Shown here: in pieces, positions 1-64,000 of the stretch | Numbering within the stretch: the stretch's first letter is position 1 | Layout of the letters: each line of letters begins with the position of its first letter | NCBI RefSeq assembly: GCF_001669775.1 | Contig: NZ_LXWK01000011.1 | Span: 806,001 to 870,000, forward strand | DNA length: 64,000 bases | Direction of reading: 5' to 3' | Source of the DNA: Rheinheimera sp. SA_1 | Lineage (GTDB): Bacteria > Pseudomonadota > Gammaproteobacteria > Enterobacterales > Alteromonadaceae | Translations under genes and position numbers: made by a program | The notes under the pieces: generated by a model | The model's input: the letters and a program-made list of their open reading frames with translations, nothing else | Told to the model about the DNA's origin: nothing | Databases searched by the model: none

Positions 1-941
1 AAGGTCATGGTCACTGTTGGCTCATCTACTTGTAATGGCGGTAATGCTTCGAGGTTGGTCGTAGCGCAAATAGTGTCAGAAATTTTCAGTTCGCCTAAAC
101 CAGTGAATGCGATGATGTCACCGGCGTTTGCTTCCTGAGTTTCAATCCGTTCCAGACCTAAATAGCTGAATACCTGACCAACTTTACCGTTACGTTTTGA
201 ACCATCAGCGCCTAATACGGTGACTTGCTGGTTCACTTTTAACGAACCACGTTTGATGCGGCCGATACCGATAATGCCAAGGTAGCTGGAATAATCTAAC
301 TGAGAAACCTGGATCTGAGTGTCGCCATTCAGTTCAACTTTTGGTGGCGCCACGTGCTCAACAATAGCTGCGAACAGATCGTTGATATCAGTTTTTGGCT
401 CGTTGTAATCAAGCGTTGCCCAGCCATTGATGGCTGATGCGTAAACGATTGGGAAATCTAACTGCTCGTCAGTCGCGCCTAAGTTGTCGAACAGATCAAA
501 TACCTGATCAATAACCCAATCCGGACGTGCGCCTGGACGGTCAATTTTGTTGACGACAACGATTGGTTTTAAACCGTGGGCGAAAGCTTTTTGCGTTACG
601 AAACGTGTTTGTGGCATTGGGCCTTCAACAGCGTCAACTAACAGTAATACTGAGTCAGCCATTGACAGTACACGTTCAACTTCACCACCGAAGTCGGCGT
701 GGCCTGGTGTGTCCAGGATGTTGATGTGGTAACCGTTCCAGCGAACTGAAGTGTTTTTGGCCAGGATGGTAATTCCGCGCTCAGACTCCTGTGCATTTGA
801 ATCCATCATCCGTTCTTGTAACTTAGCGCGGGCATCGAAAGTGCCGGATTGTTGCAGTAATTTGTCAACAAGTGTAGTTTTACCGTGGTCAACGTGCGCA
901 ATGATGGCGATATTGCGCAACTTGCTGAGATCATAAGACAT
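1..941 (-). CDS. typA: GTP-binding protein TypA/BipA, N-terminal part (runs off the left edge)
   Basis: This is a ribosome-associated translational GTPase implicated in 50S subunit assembly and stress adaptation. The reading frame opens with [13 protein letters not shown]. It shows the G1 loop AHVDHGKTT (about residues 15-23), the switch region ERGITI, the G3 motif DTPGHADF and the G4 motif NKID, followed by the start of the beta-barrel domain II. The roughly 313 residues seen are about half the usual length of about 600; the rest lies left of the window. The ATG at 939-941 is chosen because the G1 loop follows it at the family's normal distance. It is transcribed away from glnA, as in E. coli where typA (bipA) and glnA are divergent neighbours. 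Identification is secure. Confidence 0.97.
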
Positions 942-1221
942 TAATGTGGTGCTCGCTTTGTGAAGTGTTAATGTGTACCCGCATGTATCAAATCACAGCA
1001 AGTACTCGAAAAATTCGTGCGCGCATTTTACCTGCTTTGTGGGTCGGAGGGAAATTTATCTGTTTGTGGCATTTTTTCGCTGAAACTGAATTCGCTATTT
1101 TTTACCCCTGATCCAACACTATTGATCGATATTTTCTGCAGCACCTTGTCACCTGACACAATCCAATGAAAAAATTGCCGCGACCGCGCTACATCTTCTA
1201 AAAACTTGCTATGGTTAGCGC

Positions 1222-1291
1222 TGCATTCAATTTGGTGCAATAACACGCGACAATGCACCACAAAGAGGCGATCATGCACCATATTGATGCA
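1222..1291 (+). promoter_or_regulatory. NtrC enhancer sites upstream of glnA
   Basis: The best site is TGCACCATATTGATGCA at 1275-1291. It is close to the classical enterobacterial NtrC site, TGCAC-N7-TGCA with central dyad. Further half-sites are TGGTGCA at 1233-1239 and TGCACCA at 1254-1260. The half-sites start at 1233, 1254 and 1275, exactly 21 bases apart, so they lie on one face of the helix. They sit about 65-120 bases upstream of the sigma-54 promoter, the normal place for an NtrC enhancer. Binding by the GlnG protein encoded downstream is inferred. Confidence 0.8.
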
Positions 1292-1354
1292 CACCACTGA
1301 GGGTGCGTGGTAGGATTGTCGGCAGTATTTATTAAAATCAACAGCTTATATAAT

Positions 1355-1370
1355 TGGCATACTATTAGCT
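1355..1370 (+). promoter_or_regulatory. sigma-54 promoter of glnA
   Basis: The sequence TTGGCATACTATTAGCT has GG at 1356-1357 and GC at 1368-1369 with exactly 10 bases between them, the invariant -24/-12 geometry of sigma-54 promoters. Transcription would start near 1381, giving a leader of about 68 bases before the glnA ATG. The NtrC half-sites upstream support nitrogen-limited activation. The -12 element matches the TTGC consensus only partly. Confidence 0.8.
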
Positions 1371-1448
1371 TAGTAAGCGCAACTTGTCGGTTGAACCGAT
1401 ATCTTCAAGTACAGTTTGAGTATTAACAGGAATAATCCGGAGGATTGC

Positions 1449-2858
1449 ATGTCTGCATCGAACGTTCTGAGCTTTATGAAAGAAAACGACGTGAAGTTTG
1501 TTGATTTACGTTTTACTGATACCAAGGGTAAAGAGCAACATGTGACTATCCCTGCCAACCAGATCAATGAAGATTTCTTTGAAAACGGTAAAATGTTTGA
1601 CGGTTCTTCAATCGCTGGCTGGAAAGGCATCAATGACTCAGACATGATTTTAATGCCTGAAGCCGCTTCCATGAAGCTGGACCCATTCTTCGAAGAAACC
1701 ACCTTAAACATCACTTGTGATGTTATCGAACCAAGCACCATGCAAGGTTACGACCGTTGCCCGCGTTCTATCGCAAAACGCGCAGAAGAATACTTAAAAT
1801 CAACCGGTATCGCTGACACCGTATTGTTCGGACCTGAGCCAGAATGGTTCATGTTTGATGAAGTCCGTTTCAAAACTGACATGTCAGGTTCATTTTACAA
1901 ATTAAATTCAGAAGAAGCTGCCTGGAACTCAGACGCTGTGTATGAAGGCGGCAACAAGGGCCACCGTCCTGGCGTAAAAGGTGGTTATTTCCCGGTACCA
2001 CCAGTAGATCAACATCACGATATCCGTAGCGCTATGTGTATGGTGCTGGAAGAAATGGGTCAGACGGTTGAAGCGCATCACCATGAAGTTGCTACTGCCG
2101 GTCAGAACGAAATCGCGACCCGTTTTAACACTTTAACCTTAAAAGCTGACGAAACGCAGATCCTGAAATATGTAGTCCACAATGTGGCACACATGTACGG
2201 CAAAACTGCGACTTTCATGCCAAAACCAATCGTTGGTGACAACGGTTCAGGCATGCACTGTCACCAGTCTTTAGCTAAAGACGGCGTCAACCTGTTTGCC
2301 GGCGACAAGTACGCAGGCCTGTCAGAACTGGCTTTGTATTACATCGGCGGTATCATCAAGCATGCGAAAGCCATCAACGCTTTCACCAACCCGTCAACCA
2401 ACTCGTATAAGCGTCTGGTGCCACACTATGAAGCGCCGGTCATGCTGGCTTATTCAGCCCGTAACCGTTCCGCTTCTGTGCGTATCCCACTGGTACCAAG
2501 TGCTAAAGCACGCCGTATCGAAGTGCGTTTCCCGGATCCAGCGGCGAACCCATACCTGGCATTCGTTGCGCAGATGATGGCTGGTCTGGATGGTATCCAG
2601 AACAAGATCCACCCAGGCGATGCGATGGATAAAGACTTATACGATCTGCCACCAGAAGAAGAAGCGCTGATCCCTCAGGTTTGTGGTTCGTTAGACGAAG
2701 CACTGGACAACCTGGACAAATCACGCGCCATTTTCACCAAAGGCGGCGTGATGTCAGACGAAATGATCGATGCTTACATTGCACTGAAACGTGCTGAAGC
2801 GAAAAAAGTTTCTATGGCGGTTCACCCACTGGAATACGATCTGTACTACAGCGTATAA
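1449..2858 (+). CDS. glnA: Glutamine synthetase, type I
   Basis: It makes glutamine from glutamate, ammonia and ATP as a cytoplasmic dodecamer and is the main ammonia-assimilating enzyme. The product is 469 residues, the length of the E. coli enzyme. It shows the beta-grasp N-domain, the catalytic [10 protein letters not shown], the [12 protein letters not shown] segment, the [13 protein letters not shown]-site segment and the C-terminal DLYDLPPEE loop, whose tyrosine is the site adenylylated by GlnE. The ATG at 1449 follows GGAGG (1439-1443) with five bases between; an earlier in-frame TTG at 1416 lacks such a site. It is expressed from the sigma-54/NtrC promoter just upstream and ends at a strong terminator. 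Confidence 0.99.
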
Positions 2859-2934
2859 GTAGCAGCTTTTAAGCAGATTAACCTGTTCAAAGCAGCGTTA
2901 ATCGGTTGATTTTCAAACATATAACTTTTTAGTG

Positions 2935-2960
2935 AAAAAGCCCGCAACTGCGGGCTTTTT
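2935..2960 (+). terminator. Rho-independent terminator after glnA
   Basis: A GCCCGCA/TGCGGGC stem with a short loop is flanked by A5 and T5, starting 77 bases after the glnA stop. It separates glnA from the following secreted-protein gene and glnL-glnG. Confidence 0.9.
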
Positions 2961-3039
2961 GTTCTGGTCAAATCAAACAAAGCGCGATAGAGTAAACAAA
3001 TAATTACCAAACAGCTATTGTTGTGAAAATAGGTATCCA

Positions 3040-3552
3040 ATGAAAAAAGCACTGTGGTTGTTGTTACTCACATGCCTTGCTGCAACGGCAGCAGACGACA
3101 AGAAAGTTTTTGTCACCGTCGACAAAAACAACAATCTGGTGTTTTCTGACAGCCCAAGCCCTGGTGCTACCCAAGTCACAGTGAAAGATACCGCCACCCA
3201 AATGGTTCCTACGACACCAGGCGTTTCTACCTCAGTAGTACAGGAAAGCACTAAATTCGAAGTTGCTATTTCCAAACCTGAACAGCAAGGCACAGTCCGC
3301 GAAAATAGTGGCACCGTGTATGTGTCTGGCCAAATCAAACCCATGTTCGCCCAGGGACTGCGGGTGAAGCTGTATCTTGATGGCAAACAAGTGGCCGGCC
3401 CGACCGGTAATGCCAATTTTATCCTCCACAACGTCGATCGCGGCGAACATCAACTGACCCTCGAACTGCTTGATCAAAACGGCAAGATTATTGCAACCAG
3501 TCCGGTAACGACCTTCTATTTGCATAGAGCTTCGGCTATTTCACCAAAATAG
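3040..3552 (+). CDS. Secreted DUF4124-like protein between glnA and glnL
   Basis: This 170-residue protein has a cleavable-looking signal peptide (about residues 1-18, ending ATAA-DD). The following segment KVFVTVDKNNNLVFSDSPSPGAT is of the DUF4124 type, and a beta-rich C-terminal half (about 80-165) resembles an Ig-like fold, with the pattern LYLDGKQV...RGEHQLTLELLDQNGKII. It should act in the periplasm; no catalytic motif is visible. It lies between the glnA terminator and the glnL operator on the same strand. Proteins of this kind are common between glnA and glnL in marine gammaproteobacteria, but their role is unknown to me. The family name is from memory of the N-terminal pattern and is moderately sure. 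Confidence 0.75.
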   Translation: MKKALWLLLLTCLAATAADDKKVFVTVDKNNNLVFSDSPSPGATQVTVKDTATQMVPTTPGVSTSVVQESTKFEVAISKPEQQGTVRENSGTVYVSGQIKPMFAQGLRVKLYLDGKQVAGPTGNANFILHNVDRGEHQLTLELLDQNGKIIATSPVTTFYLHRASAISPK

Positions 3553-3602
3553 TGCATCGCGGCTGAATTCTCAGCCATCACCAGTTACACTGGAGATTAG
3601 GA

Positions 3603-3619
3603 TGCACCGAACTGGTGCA
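3603..3619 (+). promoter_or_regulatory. NtrC operator in front of glnL
   Basis: TGCACC-GAACT-GGTGCA is a perfect 17-base NtrC palindrome. It ends 14 bases before the glnL GTG, immediately upstream of the ribosome binding site, where bound NtrC would block transcription or promoter clearance. In E. coli NtrC represses the weak glnL promoter from a comparable site, so negative autoregulation of glnLG is the likely function. Confidence 0.82.
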
Positions 3620-3633
3620 GAGGAATCAACACT

Positions 3634-4704
3634 GTGACGCAGACCCCAAAGTCGCTGGATTTAACCGGCATCGACTACGCCAATCACCTGACCACGGCCA
3701 TTATGGTGTTGGATGCACAACTACAGGTGCAACATTTTAATACCGCCTGTTGTGCTTTATTAAGCATCGGCGAAAAACGACTGCAAAATCATTACTTTCC
3801 AGCTCTGTTCCAATTCAGCGATTTACATGCCAGCCATCTTGTCAGCACCCTCACCACCAAGCAGGGTTTTGGCGTCAGCGATGTCAATTGTGTACTGCCG
3901 GATGGCCGCCATATTCTGATCGACATTACCGCCAGCGCCCTGGAAACCGAATTACCGGCGTTATTAATCGAACTGCGTCAGGTCGACCAACAACGTAAAA
4001 TCAGTATGGAAAGCCTGCAGCAACATCAACATCTGGCGGCGCGGGAGCTGATCCGTGGTCTGGCGCATGAAATTAAAAACCCCCTGGGTGGCTTGCGTGG
4101 TGCAGCACAATTGCTGGAAGAAACGCTGAACGAAGAGCAAAAAGAATATACCCAGCTCATTATTGCCCAGGCCGACCGGCTGCGAAATCTGGTTGACCGC
4201 CTGCTTGGCCCCTACAAACCGCCGCAGCGATTGGTGTCAAATATGCACCAAATCATTGAAAGGGTCAGCCAGCTGGCACAGATGGATAACCCATCCGGCG
4301 TGCAGTTTGTGCGCGATTATGATCCCAGCATTCCGGATTTTTTACTCGACCCGGAACTGATTGAACAGTCGCTATTAAATATTGTCCGCAATGCCCAGCA
4401 AGTGTTGCCGAACGGCGGCCAGATTGTGCTGCAAAGCCGGATTTTGCATCAGCACACTATTCATGGTCGTCGCCATCGCTTGGTCGCCACCATCAAAGTG
4501 ATTGATAACGGTCCCGGTATTCCGGCGGACATCAAAGACACTTTATTTTACCCAATGGTCAGCGGCAAACCCGGTGGCACCGGTCTGGGTTTATCGATTG
4601 CCCAAACGCTTATTCATCAACATGACGGCTGGATTGACTGTGAAAGTTGGCCCGGCCGTACCGAATTTACTTTGTATTTACCCATCAACTCGCAAGGGGC
4701 TTAA
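3634..4704 (+). CDS. glnL: Nitrogen regulation sensor kinase NtrB
   Basis: This cytoplasmic histidine kinase/phosphatase phosphorylates NtrC when nitrogen is scarce and is controlled by PII. The 356-residue product has an N-terminal PAS domain (about 10-115), the dimerisation/phosphoacceptor motif LAHEIKNPLGG with histidine near residue 145, and a C-terminal ATPase with N box (NIVRNAQQ), DNGPGI and GGTGLGLSI. It begins with GTG at 3634 after an AGAGGAA-type ribosome site, directly behind the perfect NtrC palindrome. The glnG ATG follows its stop after two bases, so the two are co-transcribed. Confidence 0.97.
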   Translation: MTQTPKSLDLTGIDYANHLTTAIMVLDAQLQVQHFNTACCALLSIGEKRLQNHYFPALFQFSDLHASHLVSTLTTKQGFGVSDVNCVLPDGRHILIDITASALETELPALLIELRQVDQQRKISMESLQQHQHLAARELIRGLAHEIKNPLGGLRGAAQLLEETLNEEQKEYTQLIIAQADRLRNLVDRLLGPYKPPQRLVSNMHQIIERVSQLAQMDNPSGVQFVRDYDPSIPDFLLDPELIEQSLLNIVRNAQQVLPNGGQIVLQSRILHQHTIHGRRHRLVATIKVIDNGPGIPADIKDTLFYPMVSGKPGGTGLGLSIAQTLIHQHDGWIDCESWPGRTEFTLYLPINSQGA

Positions 4705-4706
4705 GC

Positions 4707-6116
4707 ATGCATCAGGATGTCTGGATTATTGATGATGACAACTCCATCCGTTGGGTGTTAGAAAAAGCGCTATCGCGCGCTGGTATTGTCTGTGAAAGTT
4801 ACGCCTCCGCCGATCTGATGCTGCAGCGGCTGGAATACGACCAACCAGCAGTGGTGGTGTCCGATATCCGGATGCCGGGCACCGATGGCATGGCGCTGTT
4901 ATCCAAATTGCAGGAACTAGCACCGGAGCTGCCGGTAATTATCATGACCGCCCACTCGGACTTAGACAGTGCGGTGAACGCTTTCAAACGTGGTGCTTTT
5001 GAGTATTTACCCAAACCATTTGATATCAATGAAGCGGTGGGGCTGATTAGCCGTGCGCTCGAGCACGCCATGGCGAAAAAGCCCAAAGCGCAGCCAGCAC
5101 CCACGTCACAACTGACTGAAATCATTGGTGAAGCGCCGGCGATGCAGGAAGTATTTCGCGCCATTGGTCGTTTATCGCGCTCCAGTATCAGTGTGCTGAT
5201 CAACGGTCAGAGCGGTACCGGTAAAGAGCTGGTGGCGCAGGCGCTGCATAAACACAGCCCCAGATCCGAACAGCCGTTTATCGCCTTGAATATGGCGGCA
5301 ATTCCAAAAGACTTGATTGAATCAGAACTGTTTGGCCACGAAAAAGGCGCATTTACCGGCGCCGCCAATTTGCGCAAAGGCCGCTTCGAACAGGCCGATG
5401 GCGGCACTTTGTTCCTCGATGAAATTGGCGATATGCCGCTGGATGTACAAACCCGGTTATTAAGAGTACTGGCTGACGGCCAGTTTTACCGGGTTGGTGG
5501 ACATCAGGGGGTCAACGTTGATGTGCGGATCATCGCAGCCACCCATCAAAACCTCGAGCAACTGGTGGCTGAAGGCAAATTCCGCGAAGATTTATTCCAC
5601 CGCTTAAACGTCATTCGAATTCACATTCCGGCATTGAAAGACCGTAAACAGGATATTCCAAAACTAGCGCAGCATTTCCTGCAACAAGCGGCGAAAGAGC
5701 TGAATGTTGAAGCGAAAAGTTTAGCTTTGGATACTGAAAAGTATCTGGCACAACTGGATTGGCCGGGTAACGTGCGGCAGCTGGAAAATACCTGTCGTTG
5801 GCTGACGGTGATGGCAAGCGGCAAACAAGTATTGCTGTCTGATTTACCCCCGGAACTCACTGCTGCACCAAAAGTGTTCAGCCCGCTGGGCGGCGACCAA
5901 CATCACAGCTGGCAAGATTTGCTGGCCGCCTGGGTACAACAAAAACTGACCGCCGGTGAAGAAGATATTTTGTCCGAAGCAGGCCCGGAATTTGAGCGCA
6001 TTGTGCTGAAACAAGCGCTGCAATTTACTCATGGCCATAAACAGGACGCGGCAAAACGCTTAGGCTGGGGACGCAATACCCTAACCCGCAAGTTAAAAGA
6101 ACTGGATATGGAATAA
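4707..6116 (+). CDS. glnG: Nitrogen regulation response regulator NtrC
   Basis: This sigma-54 activator drives glnA and other nitrogen genes. The 469-residue product has a receiver domain with phosphorylatable Asp53 (SDIRMPG) and Lys in YLPKPF. Its AAA+ domain has Walker A GQSGTGKE, the sigma-54-contacting GAFTGA loop and Walker B GTLFLDEIGD. The C-terminal Fis-type helix-turn-helix ends KRLGWGRNTLTRKL. The ATG at 4707 lies two bases after the glnL stop and follows AAGGGG; its length then equals E. coli NtrC. Probable binding sites are the glnA enhancer and the operator at 3603-3619. Confidence 0.98.
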   Translation: MHQDVWIIDDDNSIRWVLEKALSRAGIVCESYASADLMLQRLEYDQPAVVVSDIRMPGTDGMALLSKLQELAPELPVIIMTAHSDLDSAVNAFKRGAFEYLPKPFDINEAVGLISRALEHAMAKKPKAQPAPTSQLTEIIGEAPAMQEVFRAIGRLSRSSISVLINGQSGTGKELVAQALHKHSPRSEQPFIALNMAAIPKDLIESELFGHEKGAFTGAANLRKGRFEQADGGTLFLDEIGDMPLDVQTRLLRVLADGQFYRVGGHQGVNVDVRIIAATHQNLEQLVAEGKFREDLFHRLNVIRIHIPALKDRKQDIPKLAQHFLQQAAKELNVEAKSLALDTEKYLAQLDWPGNVRQLENTCRWLTVMASGKQVLLSDLPPELTAAPKVFSPLGGDQHHSWQDLLAAWVQQKLTAGEEDILSEAGPEFERIVLKQALQFTHGHKQDAAKRLGWGRNTLTRKLKELDME

Positions 6117-6122
6117 AGGTTT

Positions 6123-6148
6123 GGGTTGTCGCTGCACGAGCGCAACCC
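6123..6148 (+). terminator. Possible terminator hairpin after glnG
   Basis: GGGTTGTCGC and GCGCAACCC form a nearly perfect stem about six bases after the glnG stop. There is no clear T run, so termination is uncertain. It stands between convergent glnG and the 6171-7265 gene. Confidence 0.4.
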
Positions 6149-6170
6149 AGCATTTAGCTTTCATCAACCT

Positions 6171-7265
6171 TCATTTACCGCCGGCCATTTTTTGTAAAAA
6201 CTCTAAGCGCTGCAGATCTTCAGCGCTTGGCTCTACCGCTGCATCCAACAACTGAGCCGGGTCAAAATCCCCTAAGGCAAATTCAGGTTGCGCGCTACGA
6301 CCATAGCGAGCCGGTTCAAAAGGCGAAGGTGAACGTCGTTCTAACTGGAAAGTCGTTAACAGATAGTGAGCCGCCTGATCCGAATTAAATGCATCCGGCC
6401 TGGTGCCTGACGCATCATTTGGCGCGCCTGGCAACACCATTTTATGCGCTTTTAATTCGAGTGTCTGTGAACCTTCGGCAAGGTCTGCACTTGCCGTCAA
6501 CTGCGCCACAGGCTGACCATCCGCCGTCAGTAAATTTGCCCGCAGCCGATAAGTGCCGGCTAATTCCACTTGAATTTGCACCGGGATCACCATATCGCTG
6601 CCCCGAGCCAACACCGGCTTCACGGCGGTGATGATAGCAACCGGCAGACTGTATTCGATGCCGGTCTGCACACTCTGGGTTTGTCCTGCCCCGCTAAACT
6701 GGAATTCGACAATGAGCGGGCCATCCCAATGTTTTTCGGCTGCTAACGTTGCAACATACTCACCGCTACTACCTGACAAAGTTTCTGTTACCAGCAGCTT
6801 GCCGCTGAGTTCATTTTTCAACAACACCTGCACTTGCGATAGCTCGATGTTCTGCGCTTTTAGGCGAACCACCACCGGTTCAGGTGCACTGAACCGGTAT
6901 TTGTCGGCTTCAATACTGACGCTGGCACCGCCCTCCAGCGGCAACTGCTGCGCGATAAACTGATTGGGTGCCAGCAACTGCGTATCAGCAAGAGTCAGCG
7001 GCCTGACATAATCCGGCAGCTGCAATTCTTCGGCATAGGCTGTTGCCACCAGCGCGAAACTTTGTTGCATCGTTTGTGGTAATTGTTCCGGTTTTGGCGG
7101 AGCCCGCGTTGCCACAGTGGTGACTTGTGCAGTTTCGGCAACCGCAGCAGTTGCGGGTTCAGCTTTGATCATCAATGTTGAAACAGGCTGCTCGGTGGGC
7201 CACAGCCACCAAACGACTGCCAACAGCGCAAGCAGTACCGCCAACAGCCAGGATTTTTGTTGCAT
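6171..7265 (-). CDS. Membrane-anchored beta-rich protein paired with the lipase (DUF4785-like?)
   Basis: This 364-residue protein starts with a single N-terminal membrane helix (about residues 5-22, rich in L, A, V and W). A Pro/Thr/Ala-rich spacer follows, then two or three beta-sandwich-like segments (about 110-310) with the alternating pattern of Ig-like domains, and a helical tail. No enzyme motif is visible. The ATG at 7265 has CCGGAG seven bases upstream; an earlier in-frame start at 7298 has no ribosome site. It is 67 bases downstream of the lipase-like gene and probably co-transcribed with it. The DUF4785 assignment is tentative. A role as anchor, foldase or inhibitor for the lipase is inference from context only. 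Confidence 0.65.
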   Translation of the reverse strand: MQQKSWLLAVLLALLAVVWWLWPTEQPVSTLMIKAEPATAAVAETAQVTTVATRAPPKPEQLPQTMQQSFALVATAYAEELQLPDYVRPLTLADTQLLAPNQFIAQQLPLEGGASVSIEADKYRFSAPEPVVVRLKAQNIELSQVQVLLKNELSGKLLVTETLSGSSGEYVATLAAEKHWDGPLIVEFQFSGAGQTQSVQTGIEYSLPVAIITAVKPVLARGSDMVIPVQIQVELAGTYRLRANLLTADGQPVAQLTASADLAEGSQTLELKAHKMVLPGAPNDASGTRPDAFNSDQAAHYLLTTFQLERRSPSPFEPARYGRSAQPEFALGDFDPAQLLDAAVEPSAEDLQRLEFLQKMAGGK

Positions 7266-7332
7266 ATTTACTCCGGTGATCCGGCAGCGGCCAAACACAC
7301 TGTTGCCCGCTGCCTGCCAGGTTCAACTTGGG

Positions 7333-8385
7333 TTAGTTCGCAGCAAGAAACACCAGATCAGTCATGCTGAACCGGTCCGAGCCAGTGACTAACTGATACT
7401 TTGAACTGAAGACCCACCAGCCGCGATTTTCCTGAAAAGTCGTAAATTTCAGGGCGCGCTGATCAAGATAGTTCACCTGGCTACGCGCAGCTGTCACTTG
7501 CCCTTGCCGTTGCAGGCCAATAGTGGCGTTGTGACTGTAACTATCACTCATCAGCAATGGGTAATGATAAGGCATAAAGTTGCGGACACCGGCCGCCTGG
7601 CTTTCCAGCTTACCATCGAGCGCAATACTGGCCGAGCAGCTATCAAAGGCTGCAGCCTGCGAAGCACCACAACTTGAATGTGGGGAGACCACACCGTCAT
7701 CATCGCCGGGTAAAAATGGGCTGGTCGCGCCAAGGTAATCCGAAGCACCACCGACAAAACGCAATCTTGGTACTTTACTCAGTGGCTGTGGCGCTAACTG
7801 CCTGGCCGTATTCACCCGCAAATCATGTAACACACCAACATTACCGGCGGATGGCGTTTCACCCAGCCATAACGACAACGCAAACTTCAGCGCGCCATCA
7901 ATCAAACCGCCACCAGTCGCCACATTCACCGCTAAATCGGCGAGTTCAGAACCACCACCGGCACCGGAAAAGTCAAAAGTAGCCACGATATTCAGCGGTG
8001 TTAAACCGGCATTTTTTAGCCATAACGCTTGGTTATCAAGGATATAACGGGTTATTAAGTCGCCGGTGGAGTGATTAACGAAAATACAGCCGCGCGCGCA
8101 GGTGCCGTCTATTGCTAACTTTTTCAGCTGTGGCCAGACATAGTCACTGGCGATTTTCCCGCTGATCCGCTCTTGTGAGGGCCAGTCAATCCGTAAATCG
8201 GCACGGCTAGCCCAATAGTCTTGCCAATATGCCTGGCCATTCACTTTGACCTGACTGGCGTTGGGTTTATCTTTTAAATTATCGGGCTGAAAACCGTGGA
8301 TTAACACCACCGGATAGCCGCCCACGGCAGCACTGACATTGATACTGCAAAATGCTGCGGCCAGCAGCAATGCTGTTATTTTCAT
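7333..8385 (-). CDS. Secreted lipase-like alpha/beta hydrolase
   Basis: This 350-residue protein has a signal peptide (about 1-19, cut near VSAA). An oxyanion-hole motif VVLIHGFQPDN follows at about 26-36, and the nucleophile elbow is VNHSTGD, an N-H-S-T-G variant of the lipase GxSxG. A likely acid is in GDDDGVVSPHSS and a histidine in PYHYPLLMSDSYSH. This fits a periplasmic or extracellular triacylglycerol lipase or esterase. The ATG at 8385 follows AAGGGGATAG. Two short Cys-containing segments (TCARGC, SSCGAS...SCSAS) suggest disulfide bonds. Substrate is unknown. The membrane-anchored gene downstream may assist it. Confidence 0.8.
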   Translation of the reverse strand: MKITALLLAAAFCSINVSAAVGGYPVVLIHGFQPDNLKDKPNASQVKVNGQAYWQDYWASRADLRIDWPSQERISGKIASDYVWPQLKKLAIDGTCARGCIFVNHSTGDLITRYILDNQALWLKNAGLTPLNIVATFDFSGAGGGSELADLAVNVATGGGLIDGALKFALSLWLGETPSAGNVGVLHDLRVNTARQLAPQPLSKVPRLRFVGGASDYLGATSPFLPGDDDGVVSPHSSCGASQAAAFDSCSASIALDGKLESQAAGVRNFMPYHYPLLMSDSYSHNATIGLQRQGQVTAARSQVNYLDQRALKFTTFQENRGWWVFSSKYQLVTGSDRFSMTDLVFLAAN

Positions 8386-8752
8386 CTACTATCCCCTTGT
8401 CTGGATTTGATTTTATTTTGATTGGCTTTTTTAGTTTTACGGAACAGACAGCTGACAGATCCGATTTCTAAGATAGAGCAGTTCAATACAATCACAATCG
8501 GCACTTTGGGGAACAAATGTTAAATTTAAGCCAGCTTCAACAGCTGTTTGTTTGAAATAAAGGACAATTTTTATACAGAAACATCACTTCAACAGCATAA
8601 ATCTGTGTGATCCGCAGCAACAGCTGTCACAGTCAAATGGTCGTACAAGGTTTAAAGTATTTGCTCAGATTATTTTATTGAAGGGTTAAATTAGTTGTAC
8701 AAAGCGGTTGCAGCTAACCATCATACTCAAACATCTTACTCAAAAACCGGAT
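8386..8752. other. Intergenic region without a recognisable gene
   Basis: This A/T-rich stretch of about 370 bases should carry the promoter of the lipase gene near its left end. I see no coding sequence, RNA gene or repeat in it. Confidence 0.6.
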
Positions 8753-8786
8753 AAAAAAGGCGCTTGACCATGAAGGTCAAAGCGCC
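8753..8786 (-). terminator. Terminator after cpxP
   Basis: Read on the minus strand, a GGCGCTTTGACC/GGTCAAGCGCC stem is followed by T6 (plus-strand A6 at 8753-8758). It lies about 40 bases beyond the cpxP stop. Confidence 0.85.
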
Positions 8787-8827
8787 AGTCAGGATGAACA
8801 TTTCACGAACCCGCTTGAGCTCGCAAA

Positions 8828-9283
8828 TTATTCAGACGCGGCTGCCTTTTCACGCATTTTATGGCGCATTTTTGCTTTGCGCTCATCCAATTTAGCTTGT
8901 TGTTCCGGCGTTAACACTGCGCGTAACTGGTGTTGGAATTTCAACTGCGAAACTTCCATTTCGAGGCGTTTGGCTTGTTGTTTTTCCAGTAACACCCGCA
9001 CTCCGGCTTCATCAAAAGTAGGCGCCTGCAATAAAGTTCTTAACTCTTCACGACTTTCTGCAACTACTGCCTTATCCGGCATGGTCTGACGATGCGCCGC
9101 AGTTAACTGCTCAATTTGTGCTTTTTGCGCGTCCGTTAGATCCAACCCTTTAAACATTTTCATGCCATGCATGTGATGCATACCATGTTTATGCCCTTCC
9201 CTATCACCAGCAAAAGCAGGCATCGTCGCACTCACCATTAATACCGAACTTAAAATTGCTGCCATCAGATTAAATTTTTTCAT
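8828..9283 (-). CDS. cpxP: Spy/CpxP-family periplasmic stress protein
   Basis: This 151-residue protein has a signal peptide (about 1-25, ending AFA-GD), a His/Met-rich stretch (HKHGMHHMHGMKM) and the two family LTxxQ-type motifs, LTDAQ and LTPEQ. Such proteins bind misfolded envelope proteins; CpxP also dampens CpxA. The His/Met cluster suggests metal binding. It is divergent from cpxR-cpxA with a CpxR box between, the E. coli arrangement, which is why I prefer cpxP to spy. It ends at a strong terminator. Confidence 0.88.
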   Translation of the reverse strand: MKKFNLMAAILSSVLMVSATMPAFAGDREGHKHGMHHMHGMKMFKGLDLTDAQKAQIEQLTAAHRQTMPDKAVVAESREELRTLLQAPTFDEAGVRVLLEKQQAKRLEMEVSQLKFQHQLRAVLTPEQQAKLDERKAKMRHKMREKAAASE

Positions 9284-9409
9284 CGTCGTTACCCCAATTG
9301 TTGTGGACTGTCTGTTGTTAACTGACTGTCATCATCCGCTGCACTCAGCTGGACTAAACAGCGATGAAACAAGCATACTCTGCACAATGCAAAGCAACGC
9401 CAAGCGCGG

Positions 9410-9425
9410 GTAAAGGTTGTGTAAA
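9410..9425. promoter_or_regulatory. CpxR box between cpxP and cpxR
   Basis: GTAAA-GGTTGT-GTAAA is a direct repeat of the CpxR recognition half-site with a six-base spacer, within the accepted 4-8 range. It lies 126 bases upstream of cpxP and 78 bases upstream of cpxR, so it may serve both directions and give autoregulation. Confidence 0.75.
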
Positions 9426-9503
9426 GAGCCTTGTCGCAATATGTCGTCGATTTACACTGACAACAATTTACCCTGGCACCCTACCTGCCGCCGGAGATCA
9501 GAA

Positions 9504-10208
9504 GTGAGTAGTCAACGGATCCTGTTAATCGATGATGACAACGAATTAAGCCAGCTGGTCAACGACTATCTGACGCTGGACGGCTTTAGTCTGGACGTCG
9601 CCGCCGATGGCGTCAGCGGACTGGAACGGGCGCAAAGTGGTTTATATCAACTGATTTTGCTGGACGTGATGTTACCCGGGCTTGATGGCTTGTCATTGCT
9701 ACGTCAATTAAGGCAGTCGAGTTATTGCCCGGTGTTGATGCTGACAGCGCGGGGTGATGACATCGACCGCATTGTCGGACTGGAACTTGGCGCCGACGAT
9801 TATCTGGCGAAACCTTTTAATCCGCGGGAACTCAGTGCCAGGGTGCGGGCAATCTTACGCCGGGTCGAACTGGCACAGCAGCAAAGCGTCAACCCGGTTG
9901 CAGCACCACTGCTGGAATTGAATCAGGTACAGTTGAATCGGCAGAACCGCCAGGTCTGGTGTCTGGGTCTGCAGGTGGTGTTGACCGCCACCGAATTTCA
10001 AATTCTGGATTATCTGATGAGCCATGCCGGTCAGGTGATTACCAAAGAAGATCTGAGTAAAGCAGTGCTCGGCCGGGCGTTGCAGCAATATGATCGCAGC
10101 CTGGATATGCATATCAGTAACATCCGTAAAAAACTGGCAGGTTGTGATCCCGCTGAAAAAATTCAGACCTTACGCGGTAGTGGTTATTTATTTCTGGAGC
10201 AGGCATGA
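9504..10208 (+). CDS. cpxR: Envelope-stress response regulator CpxR
   Basis: This OmpR-type response regulator has 234 residues, close to E. coli CpxR (232). The receiver domain has acidic pocket DDD (10-12), phosphorylation site Asp54 (LLDVMLPG) and Lys in YLAKPF. The C-terminal winged helix is at about 135-230 (LTATEFQILDYLM, RSLDMHISNIRKKL). The GTG at 9504 follows GGAG with seven bases between; earlier in-frame starts would add an unrelated tail and overlap the promoter. It overlaps cpxA by four bases. CpxP opposite and the CpxR box support the assignment. Confidence 0.95.
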   Translation: MSSQRILLIDDDNELSQLVNDYLTLDGFSLDVAADGVSGLERAQSGLYQLILLDVMLPGLDGLSLLRQLRQSSYCPVLMLTARGDDIDRIVGLELGADDYLAKPFNPRELSARVRAILRRVELAQQQSVNPVAAPLLELNQVQLNRQNRQVWCLGLQVVLTATEFQILDYLMSHAGQVITKEDLSKAVLGRALQQYDRSLDMHISNIRKKLAGCDPAEKIQTLRGSGYLFLEQA

Positions 10209-11578
10209 AGTTTGGTGGTCTGAACCCATTTCGCTTGTTGGCATTTCGGATTTTCGCCTGGTTCTGGCTGGTGTTATTGCTGACGCTCGGCGGCGCCTGG
10301 TTGCTGGCGCGCGGCTTGAGCGACGACACCGAAATTCGCCGGTTGCCACACGGTATCGTCGAACAGCTCGAACCTTTGCTGAAATCGCTATACAAAGCCG
10401 ATTCAATTGAAGAGCTGGCAGCACGGATCAACCGCCGGGATCGCAATCGCTGGCTGATTGTTGAGCCTGAACAAAATCAGGTGCTCAATAGCGACATCTT
10501 GCCCAGAAACTTTAACCAAAAATGGCTGACCGAGCTTTCACAATTAAATCGGCCACGCTTACTCATTCACCGTAAAACCGTATTGGCCGGGCCTTTTTTA
10601 GTCCAATTTAAAGGCCAGCAACTGGCGTTGTATCAACTTAGGCCTAGACCACAATCGCCAGGGCTCGACTTAATGTCATTACCCGATTATCTGCTGCCAG
10701 CCCTATTGGTGTTAGTCTCCGCCCTCGCCAGCTTTATTCTGGCTTTAACCATCACCAAACCTTTGCGGCTATTACAGCAAAAAAATCTCGATTTTGCCGG
10801 CGGGGATTTAACGGCAAGAGCCGATGCACCAGCCAGACGAAATGATGAAATAGGTGAACTCAGTCGCGGTTTTAACTTAATGGCGGCGAAAATCGGCGAT
10901 TTACTGCAAAACCAACAGCGGCTGTTGCGTGATGTGTCGCATGAATTACGCTCACCACTGACCCGCGCTCAACTAGCGATTGCGCTGGAGCAACGTCAGG
11001 GTGGCGGCGCACAGTTGCCACGTTTGCAACAGGAACTAGAGCGGGTTGATCAACTGCTTGGCGAATTATTAACCTTCAGCCGACTTGATGCCGGTCAATA
11101 CCAACTACAGCGTCAAGATGTTGATTTATATGATCTTATTGAAGAGATTATTGCGGTAAATCAACTGGAAGCTGATCAAAAGCAGTTGCAGATTACATTA
11201 CAGGGTCTGAACCCCTGCCCGCTATTTATCGAACCCAAATTGCTGGCCCGCGCCATTGAAAACGTACTGCGGAATGCCATTAAATATAGCCCGGACAAGG
11301 CGAAAATTAGCTTTGTGTTGTCGCAATCCGCCACTGCCACCATGCTTGCCATTGCGGATCAAGGGCCAGGTATCCCGGCTGATAGTCTGGAACAAATCTT
11401 TGCGCCCTTTTACCGGGTGTCAGACAGCCGCAATAGCCAAACTGGCGGCACTGGGCTAGGTCTGGCGATTGCAGCGCAGGTGGTGCGGCAACATGGTGGC
11501 CAGATTTTCGCCAGTCTACCGGATACCGGTGGGCTTTGTATCACCCTCACCCTACCGCACCGGATAGCAACGGCATGA
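10205..11578 (+). CDS. cpxA: Envelope-stress sensor kinase CpxA
   Basis: This inner-membrane histidine kinase of 457 residues has its first membrane helix at about 14-36, a periplasmic sensor region at about 37-160, a second helix at about 162-183, HAMP at 184-237, phosphoacceptor His246 in VSHELRSPLTR, and an ATPase domain with N box (NVLRNAIKYSP), DQGPGIP and GGTGLGLAI. Its ATG overlaps the cpxR stop (ATGA). Its stop overlaps the next gene, so cpxR, cpxA and the lysophospholipase gene form a translationally coupled operon. Confidence 0.95.
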   Translation: MKFGGLNPFRLLAFRIFAWFWLVLLLTLGGAWLLARGLSDDTEIRRLPHGIVEQLEPLLKSLYKADSIEELAARINRRDRNRWLIVEPEQNQVLNSDILPRNFNQKWLTELSQLNRPRLLIHRKTVLAGPFLVQFKGQQLALYQLRPRPQSPGLDLMSLPDYLLPALLVLVSALASFILALTITKPLRLLQQKNLDFAGGDLTARADAPARRNDEIGELSRGFNLMAAKIGDLLQNQQRLLRDVSHELRSPLTRAQLAIALEQRQGGGAQLPRLQQELERVDQLLGELLTFSRLDAGQYQLQRQDVDLYDLIEEIIAVNQLEADQKQLQITLQGLNPCPLFIEPKLLARAIENVLRNAIKYSPDKAKISFVLSQSATATMLAIADQGPGIPADSLEQIFAPFYRVSDSRNSQTGGTGLGLAIAAQVVRQHGGQIFASLPDTGGLCITLTLPHRIATA

Positions 11579-12654
11579 TGCAATGGCCTGAATTTAAAGC
11601 ACAATTCTTCGGTACCGATTTTGCCAGTGGCCGTGCAACACTGGCGCTGGCCGAGCTCTGGCAACAGGCTACTCACGGCACATTTGATAGTGTCAGCAAG
11701 CTTAGCCGCCACCACGCAACCTCAAACCGGCTGCAACTGCATTACAGCTATTGGCAACCCGAGTCCGCTACCGCTGCTTTAGTGCTGATCCCGGGACGGA
11801 TTGAAGCCGGGCATAAGTATCTGGAACTGATTAACGAAGCACTGCTCGCTGGCTATCAGGTGTATGTGCTGGATCATCAGGGACAAGGCGCTTCAGAACG
11901 GCTTGATAGCCAAAGCCAGATTGGTGATGTGCGGGATTTTGATGATTATGTGGCTGATCTGGCGAACTTTATTCAGCAAATCATCAAGCCAAAAACCAAC
12001 CTACCGCTGCTGGCATTGGCTCACTCGATGGGTGGTGGGATTTTGTGCCGTTACCTTCAACAAGAGCGGCAGCAAGAAATGCAACAACAACCACACCATG
12101 GTGTAGCTGCAGCAATCTTTTGTTCGCCGATGTGGGGTATTCCAACCCATCCTTTACCACACGCCTTGGCTTTGCCGCTGAGTCGAGTGGTAAGTCAGCT
12201 CAATCAGCGGTGTAGTCAGCAAAGTTGGTATATTCCAGGACAAGGCCCTTATCAAGACCGGCCATTTGCCAACAACGATTTAAGCCAGTGTGTCGAACGA
12301 TATCAGTGGTTTCGATCGTTATATCAGCAGTTCCCGGCGTATCAGCTCGGCGGTATTAGTTGGCGCTGGTTGGCTCAGGCATTGACGGCTTGCCAACAGA
12401 TGCAAAAAGGCCCTGCCCCACAATTACCTTGTTTATTGTTGCAAGCAGGTGCGGATCAGGTGGTGGATAATGCCGCGCAAACAAAGCTGTGGCAGCGGTT
12501 TAGTCAAAGTTCTGACTGGCCAACAGCCTTATCAGCGCAGCACCTGCTGGCCGATGCACGGCATGAAATCCTCTTTGAAACGGATGAGATTCGCGTACTT
12601 GCGCTGTCAAAGATCAATCAGTTTTTACAGAAGTTACCGGTTACTGGCAGCTGA
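11575..12654 (+). CDS. pldB: Lysophospholipase/monoglyceride lipase-like hydrolase (PldB family)
   Basis: This 359-residue alpha/beta hydrolase of the Hydrolase_4 (PldB, lysophospholipase L2) type has an oxyanion-side VLIPGRIEAGHKY, then LDHQGQGASERL, the nucleophile elbow ALAHSMGGGI, a late Asp in LQAGADQVVDN and a His in LADARHEILFE. It should cleave lysophospholipids or monoacylglycerols. The start codon overlaps the cpxA stop as ATGA. A second ATG follows directly and could be used instead. Coupling to cpxRA is unlike E. coli and suggests a role in membrane-lipid repair during envelope stress (inference). Confidence 0.85.
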   Translation: MMQWPEFKAQFFGTDFASGRATLALAELWQQATHGTFDSVSKLSRHHATSNRLQLHYSYWQPESATAALVLIPGRIEAGHKYLELINEALLAGYQVYVLDHQGQGASERLDSQSQIGDVRDFDDYVADLANFIQQIIKPKTNLPLLALAHSMGGGILCRYLQQERQQEMQQQPHHGVAAAIFCSPMWGIPTHPLPHALALPLSRVVSQLNQRCSQQSWYIPGQGPYQDRPFANNDLSQCVERYQWFRSLYQQFPAYQLGGISWRWLAQALTACQQMQKGPAPQLPCLLLQAGADQVVDNAAQTKLWQRFSQSSDWPTALSAQHLLADARHEILFETDEIRVLALSKINQFLQKLPVTGS

Positions 12655-12660
12655 CTGGGT

Positions 12661-13611
12661 TTATCCAGAAACAGCTTGCGTTGCCAGTAGCGGATATTCC
12701 GCCTGCGTCACTGCAGATGCCGGATCAGCATGAATAATCACTTCAGCATTGCTGAACAAGGCGGCAATCTTCAGCTCAGCCTCATCGACGATATCGTGCG
12801 CCAGCACCAGCGATAACTCGTCCGGCAGCACTAACCGCAATTGCACAAAAACTTTGGGTCCTGCCTGGCGGGTGCGAAGCTGATCCACCGCCAACACCTG
12901 TGGCAATGGCTGCAACGTATCGACAATTAACTGCCGCTGCTCACTGGTTAATTCCTGATCTAACAGATGTTTCAGACTTTCCCGCGCCAGTTGTAAGGCG
13001 TTCCAGAATAAATACAGCGCAATCAATGCTGCCATCACCGCGTCGGCCCACAACACACTGTTGGCCACTAAAAACAGCGCCAAAATCACTGCCGCATTCA
13101 TCAGAATATCGCCGCGATAGTGCGCCGAATCGGCTTTGACGGCTAATGAGTCAGTGCGTCTGATCACAAATCTTTGCACCAGCACCAACATAATGGTTAA
13201 AGCGGTACACAATACCGTCAGCCAGATCCCGTTAGAAAGTGCGGCTATAGGCTCCGGGCTGTGATAACGACTGACCCCCTGATAAAACAACAACACAGCA
13301 GCACCGGTTAAAAATGCCGCCTGAAATAACGCCATCACCGCTTCCATTTTGCCGTGACCAAAGCGGTGATCGGCATCGGCGGGTTTTAGCGCATACCGTA
13401 AAGCGGCGAAATTTAACAGCGACACCAGCACGTCCAGCAACGCATCCATAAAGGACGCAAGTGCGGCAGCGGCGTTGGTCATCACTGCAGCTGTCAGTTT
13501 CAACAGCACAATCAGCACCGCGACTCCAAGCGTCAGAAAGCCAGAGCGCCGAACCCATTTGGCATAGTCCGCCTGGGCAGTGTCGGTGGCTGACAGTAGT
13601 TGCTTTGACAT
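12661..13611 (-). CDS. fieF: Cation-efflux pump FieF (cation diffusion facilitator)
   Basis: This 316-residue inner-membrane Zn/Fe antiporter has six predicted helices. The transport site appears as MDALLD and HYRGD (the FieF DxxxD/HxxxD pattern), with HRFGHGKMEA between helices 2 and 3 and a C-terminal cytoplasmic metal-binding domain ending in HADP. The ATG has GGAG five bases upstream. It converges on the pldB-like gene with six bases between stops. In E. coli fieF also lies beside cpxP/cpxRA, so this is conserved synteny. Confidence 0.95.
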   Translation of the reverse strand: MSKQLLSATDTAQADYAKWVRRSGFLTLGVAVLIVLLKLTAAVMTNAAAALASFMDALLDVLVSLLNFAALRYALKPADADHRFGHGKMEAVMALFQAAFLTGAAVLLFYQGVSRYHSPEPIAALSNGIWLTVLCTALTIMLVLVQRFVIRRTDSLAVKADSAHYRGDILMNAAVILALFLVANSVLWADAVMAALIALYLFWNALQLARESLKHLLDQELTSEQRQLIVDTLQPLPQVLAVDQLRTRQAGPKVFVQLRLVLPDELSLVLAHDIVDEAELKIAALFSNAEVIIHADPASAVTQAEYPLLATQAVSG

Positions 13612-13635
13612 GGAGTCTCCTTGAATTGGTTGACG

Positions 13636-14100
13636 TTAAACTGCGCCGGCAAACCCTTGCTGACGCCAGGCTTCATAGCTAATGATGGCCACCGCATTGG
13701 CCAGATTTAAACTGCGTGCATCCGGCATCATCGGAATACGAATTTTTAGCTCGCTGGCAATTGCGTCCCGCACTGCATCCGGTAAACCATGGGTTTCTGA
13801 ACCAAACAACAGTACATCATCTGGTAAATACAGCACATCAGTATGCGGCCGACTGCCTTTGGTGGTACAGGCGATAATCCGCCGCCCCGCCATCGCCTGC
13901 TCAAACGCGGCGTAATTAGCATGGCGGGTAACGTTGGCTAAATCATGATAATCAAGCCCGGCGCGGCGCAGCTTTTTTTCTTCAAAATCAAAACCCAGGG
14001 GTTCAATTAAATGCAGGCTGCAACCATTGTTGGCAGCCAGACGAATAATATTGCCGCAATTTGGCGCAATTTTGGGTTCGAACAAGGCAATGTGAAACAT
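13636..14100 (-). CDS. trmL: tRNA (cytidine/uridine-34-2'-O)-methyltransferase TrmL
   Basis: This 154-residue SpoU-family enzyme (SPOUT knot) methylates the ribose at the wobble position of two tRNA-Leu species. Motif 1 is [13 protein letters not shown], motif 2 [11 protein letters not shown] and motif 3 [18 protein letters not shown]. Its length matches E. coli TrmL (157). It lies 24 bases downstream of fieF on the same strand in the opposite order of transcription, and probably has its own promoter in 14101-14136. Confidence 0.96.
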
Positions 14101-14136
14101 AAGCTCATTTCAGAATATTCACAGGAAGCCGCATTA

Positions 14137-14257
14137 TATACCCAAAATCATTGAAGATGCGGAATGGCCACGGTGGAACCGCGGCAACTGAACGAATCTG
14201 GAACGCCAGTTCGTGAAGGAGGCCAACAACCCCGCAACTTCAAGGATTACGGGGATA
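14137..14257. repeat. Long palindromic intergenic repeat, copy A (121 bp)
   Basis: The left end TATACCCAAAATCATTGAAG and the reverse complement of the right end, TATCCCCGTAATCCTTGAAG, form an imperfect terminal inverted repeat of about 26 bases. Inside are ATGGCCACGGTGGAACCGCG, TGGAACGCCAG and CAACAACCCCGCA, all shared with copy B at 32331-32500. It lies between trmL and the GGDEF-EAL gene. It encodes no protein and would fold into one long hairpin as RNA. Confidence 0.85.
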
Positions 14258-14383
14258 TCGAAAACTGCTGGTGGGCGCAGTAGGCCAGTTTTTTGCAAAT
14301 CACTTTCGCTACAAACTGGCGGTTTTTATTGTCCAGCCTATAATTTCGGGACAACCTTGTGACAACGGAATGCAGGACTTCAG

Positions 14384-16165
14384 ATGGAAACATTCGGCGG
14401 TTGGCTCTGGCTTCTGACAACAACTTATGGTTTATGGCTGTTACCTTTGTTAGCCGGAGTCTGGTGGTATCGCCAGCGCCAACTGCAACCAACGCCGCAT
14501 ACCCTCAGTCTGGATGTATTTTTTCAGCGCTTAGCGTGCCCGGCCTGGTTTGCGGATGAACATTTTCAATTACGTCAGTGTAATCAGGCCATGGCCAATT
14601 TTCACTGGCCAACCGGGCTGCGGCCGCAGCTATTTAGCAGTCGTCAATGCTTGCAAAGTGCCTGGCCGGATATTCAGGCCGAACTACAGCAGAATCAAAG
14701 CTGGCAAGGCGTGGTCTGGATGCCCACGGCAACGGCCCCCCGCGCGCTGCAACTGAATATCACCCCGCTGACCCGTCATCAGCCCGGCTATTACTTGATT
14801 GTGCAACAGGACATCAGCGAACAGCAGCAGCAACAATCGGAGCTGCAACAATTAAGTACCCACGACGCACTGACAGGCGTGTCGAACCGGACCTTGTGGC
14901 TGGCGCAACTTGAACCCGTGTTGCAACAATGCCGTAATGCCCAGCAACATTTTGCCATTTTACTGTTGGAACTGACTGAACTGGAGCAAATCCGTCAGCA
15001 ATTCGGCATGACCAAAGCGAGGCAATTTGAACAATGGATAGCACAGCAGTTGCAGCACCATTTACCGGCAGGTGCCAGTCTGGGTCAGTTTACCGATCGT
15101 CGTTTTGCGGTGTTATTAACGGCACAACATTGCCAGCAGACGCCGGAAGCAGCCAGCCTGCAAATTGCCCGGCAGTTACAACTGGCAGTGCATGGTCCTT
15201 GCCCGCTGGATGATTTTGATTTAATTGGCCAATGTGCCATTGGGGTCGCGCTGTTTCCTCAAGGTGGCGAAGATGTCGAGACCTTGCTGCAACATGCCGA
15301 CTGGGCGTTGCAACAAAGTTTGTTACAACAGCCATCGATTTTCCTGTGGCAACAATCCGGGCAAGCAGACGTCGCAGATGCAACATTGGCTGAAGAGCTA
15401 CAATACGGCCTCAAGCAATATCAGTTTGAACTGTATTTTCAGGGCTGTTACCAGTTACATGACAAACACCTGCTGGCAATCGACGTACAATTAGCCTGGC
15501 ACTCGCCCAGCCGCGGTTTATTGTGGCTGCCGCAATTTAAAGCGGCGGCTGAACAAAGCCATTTACTGCTGGCGCTGGAACGCTGGCGTTTTTCGCAGTT
15601 ATGTCAGCAAATCTGGCAATGGCGACAACAAGGTTGCCAGTTGCCAAAATTCCGGCTGGAAATGTCGACGCTGCAGCTGCAACAACCGGATTTATTACCC
15701 TATTTATTACATCATCTGCAGGAATGGCAACTGCAACCGGAATTGCTGCAATTGCTGATCAATGAGCAATACTGGCTGCAACAACCAGGCATGGCGATTA
15801 TTCAGCTACAGGCATTAAAACAAGCTGGTTTTAGTTTAATTTGGCAGGATTTTGGTAAAGGGCACACCGCGCTGGCATTATTGGCCGAAAATTTCTGGTC
15901 AGAAGTCATGCTGGCTGATTCGTTGATTGACGATCTGGAATTTCAGGACAACCAGCGCAACATCTGCGCCAGCCTAATCCGGCTTGCCAGTTACCATCAG
16001 TTAACGCTGACAGCACAAGGCATCGACAATGAAATGCAAGGGTATTTATTGCACGTGATGGGTTGTTTGTCCGGACAAGGTTCGTTGTTTGATCAGCCAA
16101 AAACCGCTGGGCAAATTTCTGCACGTTTTGTTCTGGAGCCGCAAAAAATCAGCCAGGCAAGTTAA
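14384..16165 (+). CDS. Degenerate GGDEF-EAL protein with PAS-like region
   Basis: This 593-residue protein has one N-terminal membrane helix (about 7-26), a PAS-like segment (about 45-145), a GGDEF-fold domain (about 155-320, starting LTGVSNRTLWLAQLE) and an EAL-fold domain (about 335-580). The GGDEF signature is replaced by TDRRF and the EAL signature by DVQLAW. The usual DDFGTG loop reads QDFGKG. Both active sites therefore appear dead, so it should not make or degrade cyclic di-GMP and may instead bind it or act through protein contacts. It is extremely rich in Gln and Leu. The ATG at 14384 follows a GGACTTCAG-type site. Confidence 0.85.
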   Translation: METFGGWLWLLTTTYGLWLLPLLAGVWWYRQRQLQPTPHTLSLDVFFQRLACPAWFADEHFQLRQCNQAMANFHWPTGLRPQLFSSRQCLQSAWPDIQAELQQNQSWQGVVWMPTATAPRALQLNITPLTRHQPGYYLIVQQDISEQQQQQSELQQLSTHDALTGVSNRTLWLAQLEPVLQQCRNAQQHFAILLLELTELEQIRQQFGMTKARQFEQWIAQQLQHHLPAGASLGQFTDRRFAVLLTAQHCQQTPEAASLQIARQLQLAVHGPCPLDDFDLIGQCAIGVALFPQGGEDVETLLQHADWALQQSLLQQPSIFLWQQSGQADVADATLAEELQYGLKQYQFELYFQGCYQLHDKHLLAIDVQLAWHSPSRGLLWLPQFKAAAEQSHLLLALERWRFSQLCQQIWQWRQQGCQLPKFRLEMSTLQLQQPDLLPYLLHHLQEWQLQPELLQLLINEQYWLQQPGMAIIQLQALKQAGFSLIWQDFGKGHTALALLAENFWSEVMLADSLIDDLEFQDNQRNICASLIRLASYHQLTLTAQGIDNEMQGYLLHVMGCLSGQGSLFDQPKTAGQISARFVLEPQKISQAS

Positions 16166-16199
16166 CCAAAGGTGTTGCTGCTACTGTTAAGCAACAACT

Positions 16200-17198
16200 T
16201 TATTCGTCACGCTTTTCGCGGCCGAGTAAATCAATGGCTGCTAAACGGGCGTCTTTGCCTTGATACAACACCTGATAAATTTGTTCGGTGATCGGCATTT
16301 CTACGCCGACACGAGCTGCCAGATTAAACACCTCTTTGGCATTACGATAACCTTCCACCACTTGACCGATACTGGCCATTGCAGCTTCGACACCAGCGCC
16401 CTGTCCGAGTAACAGACCAAATCGACGATTTCTCGACTGGTTATCGGTACAGGTCAACACTAAATCGCCTAAACCTGCCATGCCCATAAAGGTTTCTTTT
16501 TGCGCACCAAGGGCACATCCTAAACGGCACATTTCCGCTAGTCCGCGGGTAATCAGCGCCGTGCGGGCATTGGCACCAAAACCAATGCCATCGGCCATAC
16601 CAGCACCTATTGCAATGACGTTTTTCACGGCGCCGCCTAATTGCACGCCAATAAAATCTGGATTGGTGTAGACCCGGAAGGTCCGGCCACAATGCAGCAG
16701 ATCGGATAACACGGTAATAAATTCGTTGTCAGTTGAAGACAAGGAAATTGCAGTAGGTAACCCTAATGCCAGCTCTTTGGCAAAGGTCGGCCCTGACAAT
16801 ACTGCCAGCGACACATCATCACCGAGAATATCGCGGGCTACGTCCTGCAATAACCGACCGGTATCAGGTTCCAAACCTTTGGTTGCCCAAGCCACCCGGG
16901 CATGCGGCAACAAATAAGGTTTAATTTGTTTTAAGGTGTCAGCAAAGGCATGGCTCGGCACCACCACCAGAATATTTTGACTGGCTTTCACCGCTTCGAT
17001 TAAATCGGCAGTGACTTCCAGAGTGTCTGGCAGGCGAATTTCCGGCAGATATTTATGGTTTATTCTGTCGGTTTGCATCGCCGCCACGTCTTGCAGACTG
17101 CGACCCCACAACAAGGTGTGGTGACCGTTTCGCGCCAGACAGATTGCCAGCGCAGTGCCGTACGATCCGGCACCTAAAACTGTGATTGCCGCAGTCAT
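16200..17198 (-). CDS. gpsA: Glycerol-3-phosphate dehydrogenase [NAD(P)+]
   Basis: This cytoplasmic enzyme reduces dihydroxyacetone phosphate to sn-glycerol-3-phosphate, the backbone for phospholipids. The 332-residue product opens with the Rossmann loop [12 protein letters not shown], then has VVVPSHAF, the LSGPTFAKE motif, catalytic lysine in [13 protein letters not shown] and the substrate motif GNARTA-like [14 protein letters not shown]. The ATG at 17198 puts the nucleotide loop at residue 7; a longer frame upstream overlaps secB. It is the last gene of yibN-grxC-secB-gpsA, 16 bases behind secB. Confidence 0.97.
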
Positions 17199-17214
17199 AG
17201 CAGACGCCGCAGAC

Positions 17215-17697
17215 TTAGTTTGGCAGCTGAGCTTGCGCTTCAGCCTGACGCTGTTGCACATATTGTGCGAACAGAGCATCGAAATTCACTGGTGCCAGGT
17301 TTAACTGTGGGAAAGTACCACGGTTGACCAGACTTGATACGGCTTCGCGAGCATATGGGAACAGGATGTTCGGGCAGAATGCCGCTAACATATGTGCCAT
17401 TTGGGCATCGCTGACCACAGGAACAGAGAAAATGCCCGCTTGTTGCACTTCACATAAAAAGGCTGTTTCTTCGCCAATAGTGGCGGTAACAGTTAATGAT
17501 AACACCACTTCAAAAGTACTGTCGTCGAGCTTTTCACTGCGGGTATCCAGATCCAGTTTTACTTCTGGTTGCCAGTCTTTGCGGAAAATCGCTGGGGAAT
17601 TTGGCGCTTCAAAAGAAATGTCTTTAACATAAATGCGCTGAATTGCGAATTGCACTTGTTGCTCGTCGGCAACTGCATTGATTTGTTCGTCGGCCAT
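17215..17697 (-). CDS. secB: Protein-export chaperone SecB
   Basis: This tetrameric cytosolic chaperone keeps exported proteins unfolded and hands them to SecA. The 160-residue product has the family core [32 protein letters not shown] and the [11 protein letters not shown]...[14 protein letters not shown] segment. The ATG has AGGA seven bases upstream. It lies between grxC and gpsA, as in E. coli. Confidence 0.98.
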
Positions 17698-17727
17698 GAT
17701 AAATCCTAACTGATAATTTGATTGTAA

Positions 17728-17988
17728 TTAGCGAAGCAGAGTGTCCAGTTTTCCCTGCGCATCTAGCGCATGAAGGTCGTCACAGCCACCAATATGTTGA
17801 TCATTAATAAAAATCTGCGGCACCGTACTGCGCCCGCCCGATTTTTCAATCATCTCTGGGCGCAATTCCGGCTGTTGGTCAATGCTGACCTCCAGAAACT
17901 GCACCCCTTTTGCCGTTAATAAGGCTTTTGCGCGAACACAATACGGGCAATAGGCTTTAGTGTAAATAGTGACGCTGGCTGCACTCAT
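17728..17988 (-). CDS. grxC: Glutaredoxin 3
   Basis: This 86-residue thioltransferase uses glutathione to reduce protein disulfides and mixed disulfides. It has the redox site CPYC, the cis-proline loop STVPQIFI and the glutathione-binding GGCDDLHAL. The ATG at 17988 is preferred over the adjacent TTG at 17991. It sits in the yibN-grxC-secB-gpsA operon. Confidence 0.97.
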   Translation of the reverse strand: MSAASVTIYTKAYCPYCVRAKALLTAKGVQFLEVSIDQQPELRPEMIEKSGGRSTVPQIFINDQHIGGCDDLHALDAQGKLDTLLR

Positions 17989-18002
17989 CAAGGCGGTTCC
18001 TG

Positions 18003-18428
18003 TTATTTTTTTACCACTGGTAAATTTGCTTCAGCCCATTTACTCATGCCACCACGTAGCACTGCAACCTGACCAAAACCGGCACTGATCAACTGTTTTG
18101 CCGCACCTTGTGCTGACATTCCAGCCTGACAGACCACAATAATGGGTTTGTTTTTATCATTTTCAAGCTTTGACAATTCTTTGCTGAGTTGAGCCAGCGG
18201 AATGTTACGGGCCGAGGTGATATGGCCTTTTTTGAAATCATCAGCCGAGCGGATGTCCAACAGCACGGCATCTTCCCGATTGACCTTAATCGTCAGTTCG
18301 GTCGGCGACAGCATCTGGATTTTCGACAGCAACGACTGCACCCAACTTACCACCAATGCCAACAGGATACCGCCCCAAGCCAGGCTCAGTAATTGATGAT
18401 TACCGGCAAATTCGATGTATTGCTCCAT
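18003..18428 (-). CDS. yibN: Membrane-anchored rhodanese-like protein YibN
   Basis: This 141-residue protein has one N-terminal membrane helix (about 15-34) and a cytoplasmic rhodanese domain (about 40-138) with VLLDIRSADDF, HITSARNIPL and the active-site loop VVCQAGMSAQGAA carrying the cysteine. Sulfurtransferase activity is expected; the physiological acceptor is not settled. It heads the operon with grxC, secB and gpsA and is divergent from gpmI. Confidence 0.93.
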   Translation of the reverse strand: MEQYIEFAGNHQLLSLAWGGILLALVVSWVQSLLSKIQMLSPTELTIKVNREDAVLLDIRSADDFKKGHITSARNIPLAQLSKELSKLENDKNKPIIVVCQAGMSAQGAAKQLISAGFGQVAVLRGGMSKWAEANLPVVKK

Positions 18429-18657
18429 AGCTTTTTACTTCCGTCAAAATTCAATTGGCGCCGAGTATAACGGCTTTCAGGGGCAAAAACAGCCCTGCCT
18501 TTTCTGCCGGTTCCGGAATTTCACCGACTTTCGCAGACTTTTAGCTGAGATCACCTACCGGTTGCACATTTACTGACCAAGGTTGATTGGAGTCGCAGTT
18601 AAATTTGGGTAAGATGGACGTCCGAATGATGATCAAGCAACAAGATGCGGAGCAGTG
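18429..18657. other. yibN-gpmI divergent intergenic region
   Basis: These 229 bases should hold promoters for both operons. I could not identify convincing promoter boxes or a regulatory palindrome. Confidence 0.5.
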
Positions 18658-20202
18658 ATGACAAAGCCGGGCAAACCTTTAGTTCTTCTGATTTTAGACG
18701 GTTGGGGTTATCGCGAAGATCCGGCTGACAACGCAATTGTGCAAGCCAATACCCCAGTGATGGATCGGCTGTGGCAGCAGTGCCCGCACAGCCTGATTTC
18801 CGGCTCTGGCATGGATGTTGGTTTACCTGACGGCCAGATGGGCAACTCTGAAGTTGGTCATGTCAATTTAGGCTCAGGCCGGGTGGTCTATCAGGAATTT
18901 ACCCGCATCACCAAAGCGATTAAAGATGGCGACTTTTTCCAGAATCAAGCCCTGGTGAATGCGGTCAGAAGCGCAGTAGCACAAGGTAAAGCGGTGCATC
19001 TCATGGGGTTGTTATCACCGGGTGGTGTCCACAGCCACGAAGAACATTTAATCGCGATGATTGAGCTTGCTCATCGTGAAGGCGCTCGCCAGATATACCT
19101 GCATGCATTTTTAGACGGCCGCGACACCCCACCGCGCAGCGCCGAAGCTTCATTACAGTTAGTACAGGACAAATTTAATACCATCGGCACCGGCCAAATC
19201 GCCAGCATCATCGGTCGTTATTTTGCCATGGACCGCGATAAACGTTGGGATCGGGTGCAACAAGCCTATGAACTGATCGTTGACGGTAAAGGCTTATTTG
19301 AGCACGGGAATGCCATTGAAGCGCTGCATGCTGCCTATGCCCGTGATGAAAACGACGAGTTTGTGAAAGCCACGGCCATCACCAACGCCGCTGGCGACAG
19401 CATTAAAATTGCGGATGGCGACGCGCTGATTTTTATGAATTTCCGCGCCGACCGCGCCCGTCAGTTCAGCCGGACTTTTACCGACAGCGATTTCAGTGGT
19501 TTTGTTCGTGAGCGTCAGCCCAAGTTAAGTTCGTTCGTGCAACTGACTGAATATGCAGCCGATATTAAAGCGCCGGTGGCTTATCCACCCACGGCTTTAG
19601 ATAACGTGTTGGGCGAGTGGCTGGCGAAACATGGCAAAACGCAATTACGGATCTCTGAAACTGAAAAATACGCCCATGTCACTTTCTTTTTCAGTGGTGG
19701 CCGTGAAGATGTGTTTGCCGGTGAAGAGCGTATTCTGATCCCATCGCCATCGGTTGCGACCTACGATTTACAACCAGAAATGAATTCAACTTTACTGACT
19801 GATAAGCTGGTAGAAGCCATTCATAGCAACAAGTTTGACGTGATTATCTGCAACTATCCAAACGGCGATATGGTTGGTCATACCGGTATTTTATCGGCGG
19901 CGATTAAAGCCGTGGAAGCGGTGGACACCTGTATTGGCCGCGTGGTCGAAGCGCTCTCTGCAGTGGGTGGCGAATGTATCATTACCGCTGATCACGGCAA
20001 TGCCGAACAAATGGTCGATCACGAATCGGGTCAGGCCCACACCGCCCATACCAGTGGCCCGGTGCCATTGATTTATGTCGGCCGTAATGCGGTTGCGGTA
20101 AACGGCGGCATTTTAAGCGACGTCGCCCCGACCATGCTGCAACTGATGGGCATGCCGGTTCCGGCCGAAATGACCGGCAAATTGTTGTTTAAACTCCAGT
20201 GA
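18658..20202 (+). CDS. gpmI: 2,3-bisphosphoglycerate-independent phosphoglycerate mutase
   Basis: It interconverts 3- and 2-phosphoglycerate in glycolysis using two Mn ions. The 514-residue product has the N-terminal metal motif LILDGWGY, the catalytic serine in GNSEVGH, the substrate motif [14 protein letters not shown], and the C-terminal metal motifs [12 protein letters not shown] and ITADHGNAE. The ATG at 18658 lies five bases after GGAG; a GTG directly before it is an alternative. Its stop overlaps the envC start. Confidence 0.98.
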
Positions 20203-21347
20203 TTTTTGCCAGCCGCACTATCAAATGCGCCATGCTGCTTGGGCTTTTGCTCGGCAGCCTGACCACAACTGTCCAGGCGCAACAAAGTACTGCCAGCGCC
20301 CGCAAAGAGCTGGCATCGTTGCAGCAGGAAATTAAGCAGACCGAACGGCAACGACGTGACCAACGGCAAAAACTGAAAAAAGCCGAAGCTCAGCTGAAAC
20401 TGGCTGATGCTGCGCTAGCGCAAGCTGCCGATGCCGTGGTGCAACAGCAAGCAAAAATTACCGAATTACAGACACAACAAAGCAAACTGGATACCGAAGC
20501 ACAGGCGCTGGAACAACAACGCCAGCAACAGCAATTATTGCTGGCAGCGCAAGTCAAAGCAGCCTATCAGGTGGGCGGTCACGACTACACCCAACTGCTG
20601 CTGAATCAACAGGATGCAGTGAAATTAGAACGAACCCTCACCTACTATCAGTACTTTAATAATGCCAGAATGCAACAACTGTTGGCACTGAAAGCCACTG
20701 TTGCTGAACTCGATGCACTCAAACAACAAACCGCCGCCAATCAGCTGGAACAACAACAACGCTTGGCGCAGCTGACCTCGCAGCAAGATGAATTAGCCAC
20801 AGCAAGGCAAAGTCAGCAACAATCGGTAAAAGAACTGCAAACATTACTGAGCGATCAGCAGCAACAACTAGCTTATCTGAAGACTAATGAAAAAAGCCTG
20901 CAAGACACACTCGCGAAATTAAAAGCTGCTGCCGCCAACCGCCGGCTGGTTAGCAACACCGGTAAAGCCGGCAATTTACCCTGGCCGGTACAAGGCGCTA
21001 TTTCACAACAATTCGGCGCTAAACATGGCGGTGGTATGACGGCCAGCGGTTTGATTATCCAGGCCAGCGCCGGTACCGCTGTCAAAGCGGTTGCCAATGG
21101 CCAGGTGATCTATGCCGACTGGCTGAAAGGTTATGGCTGGGTGACGGTCATCGATCATGGCAATGGTTTGATGAGTTTGTACGGCCACAATCAAACCTTG
21201 TTAAAAACCCCGGGCGAAACAGTCCGCACTGGTGATGCCGTGGCACTGGTTGGCCAAAGTGGTGGTCAGGATCAACCCGGACTCTATTTTGAGATCCGGC
21301 AAAAAGGCTCTGCGGTAAACCCGCTGCGCTGGTTAAGCCGACCATGA
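20199..21347 (+). CDS. envC: Murein-hydrolase activator EnvC
   Basis: This periplasmic protein of 382 residues activates the cell-division amidases and is itself controlled by FtsEX. It has a signal peptide (about 1-27, ending VQA-QQ), a long coiled coil (about 30-250) and a C-terminal LytM/M23 fold (about 262-378) ending [19 protein letters not shown]. The zinc ligands of active LytM enzymes are missing (SGLII where HxGxD is expected), as in E. coli EnvC, so it is a regulator rather than an enzyme. The GTG start overlaps the gpmI stop as GTGA. ftsX and ftsE are 4-5 kb away. Confidence 0.93.
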
Positions 21348-21452
21348 TCAGTGCTAACAGCCAGACTTAATAACCAGACATAGCAGCCTGGCAGAATAAT
21401 CAGGCATAATGTCAGCCATTCCCCGAGCCATTTTCTGGCTTATTCCGGCTTA

Positions 21453-22664
21453 GTGCAGCAATCAGGCAGCGAAGTAAATACCTTGTATATTCTAAGATTT
21501 TTGATGTTATTTGCTGGCTTTACCGCAGCAGTTGAAGCACAGACGTTACCGGCGAAAGTGGCAATTATTATCGATGATATTGGCTATCAAAAAGCTGATC
21601 CACTACTTATTCAACTGCCTTACGCGCTGACTTTCGCCGTGATGCCCTTTGCGCCACAAAGCCAGCAAATGGCTGAACTTGCTGCCCGTCAGCAAAAAGA
21701 AGTGATGCTGCATATGCCGATGGAAGCGGTGGCGCAAAACCATTTGCTGGGAAAAGGTGCATTGCGCCGTCAAATGTCCAAAACCCAGGTGCAGCAAGCG
21801 CTGCATCAGGCACTGGCGCAAGTACCTCAGGCTATTGGCGTTAACAATCATATGGGAAGTTTATATACCAGTTTGCCCCAGCAGATGGATTGGACCATGC
21901 AAGTGATGGCCGAACGGGGTTTGTACTTCATTGACAGCAAAACCACGGCTCGTAGCGCCGTATCGCGCGCCACTAGTGCACATCAGATTAAAAGCCGCAG
22001 TCGCGATATTTTCCTCGATAACGATAAATCACATGCCGCGCTGGATAAACAATTTAACCAACTGATTAAACTGGCGAAACAACAAGGCAGTGCTGTTGCC
22101 ATCGGCCATCCTTATCCGGAAACTTACCGCTACTTAAAGCGCAATCTGGCGCGGTTGGCCGCATCGGGTGTTGAGCTGGTGCCAGCATCACAATTGTTAG
22201 ATTTACCACAAGTGGCGCTGGCTGCTGCACCGGCAACCTCAACACAAGTGGGATCTATTGCTAAATCAAATTCAAGCCGCGCCGCCAACGAAACCGACTG
22301 GACTGAGAAAGCCCGCAGCGACGGTAAAAAAGTGCTGAAGTTGTCGCCGCAACCGGACAAAACCACTCAGACGGGTGAAGCCGGATCCGGCTCGGTGAGT
22401 CTGGTGCATAACACCTCTGCACAACCTGCGACAACAAACACAATCACAATCACAGCCGCCAATCCAAACCCGGGGACAGAGCTGGCAGCGGCAGCAGTGG
22501 CTGAACCTTTACAATGGCATCCGCCTTACCGCGCGGATTTACCCGGTTTTGTCATCCCGGCCGTGGTGATGGCAGCTGACTGGCAACTGTGGTTTGAAGA
22601 TCTGCGGGCTGTCGCTCCAAGCAACGTTCCGGCAGCCACGACACCTTTGCTATTAATGCGCTAA
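21453..22664 (+). CDS. yibQ: Divergent polysaccharide deacetylase YibQ with C-terminal extension
   Basis: This secreted protein of up to 403 residues belongs to the DUF610/YibQ family of divergent polysaccharide deacetylases. It has a signal peptide (ending AAVEA-QT), VAIIIDDIGYQ, LTFAVMPFAP, the MLHMPMEA motif, GVNNHMGS and AIGHPYPET. The deacetylase fold ends near residue 250. A low-complexity Ser/Thr/Ala-rich tail of about 150 residues, unlike E. coli YibQ, follows and ends in a conserved-looking short segment. The start is uncertain: GTG at 21453, or TTG at 21483 directly before the hydrophobic segment. It follows envC by about 100 bases. Confidence 0.88.
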   Translation: MQQSGSEVNTLYILRFLMLFAGFTAAVEAQTLPAKVAIIIDDIGYQKADPLLIQLPYALTFAVMPFAPQSQQMAELAARQQKEVMLHMPMEAVAQNHLLGKGALRRQMSKTQVQQALHQALAQVPQAIGVNNHMGSLYTSLPQQMDWTMQVMAERGLYFIDSKTTARSAVSRATSAHQIKSRSRDIFLDNDKSHAALDKQFNQLIKLAKQQGSAVAIGHPYPETYRYLKRNLARLAASGVELVPASQLLDLPQVALAAAPATSTQVGSIAKSNSSRAANETDWTEKARSDGKKVLKLSPQPDKTTQTGEAGSGSVSLVHNTSAQPATTNTITITAANPNPGTELAAAAVAEPLQWHPPYRADLPGFVIPAVVMAADWQLWFEDLRAVAPSNVPAATTPLLLMR

Positions 22665-22760
22665 GTGAAGGACTGTAAAACTGCTGATTGGTACAGGCCA
22701 GCGTTGCTACTGAAAAAAATGCTTCAACTTAAATGTCGACAGTCCAGGTAAAAAAGGCAC

Positions 22761-22787
22761 AAAAAAGGCAGCTTACGCTGCCTTTTT
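22761..22787. terminator. Bidirectional terminator between yibQ and rpoH
   Basis: A GGCAGC/GCTGCC stem with TTAC loop is flanked by A6 and T5, so it can terminate both converging units. Confidence 0.9.
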
Positions 22788-22811
22788 CTTATGGAATGAA
22801 TTACTTAGCTG

Positions 22812-23666
22812 TTAAGCATCAACCATCGCTGCATGCAGCTTTTTCATGGCATTTTTTTCCAGCTGACGCACCCGCTCTGCTGACACTGAATAACGGTCGG
22901 CCAATTCCTGCAAGGTCAGTTTCTGATGATCTAACCAACGGGCACGAATAATATCCTGACTCCGTTCATCCAAAGTCCGCACCGCAGCTTGTAGCCGGTC
23001 TACGGCAGCGCCTTCAGATTGGTCTTCTTCAAAATTGCTGGCTAAGTCGGATGATTTATCCTGCAGATAAAATACCGGTGCATGGATAGCGCCTTCATCA
23101 TCATCATCTTGCGCGTCAAATGGCATATCGTGATTGCTCATCCGCGATTCCATTTCCCGCACTTCGTATTCCGGAACCCCTAAAGATTCAGCAACGTTTT
23201 TCACTTCTTCCTGGCTGAACCAGCCTAAGTTTTTCTTGGCTTTACGCAGATTAAAGAACAATTTACGTTGCGCCTTGGTGGTCGCCACTTTCACAATGCG
23301 CCAGTTTTTCAGGACAAATTCATGAATTTCAGCTTTGATCCAGTGCACAGCAAACGACACCAAACGGACACCGACTGTCGGGTCAAAACGTTTGACCGCT
23401 TTCATCAGGCCGATATTGCCTTCCTGCACTAAATCGCCAATCGGTAAACCGTAACCGGAATAACTGCGGGCGATATGCACCACAAACCGTAAATGCGACA
23501 TGATTAATTGACGGGCAGCTTCCAGGTCACCATGTTGTTGTAACCGCTCAGCTAAAGCGCGTTCTTCGTCAGCAGACAACATCTGAATAGTACTCACCGC
23601 ATGGGTATAAGCCTCGAGGCTTCCGCTGGCGGCGACAGACATGGTCATAAGGGATGCTTTAGTCAT
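22812..23666 (-). CDS. rpoH: Heat-shock sigma factor RpoH (sigma-32)
   Basis: It directs RNA polymerase to heat-shock promoters. The 284-residue product has region 2 ([35 protein letters not shown]), the RpoH-specific box [12 protein letters not shown], and region 4.2 ([21 protein letters not shown]). The ATG at 23666 follows AGGAG. The leader carries a perfect CIRCE element 35 bases upstream of the start, an unusual feature for this gene. ftsX-ftsE-ftsY is nearby on the same strand but separated by the EAL-HDOD gene on the other strand; in E. coli rpoH directly follows ftsX. Confidence 0.98.
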
Positions 23667-23701
23667 TTACATAGCTCCTGCTTTTCTCAACTGGAATCAT
23701 C

Positions 23702-23728
23702 TTAGCACTCTTCGACTGAGAGTGCTAA
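23702..23728. promoter_or_regulatory. Perfect CIRCE element (HrcA operator) in the rpoH leader
   Basis: TTAGCACTC-N9-GAGTGCTAA matches the CIRCE consensus at all 18 positions with the canonical nine-base spacer. HrcA repressor binds such sites in front of groESL and dnaK in many bacteria. Here it lies 35 bases upstream of the rpoH ATG and about 30 bases downstream of a plausible -10 box, so bound repressor would block rpoH transcription. hrcA is not in the window. Confidence 0.9.
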
Positions 23729-23758
23729 CCAAAGTTCCGCTGCTTTTAAGACCCTAAT

Positions 23759-23788
23759 CTTATAAACAGATTTTTTTCAGAATATCAA
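23759..23788 (-). promoter_or_regulatory. Probable sigma-70 promoter of rpoH
   Basis: On the minus strand TTGATA (23783-23788) and TATAAG (23759-23764) are separated by 18 bases. Transcription would begin around 23750 and read through the CIRCE element into rpoH. Confidence 0.6.
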
Positions 23789-23919
23789 AGCATATAGTGG
23801 AAGCGCTTTTTTACGATATGCTCAAAGAAGAATAACAACAGCTGCAATGTGGTAATTGTCCCCAAAGTCGCTATATCGCTGCGTTCCAGCCCTTTCCGAT
23901 CTGTACCAGGAGTAGTCAT

Positions 23920-25143
23920 ATGTATTGTTACATGGCTAGGCAACCGATCCTTGATGCCGAAAAAAACCTTTACGGGTACGAACTGTTGTTTCGGGACGGT
24001 GTAGCCAACTGTTTTCCGAACATTAACGCCGACGAGGCAACCTCAAAGCTCATTACTGAACATCATTTATTAATGGGAGTAGAAAAAATTACCGGCAGCC
24101 GCAAGGCTTTTATTAATTTCTCAGCAGATACCTTAATTCACCATTTCCCCACTTCGATTGATCCAAAAAGCATGGTGATAGAAATTCTGGAAACCGTGCC
24201 AATCAGCCGCGAGTTATTAACGGCCTGTCGCGAGTTACACCGGATGGGTTATCAGTTGGCGCTGGATGATCACGATTTTGAACCGAAGTGGGATATCTTC
24301 CTGCCGTATGTCAGCATCATCAAAGTTGATGTGCAGCAATTTAATATGCTGCAAATCAGCAAATACATTTCCCGCATCAAGCACCACCCGGTCACTTTGT
24401 TGGCCGAAAAAGTAGAAACCGCCGCTGAATATCAAAAACTGAAACAACTCGGATTTAGTTTATTTCAGGGTTACTTTTTTGCGCGGCCGGAAATGCTAAA
24501 ACACAAAAAAATCGCCAGTAGTAAGCTTAACCTGCTTCTACTGATTGCCGAATCGAGCAAAGTGGAACTGGATTTTGACCAGCTGTCCGCCATTGTCGAA
24601 CGTGATTTAGGTTTGTCTTATAAGTTACTGCGATTTGTGAACAGCTCCAGCTTTGCTCGCGAAAAGCCGATTGGCTCGTTAAAACACGCCATGGTGTATA
24701 TGGGCGAAGCCGAGCTGAAAAAGTTTATTGCCTTGCTGGCACTGGCAAACCTGAGTGAAGACAACGGCAGCGAATTACTGAATATGTCGATGGTGCGGGC
24801 GCGGTTCTGCGATTTAATGGCACAAATGAACCATGACCCAGAAAATCCGCCTTCGGCATTTTTAACCGGCTTATTTTCATTAGTGGATGCGTTGCTGGAA
24901 CAACCGCTGGCCGATTTGCTGGAAGACTTACCAATATTACCGGAAATTAAAACGGCATTGGTCGCGCATCAGGGCAAGCTGGGGCAATATCTGGAACTTG
25001 CCAAAGCCTTTGAACAAGCCGACTGGGAATTACAACAACAACTGAGTCAGAAATTGTTTGGCAAAACGATTGATTTAAGCCCGCATTATATACAGGCGGT
25101 CGATTGGGCGCATGGGTTGTTATTGACGGCTCGCAGCGAATAA
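23920..25143 (+). CDS. EAL-HDOD signalling protein (YuxH/CdgJ type)
   Basis: This 407-residue cytoplasmic protein starts with the family signature MARQPILDAEKNLYGYELLFRDG. It has an EAL-fold domain (about 1-205: YELLFR, LALDDHDF, FQGYFFARP) and a HDOD domain (about 210-400: DLGLSYKLLRFVNSSSF, PIGSLKHAMVYMGEAELKKF). Family members regulate motility and biofilm in Vibrio and relatives. Activity on cyclic di-GMP varies; ELL and DD are present here, but other catalytic residues cannot be judged by eye. The ATG follows AGGAG. It is divergent from rpoH. Confidence 0.88.
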   Translation: MYCYMARQPILDAEKNLYGYELLFRDGVANCFPNINADEATSKLITEHHLLMGVEKITGSRKAFINFSADTLIHHFPTSIDPKSMVIEILETVPISRELLTACRELHRMGYQLALDDHDFEPKWDIFLPYVSIIKVDVQQFNMLQISKYISRIKHHPVTLLAEKVETAAEYQKLKQLGFSLFQGYFFARPEMLKHKKIASSKLNLLLLIAESSKVELDFDQLSAIVERDLGLSYKLLRFVNSSSFAREKPIGSLKHAMVYMGEAELKKFIALLALANLSEDNGSELLNMSMVRARFCDLMAQMNHDPENPPSAFLTGLFSLVDALLEQPLADLLEDLPILPEIKTALVAHQGKLGQYLELAKAFEQADWELQQQLSQKLFGKTIDLSPHYIQAVDWAHGLLLTARSE

Positions 25144-25176
25144 CCATGGATGTCTTGAAAACAAGCACATGTCTTG

Positions 25177-25212
25177 AAAAAAAGCAGTGCTGAATATTCA
25201 ACACTGTTTTTT
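25177..25212. terminator. Bidirectional terminator between EAL-HDOD gene and ftsX
   Basis: A CAGTG...CACTG stem with the internal palindrome TGAATATTCA is flanked by A7 and T6. It lies between two converging genes. Confidence 0.85.
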
Positions 25213-25250
25213 CGAGTTTGCTTAAGCGCCGTTTTTCAATAAACCTGCGT

Positions 25251-26222
25251 TTAAGGCTCAATCGCTTTAATATGGCTGCGCACCGCAATATAAGAACCAA
25301 TCAGGCCGAGCGACACCGCAATCAGCATCAACCAGCCAAATTCCTGCATGCTTAACGAATTCAATACAAAGTCACTTTGGTACAGCTGAGTCACAGTAGC
25401 GATGGCCGAGCGCAACCACCACAACATCACTTCCACCACCACAAAGGCTAGAAAACCGCCAAACACCCCCAGCCAGATACCGGTGTATAAAAATGGTCGC
25501 TGAATAAAAGCATCGGTCGCGCCAACCAGTTTCATCACTTCAATTTCAGCTTTTTTATCCATAATCGAGAGCCGGATGGTGTTACCAATCACCAACAGCG
25601 CCGCGCTCAGTAATAAAATTGCAATAGTATAAACCGCTTGCTGTAATAAGTTCATTAGTGCGGCCAGCCGTTCCAGCCAGCTGATATCAAGTTTCGCCAG
25701 TTCAACATGCCGCTCTTTTTGCAGCTTTTGCATCAGCGCTTCGGCGGCTGCCGGCTGATTAATTTTCGGCGTCACCAGCAACACGTCCGGTAATGGATTT
25801 TGATCCAGGAACGCTAAGGCTTCACCAAAGCCGGACTGTTGTTTAAACTCAGTCATCGCCGCCGCTTTATCAATCAGCCGTACTTTAGCAACTTGCGGAT
25901 CGCCTTGCAGCAAGGTGACTAAGGTGGCAATTTCGGTCGGTGTGGTTTCATTTTGTAAAAACAAACTGATTTCAAACGACTGATCATAACTGCGGCTGAC
26001 CTGCTGGATGTTTTTGACCAATAAATGCAGGGTCGTTGGCAAGGTCATACTAACGCCCAATACGGCGACAGTGATCAGTGTCCACAGCGGGCTGCGCCAC
26101 AATTCGCCGAGACTGGTAATAGCCTGACGCAAGTGAGTAAAAATTCCGCGCAGCAATTTTTGCAGAATATTCGGCTGCGTTGCAGTGGCGCCGACGGCAC
26201 GTCCTGAGAATAAAATACTCAT
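25251..26222 (-). CDS. ftsX: Cell-division protein FtsX
   Basis: This 323-residue inner-membrane subunit of the FtsEX complex couples ATP hydrolysis by FtsE to activation of periplasmic EnvC. It has a cytoplasmic N-terminus, a first helix at about 49-68, a periplasmic domain at about 70-190 and three further helices, with the family segment LVIGNTIRLSIMDKKAEIEVMKLVGAT. The start overlaps the ftsE stop by four bases. It is the last gene of ftsY-ftsE-ftsX. Confidence 0.97.
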   Translation of the reverse strand: MSILFSGRAVGATATQPNILQKLLRGIFTHLRQAITSLGELWRSPLWTLITVAVLGVSMTLPTTLHLLVKNIQQVSRSYDQSFEISLFLQNETTPTEIATLVTLLQGDPQVAKVRLIDKAAAMTEFKQQSGFGEALAFLDQNPLPDVLLVTPKINQPAAAEALMQKLQKERHVELAKLDISWLERLAALMNLLQQAVYTIAILLLSAALLVIGNTIRLSIMDKKAEIEVMKLVGATDAFIQRPFLYTGIWLGVFGGFLAFVVVEVMLWWLRSAIATVTQLYQSDFVLNSLSMQEFGWLMLIAVSLGLIGSYIAVRSHIKAIEP

Positions 26223-26902
26223 TCGTTATCCTCGTGATGCAACAAGCCATCGTTAATCATTTTGCCACCTTTAAGCGTCATGGTGCGATAGCGCATCCGG
26301 GCAATCAGACCTAAATCGTGACTGGCCACCAGCACTGACACGCCAGCCTGATTAAACGCTTCAAACACCCGCATAATGTCTTTGGATAAATCCGGGTCCA
26401 GGTTACCGGTGGGTTCATCGGCCAACAACAACGGCGGCTTGTTGACCACAGCACGGGCAATACCAACCCGCTGCGCTTCACCACCGGATAAAGTGGCAGG
26501 CAAACAACGGGCTTTATCCAGCAAACCGACCTGATCCAGCGCAGCATGCACTCGTTTCGCCATATCGCGGCCGGTGAAACCTTCAATCACCAACGGCAGC
26601 GCCACGTTATCGAACACGCTGTGATTCATCAGCAAGCGGTGATCCTGAAAAATCATCCCGACATCACGGCGCACATAAGGAATTTGCCGCGGTTTGATCC
26701 CAGTTAAATCCACACCATTAATAAAAACCCGGCCAGCCGATGGCCGTTCAATCAGGCTGATCAGTTTGAGCAGAGTACTTTTACCGGCGCCGGAATGGCC
26801 GGTCAAAAATGCCATTTCACCTTTGGCCAGTTCAAAACTGACCCGATCTAACGCGACAAAACCACCGGAGTAACCTTTGCTGACCTGCTCAAAACGCAGC
26901 AT
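26219..26902 (-). CDS. ftsE: Cell-division ATP-binding protein FtsE
   Basis: This 227-residue ABC ATPase partners FtsX at the division site. It shows Walker A GHSGAGKST, the Q loop in GMIFQDHRLL, the signature LSGGEAQRVGIARA and Walker B LLLADEPTGNLD. It begins two bases after ftsY and overlaps ftsX. Confidence 0.98.
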   Translation of the reverse strand: MLRFEQVSKGYSGGFVALDRVSFELAKGEMAFLTGHSGAGKSTLLKLISLIERPSAGRVFINGVDLTGIKPRQIPYVRRDVGMIFQDHRLLMNHSVFDNVALPLVIEGFTGRDMAKRVHAALDQVGLLDKARCLPATLSGGEAQRVGIARAVVNKPPLLLADEPTGNLDPDLSKDIMRVFEAFNQAGVSVLVASHDLGLIARMRYRTMTLKGGKMINDGLLHHEDNE

Positions 26903-26904
26903 GC

Positions 26905-28170
26905 TCAGAATTCCTTATTAAATAATGCCCGAATAAAGTCTTTGCTGTTAAAAACCCGCAAGTCATCAATGCTTTCACCCACACCAATATAACGAATGGG
27001 TAATTTAAACTGATCGGCAATGGCAAAAATCACCCCGCCTTTGGCAGTTCCGTCGAGCTTGGTTAATGAAATGCCTGTCAGTTCAACAGCTTCATGAAAC
27101 AACTTTGCCTGACTGATCGCATTTTGACCAGTACCGGCGTCTAAAGTCAGCATTACTTCATGTGGCGCGGCACCATCAATTTTTTTCATCACCCGGACGA
27201 TTTTTTTCAGCTCTTCCATCAGGTGCGCTTTGTTTTGCAGGCGACCGGCAGTGTCGGCAATCAATACATCAATTTTACGGGCTTTGGCGGCCTGATAAGC
27301 ATCAAAAATCACCGAAGCGCTATCGGCGCCGCTATGCTGGGCAATCACCGGAATTTGGTTGCGGTCGCCCCACACCTGCAGTTGTTCAACGGCGGCAGCG
27401 CGGAAAGTATCACCGGCAGCCAGCATCACTGATTTGCCCTGCAGTTTAAATTGCTGCGCCATCTTGCCAATGGTGGTGGTTTTACCGACACCGTTCACAC
27501 CAACCATCAGAATAACAAAGGGGCCATCGCCATTGCTGGTATCCAGTGGCTTTTCTACATCATCCAGCAAGCTAGCCATTTCCTGCTGCAATTTTTCGTA
27601 CAGGCTGTCGGCATCTTTTAGTTGGCGGCGGTCAGCATGTTGCACCAGTTGTTTAATCAATTTTTGGCTGGTATCCACGCCAACATCGGCCATCAACAGC
27701 TGGGTTTCCAGCTCTTCATATAAATCGTCGTCGATTTTTTTGCCGAGGAATAAACTCGCCAGGCCGTTGCCAAGGTTCTGGCTGGTTTTGCTCAGGCCTT
27801 GTTTTAACCTTGCAAAAAAGCCTGGTTTTTTGTCAGCGACAACTTCGACTGGCAGGGTTAGTGCGGGTTCGATGATTGGTGCCCGAACCGGTTCTGGAGT
27901 AAGTTCCGGCGTTGGTTCTGGAATAATTTCGTGAGCAAGCTCGGCTATAGGCTCTGGAATGTCGGCAATTGGTTCCGGGATCTCAGCTTCGACCGGCGTT
28001 GCAACCGAAACTGTTACCGGAACTTCGACGCTGGCAACTTCAGGGCTGCCAACTTCTGAGGTGATAGTTTCGGCCGCAGGCTCTGGTATTACAACCGGGG
28101 TAGGAATTGGATCAGCTTCAGACTTTTTACCAAAGCCAAGCCAGGAAAACAGTTTATTAGGTTTTGTCAT
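26905..28170 (-). CDS. ftsY: Signal-recognition-particle receptor FtsY
   Basis: This membrane-associated SRP GTPase receives ribosome-nascent-chain complexes for co-translational insertion. The 421-residue product has an acidic Pro/Glu-rich N-terminal A domain (about 15-120, with repeated PEP units), then the N domain and the G domain: G1 GVNGVGKTT, AAGDTFRAAAVEQL, DTAGR and TKLDGTAKGG. It heads the ftsYEX operon and is divergent from rsmD. Confidence 0.98.
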   Translation of the reverse strand: MTKPNKLFSWLGFGKKSEADPIPTPVVIPEPAAETITSEVGSPEVASVEVPVTVSVATPVEAEIPEPIADIPEPIAELAHEIIPEPTPELTPEPVRAPIIEPALTLPVEVVADKKPGFFARLKQGLSKTSQNLGNGLASLFLGKKIDDDLYEELETQLLMADVGVDTSQKLIKQLVQHADRRQLKDADSLYEKLQQEMASLLDDVEKPLDTSNGDGPFVILMVGVNGVGKTTTIGKMAQQFKLQGKSVMLAAGDTFRAAAVEQLQVWGDRNQIPVIAQHSGADSASVIFDAYQAAKARKIDVLIADTAGRLQNKAHLMEELKKIVRVMKKIDGAAPHEVMLTLDAGTGQNAISQAKLFHEAVELTGISLTKLDGTAKGGVIFAIADQFKLPIRYIGVGESIDDLRVFNSKDFIRALFNKEF

Positions 28171-28251
28171 AGGGTCCGCTGTTAGAAAATCGAAACTCAG
28201 GTAAAATCGCCCTTTATACTACCACCTTTATTATTCAGGCATAAACTCCCG

Positions 28252-28860
28252 ATGAAATCACGTCGTACCCCACAGCCACCTCCAGCCCATGGCGGCACCG
28301 GTTTTGTCAGGATCATTAGTGGCCAATGGCGTGGCCGGAAATTGCCGGTACTCAATGCCGAAGGTTTACGCCCGACCACCGATCGGGTGAAAGAAACGTT
28401 GTTTAACTGGTTAATGGCGGATACCGCTGGCAGTACGGTGCTGGATTGTTTTAGTGGCAGCGGTAGTTTGGCGCTCGAAGCATTGTCGCGACAAGCCGCT
28501 TTTGCCACCTTGCTGGAACTGGATAAAACCGCTGTGAAGCAGTTACAGCAACACCTGCTGACGCTGAAATGTGACAACGCCGAAGTGGTTGCCACTAACT
28601 GTTTGCAGTATCTGCAACAACCGGCCCGGCGCTCTTATGATTTAGTGTTTATTGACCCGCCGTTTCGCCAAGACTTGGCGCTGCCATGTGCAGCACACCT
28701 GGAACAGCACGGCTGGTTAGCACCCGAAGCGCTGATTTATCTGGAATGTGAGAAAGAACTTAATGTCGCCAGCCTGCCGGCACATTGGCGGCTATTAAAA
28801 GAAAGTATTGCAGGTCAGCTGGCCTACCGTTTATATCAACGGGTTCCGCCAGCTGTGTAG
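28252..28860 (+). CDS. rsmD: 16S rRNA (guanine-966-N2)-methyltransferase RsmD
   Basis: This 202-residue SAM-dependent enzyme has RIISGQWRGRKLPV at its start, RPTTDRVKETLFNWL, the SAM loop LDCFSGSGSLALEALSR and the catalytic DPPF (VFIDPPFRQDL). The ATG at 28252 leaves an 81-base gap to divergent ftsY, the arrangement seen in E. coli. Its stop lies ten bases from that of the converging yjaG-like gene. Confidence 0.97.
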   Translation: MKSRRTPQPPPAHGGTGFVRIISGQWRGRKLPVLNAEGLRPTTDRVKETLFNWLMADTAGSTVLDCFSGSGSLALEALSRQAAFATLLELDKTAVKQLQQHLLTLKCDNAEVVATNCLQYLQQPARRSYDLVFIDPPFRQDLALPCAAHLEQHGWLAPEALIYLECEKELNVASLPAHWRLLKESIAGQLAYRLYQRVPPAV

Positions 28861-28870
28861 GTTAAAACCA

Positions 28871-29506
28871 CTATTCCGCCGGAGTGCCTTCGGTGGGATC
28901 TGCGGTCAGTTCCATCCCAAGGTTGGTGACGCCCTGCTCTTTCACCCATGCTTTGAGTTGTTGCACTTCCGGCCGGCCAAAATGTTGCCATGGCTCAACG
29001 GTATCCATCAACTCGACTAAACAATCCATCTCATATTCCATCAGTTCGTGATCACGCACCACTTTACGCAGTTCAGCTTCGGTGGTGATGTCGAGATCAG
29101 CTGATTCATGTTCGATCAGGCGTGCAACAGATGCTTGCGAAATTTTCGCCACGTTAATAAATTCGCTGCTGTCTTGCGACGTGATGCCGTTGAGCATCGA
29201 ATCCAGCGCAATCATCGCGTCAACCGCCGGATACACGCCGAACATATCAAAATGGGTGGTTTCTGGCGTCACCAGTTCCAGTTCTTCCTGCAACTTATCG
29301 AAATTGATTTTAGCGCGTTTTACTTGTAACCATTCCCACACCATATCCAACACATGTCGTGGTAACGCCGCGTCACCAAAATTGCTGACTTCAGCAAACA
29401 ACTGATAACTTGGGATCATCCGTTCCAGCAAGGTAGCTGCGATGGCGGCTTGTTGGTAAAACCCTAAGTCGCGCATCCGCTGGAAATTATTCGCTTTTGA
29501 ATTCAT
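28871..29506 (-). CDS. yjaG: DUF416 (YjaG-family) protein
   Basis: This 211-residue, mostly helical cytoplasmic protein begins NNFQRMRDLGFYQQAAIAATLLERMIP and continues SYQLFAEVSNFGD and RHVLDMVWEWL, typical of DUF416. Its function is unknown. The ATG at 29506 is preferred to upstream in-frame starts because the family begins there. No motif suggests an enzyme. Confidence 0.85.
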   Translation of the reverse strand: MNSKANNFQRMRDLGFYQQAAIAATLLERMIPSYQLFAEVSNFGDAALPRHVLDMVWEWLQVKRAKINFDKLQEELELVTPETTHFDMFGVYPAVDAMIALDSMLNGITSQDSSEFINVAKISQASVARLIEHESADLDITTEAELRKVVRDHELMEYEMDCLVELMDTVEPWQHFGRPEVQQLKAWVKEQGVTNLGMELTADPTEGTPAE

Positions 29507-29647
29507 GGTTTTCTCTGTCAAAGCACTCACCACCACAGCGGCGGTTTACATTGGCGCTATGATACACAAGCCTGACTGGCAGAACCAGCCAGGTCCAAGT
29601 GATACCAACTGACCGCCAACATTTTAGAGCAATACAGGGTCTACGCT

Positions 29648-31216
29648 TCAGACACTGGCCGGTTTAATCTGCCGCTGTGCATATTCAAACTTCAACCGGT
29701 ATTCGGTCAGCTGCTGCTCTAAAAGCTGCTGCTGCGCCTGAGATTCGGTTTCCAATGCTTGCAGTTGCTGACGCAGTACCCGAATGGTTTCGCGGGATTG
29801 GTCGTTATCAGTCTGATAGCGCTCTTCCAACGCCTGTTGCCGGGTTTGGGCGCGGAATAACTGACTTTCCAGCTTATGCTGCAATGCTTGCCATTCCTGC
29901 TCTTTTTGCTGCAACGACGCTAATTGTTGCTGCTGACCATCATCACTTTGCTGGATGTCCTGCAACTGCTGCTGCAAAGCACTGAACTCAGCGTTTTGTA
30001 GACTGTGCAGTTGTTGTTGCTCAGCCAACGCTTGGGTTAATTGCTGATGTTCGGTCTCAAGCTGCTTAAACTGCTGCAATTTTGCGGTTAAATCCTGCTG
30101 TAATTGCTGATCAATCACCGACATCTGATTCAGCTGCACCGCCATCGACGTCATTTGCTGCTGATATTGGGTGAGCTGTTGCTGCAGTTCTGCTTGTTGT
30201 TGTTCGTGCTGCGTTTGTTGGGTTTTCAGTGCTTGTTGTAATTGCTGCTCTGCTTGTTGCTGCAGGGTGCTGATCTGTTGTTGACCGGCGCTTTGCTGAG
30301 CGGCCAATTGTTGTTGCAGTTGGCTAACATCAGCTTGCGCGCGCTGGGCGGCCTGTGCACTGCTGCTTTGTTCTTGTTGCAGCGCCTGAAATTGTTGCTG
30401 CTGTGCGGTCAGTTGCGCTTGCAGCTGCTGCACCCGTTGCTGGCTTTGTTGTTCAGCCTCCAGCGCCTGTTGTCTTGCTTGTTCTGAACCAGCCAGTTCC
30501 TCGCTGAGATGCTGTTGGCGCTGTTGCAAATGGTGGATTTGCTGCGCCAGCTCGGTTGAACCGGCATTTTGTTGTTGCAGTTGTTGCTGGCTGGCATTAA
30601 ATAGTTGCTGCTGCGCGTTCACTTCGGCTTTAGCCTGGGTAAGTGCCAATTTCAGCTCATCACGCTGTTCTTCCAGCTGCTTCAGCGCTGATTGAAACTT
30701 TTCCTGCTGCTCAGTCGCTGAACCCGAAAGTTGCTGCTCAAGCTCAATCACCCGGTATTTTTCGGCTTTAAAATCATCCTGGCTTTGTTTGAGCTGCACC
30801 GCTAAACGCTGCATTGCGGCTAAAGCTTCTTCTTTTTCTTCGCCGACTTGCTGCCGCTGTTTTGATAACTGCTGCAGCTGTTTTTCCAGTTGCTGGATAT
30901 TTTTTTGATGCTGTTGTTCCAGCGACTCCAGCTGCTGTTGTAGCTGCTGATTGTGTTGTTCCAGCTGTTGCTGCAGCGCACTGGCGCCATCGGCGGCACT
31001 CAGTTGGCTACTAAGCTGTTGTTGCTGAGTGGCCAGTTTCTGTTGCCACTGCTGTTCCAACTGCGTGCGCACCGTGGCACCAAGTTGTTCTAATAATTGT
31101 TGTTGCTGCGCCAATAACTGGCCGGAGAAATCCACCAGCGTAGTTTCCAGCTGTTGTTGCGCAGTCTGAATCAGAGTCTGTTCAGCCTGCTCTGAGTTTG
31201 AGGGCACCACTTGCAT
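29648..31216 (-). CDS. Glutamine-rich coiled-coil protein
   Basis: This 522-residue protein is built almost wholly of heptad-like repeats. Gln is by far its commonest residue, with runs such as QQQQLLEQL and LQQQLAAQQ, and Leu, Ala and Glu make up most of the rest. No signal peptide or membrane helix is visible, so it should be a long cytoplasmic parallel rod. It starts three bases after the MarC-family gene and is probably co-transcribed with it. The codons alternate CAG and CAA, so it is not a simple trinucleotide expansion. I do not recognise a family. Confidence 0.8.
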   Translation of the reverse strand: MQVVPSNSEQAEQTLIQTAQQQLETTLVDFSGQLLAQQQQLLEQLGATVRTQLEQQWQQKLATQQQQLSSQLSAADGASALQQQLEQHNQQLQQQLESLEQQHQKNIQQLEKQLQQLSKQRQQVGEEKEEALAAMQRLAVQLKQSQDDFKAEKYRVIELEQQLSGSATEQQEKFQSALKQLEEQRDELKLALTQAKAEVNAQQQLFNASQQQLQQQNAGSTELAQQIHHLQQRQQHLSEELAGSEQARQQALEAEQQSQQRVQQLQAQLTAQQQQFQALQQEQSSSAQAAQRAQADVSQLQQQLAAQQSAGQQQISTLQQQAEQQLQQALKTQQTQHEQQQAELQQQLTQYQQQMTSMAVQLNQMSVIDQQLQQDLTAKLQQFKQLETEHQQLTQALAEQQQLHSLQNAEFSALQQQLQDIQQSDDGQQQQLASLQQKEQEWQALQHKLESQLFRAQTRQQALEERYQTDNDQSRETIRVLRQQLQALETESQAQQQLLEQQLTEYRLKFEYAQRQIKPASV

Positions 31217-31219
31217 TTG

Positions 31220-31816
31220 CTAATCCCACTTAAAATAATGGCCAATGCCATTTAACAACATTTGTACGGCGATAATGACCAGAATCATACCCATTAATCG
31301 CTCCATTGCGGTCAGACCACGTTCGCCCAACACCCGATGTAACAAAGGCGCAAACAACAAGATGGCGGAACTGACTAACCAGGCACCAAATAAGGCCAAA
31401 GTCCAATCGAGCATCTGGCCCGGTTGCTGATTAGCCAGCAGAATCAACGCCGCCAAAATTGAGGGCCCGGCAATCATCGGCACCGCTAATGGAAACAAAA
31501 ACGGTTCTTCACCTTCTTTTAACACTACCATACCGCCTGGCGGCGGAAAAATCATCCGAATGGCAATTAAAAATAAAATGATGCCACCGGCAATGCTAAC
31601 GGCTTCCTCCTTCACACCCAGTAAGTTCAGGAAACTCTGCCCGCCATACAGAAACAACAGCAAAATGATCAATGACAATACCAATTCCCGGATCAGCACC
31701 AGCCGGCGCCGCTCTGGTTTTAAATCTTTTAAAATTGCCACCACAATGGGCAAATTCCCCAGCGGATCCATAATCAGAAACAAGGTGAGCATTGCGCTCC
31801 ACAAATCGACCGCCAT
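31220..31816 (-). CDS. yhgN: MarC-family inner-membrane protein (YhgN-like)
   Basis: This 198-residue protein has six predicted membrane helices and the family segments FLIMDPLGNLPI, SIAGGIILFLIAIRMIF, EEPFLFPLAVPMIAGPS and AMERLMGMILVIIAVQM. These resemble E. coli YhgN throughout. Transport substrate is unknown. The ATG at 31816 has GGAG six bases upstream; a TTG four codons earlier does not. It precedes the Gln-rich gene by three bases. Confidence 0.92.
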   Translation of the reverse strand: MAVDLWSAMLTLFLIMDPLGNLPIVVAILKDLKPERRRLVLIRELVLSLIILLLFLYGGQSFLNLLGVKEEAVSIAGGIILFLIAIRMIFPPPGGMVVLKEGEEPFLFPLAVPMIAGPSILAALILLANQQPGQMLDWTLALFGAWLVSSAILLFAPLLHRVLGERGLTAMERLMGMILVIIAVQMLLNGIGHYFKWD

Positions 31817-31939
31817 AAAGATCTCCAACTGGCATTATCTTTGTCTGAACTCAGTGTAATATGAGATCAGTTTTCAAGCGAATCAGATTGTTGCGGTGAC
31901 TTTGCCATGCCAGAAACTGTCCATATTTCCGAGGTTTTT

Positions 31940-32329
31940 ATGATGACGATGACCACGCCGGCCTTGTTATTTCCGGCCATTTCTTTGTTGTTGCTGGCCT
32001 ATACCAACAGGTTTCTGGTGCTGGCGCAGTTGATCCGGCAACTGAACAATCGCGAAGGCGAGCAGGTGCGCGATTTGGCAAAAAGACAAATCGTCAATCT
32101 GCGGCAGCGTATTGTGCTCATCCGCTCGATGCAGCGTTGGGGGGTGATTAGTTTTCTGCTCTGTACCTTGTCGATGTTTGCGTTGTTTCTGAGCTGGGAG
32201 CTGGCCGGACAGGTTTTTTTCGGCGCCAGTCTGGTCAGTTTGCTGCTGTCGTTGGTGATGTCACTATTTGAAATTCAGATTTCCTGCAATGCCATTAATA
32301 TCGAACTGGAGTCACTGGAAAATCGGTGA
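31940..32329 (+). CDS. DUF2721 membrane protein
   Basis: This 129-residue protein has two or three membrane helices. The opening TTPALLFPAISLLLLAYTNR followed by FLVLAQLIRQL is the DUF2721 signature. Function unknown. The ATG at 31940 follows GAGG by six bases; an ATG at 31907 lacks a ribosome site. Its stop codon abuts the palindromic repeat copy B, which may serve as its 3' end structure. Confidence 0.85.
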   Translation: MMTMTTPALLFPAISLLLLAYTNRFLVLAQLIRQLNNREGEQVRDLAKRQIVNLRQRIVLIRSMQRWGVISFLLCTLSMFALFLSWELAGQVFFGASLVSLLLSLVMSLFEIQISCNAINIELESLENR

Positions 32330-32330
32330 C

Positions 32331-32500
32331 ATACCCTAAATCATTGAAGATACGGAATGGCCACGGTGGAACCGCGACAAGTGAGTGAGACTGGAACGCC
32401 AGCCCGGCCCAGGAGCATAGTTGTCCTATGTGACTGGGTCGGACTGACGCTTCAGCGAGCGAGCGAAGGCAACAACCCCGCATCTTCAAGGATGACGGGA
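32331..32500. repeat. Long palindromic intergenic repeat, copy B (170 bp)
   Basis: It shares both ends and the inner blocks of copy A (14137-14257): ATCATTGAAGATACGGAATG on the left and CAACAACCCCGCATCTTCAA on the right. The ends are inverted repeats of each other. It carries a longer central arm (about 32404-32465) with its own pairing, CCCGGCCCAGGAGCATAG with CTATGTGACTGGGTCGG. It begins one base after a stop codon and ends about 60 bases before the next gene. Confidence 0.85.
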
Positions 32501-32561
32501 GACGTGCAAAATAATAATTCTCAGCCATAGTTAAAGTTAACCACGGCAGTGAGCTTTCTCT

Positions 32562-34112
32562 ATGAGTCATTCGGATTTTTTATTTGGTCACGACAACAGC
32601 GCAACCCAACCGGCCGAACCAGAGCCGGTCGCCAGTTTCCAGCAACCCTGGAAAGTGCTGGTGATTGATGACGATGAAAGTATCCATCAAATAACTACAT
32701 TGGTGTTGCGTGGTTTCAGTTTTGAAAACCGCCCGATTGAATTGCTGCATGCCTTCAGCGGCCGCGAAGCTTATGCCATGCTGCAACAACAAACCGATAT
32801 CGCGGTGGCCATTGTTGATGTGGTGATGGAAACCAATCACGCCGGCCTTGATTTAGTCAAATCAATTCGCGCCGATTTAAAACAGCATCAAATCCGGTTA
32901 ATTTTACGTACCGGCCAGCCAGGCGAAGCGCCGGAAGAAAGTGTCATTCGCGATTATGATATCAACGACTACAAAAACAAAACTGAAGTCACTGCCATTA
33001 AGCTCAAGACGCTGCTGTACTCGGCGCTGCGTTCTTACCGCGATATCTGCATTATCGACAGTAATAAAAAAGGCCTCGAGAAAATTATTGCCTCCACCGT
33101 TAGCTTTCTGGAGTGCGAAAGCCTGACCGAATTTGCCTCGAATATTCTGGCGCAAGCTGCGCATTTACTGGGCCTGGAGCATCAGCAAATCTACTGCTGT
33201 GCTGCGACCGGCGACCCGAAACAACATCAGCTGTCACTGGATATTATTGCCGCAACCGGTCATGACACTAGTCTTGAGAAAGTATTACCTCTGGATGTAG
33301 TAGAAAAACTGACCAAAGTACATCAACTGAAGCAGTCGTATCAGGGCGAAGATTATTTTGTTGGTTTTTTTACCACCAGCCGGGGTCTGGAAAATTTGCT
33401 GTATGTCAGTAAAGACAGCAAGTTTGATCAGGTTGACCACCATTTGCTCAGTTATTTCGCCAGCAATATTGCGGTCGCTTATGAAAATATCCGGCTGCGG
33501 GAGCTGATTAAAGAAAGCCAGCGTGAGCTCTCGTATATCCTTGGTGAAGCCGTGGAGAAACGTTCAAAAGAGACCGGTAGCCACGTCAAACGTGTCGCTA
33601 ATTTCAGCTTTCTGCTGGCGCAACAATATGGTTTGTCAGCTTATGATGCGGAAAAAATTAAACTGGCGTCACCGCTGCACGATGTCGGCAAAATTGCCAT
33701 TCCGGACCACATTCTCAATAAACCAGGCAAACATGATCCGGAAGAATGGGACATCATGCGTCAGCATGCCGAAATTGGTTATCAGATTTTGCAAAAGTCA
33801 CAAAATGAAATTCTGCAACAAGGGGCGGTTATCGCCTACGAACACCACGAGCGTTGGGATGGCAACGGTTATCCGCGTGGATTAAAAGGTGAAGACATTC
33901 ATATTGCCGGGCGCATCACCGCGCTGGCCGATGTGTTTGACGCTCTCGCCAGCGAACGTTGTTACAAACCGGCCTGGCCGATGCCAAAAGTGCTGCAATA
34001 TCTGGCTGACGAAAAAGGCAAACAATTTGACCCGATGCTGGTCGATATACTGCTCAGTCAGGTCGATGCGTTTTTGGCCATTCGTGATGCTTTTCCGGAT
34101 CAGATGGATTGA
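32562..34112 (+). CDS. HD-GYP response regulator with DUF3369
   Basis: This 516-residue protein has a receiver domain (about 30-155) with DDDE and phosphoacceptor Asp in IVDVVMETNHAG, a DUF3369 sensory linker (about 170-320) and an HD-GYP domain (about 330-505). The last has HDVGKIAIPD, HHERWDGNGYPRGLKG and ALADVFDAL, so the metal-binding and GYP residues are intact. It should degrade cyclic di-GMP under control of an unidentified histidine kinase. Its last 13 bases overlap the converging lipoprotein gene. Confidence 0.93.
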   Translation: MSHSDFLFGHDNSATQPAEPEPVASFQQPWKVLVIDDDESIHQITTLVLRGFSFENRPIELLHAFSGREAYAMLQQQTDIAVAIVDVVMETNHAGLDLVKSIRADLKQHQIRLILRTGQPGEAPEESVIRDYDINDYKNKTEVTAIKLKTLLYSALRSYRDICIIDSNKKGLEKIIASTVSFLECESLTEFASNILAQAAHLLGLEHQQIYCCAATGDPKQHQLSLDIIAATGHDTSLEKVLPLDVVEKLTKVHQLKQSYQGEDYFVGFFTTSRGLENLLYVSKDSKFDQVDHHLLSYFASNIAVAYENIRLRELIKESQRELSYILGEAVEKRSKETGSHVKRVANFSFLLAQQYGLSAYDAEKIKLASPLHDVGKIAIPDHILNKPGKHDPEEWDIMRQHAEIGYQILQKSQNEILQQGAVIAYEHHERWDGNGYPRGLKGEDIHIAGRITALADVFDALASERCYKPAWPMPKVLQYLADEKGKQFDPMLVDILLSQVDAFLAIRDAFPDQMD

Positions 34113-34699
34113 GGCGCCAGCGGCACAGTACGCTCGGTTGCCTGATATTTTTTGATAAATTCGGCACAATCGGCCAGCGGCTGTTGTTGCCGGATAGCTA
34201 ACGTCAGTTCACCAACGGTCAAACCAAACTTATGTAAAGTCGAGCGGTTGATCACCTGCCCCGGGCTAATCAAATACAACCAATCCTTCACCTTCACATC
34301 AATATAATCATCATCTTGCGGAATGCGTAAGGTATATTCCCAATACAAAGTGTTACCGGCCAATTGACCACGTGCTTCGCCGATAACATCTTCTGCGGTG
34401 CCTTGCACTGAACCATCCGCTTGCTGCGTTAACTGCCAATGTCTTTTATCAATGCGGCCATCGCTGAAACTGAAAATTTCATATAAATCACCGCGATCGC
34501 CCTGCCACTGCCCACAAAGCTCTGCCACAAAGCGCAAAGATTGTTTGCCGCGCCAGTCGTGCATCACGCCGATGGCTTCACTACTGCCTTGAAAAAATTC
34601 AGTCAATTGCAGCTGTGGCGACAACGCCTGATAATCCTGCACTGACTGACTACAGCCGAATAAAGTCATGAGACTGGCCAGAATGGCTTTGCGGATCAT
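34100..34699 (-). CDS. DUF3833 lipoprotein
   Basis: This 199-residue protein has a lipobox-like signal (LMTLFGC, lipidated Cys near residue 16). It continues with QLQLTEFFQGSSEAIGVM and a lipocalin-like beta-rich body, including DWLYLISPGQVINRS, typical of DUF3833. It should sit in the outer or inner membrane facing the periplasm. Function unknown. Its 3' end overlaps that of the HD-GYP gene. Confidence 0.82.
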   Translation of the reverse strand: MIRKAILASLMTLFGCSQSVQDYQALSPQLQLTEFFQGSSEAIGVMHDWRGKQSLRFVAELCGQWQGDRGDLYEIFSFSDGRIDKRHWQLTQQADGSVQGTAEDVIGEARGQLAGNTLYWEYTLRIPQDDDYIDVKVKDWLYLISPGQVINRSTLHKFGLTVGELTLAIRQQQPLADCAEFIKKYQATERTVPLAPQSI

Positions 34700-34978
34700 A
34701 GAAGTTCCTTAGGTAAATGAGGCAGAACGGGTCTGCAAAGGTTGCAGGAGGCTACGGCCTGGTAACTGCACTGGATCCTTTTTTTCAGTAGCGCTGGGTA
34801 AAAAAACGGTTGCTGAGCCGATTGCAGGCCAACCATCGCCGCTGGCCTTAAAAAAATGCATAATAAATTCAGGTATCTACTAAATATTTCCACTAAATTT
34901 ATTTTTTATGCCAAAAAACAAAACTTTTTTCCAAGCAGGGCCGACCAATGCACATCAAAACTAAAGAACCAGACTCAA

Positions 34979-35542
34979 GTGTTTAAACGCAGTGATGAAA
35001 GTTTAATTAATAAAGCCCTGGATGGTGATGAGCGCGCCTGGCAGCAGTTAGTCAGCCGTTATCAGACCATGCTGTACCATTACGGCCTGCGGCTGATGGG
35101 CAATCCGGATGATGCCCGCGATTTGTTGCAGGACGTGCTGATGGTGTTGTGTCGTAATCTGGCGCAATTTCGCGGCGACAGCAGCTTTAAAACCTGGCTG
35201 TTTGGCATCGCCAACTATCGCGCCATGGATATGCTGCGTAAGCGCAAACCGACGCAGGACATCGACGATAGCCCGGATTTGTTTAATGACGATGAACCAA
35301 GCGCCGAGTCGCGGCTCTATGGCCAGCAAACGCAGAAAATCGTCCAGCAACAGTTAAGGCATTTACCCGCTGACCAAAGGTTGGTGGTCGAGTTACGGTT
35401 TTACCAGCAATTTACGTTTGATGAAATTGCCGACCAACTGGCGATTTCCAGTAACACCGTTAAATCCAGATTTTACGCGGCATTAGATAAACTGCGCACG
35501 CAGTTGGAGGTAGCCCATGTTGAACAATCAGCAAATTTTTGA
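34979..35542 (+). CDS. ECF RNA polymerase sigma factor
   Basis: This group-4 sigma factor has region 2 (SLINKALDGDERAWQQLVSRY, DARDLLQDVLMVL, FRGDSSFKTWLFGIANYRAMDML) and region 4 (HLPADQRLVVELRFYQQFTFDEIADQLAISSNTVKSR). It is about 187 residues from the GTG at 34979. An ATG at 34856 would add 41 residues of unrelated, poorly conserved sequence, so I prefer the shorter form, though its ribosome site is weak. It overlaps the next gene by 26 bases, typical of sigma/anti-sigma pairs. Confidence 0.9.
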   Translation: MFKRSDESLINKALDGDERAWQQLVSRYQTMLYHYGLRLMGNPDDARDLLQDVLMVLCRNLAQFRGDSSFKTWLFGIANYRAMDMLRKRKPTQDIDDSPDLFNDDEPSAESRLYGQQTQKIVQQQLRHLPADQRLVVELRFYQQFTFDEIADQLAISSNTVKSRFYAALDKLRTQLEVAHVEQSANF

Positions 35543-36170
35543 AGCCTGGCTCGCCGGCAAACTGACCACTGCTGAGTGTGAACAACAACTTCAGTCAGAC
35601 AGCGAATGGTACGGCCGGTTTTTAACCGCACAGCAACTGCAACGGCATGCCAAAGTACCGGCTTATGCACCAGTACCCGATATTGATACAAGCCAGATGT
35701 TCCGCCAACAATGGGGCGGCCGGCCAGCGAAAACCGCCTGGTGGCCAAAACTGAGTATCGGCATGTCTGCGATGGCGCTGATTATCAGCATTTCGCCGCT
35801 ACAGCTACAAGTACAAGACGGCGCACTGGCGCTGAGCTGGAAAGAGAACAACAGTCTGCAACAGCAGCAGGAAATGACCACCATGCTGGCCAGTTTCCAG
35901 CAAGAGCAGCAGCAATATTTGCAGCAACAGTTACAAAATCAACAACAACAGCAAGCGACACAGTTGGTGTTATTAAAAGACTATCTAACTGAAAACGAAC
36001 AAAAAGCCCGCAGCAGCGACATGATCGAGCTGGTGGAATACTTAAATCAGCAACGACAAGCTGACTGGCAATACTGGCAGGACAACGTTCAGCCAACACA
36101 AGCCAGACAAGATTACGGCAGTTCGTACCTGCCAAACCGCACGCAAATTGACCCTAAACGGAGTAACTAG
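35517..36170 (+). CDS. Probable membrane anti-sigma factor
   Basis: This 217-residue protein has a short cytoplasmic N-terminus (about 1-75) with the acidic opening IFEAWLAGKLTTAECEQQL, one membrane helix (about 82-98) and a periplasmic Gln-rich coiled coil (about 110-165). Overlap with the ECF sigma gene, size and topology fit a transmembrane anti-sigma factor. No zinc-binding HxxxCxxC motif of the ZAS type is present, so the sigma-binding fold would be of another class. Assignment rests on context. Confidence 0.7.
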   Translation: MLNNQQIFEAWLAGKLTTAECEQQLQSDSEWYGRFLTAQQLQRHAKVPAYAPVPDIDTSQMFRQQWGGRPAKTAWWPKLSIGMSAMALIISISPLQLQVQDGALALSWKENNSLQQQQEMTTMLASFQQEQQQYLQQQLQNQQQQQATQLVLLKDYLTENEQKARSSDMIELVEYLNQQRQADWQYWQDNVQPTQARQDYGSSYLPNRTQIDPKRSN

Positions 36171-36173
36171 ACC

Positions 36174-37133
36174 ATGAAATTAACCCCATATTTAGCCGCG
36201 CTGGCAACGTTATTGCTGAGCGCCGGTAGCCAGGCTGCCACCCAAGTCAGCCCGAAGCTGAAACAAAATCTGGAAATTATGCAGAACATTCTGCAAACCT
36301 CGTTAGAACAAGGCCGCGATTCCGGCGTTGGCCGCATCAGTCACAGTTATCTGGCCGGTCAGGGCGTGTTGTTCCAAACCAGCACTCAGGGCAGCTTTGG
36401 CCGATATTTTGCGATGGCCCCAATAGCGCCGATGGCACCAATGCCACCGGGTGGCATGTCGGTGCCGGTTGCCATCTCCATCGACAAAGAGCAAATTGCC
36501 GCCATTTCTGCCCGAGCGTCAGCGGTCGCTAATGCCGCAATGGCCGGTGGTCATATCGATGAAGAAGCCATTGATGCGATTGCCGAGCAGGCCGAAGCCG
36601 AAGTGGAGCAAATGATGGATCAGCAAGAACAACAGCAGGACATCATGCGTGATGTGCGTGAACAAAAACGCGATTTAGAACGTGAAGTCCGCGAGGTGGA
36701 GCGTGAAAAACGTGATATTGAGTTTCAAAGCAAAGTCGGCAAACTGGATGCTGAGCAGCAAAAAGAACTGACCAAACTCAATAGTAAAGGCGCTGAACTG
36801 AAAAAGCGCATGGATGAAATACAACAAAAATATAGTGTGATGGAGCAGGAATATCAGAAAAAACGGGTTGAGCAGGCCAAAATAGCCGCCGAAAAACAAA
36901 AAGAGTTGATCGCAACCATCAGTGTCAATTTTGCCAATACTCTGTGTGATTACGGCGCCAGCTTACGCGAGTTAAAAGACAACGAGTTTGTGTCGTTGCA
37001 GCTGTCAAATTCTCATGGCCGCAATAGTCAGGACATCTATTGGGTCTTTAAAAAATCTGATATTAATCAGTGTGTCACCGGCAAACTGAACACTGAGTCA
37101 TTGCTGAAAAAAGCTGAGTATTATCAGTATTGA
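36174..37133 (+). CDS. Secreted coiled-coil protein, third gene of the sigma operon
   Basis: This 319-residue protein has a signal peptide (about 1-21, ending SQA-AT), a Pro/Met patch (about 80-95: MAPIAPMAPMPPGG), a long charged coiled coil (about 125-240, with REVREVEREKRD-type repeats) and a globular end (about 245-319) containing two Cys that could form a disulfide. It starts three bases after the anti-sigma gene. I do not recognise a family. It may be the periplasmic sensor or the output of the sigma factor. Confidence 0.75.
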   Translation: MKLTPYLAALATLLLSAGSQAATQVSPKLKQNLEIMQNILQTSLEQGRDSGVGRISHSYLAGQGVLFQTSTQGSFGRYFAMAPIAPMAPMPPGGMSVPVAISIDKEQIAAISARASAVANAAMAGGHIDEEAIDAIAEQAEAEVEQMMDQQEQQQDIMRDVREQKRDLEREVREVEREKRDIEFQSKVGKLDAEQQKELTKLNSKGAELKKRMDEIQQKYSVMEQEYQKKRVEQAKIAAEKQKELIATISVNFANTLCDYGASLRELKDNEFVSLQLSNSHGRNSQDIYWVFKKSDINQCVTGKLNTESLLKKAEYYQY

Positions 37134-37180
37134 TATCGACGCGCTGCTGAAAAGCACGAAGTCGCTTTAATAAAGAAAAG

Positions 37181-37215
37181 GTAGGGCCGATAAGCAAAGC
37201 GCCATCGGCCACTAC
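37181..37215. repeat. REP-like palindrome, single copy
   Basis: GTAGGGCCGATAAGC-AAAGC-GCCATCGGCCACTAC is a 35-base imperfect palindrome. It shares the core GATAAGC-n-AGCGCCATC with the pair at 48105-48197. It lies between the sigma operon and the broken DUF393 gene. Confidence 0.7.
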
Positions 37216-37264
37216 CATTCTCTACGACAAAAAATTCTACTATGACCGCATCTGGTTGACTGAT

Positions 37265-37615
37265 CTACGACCTCTTCATTCTGGCCCGCGCCTTCAAAAA
37301 TCCACGGTAAGCAAGTTCCAGCAGCGAAGGTATTGGTGGCACGGCGCATACGTATCCCAAATACCGCCAGCCCGGCAACGCCCGCCACAAGCGTAAAAAC
37401 GCTCGTGCGCCCTGCCACACTTGACCATCCTGCCCCACCAAATGAAATCTGCTTAACGCGTAACAGCGGCTAATTCCATCCGGTAGGCTTTGTTGTTCAT
37501 TGCTGATGTCCAGCCAGGTAATCGACTCGCGCGCCGTTAAGCCGCGGTAATAAGCGATCTAGCGCCGACATAGCGGGCAACCGCCGTCATATAACACTTG
37601 CAGCTGTGGTTTCAT
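37265..37615 (-). pseudogene. DUF393 (DCC-family) thiol-oxidoreductase-like gene with an amber stop
   Basis: Translated from the ATG at 37613-37615, the frame gives MKPQLQVLYDGGCPLCRR, then TAG (37559-37561), then IAYYRGLTARESITWLDISN and on in the same frame for about 97 residues to a stop at 37265-37267. The opening YDGxCPLCRR and the following aromatic segment are those of the DUF393 family, where the broken position is usually Glu (GAG, one base from TAG). The rest looks intact (FHLVGQDGQVWQGARAFLRL), so the break seems recent or is a sequencing error. Confidence 0.8.
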
Positions 37616-37833
37616 TGGTTGCTCTGTTTATGGTTCAGATAAAGCGAATACGCCACAGCACTGATATTGGATGACTGCTGGTTTTGTTGCCCCCGCCAGC
37701 CATTTTTTAAAATGGCTGAAGAATGATCTGTCACAAAAGATCCCGAACAAAAAATCTTTAAGAAAAGTTAAGTTGCTGAACTTTCGATGGATTGATCGGT
37801 CTGGAAAACATCGATTATTTTTTAGCGCTGTAA

Positions 37834-38541
37834 ATGTCTGATAACTTAGTAAAAGCTTTGGGCTGGTCGGCACTGCTGCACCTCTTGGTGATTGCGGTGC
37901 TTTGGTACACACATCGGCCAGCAAAGGTCGTGGCACAGCCAAAGGCCATCGCAGCGTTTGTCTATCAACCCATTCCTGCACCGCCAACACCAGCGGTAGT
38001 CAAGCCTGCTGAAGTTGCGCCTGAAGAGCCGGTAAAGCCTAATCCCAAGCCAACCCCTGTCGTCGTCGAAGCTGAACCTGTGCCGGAAAAGCGAGTTTCT
38101 GTACAGCGAACGGTAGACAATCCTGCCAACAAAGCTATCGGCAACAACAGTCCAACGACCGAAGCCACCCACGTGACAAACCCTACGCAGGAACAACATG
38201 CCTCTATGAGCCTGGCCGAGCGCAGTCTGGCCATCGCCACCAGGCGAACAACGGACATTAGCAGCGCTGCTTTGCACGCCAGCCAACAACGACCAGAGCT
38301 GCGCGACCGCCCCGCCACCACCAGCAAGGTGCAGCTAACACCAGAGCATGCTGCCGACAACGTACTGATGGTGCTGAGTGACGGCAGCTTTATCGAAAAA
38401 GTCGGCGACTACTGCTATCACGCCAAACCGGGCGCTGATCTGCGTTCCGACATTTCCAGCATGAAACCTGTGCCTTGTGGCAAAGATAAAAACACTGCTA
38501 TGTACGAGCGGATTATGAGTAAAGTCGGCCAGGATCGCTGA
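37834..38541 (+). CDS. TonB-like single-pass protein with proline-rich periplasmic region
   Basis: This 235-residue protein has a short cytoplasmic start, one membrane helix (about 8-25), a Pro/Val/Glu-rich stretch (about 38-90) and a small C-terminal domain (about 165-235) with two Cys (DYCYHAKPG, VPCGKDK). The layout resembles TonB or a TonB-like energy transducer, but the TonB C-terminal YP motif is missing and no exbB/exbD is near. I do not recognise the C-terminal domain. It has its own promoter region after the DUF393 remnant. Confidence 0.7.
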   Translation: MSDNLVKALGWSALLHLLVIAVLWYTHRPAKVVAQPKAIAAFVYQPIPAPPTPAVVKPAEVAPEEPVKPNPKPTPVVVEAEPVPEKRVSVQRTVDNPANKAIGNNSPTTEATHVTNPTQEQHASMSLAERSLAIATRRTTDISSAALHASQQRPELRDRPATTSKVQLTPEHAADNVLMVLSDGSFIEKVGDYCYHAKPGADLRSDISSMKPVPCGKDKNTAMYERIMSKVGQDR

Positions 38542-38718
38542 TGCCAGCGCACTATATACGGCCATCATCGTGAACCGCTTTAATGCCGGACTGATAACTC
38601 AGCCTGCGTTATTCTGAACTACACTCTCAAAAGTTATATTGAATAAAATATACAATGTCACATAATTTAAACCTTGCCGATTTATTGTACTTACCTCCCA
38701 ATCACAAGAGTTTTAAGC

Positions 38719-40773
38719 ATGCGATTAAAATCTGTTATCCATCAACTAGTTCTGTACGTATCAGCACTACTGCTGTTATCTCAGGCGGTGGCCAGCGAGG
38801 CACAAGCTCAGCAGGCAGCCAGTTTCTCTGTCCCTAAAAGCGTTTTTTACCAACATGAAACCATCGAAGTCAGCTTTTCCGGTGGCTCAGGTTCTAACAC
38901 CGATTGGATTGGGATTTATCCCACCGGAATACAGCCGGGCGGACAATCTGCGACCGACTGGAAATATCTTAATAACACCAGAACGGCACCTGCAGCTGGT
39001 CACACTCAAAGCAGCGGCAAAGTCACTTTTACCGCCACCACATTGTCGCCAGGGCAATATAGCTTATGGTTTTTAAGCAACAACGGTTACGGCCAGTTAG
39101 CGCAGGCGGTGAATTTTGCCGTCTATAGCGCTGCCGATCAGCCAAAACTCACCGTCAAAAATTCCGCGCTTGGCATTGGCGAGCCTTTAGCGCTGGAATT
39201 TTATAACCCCAATCCTGCAAAAACTGACTGGGTGGGGGTTTATGCCAGAGGCGTGATCCCGGGCCCGGGTTCTGCGGCATGGGCATATTTAAATGGCACC
39301 AAAACGGCGACTTCCCCTGTTGCCAGTGGATCGTTGTCGATACCGCTGGCGCTGGCCGCCGGTCACTATGATGGATGGTTGTTGGCTGATGATGGTTATA
39401 CCGCCAAAGCCGGGCCTGTTGCTTTTAGCATTAAAGAAACCCGGCCGATTGCCTGGGTTAGCCCGCAATTCAGCCTTTATCAGGCGGTTTCCGGGCAGAA
39501 CTATCAGCTGAAACTGTCGGCATTCCTGCGTAAAAATTCCTCGGCTGCTACTTATCAACTGATGTCCGGTCCCGGCTGGTTAACCTTGTCGCCAGATGGC
39601 ATGTTGCAGGGGATGCCAGCGCTGACTGATGTCGGATCGCAACAACTGGTCGTGCGCGCTCTGGACCTGACGCAGCAAACTGTGGTCGATGCCACCATTA
39701 CACTGCCAGTGCTGACGCCGCTACAGCAGGAACAATCTGCCGTTAAAGTCATGACTTACAATGTCTGGCGTGCTTTTGGCCAGGTAAATCAGGGCTACCA
39801 GAAAGGCCTCGAATCCATCTTAACATCAGCAGCGGATATCATTGGTTTGCAGGAAGCGAATGTGGCTTTGGCCGCCAAACTCGCTGACGAATTGGGCTGG
39901 TATCATGCCGTTGGCACTTATCCCGGCATTCAAATTATCAGTCGTTTTCCGGTTGCCGAGACCACCAATATTGATTTTTCGCTGGTCACCAAAATCAAAC
40001 TGCCATACGCCAATAACTTATCTGTCTGGTTAGCCAACACCCATTTAGACCCCCACTATTACGGGCCTTATGCCGCCGAATTAGCCGGTGCCACGTCGCA
40101 GTCGGTGCTTATTGAAGAGCTCCGCTCGCAGCGTTTACCACAAATCAAGACCTTACTGCTTGGCCTGCAACCACTGCTGGCGCAGTCCGCTGAGACGCCG
40201 GTATTGCTGCTCGGCGATTTTAACGTGCCGTCGCATCTGGATTGGACCGCCGCCACTGCCGCCAAACGCAATGGCGTCGGCAAGGTGATCTGGCCAACCA
40301 GCGATGCCGTGGCTAAAGCCGGTTTTATCGATAGTTATCGTCAAATTCACCCGAACCCGCTGACCAAGCCAGGGGACACCTGGTCGCCAGTGTTTCAAGG
40401 CACCGAACCACAAGATCGCATCGACCGGATTTATTGGCAGGGCCGGGCTTTAAAACCAATCGCCGCCCGAACATTTACTACGGCAGTGGAAACGACCATT
40501 GGCCGCGAAGGCAGTTCGATCACGCCGGTGGCAAATAACACCTGGCCATCGGATCACGCCGCTGTAGTAACCGAAATGGCGCTGCGCTACCACCCCGCTG
40601 ATTTTGATAAAAACGATCAGATCGACAGCCGCGATGTCAGCTTATTCCGCCAGCAATTAACCTTGCCGGTATTACCACAAACCTTTGATTTTAATCACGA
40701 TGGCAGAGTCGACCAACTGGACATCCGCGCCATGATGACATTATGCCAACGAGCACGTTGTGCCAGCCTTTAA
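38719..40773 (+). CDS. Secreted endonuclease/exonuclease/phosphatase with C-terminal dockerin
   Basis: This 684-residue protein has a signal peptide (about 1-29), then two similar beta-sandwich domains (about 35-125 and 135-230, both with the pattern TDWIGIY/TDWVGVY and a closing YxxWLL), a putative Ig-like domain (about 240-330) and an EEP catalytic domain (about 340-615) with VMTYNVWR, IIGLQEAN, LLLGDFNVPS and WPSDHAAV. The last about 60 residues hold two calcium loops, DFDKNDQIDSRD and DFNHDGRVDQLD, which form a dockerin. The ATG at 38719 starts the signal peptide. A cohesin-like gene follows 19 bases later. Confidence 0.88.
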   Translation: MRLKSVIHQLVLYVSALLLLSQAVASEAQAQQAASFSVPKSVFYQHETIEVSFSGGSGSNTDWIGIYPTGIQPGGQSATDWKYLNNTRTAPAAGHTQSSGKVTFTATTLSPGQYSLWFLSNNGYGQLAQAVNFAVYSAADQPKLTVKNSALGIGEPLALEFYNPNPAKTDWVGVYARGVIPGPGSAAWAYLNGTKTATSPVASGSLSIPLALAAGHYDGWLLADDGYTAKAGPVAFSIKETRPIAWVSPQFSLYQAVSGQNYQLKLSAFLRKNSSAATYQLMSGPGWLTLSPDGMLQGMPALTDVGSQQLVVRALDLTQQTVVDATITLPVLTPLQQEQSAVKVMTYNVWRAFGQVNQGYQKGLESILTSAADIIGLQEANVALAAKLADELGWYHAVGTYPGIQIISRFPVAETTNIDFSLVTKIKLPYANNLSVWLANTHLDPHYYGPYAAELAGATSQSVLIEELRSQRLPQIKTLLLGLQPLLAQSAETPVLLLGDFNVPSHLDWTAATAAKRNGVGKVIWPTSDAVAKAGFIDSYRQIHPNPLTKPGDTWSPVFQGTEPQDRIDRIYWQGRALKPIAARTFTTAVETTIGREGSSITPVANNTWPSDHAAVVTEMALRYHPADFDKNDQIDSRDVSLFRQQLTLPVLPQTFDFNHDGRVDQLDIRAMMTLCQRARCASL

Positions 40774-40792
40774 CCTAAAGAGATTTGAATTG

Positions 40793-41404
40793 ATGAAAGT
40801 CATATTGTTAATGATGTGTTTTATATTTAGTTTTTTCAGTAGCTTAGCTCATTCCGCCTTGATGGTATTACAGCCGGAACGCAACAGTTATCAGGTGGGT
40901 GATACCATTCAGATCAATATGAAAATTACTGGCTTGGCCACTACAGTAGGAGCCTTCTGGACACAGCTTAAGTATCAGCCAGCAGCTTTGCAGTTAAAAA
41001 GCTGGCAGTTCGGAACCGGTTTGGACGATGGTGCCGGCAGCTTGCAGTTCGCTGAGCATGACGCAGTGAATGGCGTGCTCACGCTCGACGAATATGCGTT
41101 TCCGGCTGCTGATCCGGCAGCGCTTGCTGCAGCCCAACAACATGAAATGCAACAAGGCGGTTTGGTGCTGGCACGGTTAACTTTCAAGGCGCTGCAGGCA
41201 GGTCAATTGCAACTAGCGTTTAATCAACCATGGTTTGGCGTCGAAAGTTTTGCCGGGGATTTGATTAAAACCAATGTAGCGGATTTAACCCTGACCGTAA
41301 GTGCAGCGCAGGTGCCTGCCCCGGCGACTTTGGTACTGTTGCTGGGCGGGGTTATGTTGTTGAGTCAGCGACGGCGCAGCGCTGATTTTTCGGTCGGCGC
41401 ATAG
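40793..41404 (+). CDS. Cohesin-like PEP-CTERM surface protein
   Basis: This 203-residue protein has a signal peptide (about 1-21), a cohesin-type beta-sandwich (about 24-170, opening LMVLQPERNSYQVGDTIQI and containing FWTQLKYQPAALQL) and a C-terminal sorting tail: VPAPATLVLLLGGVMLL followed by SQRRR. The tail is a PEP-CTERM variant with PAP in place of PEP, expected to be processed by an exosortase. The ATG at 40793 begins the signal peptide. It lies directly behind the dockerin-bearing enzyme and may anchor it. Cohesin assignment is by pattern only. Confidence 0.78.
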   Translation: MKVILLMMCFIFSFFSSLAHSALMVLQPERNSYQVGDTIQINMKITGLATTVGAFWTQLKYQPAALQLKSWQFGTGLDDGAGSLQFAEHDAVNGVLTLDEYAFPAADPAALAAAQQHEMQQGGLVLARLTFKALQAGQLQLAFNQPWFGVESFAGDLIKTNVADLTLTVSAAQVPAPATLVLLLGGVMLLSQRRRSADFSVGA

Positions 41405-41427
41405 TCTATTTTTTTGTCTGGGGAACC

Positions 41428-41487
41428 AGCGGGCCTGTCCACCCTTTCCATACGATCTATACCCAAAGGCCACAGGACAGGCCCGCT
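41428..41487. terminator. Bidirectional terminator hairpin
   Basis: A perfect 13-base stem, AGCGGGCCTGTCC (41428-41440) and GGACAGGCCCGCT (41475-41487), has a 34-base loop and T-rich flanks on both outer sides. It separates the cohesin-like gene from the converging hydrolase gene. Confidence 0.75.
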
Positions 41488-41496
41488 ACTTTTTGA

Positions 41497-42420
41497 CTAC
41501 CGCTGCGACTCTACTAAAAACTCAATAATCTCAGGCTGATATTGTCGGGCGAGCCCACCATGGCCGCCGCCCGGAATTTTCAAATGCTGATATCGATACC
41601 GATATTGATGTTGCTGCAGTCGGTGCATCATCCGATCAGACATTTCACTGGACGGCCACAGTTCATCAGCGGTGCCTGACACAAACAAAACGTCGGCTTG
41701 CATTTGCTGTACTGGGATCAGTGCGCGCTGATAGGCCTGTTGATTTTGCATTGCGATTTCATAACCTCGCCGAAAATCCCCTTGCACCAACGGCAACGCC
41801 GAACGCCAGCTAAAGGGCACAAAAGGCATGGCTTGTCCCTGCCAGCTCCAGGACGAACTGGTGCTGTACCACTCCGGGCTGCCAAACACCACCTCACTGC
41901 CCACCACCGCAACCACAGTGCTGATTTGCGCTGACCGGCTGGCCAGTAGCAACGCCAACTCTGCCCCTTTTGACACGCCAAGTACTGACAGTTTTTCTGC
42001 GTCGACGACGGGGTTGCTGCGGGTGTTTTCTATAACATCTAACACGCCGCTCAGCTCAATCCGATCTAAACCGGATGGAATACCCGGCAACCCAAAATAA
42101 CCGACCACCAATAGCGCAAAACCGGCATCCAGATAACCTTGCCGAACTGCCGCCCGCCGATCGCCGGTCATGCCCATGCCACCTTCCGAACCACCCAATA
42201 TTACCAATAGTGGTGCCGGATTTGCCGCATTTGCTGTAGCCGGTAAATACAATTTACTTAGCACCTTGCCCTGATTGGATAAGGGCACAAAGGTGGTGAT
42301 TAGCAGCGGTAGCTGGCTGCCTAGCAACAACAGTATGAGTAATAACAGCGATAACTTGATGAGTTTGTTTGGTTTTGTAGAGTTGAATTTTTTAGATGAG
42401 TTGGGCAATTGAGCAAACAT
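41497..42420 (-). CDS. BAAT-type acyl hydrolase/thioesterase, membrane-anchored
   Basis: This 307-residue alpha/beta hydrolase has an N-terminal membrane helix or uncleaved signal (about 22-46). The core has LLVILGGSEGG, VVGYFGLPGIP, the nucleophile elbow VLGVSKGAELAL, the acid in VSGTADELWPS and the His in GGGHGG, the pattern of the C-terminal domain of bile-acid-CoA:amino-acid N-acyltransferases and acyl-CoA thioesterases. The N-terminal BAAT substrate domain is absent. With an N-terminal membrane segment it probably works on the periplasmic face. Substrate unknown. Confidence 0.82.
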   Translation of the reverse strand: MFAQLPNSSKKFNSTKPNKLIKLSLLLLILLLLGSQLPLLITTFVPLSNQGKVLSKLYLPATANAANPAPLLVILGGSEGGMGMTGDRRAAVRQGYLDAGFALLVVGYFGLPGIPSGLDRIELSGVLDVIENTRSNPVVDAEKLSVLGVSKGAELALLLASRSAQISTVVAVVGSEVVFGSPEWYSTSSSWSWQGQAMPFVPFSWRSALPLVQGDFRRGYEIAMQNQQAYQRALIPVQQMQADVLFVSGTADELWPSSEMSDRMMHRLQQHQYRYRYQHLKIPGGGHGGLARQYQPEIIEFLVESQR

Positions 42421-42718
42421 AAACTATTCCCTGGATGATTAAACCGGAGGCCTATTGTTTGCACGTGGCAACGACAAAGGTAGCGCAGCTTGTCATGGAT
42501 GTTAGCTGACAAATGTCAGATTCGGGATGGGTTGTTGAATTGGTCTGGTGGCGAAGATAGCTGCAGTACTAAGCAGGAGGCCGGGGCACAGCAACGCAGA
42601 CGTGCCGTGACATTTAGGCTTTGCTGCGGCAGCCACGCCGCAGACAGTCTGTTTATGCTGTAGCCCATCCTCTTGAGTACATCTGGATAAAGGGTATGTG
42701 AAATCTATTGCCTACGAT
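42421..42718. other. Intergenic region without a recognised gene
   Basis: About 300 bases between the hydrolase start and the stop of the first PEP-CTERM gene. No open frame of credible composition, RNA gene or strong hairpin was found. The promoter of the hydrolase gene should lie near 42421-42480. Confidence 0.5.
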
Positions 42719-43459
42719 TCAGTTTTGTTCTGACGCCAATTTACGATGACGACGCTGATACATCAAACCAATAAAGCCTAATCCTAATATGCTGAGCGAG
42801 CCTGGTAATGAGACTGGCATAGGCTGCACCGCCCGAACTAAAGCTATGCCTACATCTTCAAAGCCCCAATATGAAACGTGATTGTCAGCATCAAGATCAG
42901 CAATAACGCGATAGGCAAAATTTTCGTCCTCGCCAGCATAAAGCAACCCATTCATAACAAAAGCTTGATTGTACTGGAAGTCACCATCCGCATCATTGCC
43001 AAACAAGGCTGCGGTGCCCCGGTATACATATCCCGGGTAGTTACATTCCTTGGTGATAAAATAGCTGCACACGTGGCCATTATCTGAAATCGTCGACATC
43101 TGACCGAAAATCTGGAAAAAGCTCGTTGCGACATTCGTTGCGCTATTGACGGACACCTCCACGCTGAATTGCGATTCTGACTCCACGGCACTCCAATCGT
43201 TTTTGCCAAATTGAAAATCGTTAAACAATCCCGCCATTTGCGCATTGTTCGCTAAAGTCCAGCCATCTGCACTATAAGCCACGAGTGCTGACTCAATGCT
43301 CATTCCCTTGGTCACATCCCATTTCAACCATTCCAGCCCTTTTCCCGTCACAACAGTGCTGGACTCTTCGCGGGAGTATCCATTGTATTCAACAAGTGCG
43401 GCTTGCGTGGTCAGGCTCGCTAGAAGCAAACTTGCTGTGAATATAATTTTTTTAACCAT
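42719..43459 (-). CDS. PEP-CTERM-like exported protein, copy 1
   Basis: This 246-residue protein has a signal peptide (about 1-20, ending TQA-AL), a domain opening VEYNGYSREESSTVVTGKGL and continuing EWLKWDVTKGMSIESAL, and a C-terminal tail VSLPGSLSILGLGFIGLMYQ plus RRHRK. The tail is a PEP-CTERM variant (SLP instead of PEP). Four Cys cluster around residue 130-140. It is paralogous to the next gene over most of its length. The exported domain is found in many PEP-CTERM proteins; its function is unknown. Confidence 0.82.
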   Translation of the reverse strand: MVKKIIFTASLLLASLTTQAALVEYNGYSREESSTVVTGKGLEWLKWDVTKGMSIESALVAYSADGWTLANNAQMAGLFNDFQFGKNDWSAVESESQFSVEVSVNSATNVATSFFQIFGQMSTISDNGHVCSYFITKECNYPGYVYRGTAALFGNDADGDFQYNQAFVMNGLLYAGEDENFAYRVIADLDADNHVSYWGFEDVGIALVRAVQPMPVSLPGSLSILGLGFIGLMYQRRHRKLASEQN

Positions 43460-43608
43460 TTGATAGACATCCTCAACTACAGGTTTTTATATTGATGGAG
43501 CTTATGCAGCATCACTAGATGTGCGCCCGATCCGTGCTCAAAAAGCCACAAACACCTGAGGCAAAAACCTCCGGTGCTTGTGGGTTATTAGATGATTTAT
43601 GGCGGCGG

Positions 43609-44346
43609 TTAGGCTGCTTGACCACAAAGATTAGCGATTGCACCTTTACGGCGGCGATAGGCTAACCCAGCCAGACCTAAGGCGAAAATGCTGACGGAGC
43701 TTGGTAATGATACGGGAGTTGGTATTGTCTGCGCCGTGCGGACGAGTGCTATACCCACGACCATGCTATCGAATACCTCAGGCTGGTCCTCATATAAACC
43801 CAATGCTGCAAAACTTCCTTGCGTGCCCTTACTGCCATCATCATAGACAAACGTCGCATCATCTATAACCAAAGCGAGTTTCCGCCTTGCATCATGATCG
43901 GCATATATAGCGCCAGACCATACAGATGGGTCTGTATCTAAGAAGCACCAAGTACTTGAAGAATCGTTGCAAATATATTTTGGACCTTGAATCAACCCAA
44001 ACAACTCATGAAAATTGTTCTGTGAGTAATTTTCGCCAGCATTCCAAGACTCATCGACCAATTGGACATGCAAATATTTGGGATCCCAATCAGTCTTTCC
44101 AAACTCGAAGACATTAAATAATTGCACCATTTGGCTTGTATTCGCTAAAGACCAACCACTGTTCTCTTTCAGCGCTTGCTCGATACTCTTACCTTTGGTG
44201 ACATCCCACATCAACCACTCCAAACCGCCACCCGTAACGATATTCGAGGAACTATCGCGTGAATATCCTTTGTATTCGATAACAGCAGCTGGCGCAGACA
44301 CACTGGCTAACAGCAAACCAGCCAAGACGAAAAACTTACGTAACAT
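43609..44346 (-). CDS. PEP-CTERM-like exported protein, copy 2
   Basis: This 245-residue paralogue of the 42719-43459 protein has the same build: signal peptide (about 1-20), IEYKGYSRDSSSNIVTGGGL, EWLMWDVTKGKSIEQAL, GWSLANTSQMVQLFNVFEFG, and the tail VSLPSSVSIFALGLAGLAYR with RRK. The middle third differs most between the two. The gap between the genes is 149 bases, so they arose by tandem duplication but may be transcribed separately. Confidence 0.82.
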   Translation of the reverse strand: MLRKFFVLAGLLLASVSAPAAVIEYKGYSRDSSSNIVTGGGLEWLMWDVTKGKSIEQALKENSGWSLANTSQMVQLFNVFEFGKTDWDPKYLHVQLVDESWNAGENYSQNNFHELFGLIQGPKYICNDSSSTWCFLDTDPSVWSGAIYADHDARRKLALVIDDATFVYDDGSKGTQGSFAALGLYEDQPEVFDSMVVGIALVRTAQTIPTPVSLPSSVSIFALGLAGLAYRRRKGAIANLCGQAA

Positions 44347-44585
44347 TTCACATTCCTAAAGTTAGCAATTGTTGCATTCCGGCACTTAGCAAAAAATATA
44401 CCATGAAGATTTATTCTATAAGTATCAAAAGCCTTTATAAGAGACAAACATATAGACCCTGACACTTATGTAAAATAAGTGGACAGTATTTACGGCGTAA
44501 TTTTGAAGAGTTTCAATAAATTCAATTGCTTAAAATTCAACCAAAACCTCAAAAAGATCAGCACTATCACCCTATGTTGCAAAAT
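44347..44585. other. Intergenic region between converging-side genes
   Basis: This A/T-rich stretch holds the promoter side of the second PEP-CTERM gene and the 3' side of the regulator gene. A short imperfect palindrome, GACACTTATGTAAAATAAGTGGAC (about 44460-44483 in two arms), is present; I cannot assign it a role. Confidence 0.4.
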
Positions 44586-46871
44586 CTAAGGCAACGCCAC
44601 CTGATAGACATCACCCTGCGTCTGCGCCCGCTTTACATACCAAAGCGCGTCCCGGGTCCACTGGTAATGATGCATAAAACGCTCAGGAGTGGGCAGCAGC
44701 AAGCGTGGTGGCACCTCCAACGTGGCAACAGACCATTGCAGCAAGCCTTGACCAGGTTGGTAGAAGTACAGCTCGCCGTTCTTGAGTTGCCAGTTCAGCC
44801 AGTTGATTTTGTCGAAACCTTCCAGCATCAGTTGCTCTTCACCGTTGCGATTCAACCGGTACAAACCGTCCAGATGATATTTGCTGTACCAAAGTTCGCC
44901 TTGCCACTGGTAGCCGCTGTAACCACCTTGGCTGGTGAGCTGCGTGGATTGGCCGGTGGTGCGATCCAGTGCCCAGAGCTGATAATCGCCACTTTGGGTA
45001 CTGCTGTAGATCAACTGTCCGGGATTAGCCCCAAAGTTCACCACCGCCGCTTTGGCTGAAGCCGCCAGAATTTGCTGTAATTTCCCGCTTTGGATATTCA
45101 GCAGATAAATCGCGCCTTGTTGGCTAAACACCAGCTCTTTGCCATCGTTGGATAACGCCAGGCGCACAAATTCGACCGGTGGCGGCAGGGTTGCCAGGAA
45201 TTGTTCATTCTGGCCGGCGGCTCGACGCCAGATTTGTTGCTCGCCCTGACGGTTGGTTAAAAACACTAAATCGTCCCCGGCAACCCGCGGCATCCAGTCG
45301 ATTCGCGAGCTGGTGATGATTTTCTCTGGTGCGGGCCAGTTGCCCTCAGAAGCCGCAACTGTTGCAACTTGCGGCCGCGGCTGGCGCCAAATCTCCATTT
45401 TATGCAGCATCGTGCTGTACCACAGCTGCCCGGCTTGCCAGAACAACGACTGCGGCGTCGCACCGGTATTAAACAGCGGTTGTATTTGTTTAGCGGCGAC
45501 TTCCCAGCGACAAATTTGTTCACCACAACCAAACAGCAGCTGCGCATCGTGTTGCCAGGTAATAGTCGTCACCGCAAAAGGCACTTGCTGTTCCGCCAGC
45601 AAGCTCATGGATTGTCGCTGATAAATCCGTAACACCGACTTGGTCTGATCCAGATAACTAACCACTGCCAGCTTGCTGCCATCGGCCGAAATGGCCAGTG
45701 CCAGGTCACCACCTGGTGTCAGCGGCTGCGTCAGTTGTTGCACGGATCTGGTCGCGAGTTCCAGCCGCGATAGTGCATAAGGCTTGGTTTTGTCGGGTCG
45801 TTGCCGGAAATAAAATGCCTGACTGTCCTGTTGCCAGCTGATTTGCAACTGGCTATCAAAAGGTAGCTGCAGCAGCGGTTGGTCTGCGGTATTTTGCACA
45901 ACGCCACCGTTGATATCCGGCTCGCCAGCACGCGTTACAATAGGTGAAACTCTTAACCACAACTTGCAATCTTGCAGCTGACAAAGCTCATACAATAGCC
46001 AGTTGCGATCCGGGCTTAAGCTGGTAAAACGCAAAATTCCGTCCGGCACTTCGATTTGTACACGCTGCTGACTGGAAGTCGCTGTTTTTGCAAGGTCGGT
46101 TGGCTGCAAAAACCAACGACTTTGCCCGCCTTCATGCTGCAAATAAGAAAACCACTGCCCGTCACTACTCAGACTGAGCTGTGTTTCGACACCTTCGTCA
46201 CTGGTGCGCGGCGTTGGTGCGGCAAACGCAGGCGCAGATGCTGGTGCTGGTGCTGAATGTTGCGCCGGCCAATAAAGATTCAGCGCCAATAACATCAGCA
46301 GTAAAACCGGCAACCACCAGCCGCTGCGTTGTAATAAATTGACGTTGCTTTTCATTGATAAGGGCTTGATTGCGGCCTCAGCAGCAAATTGCACCGGGCT
46401 GTCTTGTGCAGAATCAAACTCTGCCGCTGTATCTTCAGCCGCATCTTCAGTCGCATCTCCAACCGCATTTTCAGTCGAAACAGCCGGCGCCAATATCGTG
46501 ACCGGCACCAACAAGCGATAACCCACTTTGGGCAAGGTTTCCAAATACGGCTGGCTGGCATCCAGTTGTGACAAAGCTTTTCTAAGCAGCGACACCGCAC
46601 GATTAATGGCACTTTCACTGACCACCCGGCCTTGCCACACTTGCGCTATTAATTGCTCCCGACTCAGCTGCTGCTGATCGGCGGTTAATAACGCCAGCAA
46701 TAAGTCAAAGATCCGCGGCTCCAGATAAAGTTGCTCGGTATCAACCACCAGGGTGCGACGGGTGGTGTCGAAAAAAATGTTGCCCAACAACCAGTTATTC
46801 AACAGCTTAAACTCCGGGTAAATAGAGCTTTGCTGCGGCTTGCAGCAACCTCTGGCAACGAGTAAGAACAC
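44586..46871 (-). CDS. CadC-type winged-helix regulator with TolB-like propeller
   Basis: This 761-residue protein has a cytoplasmic OmpR/ToxR-type winged helix (about 25-125: LYLEPRIFDLLLALLTADQQ, AINRAVSLLRKAL, YLETLPKVGYRL), a spacer, one membrane helix (about 183-201) and a large periplasmic beta-propeller of TolB/WD40-like repeats (about 225-755; e.g. LSLSSDGQWFSYL, LSPDRNWLLYEL, AISADGSKLAVVS). It should sense a periplasmic ligand and control transcription directly from the membrane. The GTG start at 46871 is the least certain part. It is divergent from the 46973 hydrolase, a likely target. Confidence 0.88.
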   Translation of the reverse strand: MFLLVARGCCKPQQSSIYPEFKLLNNWLLGNIFFDTTRRTLVVDTEQLYLEPRIFDLLLALLTADQQQLSREQLIAQVWQGRVVSESAINRAVSLLRKALSQLDASQPYLETLPKVGYRLLVPVTILAPAVSTENAVGDATEDAAEDTAAEFDSAQDSPVQFAAEAAIKPLSMKSNVNLLQRSGWWLPVLLLMLLALNLYWPAQHSAPAPASAPAFAAPTPRTSDEGVETQLSLSSDGQWFSYLQHEGGQSRWFLQPTDLAKTATSSQQRVQIEVPDGILRFTSLSPDRNWLLYELCQLQDCKLWLRVSPIVTRAGEPDINGGVVQNTADQPLLQLPFDSQLQISWQQDSQAFYFRQRPDKTKPYALSRLELATRSVQQLTQPLTPGGDLALAISADGSKLAVVSYLDQTKSVLRIYQRQSMSLLAEQQVPFAVTTITWQHDAQLLFGCGEQICRWEVAAKQIQPLFNTGATPQSLFWQAGQLWYSTMLHKMEIWRQPRPQVATVAASEGNWPAPEKIITSSRIDWMPRVAGDDLVFLTNRQGEQQIWRRAAGQNEQFLATLPPPVEFVRLALSNDGKELVFSQQGAIYLLNIQSGKLQQILAASAKAAVVNFGANPGQLIYSSTQSGDYQLWALDRTTGQSTQLTSQGGYSGYQWQGELWYSKYHLDGLYRLNRNGEEQLMLEGFDKINWLNWQLKNGELYFYQPGQGLLQWSVATLEVPPRLLLPTPERFMHHYQWTRDALWYVKRAQTQGDVYQVALP

Positions 46872-46972
46872 GGTAAGCTTTTCATCACAATTAAATCAGT
46901 CCGGGTTGGTGTTGCCAAAAGCCGAACTGGCTTAGGCTCAGGCTATCCATTTGATAGCCAGGAATTATCGTC

Positions 46973-48097
46973 TTGTCATACCAACACATTTTTAAAAAGT
47001 CTGTCAATTTTTACGGCAAAGATGGTTATCAACGCCTTTGCAAGCTGAGCCCGTTACTGCTGACCATATTGCTACTGAACCCGCTCAATGTAGCAGCAAG
47101 CAGCAACTTGCCGCGTTATTCCGAGCTCATCAGCAGCGGTCAGCATAAGTTTCATATCCGTAAGATGGCGCCAGACTCGGTCGCAACCGCCGAAAACTTG
47201 CCGGTGGTGGTGCTGCTGTCAGGCCCGAACCAGAATTTCCATGCTGACAGCGCCTGGTTCGCGTTGTTGCAGCCGCTGCTCGCGCAGAAGTATCAGGTGC
47301 TGACGATTGACCGGCTTGGCAATGGTTTTAGTGACAATGCCGATGATATTTCCTACCGACGCTTCAGTCAGGATTTAGCCACGTTGCTACCGACTTTAAC
47401 CAAGCAACCGGTGATCCTCATCAGCTTTGCCAGCGCCAGCATCAGCGCCCGTTTATTCCATCAGCAACAAGCCAGCCAAGACCAACCCCCCCATCAGGTA
47501 CAGGCGATGCTGTGGATAGATCCGGATATCCCGACACCAGAAGCGCTGGCTTTATATCAGGGCTATCCGGTCGATTGGTACCAGAAGCATCTACAGCAAC
47601 TGTTACCGGAATTAGCCAAAGGCGTCTGGAATCAGCGTACCAAAGATAAACTCACCAAGGAGCGCACGGAAATAGCGGCTTTGCTGAGCGGCGATCATAC
47701 CGCTGTGATGGATTGGGATTATTTCGACGTTGTTAGCTTGCAGCGACAAAACCCAGCGCGCCAGCAACAACGCGCGATTGAAATTGCCAATTATGCCAAA
47801 GACTTAGACTTATACGCCGCATTACCGGCAATTACTGACATTCCGGTCTCGGTGATTGACAGCGATTTTGAAACTTCCACCTTTCAAGCCGACAATGCGC
47901 AGTCAAATCAACTCCTGCAGTGGCAACAACAAGGCAGTGCCTGGAGCCAGCAATTGGCGAAAAACTCAGGCGGCCAATATTTACCGCTGCAGCATAGTGA
48001 TCATATGGTGATGTTTCAGCATCCGGAAAAAATAGTCGCGGCGGTGGATTGGCTTAGCGAAAAAGTTACAGTTTTTCCATTTAAAACCAAGCATTAA
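46973..48097 (+). CDS. Exported alpha/beta-hydrolase-like protein with altered nucleophile elbow
   Basis: This protein of up to 374 residues has an N-terminal hydrophobic segment (about 25-43, ending NVAA-SS), then PVVVLLSGPNQNFHADSAWF, LTIDRLGNGFSDNAD and the elbow position VILISFASASISARL. The usual GxSxG there reads FASAS. A candidate acid is in VIDSDFETS and a His in LQHSDHMVMFQHPE. The fold is clear and activity plausible but unproven. The start is a TTG, or lies slightly downstream; AGGA precedes it at a long distance. It is divergent from the TolB-type regulator. Confidence 0.75.
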   Translation: MSYQHIFKKSVNFYGKDGYQRLCKLSPLLLTILLLNPLNVAASSNLPRYSELISSGQHKFHIRKMAPDSVATAENLPVVVLLSGPNQNFHADSAWFALLQPLLAQKYQVLTIDRLGNGFSDNADDISYRRFSQDLATLLPTLTKQPVILISFASASISARLFHQQQASQDQPPHQVQAMLWIDPDIPTPEALALYQGYPVDWYQKHLQQLLPELAKGVWNQRTKDKLTKERTEIAALLSGDHTAVMDWDYFDVVSLQRQNPARQQQRAIEIANYAKDLDLYAALPAITDIPVSVIDSDFETSTFQADNAQSNQLLQWQQQGSAWSQQLAKNSGGQYLPLQHSDHMVMFQHPEKIVAAVDWLSEKVTVFPFKTKH

Positions 48098-48104
48098 GCT
48101 TAAC

Positions 48105-48197
48105 GTAGGTGCGATAAGCGTAGCGCCATCGCACATAAATGCGGTGCCCAACTTTATCTGCGGGCTTGGCGGATGGCGCTTCGCTGATCCGCCCTAC
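48105..48197. repeat. Inverted pair of REP-like palindromes (REPIN-like)
   Basis: Two 30-base elements, GTAGGTGCGATAAGCGTAGC... (48105-48134) and its inverted relative ending ...CTGATCCGCCCTAC (48168-48197), face each other across 33 bases. Each is a hairpin by itself and the two can pair with each other. They lie between converging genes and may act as a 3' stabiliser or terminator. A third copy is at 37181-37215. Confidence 0.72.
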
Positions 48198-48211
48198 AAT
48201 TTATAAAAAAA

Positions 48212-49126
48212 TCAGCGTGCTGTCGCCGATTGCAACCCCAAAATCGCCGCGCCACGTTCACCGGAGGCAGCGCCAAATTCGGCTTTTTTCAGCAGCGGCA
48301 CCTCAGCCCCCTGAAACAAATGCCGGCCAATTGCCGCCGGCAGCGCGACGTGAATTTCATCCAGATCAGATAAGCCACCACCAATCACGATCACATCCGG
48401 ATCATAAGCCAGCACCTGACTGGCGAGGCAAGCACCAAGCGCGTCCATATAACAATCAAAAGTATGGCGCGCCACCACGTCACCGCTGCGAAATGCAGTG
48501 ATCCAGTCGTAGGTCGTCAGGTTTTGTTGGCTGAAATGGCTGTATAATCGCGCCAGACCAGTGCCGGAAATATAGGTTTCGGCGCAGCCTTTTAAACCAC
48601 AACCACAGCTATACAGCGGCAGCTGATATTGCGCCAGCACCCGGCCGGCGATTGATTGATGACCAAATTCACCTGCCAGCTGTTGTTGACCCTGATAGAG
48701 CTCGCCGTTGATGCAGAGTCCACCACCGGCACCAGTGCCCAATATCACCCCAAAAACCCGGCTATAACCTCGGCCTGCGCCAAGCATCGCTTCTGACAAT
48801 ACAAACAAGCGGCAATCATTCCCCAGCGCCACTGGCCGCTGTAACCGCGCTTTTAAATCTGCAGCGACCGTGCGCTGGTTTAAACAGGCCACATTGGAAG
48901 AAATCACCACCCCTTTGGGTGCAACCACGCCTGGCAGCGCGATGCCAACCGGCGCACGTTTCCCCAGAAATTGGTCAGCTTTATCAATTTGCTGCGCGAT
49001 TGTCTGTAAAAACTGCGGATAATCCTGAGTCGGCGTTGGCACCCGCCACCGTTCAAGCAACTGAAATTGTTCAGTAAAAACTGCAATTTCAATTTTAGTT
49101 CCGCCTATATCCAAACCGTACACCAT
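48212..49126 (-). CDS. agaK: ROK-family N-acetylgalactosamine kinase (AgaK-like)
   Basis: This 304-residue sugar kinase has the phosphate-binding DIGGTKIEIAV, the ATP-binding GTGAGGGLCINGELYQG, the catalytic-Asp region ALGNDCRLF and the ROK zinc motif CGCGLKGCAE. It resembles NagK (N-acetylglucosamine kinase), but position in an aga operon behind agaS suggests N-acetylgalactosamine as substrate, as described for AgaK of Shewanella. Its ATG overlaps the agaS stop by one base (TGATG). It is the last gene of agaR-agaZ-agaS-agaK. Specificity is inference. Confidence 0.88.
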   Translation of the reverse strand: MVYGLDIGGTKIEIAVFTEQFQLLERWRVPTPTQDYPQFLQTIAQQIDKADQFLGKRAPVGIALPGVVAPKGVVISSNVACLNQRTVAADLKARLQRPVALGNDCRLFVLSEAMLGAGRGYSRVFGVILGTGAGGGLCINGELYQGQQQLAGEFGHQSIAGRVLAQYQLPLYSCGCGLKGCAETYISGTGLARLYSHFSQQNLTTYDWITAFRSGDVVARHTFDCYMDALGACLASQVLAYDPDVIVIGGGLSDLDEIHVALPAAIGRHLFQGAEVPLLKKAEFGAASGERGAAILGLQSATAR

Positions 49127-50370
49127 CAGCGGTTTCCTCTGGCTGCAGTAAATCCTGAATTTGTGCTTGTTGCCTGCCCACTTGGCATTTGATTAGGCAT
49201 TGGTTCAGGTAACGGATAAATAGTCACCCCCTGCACCACGCGGTTGACCTCGCCGCCAGGGCATGGATTATCCGGGCTGATGCCAAGCTGTAAGGCTTTG
49301 TAAAACGCCAGCGTCTGGCAGTATACAATATATGGAAAGGCAGTCCAGACGTCTGCTATTACTGAAACTGGCGTTGCAGCTGGCAGCAGCGCCTGCCACT
49401 GGGCCACATCCAACACCGTAATCGCCTGTGCCCGGCCATCGGCTTGCAGCTCTTGCACCAAATCCAGATCATATTGCTGGCTGTAAGGATCAGTCGATTT
49501 CAACAACACAATCTGGGTATGCGCATCGACCAGCGATTTTGGACCATGTCGAAATCCCAGTGGACTTTCAAAATAACTGCCAATTTGCCCTGAGGTCAGT
49601 TCCAGATATTTCAGTGCCGCTTCCTGTGCTATGCCTTTGAGACAACCTGCACCTAAAAACACCATCCGCCGACATGGCGTTTGCGCCAATTGCCGGATTT
49701 GCTGGTGTTGCTGCAACACCTGTTCGCTCAGCAACACAGCTTGTTGCAAGGCGCTGGCGTCCGGCGCAAATAACAACAAGGTTGCCAATAACATACCGGT
49801 AAAACTGCTGGTCATGGCAAAACTGCGATCATGGCAAGCATCAGGCAATAACCATAAAGCACAATGTGGTTGTTCAGCGGCAAACCGCGCCAACTGACCA
49901 TCGGCGTTACAACTAATCATTAAATGAAACCTTTGCTCAACCAGCGCATCGACGACTTGCAGCGCTGCCACGCTTTCCGGGCTGTTACCGGAGCGACCAA
50001 AACTAACCAATAACGTTGGTAATTCCGGAGTCAGATATAATTCCGGATGACTGACCAAATCAGTGGTACTGACCGCTTCTACCCGCTGGCCAGCCAAAGG
50101 TAACTTATTGATTAAATGCGGCACTACCGTCTGGCCGATATAAGCCGAAGTGCCGGCACCGGTAAAAATAATCCGTAAATCCGGCAGCATTAACAACGGT
50201 TGCAACCAACTGCGCAGTACCGTTTCTTTGCTGGCGAATTCCGCAGCCAACTGCTGCCAGATAGCCGGTTGCTGGGAAATTTCCTGCGCGGTAAAGCCGC
50301 CGCCCGTTTGTTGTAATTGCGCCGCGCTCAGCCCAAGCCTTGTTGAAGTTACTTCAGAACAAACCACCAC
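49126..50370 (-). CDS. agaS: AgaS: galactosamine-6-phosphate deaminase/isomerase (SIS domains)
   Basis: This 414-residue protein has two SIS phosphosugar-binding domains. The first (about 65-200) has IIFTGAGTSAYIGQT and VSFGRSGNSPESVAAL; the second (about 230-360) has VFLGAGCLKGIAQEAALKYL and the substrate segment ESPLGFRHGPKSLVD. AgaS converts galactosamine-6-phosphate to tagatose-6-phosphate and ammonia. The GTG at 50370 follows AAGGAG with seven bases between, so I prefer it to upstream ATGs. It has a C-terminal extension of about 20 Gly/Ser/Asn-rich residues. It is flanked by agaZ and agaK. Confidence 0.93.
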   Translation of the reverse strand: MVVCSEVTSTRLGLSAAQLQQTGGGFTAQEISQQPAIWQQLAAEFASKETVLRSWLQPLLMLPDLRIIFTGAGTSAYIGQTVVPHLINKLPLAGQRVEAVSTTDLVSHPELYLTPELPTLLVSFGRSGNSPESVAALQVVDALVEQRFHLMISCNADGQLARFAAEQPHCALWLLPDACHDRSFAMTSSFTGMLLATLLLFAPDASALQQAVLLSEQVLQQHQQIRQLAQTPCRRMVFLGAGCLKGIAQEAALKYLELTSGQIGSYFESPLGFRHGPKSLVDAHTQIVLLKSTDPYSQQYDLDLVQELQADGRAQAITVLDVAQWQALLPAATPVSVIADVWTAFPYIVYCQTLAFYKALQLGISPDNPCPGGEVNRVVQGVTIYPLPEPMPNQMPSGQATSTNSGFTAARGNR

Positions 50371-50463
50371 TTCTTTACTCCTTAACCCTGATTGCCGGAT
50401 GTCGCCACAGTCAGTCATACCCATTCGAAAAAACGTCTCAAACAATCAAGCGCTGTCGAAACT

Positions 50464-51756
50464 TCAGGCCGCTACAGCCCGGCCGCAAGCTGCGGCATAC
50501 CGTGCTGTCACCTGGCGGATTTTGTGCTGGATCAATGCCTGCGGGGTCGCAGTCAACTCACCGTTGAGTACAGCTTCGTATTGCACCGGCAAAAATTGAC
50601 TCAGCAACGGCAGCGGAATAGGTTGCTGCGCCAGGTTCTGACAAAGCTTATCTACCGCCGCCTGGATCAACGGCAAGTTCCAGTAATAACGGATGCGGTC
50701 GCTGTAGCTAAATTGGCGTAACAACGATTGCTGATCAGCACTCACCTGATAAAACGCCTGCCAATAATTGGGCTGACGCTGCATCTCGCGCTCGCAGACT
50801 GCAATCAGACAGGATTGTTGTTCGACTGGCAGCAGTTGTTGTTCAATTAAACAAAGCGCAAATAACGCTTCACGCAGCGCAAAGGTCAGCTGCGGCCCGA
50901 CTTTTAAAATCGCAAAATGCTGGCGTACCAATTGCGCATAAGCCTGTGCCGGCTGGTAATCGGTAGAATGAGCTTCAAACACCACCTGCGGAATATCGCG
51001 GATAAAACCGGCCAAAGCGGCGGTTTTGTCGGCCTGAAAATGATGAATGTGGGTATTATCAAACTCGACGCCGGGCTGCACCACCACGGCAATCACCCGC
51101 TGCCAGACGGCATCGGTTAAACCGGCGGCCGCGAAGGCCTGCTGATGATCAAACAGGGTTTTCGCCACGTGTGCGACAGAGGTCACTTCCAGCGTAGCTT
51201 CCAGGCTTGCCACACCGCCTGGCGCCGGTACTTCAGTGCCGACCACATAACACAGTTCGCTCTGGCCAAAGTGGTTGATAGCGGTTTGTTCGGCCACCAG
51301 GCACAACCGCGCCGCGCGTTCGGCGATAAGCCGGTCGGACAGCGGCAGCACATCGTCAGTGCAGGCCATGCTGGTATCTAAATGAATTTTCTGAAAACCA
51401 GCCGCCACATAAGCGCTGATCAACTGTTCGGCTTGCTGCATCGCGGCTGCGGCGGGCTGATGTTTCCAGCAGACCGGACCTAAATGATCACCGCCAAACA
51501 GGATTTGTGAGCGCGCTAGCTGCACTTCATCGGCCAGTGTATACACAAAATCTATAAAATCAGACGGTTGCATACCAGTGTAACCGCCGTATTGGTTCAC
51601 CTGATTGGCGGTTGCTTCAATCAGTAACTGGCTGCCATCTTGCTTTGCCTGTGCCAGCGCGGCCTTAAGCACCTGGGGGTGCGCTGAACAAACCGAATAT
51701 ATTCCCAAAGGTTGACCCGCTTTGTTGGCACGGATCAAATCAAGCAAAGCTTTCAT
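50464..51756 (-). CDS. agaZ: Tagatose-1,6-bisphosphate aldolase subunit AgaZ/KbaZ
   Basis: This 430-residue KbaZ/GatZ-family protein opens with LGIYSVCSAHPQVLKAAL, then has LIEATANQVNQYGGYTGM, ILFGGDHLGP and IHLDTSMAC. In E. coli KbaZ is needed for full activity of the aldolase KbaY. In Shewanella aga operons AgaZ is present without AgaY, as here. The ATG has AGGAG a few bases upstream. It lies ten bases behind agaR and 93 bases ahead of agaS. Confidence 0.93.
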   Translation of the reverse strand: MKALLDLIRANKAGQPLGIYSVCSAHPQVLKAALAQAKQDGSQLLIEATANQVNQYGGYTGMQPSDFIDFVYTLADEVQLARSQILFGGDHLGPVCWKHQPAAAAMQQAEQLISAYVAAGFQKIHLDTSMACTDDVLPLSDRLIAERAARLCLVAEQTAINHFGQSELCYVVGTEVPAPGGVASLEATLEVTSVAHVAKTLFDHQQAFAAAGLTDAVWQRVIAVVVQPGVEFDNTHIHHFQADKTAALAGFIRDIPQVVFEAHSTDYQPAQAYAQLVRQHFAILKVGPQLTFALREALFALCLIEQQLLPVEQQSCLIAVCEREMQRQPNYWQAFYQVSADQQSLLRQFSYSDRIRYYWNLPLIQAAVDKLCQNLAQQPIPLPLLSQFLPVQYEAVLNGELTATPQALIQHKIRQVTARYAAACGRAVAA

Positions 51757-51766
51757 AGCACTCCTG

Positions 51767-52540
51767 TTAACTGATGATTTGCACGTGCACCCCCATCCGG
51801 GTCAGTTCTTCGACAGTCCCGGCCGGAATACCGGCATCGGTCACTAAGGTATGCACCTGGTTTGCCGCGCAAATCAGATGAAAACCCCGACGTTCAAATT
51901 TTGACGAATCGGTGACCACAATAATTTCCCGCGCCACTTCGCACATCAGCCGATTTAGTGTGGCCTCTGCTTCAAAGTGGGTCGAAAGCCCGGTGCGTAA
52001 ATCAAAACCATCCACACCCAGCACCACTTTATCGAACTGAAAATGCCGTAATGCTTGTTCTGCCTGCGCGCCGTAAAACGACATCGACTTTTTGCGCAGC
52101 AGACCGCCGGTCATCATCACTTCAACTTTTTCAAACCCGGCCAGCTCAGAGGCGATGTTCAGACCATTGGTCATCACAATCAGGTTTTTATGTTCACTCA
52201 AACAGGCAGCCACTTCTTCTGTGGTAGTGCCGGAATCGAGAATGATCCGCTCGTCGTCGGCGATCAGCGCCGCCACCGCCCGGCCCAATTTTTGTTTTAA
52301 ATCCGAGTGTTTTTGTCGTTTCTCTTTCAGCGACAATTCCCGGCTTAAATCATCATTGACCATGGCGCCACCGCGTGAACGCACGACCAGCCGTTTACTG
52401 TCGAGCGTCGCCAGATCGCTGCGAATGGTCACTTCGGACACGCTAAACCGCTGCGCTAACTCGGCCACCGACACTTTGCCCTGTGTCTGCGTCAGTCGGA
52501 CGATTTCCTGCTGCCGCTCAATCGTATTTAAACTCTCCAC
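51767..52540 (-). CDS. agaR: DeoR-family repressor AgaR
   Basis: This 257-residue regulator has an N-terminal helix-turn-helix (about 6-60: ERQQEIVRL, VSVAELAQRFSVSEVTIRSDL, LDSKRLVVRSRGGA) and a C-terminal sugar-phosphate sensor domain (about 75-250: IILDSGTTTEEVA, MTNGLNIASEL, VMMTGGLLRKK, VVTDSSKFERRGF). It should repress the aga operon and the divergent receptor/glycosidase genes until a GalNAc-derived phosphosugar accumulates. It starts with GTG after GGGAGCAGGG. Repeated CTTTC motifs lie just upstream. Confidence 0.93.
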   Translation of the reverse strand: MESLNTIERQQEIVRLTQTQGKVSVAELAQRFSVSEVTIRSDLATLDSKRLVVRSRGGAMVNDDLSRELSLKEKRQKHSDLKQKLGRAVAALIADDERIILDSGTTTEEVAACLSEHKNLIVMTNGLNIASELAGFEKVEVMMTGGLLRKKSMSFYGAQAEQALRHFQFDKVVLGVDGFDLRTGLSTHFEAEATLNRLMCEVAREIIVVTDSSKFERRGFHLICAANQVHTLVTDAGIPAGTVEELTRMGVHVQIIS

Positions 52541-53004
52541 CCCTGCTCCCTGCCCGTCTTGGGCTGCTTGGTTTGTACCATACCATCAAAAAATAAACTT
52601 TCAATAGCTTTCGTTTTCGATATTTCAAAAGCGTTTATTCTTGAAAATTCACTCCGCGGCAATTAAAAACTCGAAAAAAACTTACTAAGTATAAGTTTTA
52701 TAAAGAATTAAAAGATATACCAGAAATCACATACCCTTTCCGATAGAAGTTTCAGATCTATTCGAATCGAAAACAAGGTAAAAAACATATAAACGAAAGC
52801 CAAATATAACTTGCGATCATTTTCGAATTGGCGATATAACAGCGTATCGAAGGTTTTACTTGCCATAGTTGTCGAGAGTTATCGACGGTTATCGCCAAAA
52901 AGTCACTGTTTTTGCGTTGTGACTGAGTTTACGCCAACCAAGCGTAACTGCGATATGGGCAATTCGGGAATTTCAAAACAAAAAATAACAAACCGGAGGG
53001 GAGT
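52541..53004. promoter_or_regulatory. Divergent control region of the GalNAc locus with repeated CTTTC motifs
   Basis: The 464-base region between agaR and the TonB receptor is A/T-rich and holds repeated CTTTC/GAAAG motifs. One cluster at 52597-52626 has CTTTC at 52598 and 52608 with TTTTC and ATTTC following, about one helical turn apart. Inverted GAAAAC/GAAAGC units occur at 52769-52774 and 52795-52800. Published AgaR operators are built from such spaced TTTC units, so these are probable AgaR sites for each direction. No promoter boxes were assigned. Confidence 0.65.
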
Positions 53005-55881
53005 ATGTCAGTTCGCAACATTTCGCAGGATCACCATTCAACAAGGCAGTTTTCACAATCGCCATTTTCACCAACGTCCTTTGCCAAAACTAAGTTAACC
53101 ACTTTGGTACTATTGGCGTTGGCGGCAGTGCAACCCATGCTCGCCTCGGCAGAAGATACGGCTGATAACAAAGCAAAAAATGCCAAAGATGAACAAGTGG
53201 AAAAAATCCAGGTCACTGGTATTCGCAGCAGTATTAAAGAGTCATTGTTTTTAAAACAAAATGCCACCAGCGTGGTTGATGTGGTGGTCGCTGAAGATAT
53301 TGGTAAATTCCCCGACGAAAACCTGGCCGAAGCGTTGCAGCGGATCCCGGGCATTACCATTACCCGTAATGGTGGCGAAGGGCAGAATGTGGTGATCCGC
53401 GGCCTTGGCGCTGGTTACAACATCACAACGCTGAATGGCCGCAAACTCGCATCTGAAAACAGCGGCCGCGATTTTAATTACGACACCATTGCCTCTGAAC
53501 TGGTGAGCACTATTGCGGTGTATAAATCGCCGGAAGCACGGTTGCAGGAAGGTGGTATTGGCGCCGTTGTTGACATTCAAACCCGTAAGCCGCTGGATTT
53601 AAAAGGTTTCACCATGGCAGCTTCTGCCAAAGGTGTGTATGAAGAACGCACCGGTGACACCCAGCCGCATGTTTCGTTTCTGGTTGGTGATTTGTTTGAT
53701 GAAGGAAAACTTGGCGTGTTGCTGACCGGTGCTTATTCAGAACGGACTTTACGCAATGATACTTATTCTGCAGCAGGCTTTTATGACGAAGCTGAAGGAG
53801 TGACTGAAGCCACCATTCCGGTTGATATGAATAATGACGGTGCCATTAATCAAACCAATGAACTGTTTCCATCAAAAGTACCGGCTTATATGTATTACGC
53901 CAATGCACAGGACGTGCGCGAGCGTCTTGGTGGCACGTTAAATGTGCAGTATCAGCCAACCGACTGGATTGATTTGAGTGCCGATGTGCTGTACTCACGT
54001 TACAACACCAACGGTAACCGCTATCAGATTGGTTTTGTGAACTACGACGAAAGCTGGACGCCCGGCACGCCAATCTTTGGCAATGCAAAATTTGGCGAAG
54101 ATGGCCGGGTGATTTCGGTGACGCAAACCGCTAATCCAATGGTTGAATTATTGAACCTGACGACACCCCGTAAAACCGACACCTGGCAGTTTGGCAGCAA
54201 TGCTAAATTCCAACTCAACGAGCAACTTGCACTGACGGCAGATTATTCTCACTCAGAAGCCAAAGATCAGAATGCCGGTGATAATCGGTTTATCGTCGCT
54301 CGTGGTTTTGTTGATTCGATTAGCATCGATTACAGCAAAAACAACAAACTACCCGACGTCTCCATAGCTCCGGGATTAAACTCAGAACAAAAGTACGGCG
54401 CACATTACAGTTACAACAGCGGCACCGGTGTCACCGATAAGGTTGACGATCTGAAACTACTGGCGACTTACACAGTCGACGATTCAATCATCACCAAAAT
54501 TGATGCCGGCGTCACTTATGTGCAGCAGACCAAAGCCCGCAGTGAGTTTTCATCCAGAAACCCCAGCCAGTTCAGTAATGGCGGTTTTTATCTGACCCGC
54601 GACAAATATAGCTTCGACAACAGTACTGTCTTCAACCAGGGCGATTTTTCATTATTCCGCATCCCGACCGATGTGTTTGTCGGTGCCAATTTTGACAAGT
54701 TCCTGGATGGCGAAGCGGGCTTACACCCGACACCATGGCCAAGTTTTGATTACGATAAATTGCTGGCTTACTACCGCAGCATCAATGCCGAAGCCGCCGA
54801 CAAAAGCATCGTGCCACAGCTGAATCAGGCCGGCGCTTTTAATGTCAAAGAGGCCATCAGCACAGCCTTTATCCAAATGAATATCGAAGATACTTTGTTT
54901 GATATGCCGTACTTTTTAAACCTTGGCCTGCGGGGCAGTAAAACCGAAGTGACCAGCAGTGGTTTTTCTTACGATTTGGCAAAAGTCGTGCTTGATGCCA
55001 ACGGCAAACCGATCAATAACGATTGGCGAACCGTGCAGCAGTTGAGTTATGAAGGCGATTACAGCAAGCTGTTGCCAAGCCTCAACTTTAAATTGACCTT
55101 GCTGGAAGATTTATTTTTCCGTTTTTCTGCCGCCGAAGTGATGAGTCGCCCCAGCCTCGACCAGTTAAAACCCTGGGTGGCACCAAATTTCACCACGTTC
55201 AAAGAAGGTTTACCGCAACTCAGTATTAACTTCCCTGATTTGCCGCCCGAGATGGCAAAACAATATGACGCTACGCTGGAATGGTATTTTGCTGATAGCA
55301 GCCAACTGGCGGCAGGTGTATTTGTCAAAGACATTCAGTCTTTTATCAGCACCGCGCGTGGACCGGTCGAGCTGCATGGCGTGAATTACTATGCCGAATA
55401 TCCAATCAGCGGTGAATATGGCGCCAGCATCAAAGGGGCTGAATTTTCCTGGCAACAGTCGATGGAAAACTGGCTACCGGTGCCTTTTGATGGCTTGGGT
55501 TTCCAATTGAACTATACCTATGTCGACAGCGAATTTGAGGATCCGGAACTCGCCGATTTGTCTTATACCGGCATGTCAAAAAATTCCTATAATGCCGTGG
55601 TTTATTACGAAAAAGACGGCATTCAGGCCCGGTTGGCGTATAACTGGCGGAGTAAGTTTTTACTCTATCCGGGTGACTGGGGTGGCGACAGCTGGATTGC
55701 CGATTATGGTCAGCTTGATGCGAGCGCCAGCTACGACATCAACGATCAACTTTCTGTTTATACTGAAGTTTCCAACCTCACTAATCAACGTTATTGGGGT
55801 TATGTAAAACAAGAAGATCAGGTGAACTTTCTGGAACGTTTTGGCACCCAGCTGGCGGTTGGCATTCGCGGCAATTTTTAA
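53005..55881 (+). CDS. TonB-dependent outer-membrane receptor of the GalNAc locus
   Basis: This 958-residue receptor has a long signal region (to about residue 50, ending LASA-ED), a TonB-box-like segment EKIQVTGIRSSIKESL, a plug domain (about 75-190: VVDVVVAEDIGKFPDENLAE, ALQRIPGITITRNGGEGQNV, VIRGLGAGYNITTLNGRKLA) and a 22-strand-type barrel ending with aromatic-basic GIRGNF. It belongs to the TonB-Xanth-Caul type that takes up oligosaccharides. The ATG follows a strong GGAGGGGAG. Position opposite agaR and before the GH31 gene points to GalNAc-containing glycans as ligand (inference). Confidence 0.93.
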   Translation: MSVRNISQDHHSTRQFSQSPFSPTSFAKTKLTTLVLLALAAVQPMLASAEDTADNKAKNAKDEQVEKIQVTGIRSSIKESLFLKQNATSVVDVVVAEDIGKFPDENLAEALQRIPGITITRNGGEGQNVVIRGLGAGYNITTLNGRKLASENSGRDFNYDTIASELVSTIAVYKSPEARLQEGGIGAVVDIQTRKPLDLKGFTMAASAKGVYEERTGDTQPHVSFLVGDLFDEGKLGVLLTGAYSERTLRNDTYSAAGFYDEAEGVTEATIPVDMNNDGAINQTNELFPSKVPAYMYYANAQDVRERLGGTLNVQYQPTDWIDLSADVLYSRYNTNGNRYQIGFVNYDESWTPGTPIFGNAKFGEDGRVISVTQTANPMVELLNLTTPRKTDTWQFGSNAKFQLNEQLALTADYSHSEAKDQNAGDNRFIVARGFVDSISIDYSKNNKLPDVSIAPGLNSEQKYGAHYSYNSGTGVTDKVDDLKLLATYTVDDSIITKIDAGVTYVQQTKARSEFSSRNPSQFSNGGFYLTRDKYSFDNSTVFNQGDFSLFRIPTDVFVGANFDKFLDGEAGLHPTPWPSFDYDKLLAYYRSINAEAADKSIVPQLNQAGAFNVKEAISTAFIQMNIEDTLFDMPYFLNLGLRGSKTEVTSSGFSYDLAKVVLDANGKPINNDWRTVQQLSYEGDYSKLLPSLNFKLTLLEDLFFRFSAAEVMSRPSLDQLKPWVAPNFTTFKEGLPQLSINFPDLPPEMAKQYDATLEWYFADSSQLAAGVFVKDIQSFISTARGPVELHGVNYYAEYPISGEYGASIKGAEFSWQQSMENWLPVPFDGLGFQLNYTYVDSEFEDPELADLSYTGMSKNSYNAVVYYEKDGIQARLAYNWRSKFLLYPGDWGGDSWIADYGQLDASASYDINDQLSVYTEVSNLTNQRYWGYVKQEDQVNFLERFGTQLAVGIRGNF

Positions 55882-56024
55882 GCTCAGTCTGATGTAGCTT
55901 TGGTGACGGCGTACGGCTTTTGGTGAGTACGCCGCAGCATCGCCCTGTAAAACGACGCACACACATTTATCCGCCGGGATCGCAAACAGCTATTCCGGCG
56001 TTTTTACACAAAAGAGGTTGTTCC

Positions 56025-59000
56025 ATGGCTATTCGTTGTTGTCAGACCCTGTTAGCACTGGCGGTCAGTCAGGCGTTGATATTCAGCGCTGTTGGCGCAC
56101 CGATCGGTAATTTACAGCACATTAGAGCCGAAACCGGCCAGGTCGAAATGCAAACCGATCAGCAAGTCCGGCTGCAAATTCAACTGCTCAAACCGGGTTT
56201 GTTCCGGCTGCAGGCCGCTGGTGCTGATCAAAGCAAAAACAGCGCTTTCACTGGCCCAGGCGATAAAGCCGCTGCCATTGTCATTAAAAACGATTACGCC
56301 AAAGTCGAATTCAGCCTGAGCGATCAAGGTGATTATCAACTGCTGCAAACCAGCGCCATTGCGCTGCGTATCTACAAACAACCGCTGAAACTCGCCCTGT
56401 ATCAAGCCGATAATCAAAGGTTGATTTTTGAAGAGCTACAACCGCTGGAACTGGCGAAAGACTCAAGTTTCCAGACACTGAGTAGCGACAGCAACGAGCG
56501 GTTTTTCGGCGGCGGCCAGCAAAACGGAGCCTTTGAATTTAAAGGCAAAACTATGGAAATTTCTTATTCTGGTGGCTGGGAAGAAGGTGATAGGCCAAGT
56601 CCGGCGCCATTTTTTATGTCGAGCAAAGGTTATGGTGTGCTGCGTAACAGCTGGGCCAACGGAAGTTACGATTTTCGCTCCAGCGAATACATTAACTTAA
56701 GCCACAACGAACAACGGTTTGACAGTTATTATTTTGTCGGTGACTCGATTAAAGACGTGCTGGCTGACTACACCGAACTCACCGGCCGCGCCAGACTCAT
56801 TCCGCGCTGGGCCTTTGAATATGGCGACGCCGATTGTTACAACGACGGCGACAACGTGAAAAAACCAGGCACAGTGCCGGAAGGCTGGAGCGATGGCCCT
56901 ACCGGCACCACACCGGATGTGATTGAAACCGTTGCCAAAAAATACCGTGAACACGACATGCCAGGCGGCTGGATCTTACCCAACGATGGCTACGGCTGTG
57001 GTTATACCGATTTACCTAAAGTCGTGGCAGGTCTGGCTAAATACGGGTTCAGAACCGGCCTCTGGACCGAAAACGGCGTTGATAAAATCGCCTGGGAAGT
57101 CGGCACCGCCGGTTCCCGCGCGCAAAAACTCGATGTCGCCTGGACCGGACAGGGTTATCAGTTTGCGCTCGACGCTAATAAATCCGCCGCTGACGGCATT
57201 CTCAATAACTCCGACTCAAGACCCTTTTTATGGACAGTGATGGGCTGGGCCGGTATTCAACGTTACGCCGTGACCTGGACCGGCGACCAGTCCGCCAGCT
57301 GGGACTATATCCGCTGGCATATTCCGACCTTAATTGGCTCGGGTTTATCTGGCCAGACTTACGCCACCGGCGATGTCGACGCGATTTTTGGCGGCAGCCC
57401 GGAAACCTACACCCGCGATTTACAGTGGAAAGCTTTTACGCCGGTGCTAATGGGCATGTCGGGTTGGGCCAAAGCGGCGCGTAAACATCCGTGGTGGTAC
57501 GACGAACCTTACCGCAGCATCAACCGCGATTATCTAAAACTGAAAATGCGGCTGATGCCTTATATGTATACCGCCGCTTATGAAGCGGAAATCACCGGCG
57601 CACCGATTTTACGCGGCCTGATGTGGGACTTTCCGCAAGATCCAAACGCCTTTACCGAAGCCCATAAATATCAGTTTTTAGTCGGCAAAGATTTGTTAGT
57701 GGCGCCAGTGTATCGTTCGATGGCAGCTAGTAAAGGCTGGCGCAAAGACGTGTATCTGCCGCAAGGTCAGTGGCTTGACTACTGGGATGGCCGGGTGGTT
57801 GATGCACCTGCATCCGGCCTAAAACTCGACTACAAAGTTGATTTAAAAACCATGCCGCTGTTTGTCCGCGCCGGCGCAATTTTGCCGATGTATCCGGCAT
57901 CCTTATATGACGGTGAAAAACCCAAAGACGTGTTGACGTTGGATATTTACCCTTATGGCACCAGCAGTTATCTGATGTATGAAGATGATGGCAATACCCG
58001 CCAGTATCAGCAGGGCAAATTTAGTCAGCAAGCCTTTACCGTCAAGGCGCCTGAAGGGAAAGCCGGTGACATTCAAATTGAGATTGCGCCGGTCACGGGT
58101 GAATATCAGGGCCAGGAGCAACAACGGCAATATCAGTTGCAGGTACATAGCAGAGTCAAACCAGAGCAGGTAAAACTGGCAGGGAAAGCGCTGCCACAAC
58201 TCAAAGACGCTGCAGCTTTTGAAATAGCAAAAAGTGGCTGGTATTTCAGCACCGAAAAATACGGGGTGATTTATGCCAAAACTGCAAAGGTCTCAATTCG
58301 CGAAGCGTTGCAGTTTGAGCTAACCATTAATCCGGCGCTGACTTTAGCGGCCACCGCTGGTTATCCGGCCGCGCCGGAGCTTGGCAACGCCATCGCCGCC
58401 GACAGTTTGCTGGTGCTGAACCGCCCTGCCGAAGAGTCGGGTCATCTGCTGGAAAATGCTTTTGATGACAATCCAACCACCTGGTTTAGAACCAAACGCG
58501 ATCAAGCACTGAAAACCGGTGCTCACGAATTTACGTTGGCACTTGGCGAGCGGCGGATGGTCAACGGTTTTGAAATTGCGCCAAGGAATGACCAGCATTG
58601 GAAATATGGTCAGGTGCGCGATTATGAAGTCTATATTGCTGACAACAACGGCGAATGGGGCGAAGTGGCACATCGCGGCACGTTAAAAGTGCAGCAGACC
58701 AGCCAAAAAGTCGAATTCCCGGCCAAAGCGGGTACCTTGTTCAGATTCCGGGTGCTGAGTACCCAGGATCAGGCAGAAGATGGCAGCGCGCTGGATCCAA
58801 TGGTAACGGCGGCTGGCGATGACAAAGCAGTCGATGACAACAAAACAAAACCGGCCATCGCCAAAGCTTTTAACGCCCTGTTGCCAAAACAGGTCACGCC
58901 GATCACCATTTCCGAATTTAAAGTGCTGGAGCAACCACTGCCCAATCAGCCGCAGTTGCAACAGCCATTATCGGAAGTGACCGCCAGCGTCAGCGAAAAT

Positions 59001-59402
59001 AGCCGCGGCCCGGTGGAACTCAATAGCGCGAACGGCGGCAAAAAAGCCAAAGATGGCGGCCACATGCAAATGAACGGACTGAAGTTCCGTAAAGGCTTAG
59101 GGGTTGCCGGGCAAAGCCGCATCGATTACCCGCTATCAGGACATTGGCAACTGTTCCGCGCCGATGTTGGCATCGACGATAGCTGTCGCCAGCATGGCAG
59201 CGTGCAATTCCAAATCTATGGTGACGACCAGTTACTGTACGATTCAGGCACCTTGCAGGCGCCGGCCGTGGTGAAACCGCAACTGGATATTCGCGGAATT
59301 AAACTTTTGAGCTTGCGCACCAAAGCAGGTAACGAAAAAGTCTGCGCCAACTGGGCCAATGCGATGGTGATTGGGTTTGCCGGGGATAAAGTGGGTAAGT
59401 AA
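56025..59402 (+). CDS. Secreted GH31 glycosidase with carbohydrate-binding modules, probable alpha-N-acetylgalactosaminidase
   Basis: This 1125-residue enzyme has a signal peptide (about 1-25), an N-terminal beta-domain (about 30-215), a GH31 barrel (about 220-560) and beta-domains after it. The barrel contains RFFGGGQQNGAFEFKG, WILPNDGYGCGY, LWTENGVDK, QKLDVAWTGQGYQ and YAVTWTGDQSASWDYIRWHI. A F5/8-type module (about 815-940) and a NPCBM-type module (about 1000-1120) follow. Such modular GH31 enzymes include alpha-N-acetylgalactosaminidases, and the aga genes beside it favour that activity. The ATG at 56025 starts the signal peptide; an upstream GTG does not fit. It ends at a strong terminator. 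Confidence 0.87.
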   Translation: MAIRCCQTLLALAVSQALIFSAVGAPIGNLQHIRAETGQVEMQTDQQVRLQIQLLKPGLFRLQAAGADQSKNSAFTGPGDKAAAIVIKNDYAKVEFSLSDQGDYQLLQTSAIALRIYKQPLKLALYQADNQRLIFEELQPLELAKDSSFQTLSSDSNERFFGGGQQNGAFEFKGKTMEISYSGGWEEGDRPSPAPFFMSSKGYGVLRNSWANGSYDFRSSEYINLSHNEQRFDSYYFVGDSIKDVLADYTELTGRARLIPRWAFEYGDADCYNDGDNVKKPGTVPEGWSDGPTGTTPDVIETVAKKYREHDMPGGWILPNDGYGCGYTDLPKVVAGLAKYGFRTGLWTENGVDKIAWEVGTAGSRAQKLDVAWTGQGYQFALDANKSAADGILNNSDSRPFLWTVMGWAGIQRYAVTWTGDQSASWDYIRWHIPTLIGSGLSGQTYATGDVDAIFGGSPETYTRDLQWKAFTPVLMGMSGWAKAARKHPWWYDEPYRSINRDYLKLKMRLMPYMYTAAYEAEITGAPILRGLMWDFPQDPNAFTEAHKYQFLVGKDLLVAPVYRSMAASKGWRKDVYLPQGQWLDYWDGRVVDAPASGLKLDYKVDLKTMPLFVRAGAILPMYPASLYDGEKPKDVLTLDIYPYGTSSYLMYEDDGNTRQYQQGKFSQQAFTVKAPEGKAGDIQIEIAPVTGEYQGQEQQRQYQLQVHSRVKPEQVKLAGKALPQLKDAAAFEIAKSGWYFSTEKYGVIYAKTAKVSIREALQFELTINPALTLAATAGYPAAPELGNAIAADSLLVLNRPAEESGHLLENAFDDNPTTWFRTKRDQALKTGAHEFTLALGERRMVNGFEIAPRNDQHWKYGQVRDYEVYIADNNGEWGEVAHRGTLKVQQTSQKVEFPAKAGTLFRFRVLSTQDQAEDGSALDPMVTAAGDDKAVDDNKTKPAIAKAFNALLPKQVTPITISEFKVLEQPLPNQPQLQQPLSEVTASVSENSRGPVELNSANGGKKAKDGGHMQMNGLKFRKGLGVAGQSRIDYPLSGHWQLFRADVGIDDSCRQHGSVQFQIYGDDQLLYDSGTLQAPAVVKPQLDIRGIKLLSLRTKAGNEKVCANWANAMVIGFAGDKVGK

Positions 59403-59429
59403 ACACCAATTAACTCAGCCCTAAGCTTG

Positions 59430-59463
59430 AAAAAAAGCCGCACTCAAATCAGTGCGGCTTTTT
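59430..59463. terminator. Bidirectional terminator after the GH31 gene
   Basis: A GCCGCACT/AGTGCGGC stem with a six-base loop is flanked by A7 and T5, between converging genes. Confidence 0.92.
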
Positions 59464-59508
59464 GTTGGTGGCAACGTTCAAAGCGACGGTCAGTCATCAG
59501 CGACTGCC

Positions 59509-60264
59509 CTAACAAGCCCCTTCCACCAACGACTGCGCATTAATCCGGTAGCGCTCCTGCAACAAGTGGTATTTGTCATCTTGCAACACCGCTTTTAGCG
59601 CAGCATCAAATGCTTTGGCATCTTCGGCTTTACGAAAAGCGGCGCGGTAATAGCTGGCCGGAAACAACGGGTGAATTTTAACTTGTTGTGGTGGCGAAAT
59701 TTTGTCGTGATGGTAATAAAAAATATTCACATCCATCACCAGCGCCTGCACCCGTTTTTTATGCAACGACTCTACCTGACTACTTTGCTCCACGGTTTCG
59801 CGGTATTTATAAGAGTGCTCGACCGCTTGCCGGTAATCATCCCCCAGCAACTGCGAGGCATTCTGAAAAGCCAGTAACGACAAGTCACGTAAATCACTGA
59901 ATTGCACAATAGAAAGCGCATCTGCTTCCAGACTGACCACCACATTTTGGTAGCGAATATAGGGGCAGCTGTAGAAAAGTTCAGATTGGGCGTTATTCAT
60001 TGGCTGCAAAGTGGCGATATCGCCGATCCCTTGCTGCAGTAAAGTTTGGATCCGTTTATTCGGTACATGGGTGAATTCAGCGCGGTAGCCCATCCGCAAC
60101 ACGATTTCACGCAGTAATTCCAGTTCAAAACCATCTGAGGTTTCAATTTGCACATAAGGGGGTTTGTTCATGCCAACCAGCACTTGCAGTGGTGGTTTCT
60201 CCTGCGCCAGCGCTGGCAACGTCAGACTGAACACCATCACTATCCAACAAACAACTTTTGTCAT
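59509..60264 (-). CDS. Periplasmic solute-binding-like protein (SBP_bac_3 fold)
   Basis: This 251-residue protein has a signal peptide (about 1-21, ending ALA-QE) and a two-lobed binding fold opening LQVLVGMNKPPYVQIETSDG, then FELELLREIVLRMGYRAEF and GIGDIATLQP. It resembles the single-domain amino-acid-binding-like proteins common in Alteromonadales that have no ABC transporter genes beside them. The ATG at 60264 follows GGAAG; a much longer frame upstream lacks a signal. No permease is near, so a sensory or orphan binding role is possible. Confidence 0.85.
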   Translation of the reverse strand: MTKVVCWIVMVFSLTLPALAQEKPPLQVLVGMNKPPYVQIETSDGFELELLREIVLRMGYRAEFTHVPNKRIQTLLQQGIGDIATLQPMNNAQSELFYSCPYIRYQNVVVSLEADALSIVQFSDLRDLSLLAFQNASQLLGDDYRQAVEHSYKYRETVEQSSQVESLHKKRVQALVMDVNIFYYHHDKISPPQQVKIHPLFPASYYRAAFRKAEDAKAFDAALKAVLQDDKYHLLQERYRINAQSLVEGAC

Positions 60265-60444
60265 GCGAACTTCCGACTTTACCAACACTGCTGTAAGCAT
60301 AGTTGGCGCCAAAGCTTTTGATCCAACAATGAACACAACAATCTGGCAGCCGGTGCGACCAATTGCCGCAGCCCCTGTTGTAAGTAAAATTTTCCGGTTA
60401 GGATAAGTTTTTATAATTTTGATAATCAGCGAGTTACGCGACCT

Positions 60445-61140
60445 ATGCGCATTTTCGGCTCTATCCGGTTCTGGCGAACCTTTCATTTATGGCTGAGTTT
60501 ATTGTTGTCATTGCAACTTTTGGCCTGGTTTGGCAGCGGGCTGGTGATGTCGATATTGCCGATTGATGAAGTGCGGGGTGATCATTTACGCGCGCCGGTT
60601 CCGCCCATCAATTGGCAACTGGCCAGAGTGAGTCCGGCGCAATTGCCAGCTCAAACCGGTGTGTTAAGCCTGAGACAACGCGGCGAGCTGCCGGTCTATC
60701 AACTGGATAACGATGGGAAACTACAGTTTTTCAATGCACTGGATGGCAGTCCGCTGCCGGCCGTAACGGAACCGGAACTGCGCACGCTGGCGCAACAAGG
60801 TTACAAAGGCGCCGGCATGCTGCAAAGTGCTACCTTAATTGATGAATTACCGCTGGAAGCTCGTGGCCTGACCACACCGGTGTGGCAAGTTCAGTTTGCA
60901 GATGCCGACAACACGGTGTTTTATCTGGAACCAACACTTGGCCAGGTACTGCGGGTACGCACTGATAACTGGCGGGTATTCGATTTTGTCTGGATGTTAC
61001 ATATTATGGATTACGACGAACGGGACGATTTTAATCACGGTTTATTGATTGCAAGCTCGGCGCTGGCCTTGTTGTTTACTATCAGTGGCTTAGTGCTGTT
61101 GGTGCTGACGTTGCGCCGCAAAGCGGTGCGTCCGCATTAA
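60445..61140 (+). CDS. PepSY-domain membrane protein
   Basis: This 231-residue protein has a first membrane helix (about 12-38), a periplasmic PepSY-like region (about 45-180: LSLRQRGELPVYQLDNDGKL and VWQVQFADADNTVFYLEPTL, with GQVLRVRTDNWRVFDFVW) and a last helix (about 200-224). It resembles a shortened PepSY_TM protein; those are often linked to iron or flavin reduction at the membrane. The segment MLHIMDYDERDDFNH near the second helix contains His residues that could bind haem, but this is only suggestive. Confidence 0.82.
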   Translation: MRIFGSIRFWRTFHLWLSLLLSLQLLAWFGSGLVMSILPIDEVRGDHLRAPVPPINWQLARVSPAQLPAQTGVLSLRQRGELPVYQLDNDGKLQFFNALDGSPLPAVTEPELRTLAQQGYKGAGMLQSATLIDELPLEARGLTTPVWQVQFADADNTVFYLEPTLGQVLRVRTDNWRVFDFVWMLHIMDYDERDDFNHGLLIASSALALLFTISGLVLLVLTLRRKAVRPH

Positions 61141-61221
61141 ACTGCTGTCGCTGTGGCTTCGCTGGTAAATGACGTCTGCTGGCCTATACTGCAATTGATA
61201 AGCAATCAACGGAGTATGAAC

Positions 61222-61449
61222 ATGGATAACAGTCACCATTCTTTAAGTCAGTTGTTTGATCAGCTGGGACTCGACAGCGATTACAGCAGTATCGAACATT
61301 TCATCAGCCAACACCGGTTACAAGGTGATTTGGCGTTATCTAAAGCCAGTTTCTGGAACACCGCCCAAGCCACATTTTTAAGGGAATCTTATACCCAGGA
61401 TGCCGATTGGGTGGAAGTGATTGATCAGCTGAATCAGCGTTTGCGCTGA
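61222..61449 (+). CDS. DUF2789 protein
   Basis: This 75-residue, probably cytoplasmic protein opens HSLSQLFDQLGLDSDYSSIE and has FWNTAQATFLRESYTQDADW, the DUF2789 pattern. The ATG at 61222 has GGAG seven bases upstream, and the length fits the family. Function unknown. Confidence 0.85.
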   Translation: MDNSHHSLSQLFDQLGLDSDYSSIEHFISQHRLQGDLALSKASFWNTAQATFLRESYTQDADWVEVIDQLNQRLR

Positions 61450-61483
61450 GCGTGCTGGCGTTAGAAGTTGCAGCGTCGGGAAT

Positions 61484-62806
61484 TTAATCCCGGATCTGAA
61501 TTTGATACAACGGCAGTGCATCCAGCCGTTGGTTGATATCGGCTAGTATTTTCTGATAATCGGCTGAATCAACTGACTGATATTTTTGTTCAAAGCTTTG
61601 CTGGGAAATACCTTCCGGCAACCGCGACTTGCTGGGAAATAACTCGGCTTCGGTGCGTTCCTGACTAAAAAACTGCTGCAATTGCGCGGCTGAGCTAGCG
61701 GAACCAATGGCAATCTGCGCAAATCGTACTCCGGCCCGATCCGCTAACAAATCGACAAAACTAAAACCACTACCGCCTTTAATCGAATCCAAGAGTTCTT
61801 TGGCTTCGCCAACAGTGTCGCTGACGTTTTTATTGGTCAGCACCTGAATGGTCGCCGAATAGATAAAATGTTGTTGTAAATCAGGGCGCCTGGCCAAAGT
61901 AACCCGGGGTGGTTTTACCCCTGGCGCCCTTTTCACTTCATTCACCAGTAACTGTAAATTACGGCCACCGAGCAATTGTGCCATCGCCAGCAGTACTGCC
62001 TGATTTTCCTGTTGCGCCCGGCCAGGTTCATCCTGATAAACCGCAGTACGCGCTTGCGCCTGACGAAACAACAACTGCAAGTAACTGATTAAACTGCTGT
62101 TCGGATTGGCCACTGCATGTTCAGCAGCAATTTTATAATAAAACTCCAGATTGGCAGTTTGCGCCGGTGAACTAAATAACTCACGGTAGACTGACAACCC
62201 GGATTGTTTCAGCCGTTGTAAATCCCAGCCGCCAGGTCTGGTCACTTCAACTTTGACTTCATCTTGCTGAAATTGCACCGAGCGAACCATGGCCAATAGG
62301 TTTTCGCCTTTGCCAGAGCCCCACAATTGATCGGCAAACCAGCCCAGCAGATTAAGCGCAGTTTCGCCAGGGACCGTTAACATGCCGAGCGTCACCTGAT
62401 GCACGTCCAGCGGACCGGTGGACGGTCGCACCTGCACACTGGCATTTAAATAATAGGGTTTACCAAGTAGCGATACCGGTAAAGTCATAAATGTGGTCAA
62501 ACCGGCCGGGTTGACCTGCGCCTGGCCACGAAAGCCAGGCAAGGTACGGCTGGCCAGCGCAAAAGCGGAATTAAGCTCGTCGGTATTGGCAGAAAAAACC
62601 CACTGTTGCTCGGTTGGGTTTCGTATTGCCGCATTCAGGTTGCTCAGCAGTTGTTTACTATGCCGCACTGCATCCGCGTTCATCTGACCTTGAGGGGTTA
62701 ACAGGGGTTGGGCGTCAAACAATAACCAAAAGCAAATACCGCACAAAGTGACAATCACCAGAATCAATGTCAGCACTTGCCGGAATAAATGATGTACCGC
62801 CTTCAT
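61484..62806 (-). CDS. Unrecognised membrane-anchored protein
   Basis: This 440-residue protein has one N-terminal membrane helix (about 9-30, LTLILVIVTLCGICFWLLF) and a large extracytoplasmic part. An N-terminal region (about 45-190) with ANTDELNSAFALASRTLPGF and LNASVQVRPSTGPLDVHQVT looks like a lipid-binding or AsmA/YceB-like beta fold. A helical half with a GGS/GGR-rich segment follows. No catalytic motif is seen. The ATG at 62806 has AGGG upstream; a longer frame to 62911 lacks support. I do not recognise the family. Confidence 0.7.
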   Translation of the reverse strand: MKAVHHLFRQVLTLILVIVTLCGICFWLLFDAQPLLTPQGQMNADAVRHSKQLLSNLNAAIRNPTEQQWVFSANTDELNSAFALASRTLPGFRGQAQVNPAGLTTFMTLPVSLLGKPYYLNASVQVRPSTGPLDVHQVTLGMLTVPGETALNLLGWFADQLWGSGKGENLLAMVRSVQFQQDEVKVEVTRPGGWDLQRLKQSGLSVYRELFSSPAQTANLEFYYKIAAEHAVANPNSSLISYLQLLFRQAQARTAVYQDEPGRAQQENQAVLLAMAQLLGGRNLQLLVNEVKRAPGVKPPRVTLARRPDLQQHFIYSATIQVLTNKNVSDTVGEAKELLDSIKGGSGFSFVDLLADRAGVRFAQIAIGSASSAAQLQQFFSQERTEAELFPSKSRLPEGISQQSFEQKYQSVDSADYQKILADINQRLDALPLYQIQIRD

Positions 62807-63022
62807 CGACACCCTGGGGACCTTCTCGCTGCAAAAACCGTATCTTAGCAGAAGGATCGTTATCTGCAGCAAGCTTTTCACGGTCAACGTCGGGATCGGC
62901 AAGTCACCCACAGCAGCTTAACTTTCAACACTTCAAGTTGATCCAGTGACTTTGTCGCAGCCGCACGATATATTCTTCAGAACGAATTTAACCCGACGCA
63001 GCAATAGCCAACTAAGCTGTTG

Positions 63023-64000
63023 ATGAGTATCGACATAACGGTGAAATATCCAAAGATGCGTAAGATATGGCTTTGGTTCCGACAGAGATTCATTCAGGGC
63101 ACAGTGCCGGTGCTGCTATTATGGCTGAGCCTTGGTACTGCGCATGCTGTGCCGGAGGTTGATGCCAGGCTGGAAGCAGAACTGGAACAGTATTTACAGT
63201 TGACCTCCAGTGATCTTAAGGCGGCAGCCGCCTTATTGCAGAAAGTAGCACCGCAGATCACTGCGCTTACCCCAGCGGCGACCAAAGTTCGCTTCAACAG
63301 TTATTTATCATCACAATTATCTTCAGAAAAAAACTATCCGGCAGCCGACCTGTTGTTACAGGAAAACTGGCAAATCGCCGAACAACAGCAGGATCCGGAT
63401 ATTTGGGCTGAAGTGCTGGCTGAGCATTTGCAGCAATACTGGAGTCGTGGCGAAAGTGCCAAAGCGGTCAGCTACCTTGAACCTTTATTGCAATATGCAC
63501 CAAAAGCCACGCAGAACAGAATTCGTTACTTTGCCTGGAATACTGCGGCCAGTTTTCAGTCCTGGCAAGGCAAATACGAGCTGGCGCTGGCGTCATTTCA
63601 TCAGGCGTATGCCAGCATTGAACGGGATGAAAACCCACGTACGCCGTTTCGGAAAATGTACCTCAAAGCCAGCATTGCCAATTTACATGGTAGTTTGCGC
63701 AACTATCCACTGGCCATAAAAACAATTGAAGAAGGTTTGAAAGAGTCGAAAAACAATCCGGATCTGGCCGGTTATGTCACCGACTTTTACATTCAGGAAG
63801 GATATATTCTGGTCGATGTGGGTGAACTGGAAGCCGCACTGAATAGTTATCAGCAAGGGCTTGCTTCGGCACGTAAGCTAAATAACCCCTATACCGAAGC
63901 CATACTGCAAAACAACATTGGCGATATTTATCTGCGACAGCGCAAGCTGGATTTAGCTGCCAGTTATTTTGAGCAAAGCCTGGCTTTTGGCATCAGCAAG
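63023..64000 (+). CDS. TPR-repeat exported protein, N-terminal part (runs off the right edge)
   Basis: An open frame runs from ATG at 63023 (alternatives: GTG 63041, ATG 63056) to the window end with no stop. It has a signal peptide (from the 63056 ATG: KIWLWFRQRFIQ then VLLLWLSLGTAHA) and several helical repeat pairs, the last two clear TPRs (GYILVDVGELEAALNSYQQG and NNIGDIYLRQRKLDLAASYF). This layout is common in the periplasmic sensor half of GGDEF proteins and histidine kinases of this group, so a membrane helix and output domain may follow outside the window. Confidence 0.75.
   Translation, partial: MSIDITVKYPKMRKIWLWFRQRFIQGTVPVLLLWLSLGTAHAVPEVDARLEAELEQYLQLTSSDLKAAAALLQKVAPQITALTPAATKVRFNSYLSSQLSSEKNYPAADLLLQENWQIAEQQQDPDIWAEVLAEHLQQYWSRGESAKAVSYLEPLLQYAPKATQNRIRYFAWNTAASFQSWQGKYELALASFHQAYASIERDENPRTPFRKMYLKASIANLHGSLRNYPLAIKTIEEGLKESKNNPDLAGYVTDFYIQEGYILVDVGELEAALNSYQQGLASARKLNNPYTEAILQNNIGDIYLRQRKLDLAASYFEQSLAFGISK

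Follow-up and report, generated by a model that had tools for sequence, protein, structure and literature searches.

A perfect CIRCE element in front of rpoH points to probable HrcA control of the heat-shock sigma factor in Rheinheimera sp. SA_1

The heat-shock sigma factor gene rpoH of Rheinheimera sp. SA_1 is preceded by a perfect CIRCE inverted repeat that is very probably a functional operator of the repressor HrcA and part of a repression circuit as a whole. Accounts of heat-shock control usually offer a choice between an HrcA repressor and a sigma-32 activator. If our reading is true, HrcA and sigma-32 would belong to one circuit, with chaperonin load (via HrcA) and envelope stress (via sigma-E, in this group) acting on a single piece of DNA. 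Two features are notable in SA_1: rpoH is apparently the sole HrcA target, and the operator has a sigma-E-like promoter built into it. The features of the locus are collected in Table 1, where the window is the whole stretch of DNA that was analysed.

Table 1. Sequence features around rpoH of Rheinheimera sp. SA_1, in positions of the window (64,000 nt)
Feature	Position	Strand	Remarks
CIRCE operator, proposed HrcA site	23702..23728	.	TTAGCACTC-N9-GAGTGCTAA; 18/18 positions
rpoH, heat-shock sigma factor sigma-32, 284 aa	22812..23666	-	TIGR02392 407.4 bits, NF005143 430.4 bits
Probable ribosome-binding site of rpoH, AGGAGC	23674..23679	-	read from sequence
Terminator-like hairpin 3' of rpoH	22761..22788	-	12 pairs, then T run
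Sigma-E-like -35, GGAACTT	23732..23738	-	12/13 jointly with -10
Sigma-E-like -10, GTCGAA, entirely within CIRCE spacer	23711..23716	-	15 nt from -35
Possible distal sigma-70 -35, TTGATA	23783..23788	-	read from sequence
Possible distal sigma-70 -10, TATAAG, 18 nt from -35	23759..23764	-	read from sequence

The perfect repeat claimed in the first-pass annotation of this DNA was recovered by a pattern scan of the window, with all 18 positions of the consensus matched, and it is the sole match at up to three mismatches both in the window and in the 5.16-Mb genome. Shuffled windows gave a mean of 0.05 matches at the same threshold, with at least one match in 4 of 100 shuffles. Because the CIRCE pattern read backwards, used as the control for the genome scan, also gives one match at up to three mismatches, the weight rests on the perfect match and not on the three-mismatch threshold. 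A chance origin of the repeat was considered and is ruled out by the shuffles, the genome scan and the genus search. The position in front of rpoH holds as well: the downstream gene fits curated RpoH models (the TIGR02392 score compares with a cut-off of 323.1 bits), and its ATG lies 35 nt from the repeat, which places CIRCE close to the start of a heat-shock gene.

Two candidate promoters lie at or upstream of the repeat. The sigma-E consensus reads GGAACTT-N15-GTCAAA/GTCTGA and was scored out of 13, with two -10 positions accepting two bases each; the score of the sigma-E-like promoter at rpoH was equalled in none of 200 mononucleotide shuffles. The spacer that holds its -10 consists of the bases left free by the CIRCE consensus, and rpoE is present in the genome. 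The plausible sigma-70 promoter that had been placed upstream of CIRCE stands only in part: a promoter scan of 22600-24100 found none at threshold (shuffles give 2.0), whereas the pair TTGATA-18-TATAAG, read by eye, scores 10/12 and has counterparts (TTGATA, 16-19 nt, then TATAAG, TATACA or TATTCA) in 18 of the 22 genus loci. As a match, the sigma-E-like promoter overlapping CIRCE is better than the distal sigma-70-like one. Between the distal promoter and CIRCE, the motif TCTTAAAA at 23744-23751 (minus strand) recurs in all 22 genus loci amid variable surroundings.

In the proposed circuit, HrcA would be kept active in unstressed cells by the GroE chaperonin, an effect known from other bacteria, and would bind CIRCE and block RNA polymerase. 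A transcript from the sigma-E-like promoter would start in the far arm of the operator and, because the -10 lies in the operator spacer and the start in the far arm, HrcA binding would cover this promoter, while the distal sigma-70 promoter, if used, would meet an HrcA roadblock. Heat or unfolded proteins would occupy GroE and leave HrcA inactive, whereupon rpoH would be transcribed and sigma-32 would drive the chaperone genes. An alternative is that the repeat functions chiefly as a hairpin in the leader RNA of rpoH, affecting mRNA stability or translation, and not as a DNA operator. As RNA it forms a stable hairpin (-12.7 kcal/mol), which transcripts starting at the distal promoter would include; those from the sigma-E-like promoter, however, would lack most of it. 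We consider the hairpin role very unlikely, as both arms are identical in 22/22 genus genomes with no compensating drift and the presence of the repeat follows hrcA in the family. The symmetric C7/G12 exchange in one tandem CIRCE copy (genome G138) is as compatible with RNA as with a DNA dimer. With an RNA thermometer like that of Escherichia coli in mind, 38 nt of leader were folded once together with 230 nt of coding sequence for SA_1 and for Klebsiella oxytoca, and pairing round the start appears in both, which does not separate the two.

Conservation before rpoH, which the first-pass annotation had proposed to look for in relatives, was found throughout the genus and follows hrcA across the family. 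All 22 genus genomes searched carry a perfect CIRCE, located 34-37 nt 5' of rpoH, and all carry hrcA; in one of them this gene is divided between the ends of two contigs. Arm sequences are 100% invariant in these loci, and the ungapped flanks show majority-base identities of 61% (95 bases before) and 69% (30 after); the remaining CIRCE matches in the genus have three mismatches each and are scattered. The intergenic region is shared with a divergent EAL-type gene at 23920-25143 (plus strand), which lies between ftsX and rpoH and gives weak matches below curated cut-offs. Since this gene is present in 21 of the 22 genus loci, CIRCE might mainly control it, with the nearness to rpoH being incidental, yet we find this scarcely credible. 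Elsewhere in the family the gene was recovered from just 6 of 21 loci, and the 100 class and order loci (with short flanks, and some of them not at rpoH) had none, while CIRCE stays at rpoH, and the repeat lies 191 nt from its start versus 35 nt from rpoH. The EAL-type neighbour was rejected as the CIRCE target on this patchy occurrence.

The sigma-E overlap has a much narrower distribution than the operator. The offset test covered rpoH loci with a perfect CIRCE, namely 22 of the genus, 10 of the sister group, 9 of Pseudoalteromonas type, 10 from elsewhere in the family and 25 from the class and order, with locus L018 of the family and those class and order sites that were imperfect left out. 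At this offset, which was chosen after being seen in this group and is compared over related loci, a sigma-E-like score of at least 10/13 is reached in 20/22 genus and 8/10 near-sister loci (two in each group fall below), and in none of the 44 others (0/9 Pseudoalteromonas-type, 0/10 other family, 0/25 class and order). The sigma-E-like -35 is looser than the -10, since the exact GGAACTT is found in 7 of the 22 genus loci. CIRCE spacers that read as a sigma-E -10 at 5/6 or better make up 10 of the 16 distinct ones in the genus and sister group, compared with 2/8 of Pseudoalteromonas type, 0/10 in the other family loci, 2/55 class and order rpoH sites, 0/37 at groES and 1.4% among random spacers. 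The scan also recovers a positive control, GGAACTT-15-GTCTGA (13/13), in front of rpoH in K. oxytoca and Kosakonia; among the named RpoH loci it took 32 of the best 80 of at least 592. By these comparisons, the putative sigma-E overlap is confined to the own genus and its near sisters.

The repressor that the proposal depends on is encoded in the genome, and its DNA-binding region is conserved. A genome lacking hrcA, one of the refuting conditions named in the first-pass annotation, is therefore not the case here. A profile search finds one hrcA (126.9 bits, where 22.2 is the cut-off), which adjoins grpE and is divergent from a nadK-like gene. Both HrcA domain models exceed their cut-offs (PF01628, C-terminal, 125.9 bits versus 22.2; PF03444, N-terminal winged helix, 25.4 versus 21), and the sole match among solved structures is 1STZ, a named HrcA homolog (E 3.8e-21). 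Compared with eight other HrcAs of the class, the genus proteins show 55% identity over residues 11-75 and 23% over the remainder, against 73% and 50% for the class proteins among themselves; in the most diverged genus of the family the values fall to 45% and 17%, with SATVRN and SPHTSAGR.PT kept. The DNA-reading half is thus retained and the remainder has drifted, a pattern that a continuing need to bind one perfect operator would produce, and with the effector half diverged, the GroE signal may have changed. In genus g19 (L055-L058), probably Pseudoalteromonas judging from named relatives, the HrcA model reaches only 33-37 bits and the CIRCE at rpoH is perfect.

Across the family, site and repressor are closely coupled. 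A CIRCE match with at most two mismatches was found in 32 of 147 genomes, in 26 of them (including G049) at rpoH, and every one of the 25 genomes in which hrcA passes the cut-off belongs to these 26. CIRCE at rpoH is thus present in 25/25 hrcA-bearing genomes versus 1/122 others (Fisher p 2e-27, kinship ignored), the one exception being G110 (95% complete), in which hrcA was not found. No CIRCE with up to two mismatches lies away from rpoH in the 25 hrcA-bearing genomes, and their second sites are only tandem copies at rpoH (G035, G049, G113). Such tandem copies before rpoH, 31-33 nt from start to start, occur in several genera (L014, L018, L060, L095-L101 and others). Matches away from rpoH are confined to six family genomes, none with hrcA over the cut-off: G002, G021, G044, G122 and G142, each with two mismatches, and G123 with none. 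In the five whose site was inspected (all but G021), no RpoH, GroES, GroEL, HrcA, GrpE, DnaK or NadK gene was found near it. The two-mismatch matches are taken as chance. The perfect CIRCE of G123 (L013:1501-1527) has ten-base arms, with hrcA not found and none of the seven query genes near; it may be a relic, a terminator-like hairpin or the site of another protein. Among the best 80 of at least 592 named RpoH loci, nine carry a perfect CIRCE (Alishewanella agri, Rheinheimera pleomorphica, five Pseudoalteromonas, one of two Catenovulum and one metagenome bin) and 71 have six or more mismatches, with none between. With hrcA present, the site in every genus genome and its distribution tracking hrcA in the family, the claim of HrcA control over rpoH is upheld as probable by comparison. 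The further claim that the whole sigma-32 regulon would thereby come under HrcA goes too far, as HrcA would be one input.

The operator could also be a relic that is kept by shared descent while HrcA no longer meaningfully represses rpoH. The strong divergence of HrcA outside the DNA-binding stretch in the family, down to 17% in one genus, would fit this, as would the absence of CIRCE sites at groESL and hrcA. In Xylella fastidiosa under nitrogen starvation, hrcA rises four-fold and rpoH two-fold, levels that show no repression (PMC3224663). The rise of both genes runs against simple HrcA repression of rpoH; Xylella is a gammaproteobacterium with hrcA, and the CIRCE status of its rpoH lies outside our comparison. 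Against a relic, perfect arms sit between variable flanks in 22/22 genus genomes, intermediate decay states are lacking among the best 80 of at least 592 named RpoH loci, the HrcA recognition region is conserved, and site and hrcA are absent together. These observations argue for present selection on CIRCE and make the relic very improbable.

Within the SA_1 genome, the scan finds no CIRCE at up to three mismatches at groESL, hrcA or dnaK, so that the companion sites at groESL and dnaK for which a search had been proposed did not appear; the best alignments upstream have 9 mismatches for groES and 8 for hrcA. As CIRCE is found at neither groESL nor hrcA, rpoH looks like the only HrcA target. 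The genome has one groEL and one dnaK over the cut-off. A weaker second DnaK-like protein is encoded at C17:261468-263201 (minus strand, L062), with 577 bits, below the DnaK cut-off.

The chaperone genes themselves carry matches to the sigma-32 consensus CTTGAA-N13-15-CCCCAT, given here as raw scores out of 12 without shuffle control. A sigma-32-like promoter precedes grpE at 11/12 or better in 23 of 25 family loci (12/12 in SA_1), and groES of SA_1 has CTTGGT-15-CCCCAT (10/12). Before hrcA the score is at least 10/12 in 13 of 25 family loci, perfect in four of them, and below 10/12 in the other 12, with 9/12 in SA_1 itself. This count is of the 25 family loci, to which the sub-threshold match L059 contributed none and L072 was added as a class locus for comparison; the start codons were script-chosen and are wrong in a few cases (L041, L042, L051, L052 and L054). 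From these promoter-like matches, grpE and groESL are probably transcribed by sigma-32, as is hrcA in many relatives. Through the apparent sigma-32 promoters of grpE and, in many relatives, of hrcA, sigma-32 would also restore HrcA and close a negative feedback loop; it is the matches before hrcA that suggest such feedback.

Beyond the family, the linkage of the two systems appears widespread. In a class draw of 274 genomes, 199 have a CIRCE with at most one mismatch and 199 have hrcA, two sets that overlap and are not identical: G240 has sites with hrcA not found, and G158 and G188 show the reverse. Any CIRCE site is rarer in the order draw (17 of 148 genomes). Sites were classified in 53 genomes taken from among the matches listed and not at random, 38 of the 199 with a match in the class draw and 15 of the 17 in the order draw, the other two being of the own genus; no query gene was in reach for L139 and L152 (contig ends), and one duplicate-looking G399 row was left out. 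Among the matches listed, CIRCE lies at rpoH in 46 of these 53 genomes, at groES in 44 and at hrcA in 8, and the site set is exactly groES plus rpoH in 33, rpoH alone in 7 and groES alone in 4. With 46/53 classified genomes among the matches listed having it, CIRCE at rpoH looks old and common in the class, so that the site, taken in the first-pass annotation to join two systems normally treated as separate, is no exception; these counts suggest that linkage of HrcA and sigma-32 is common there. A 2003 study by Permina and Gelfand of HrcA and sigma-32 regulons in beta, gamma and epsilon groups may already name rpoH as a gammaproteobacterial HrcA target, as may the RegPrecise database. In the own family the groESL CIRCE appears to have been lost, the class set (groESL and rpoH, sometimes hrcA) being reduced to rpoH alone. 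In 10 of 41 groES loci examined (L102 and L108-L116, order draw), CTTGAG spans the junction of the CIRCE spacer with its far arm and provides the -35 for a sigma-32-like promoter scoring 11/12, so that operator and promoter are fused.

A fuller reading, to which we give even chances, would have three parts. In the own family HrcA would be a dedicated one-target regulator of rpoH. In Rheinheimera and Alishewanella, rpoH would be a logic gate, where sigma-E fires only once HrcA leaves the operator that holds the -10 and sigma-32 makes HrcA. HrcA over sigma-32 would be the ancestral gammaproteobacterial wiring, with the Escherichia coli pattern without HrcA a derived loss. Should HrcA control rpoH across much of the class, as the comparison suggests, E. 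coli may have lost an upper layer of control.

Classical HrcA/CIRCE systems, in Bacillus subtilis and others, control groESL and dnaK. SA_1 shares with them the operator sequence and the repressor family, but the target here is an alternative sigma factor gene and not a set of chaperone genes, and the groESL site of the usual regulon is missing. The GroE titration signal, for which a review describes the effect of GroE on HrcA activity (PMC6032397), is probably shared as well. The closest precedent is Geobacter sulfurreducens, for which Rodionov et al. (2004; PMC545781) predict a perfect CIRCE shortly 5' of rpoH (at -51) in a genome with hrcA, both as in SA_1. SA_1 has the rpoH site alone and an overlapping sigma-E-like promoter; in Geobacter, groESL and hrcA-grpE-dnaK-dnaJ carry further CIRCE sites, and groESL is described there as the sole constant HrcA target in the delta group (PMC545781). 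In the literature searched, which included few subscription papers, CIRCE at rpoH was found in print only for Geobacter and not for gammaproteobacteria. Genomes with CIRCE at rpoH alone would allow the circuit to be tested free of interference from a groESL operator. In Agrobacterium tumefaciens, HrcA and RpoH occur in one cell, as here, and Nakahigashi et al. in 1999 reportedly described their roles in groE control as 'differential and independent', whereas in SA_1 HrcA would act on rpoH itself. E. coli has a sigma-E-dependent rpoH promoter, rpoHp3, and in this respect resembles SA_1 with its sigma-E-like promoter before rpoH. K. oxytoca and Kosakonia likewise have their full-scoring sigma-E-like site before rpoH, without CIRCE, whereas in SA_1 the -10 of the sigma-E-like promoter sits inside the proposed repressor operator.
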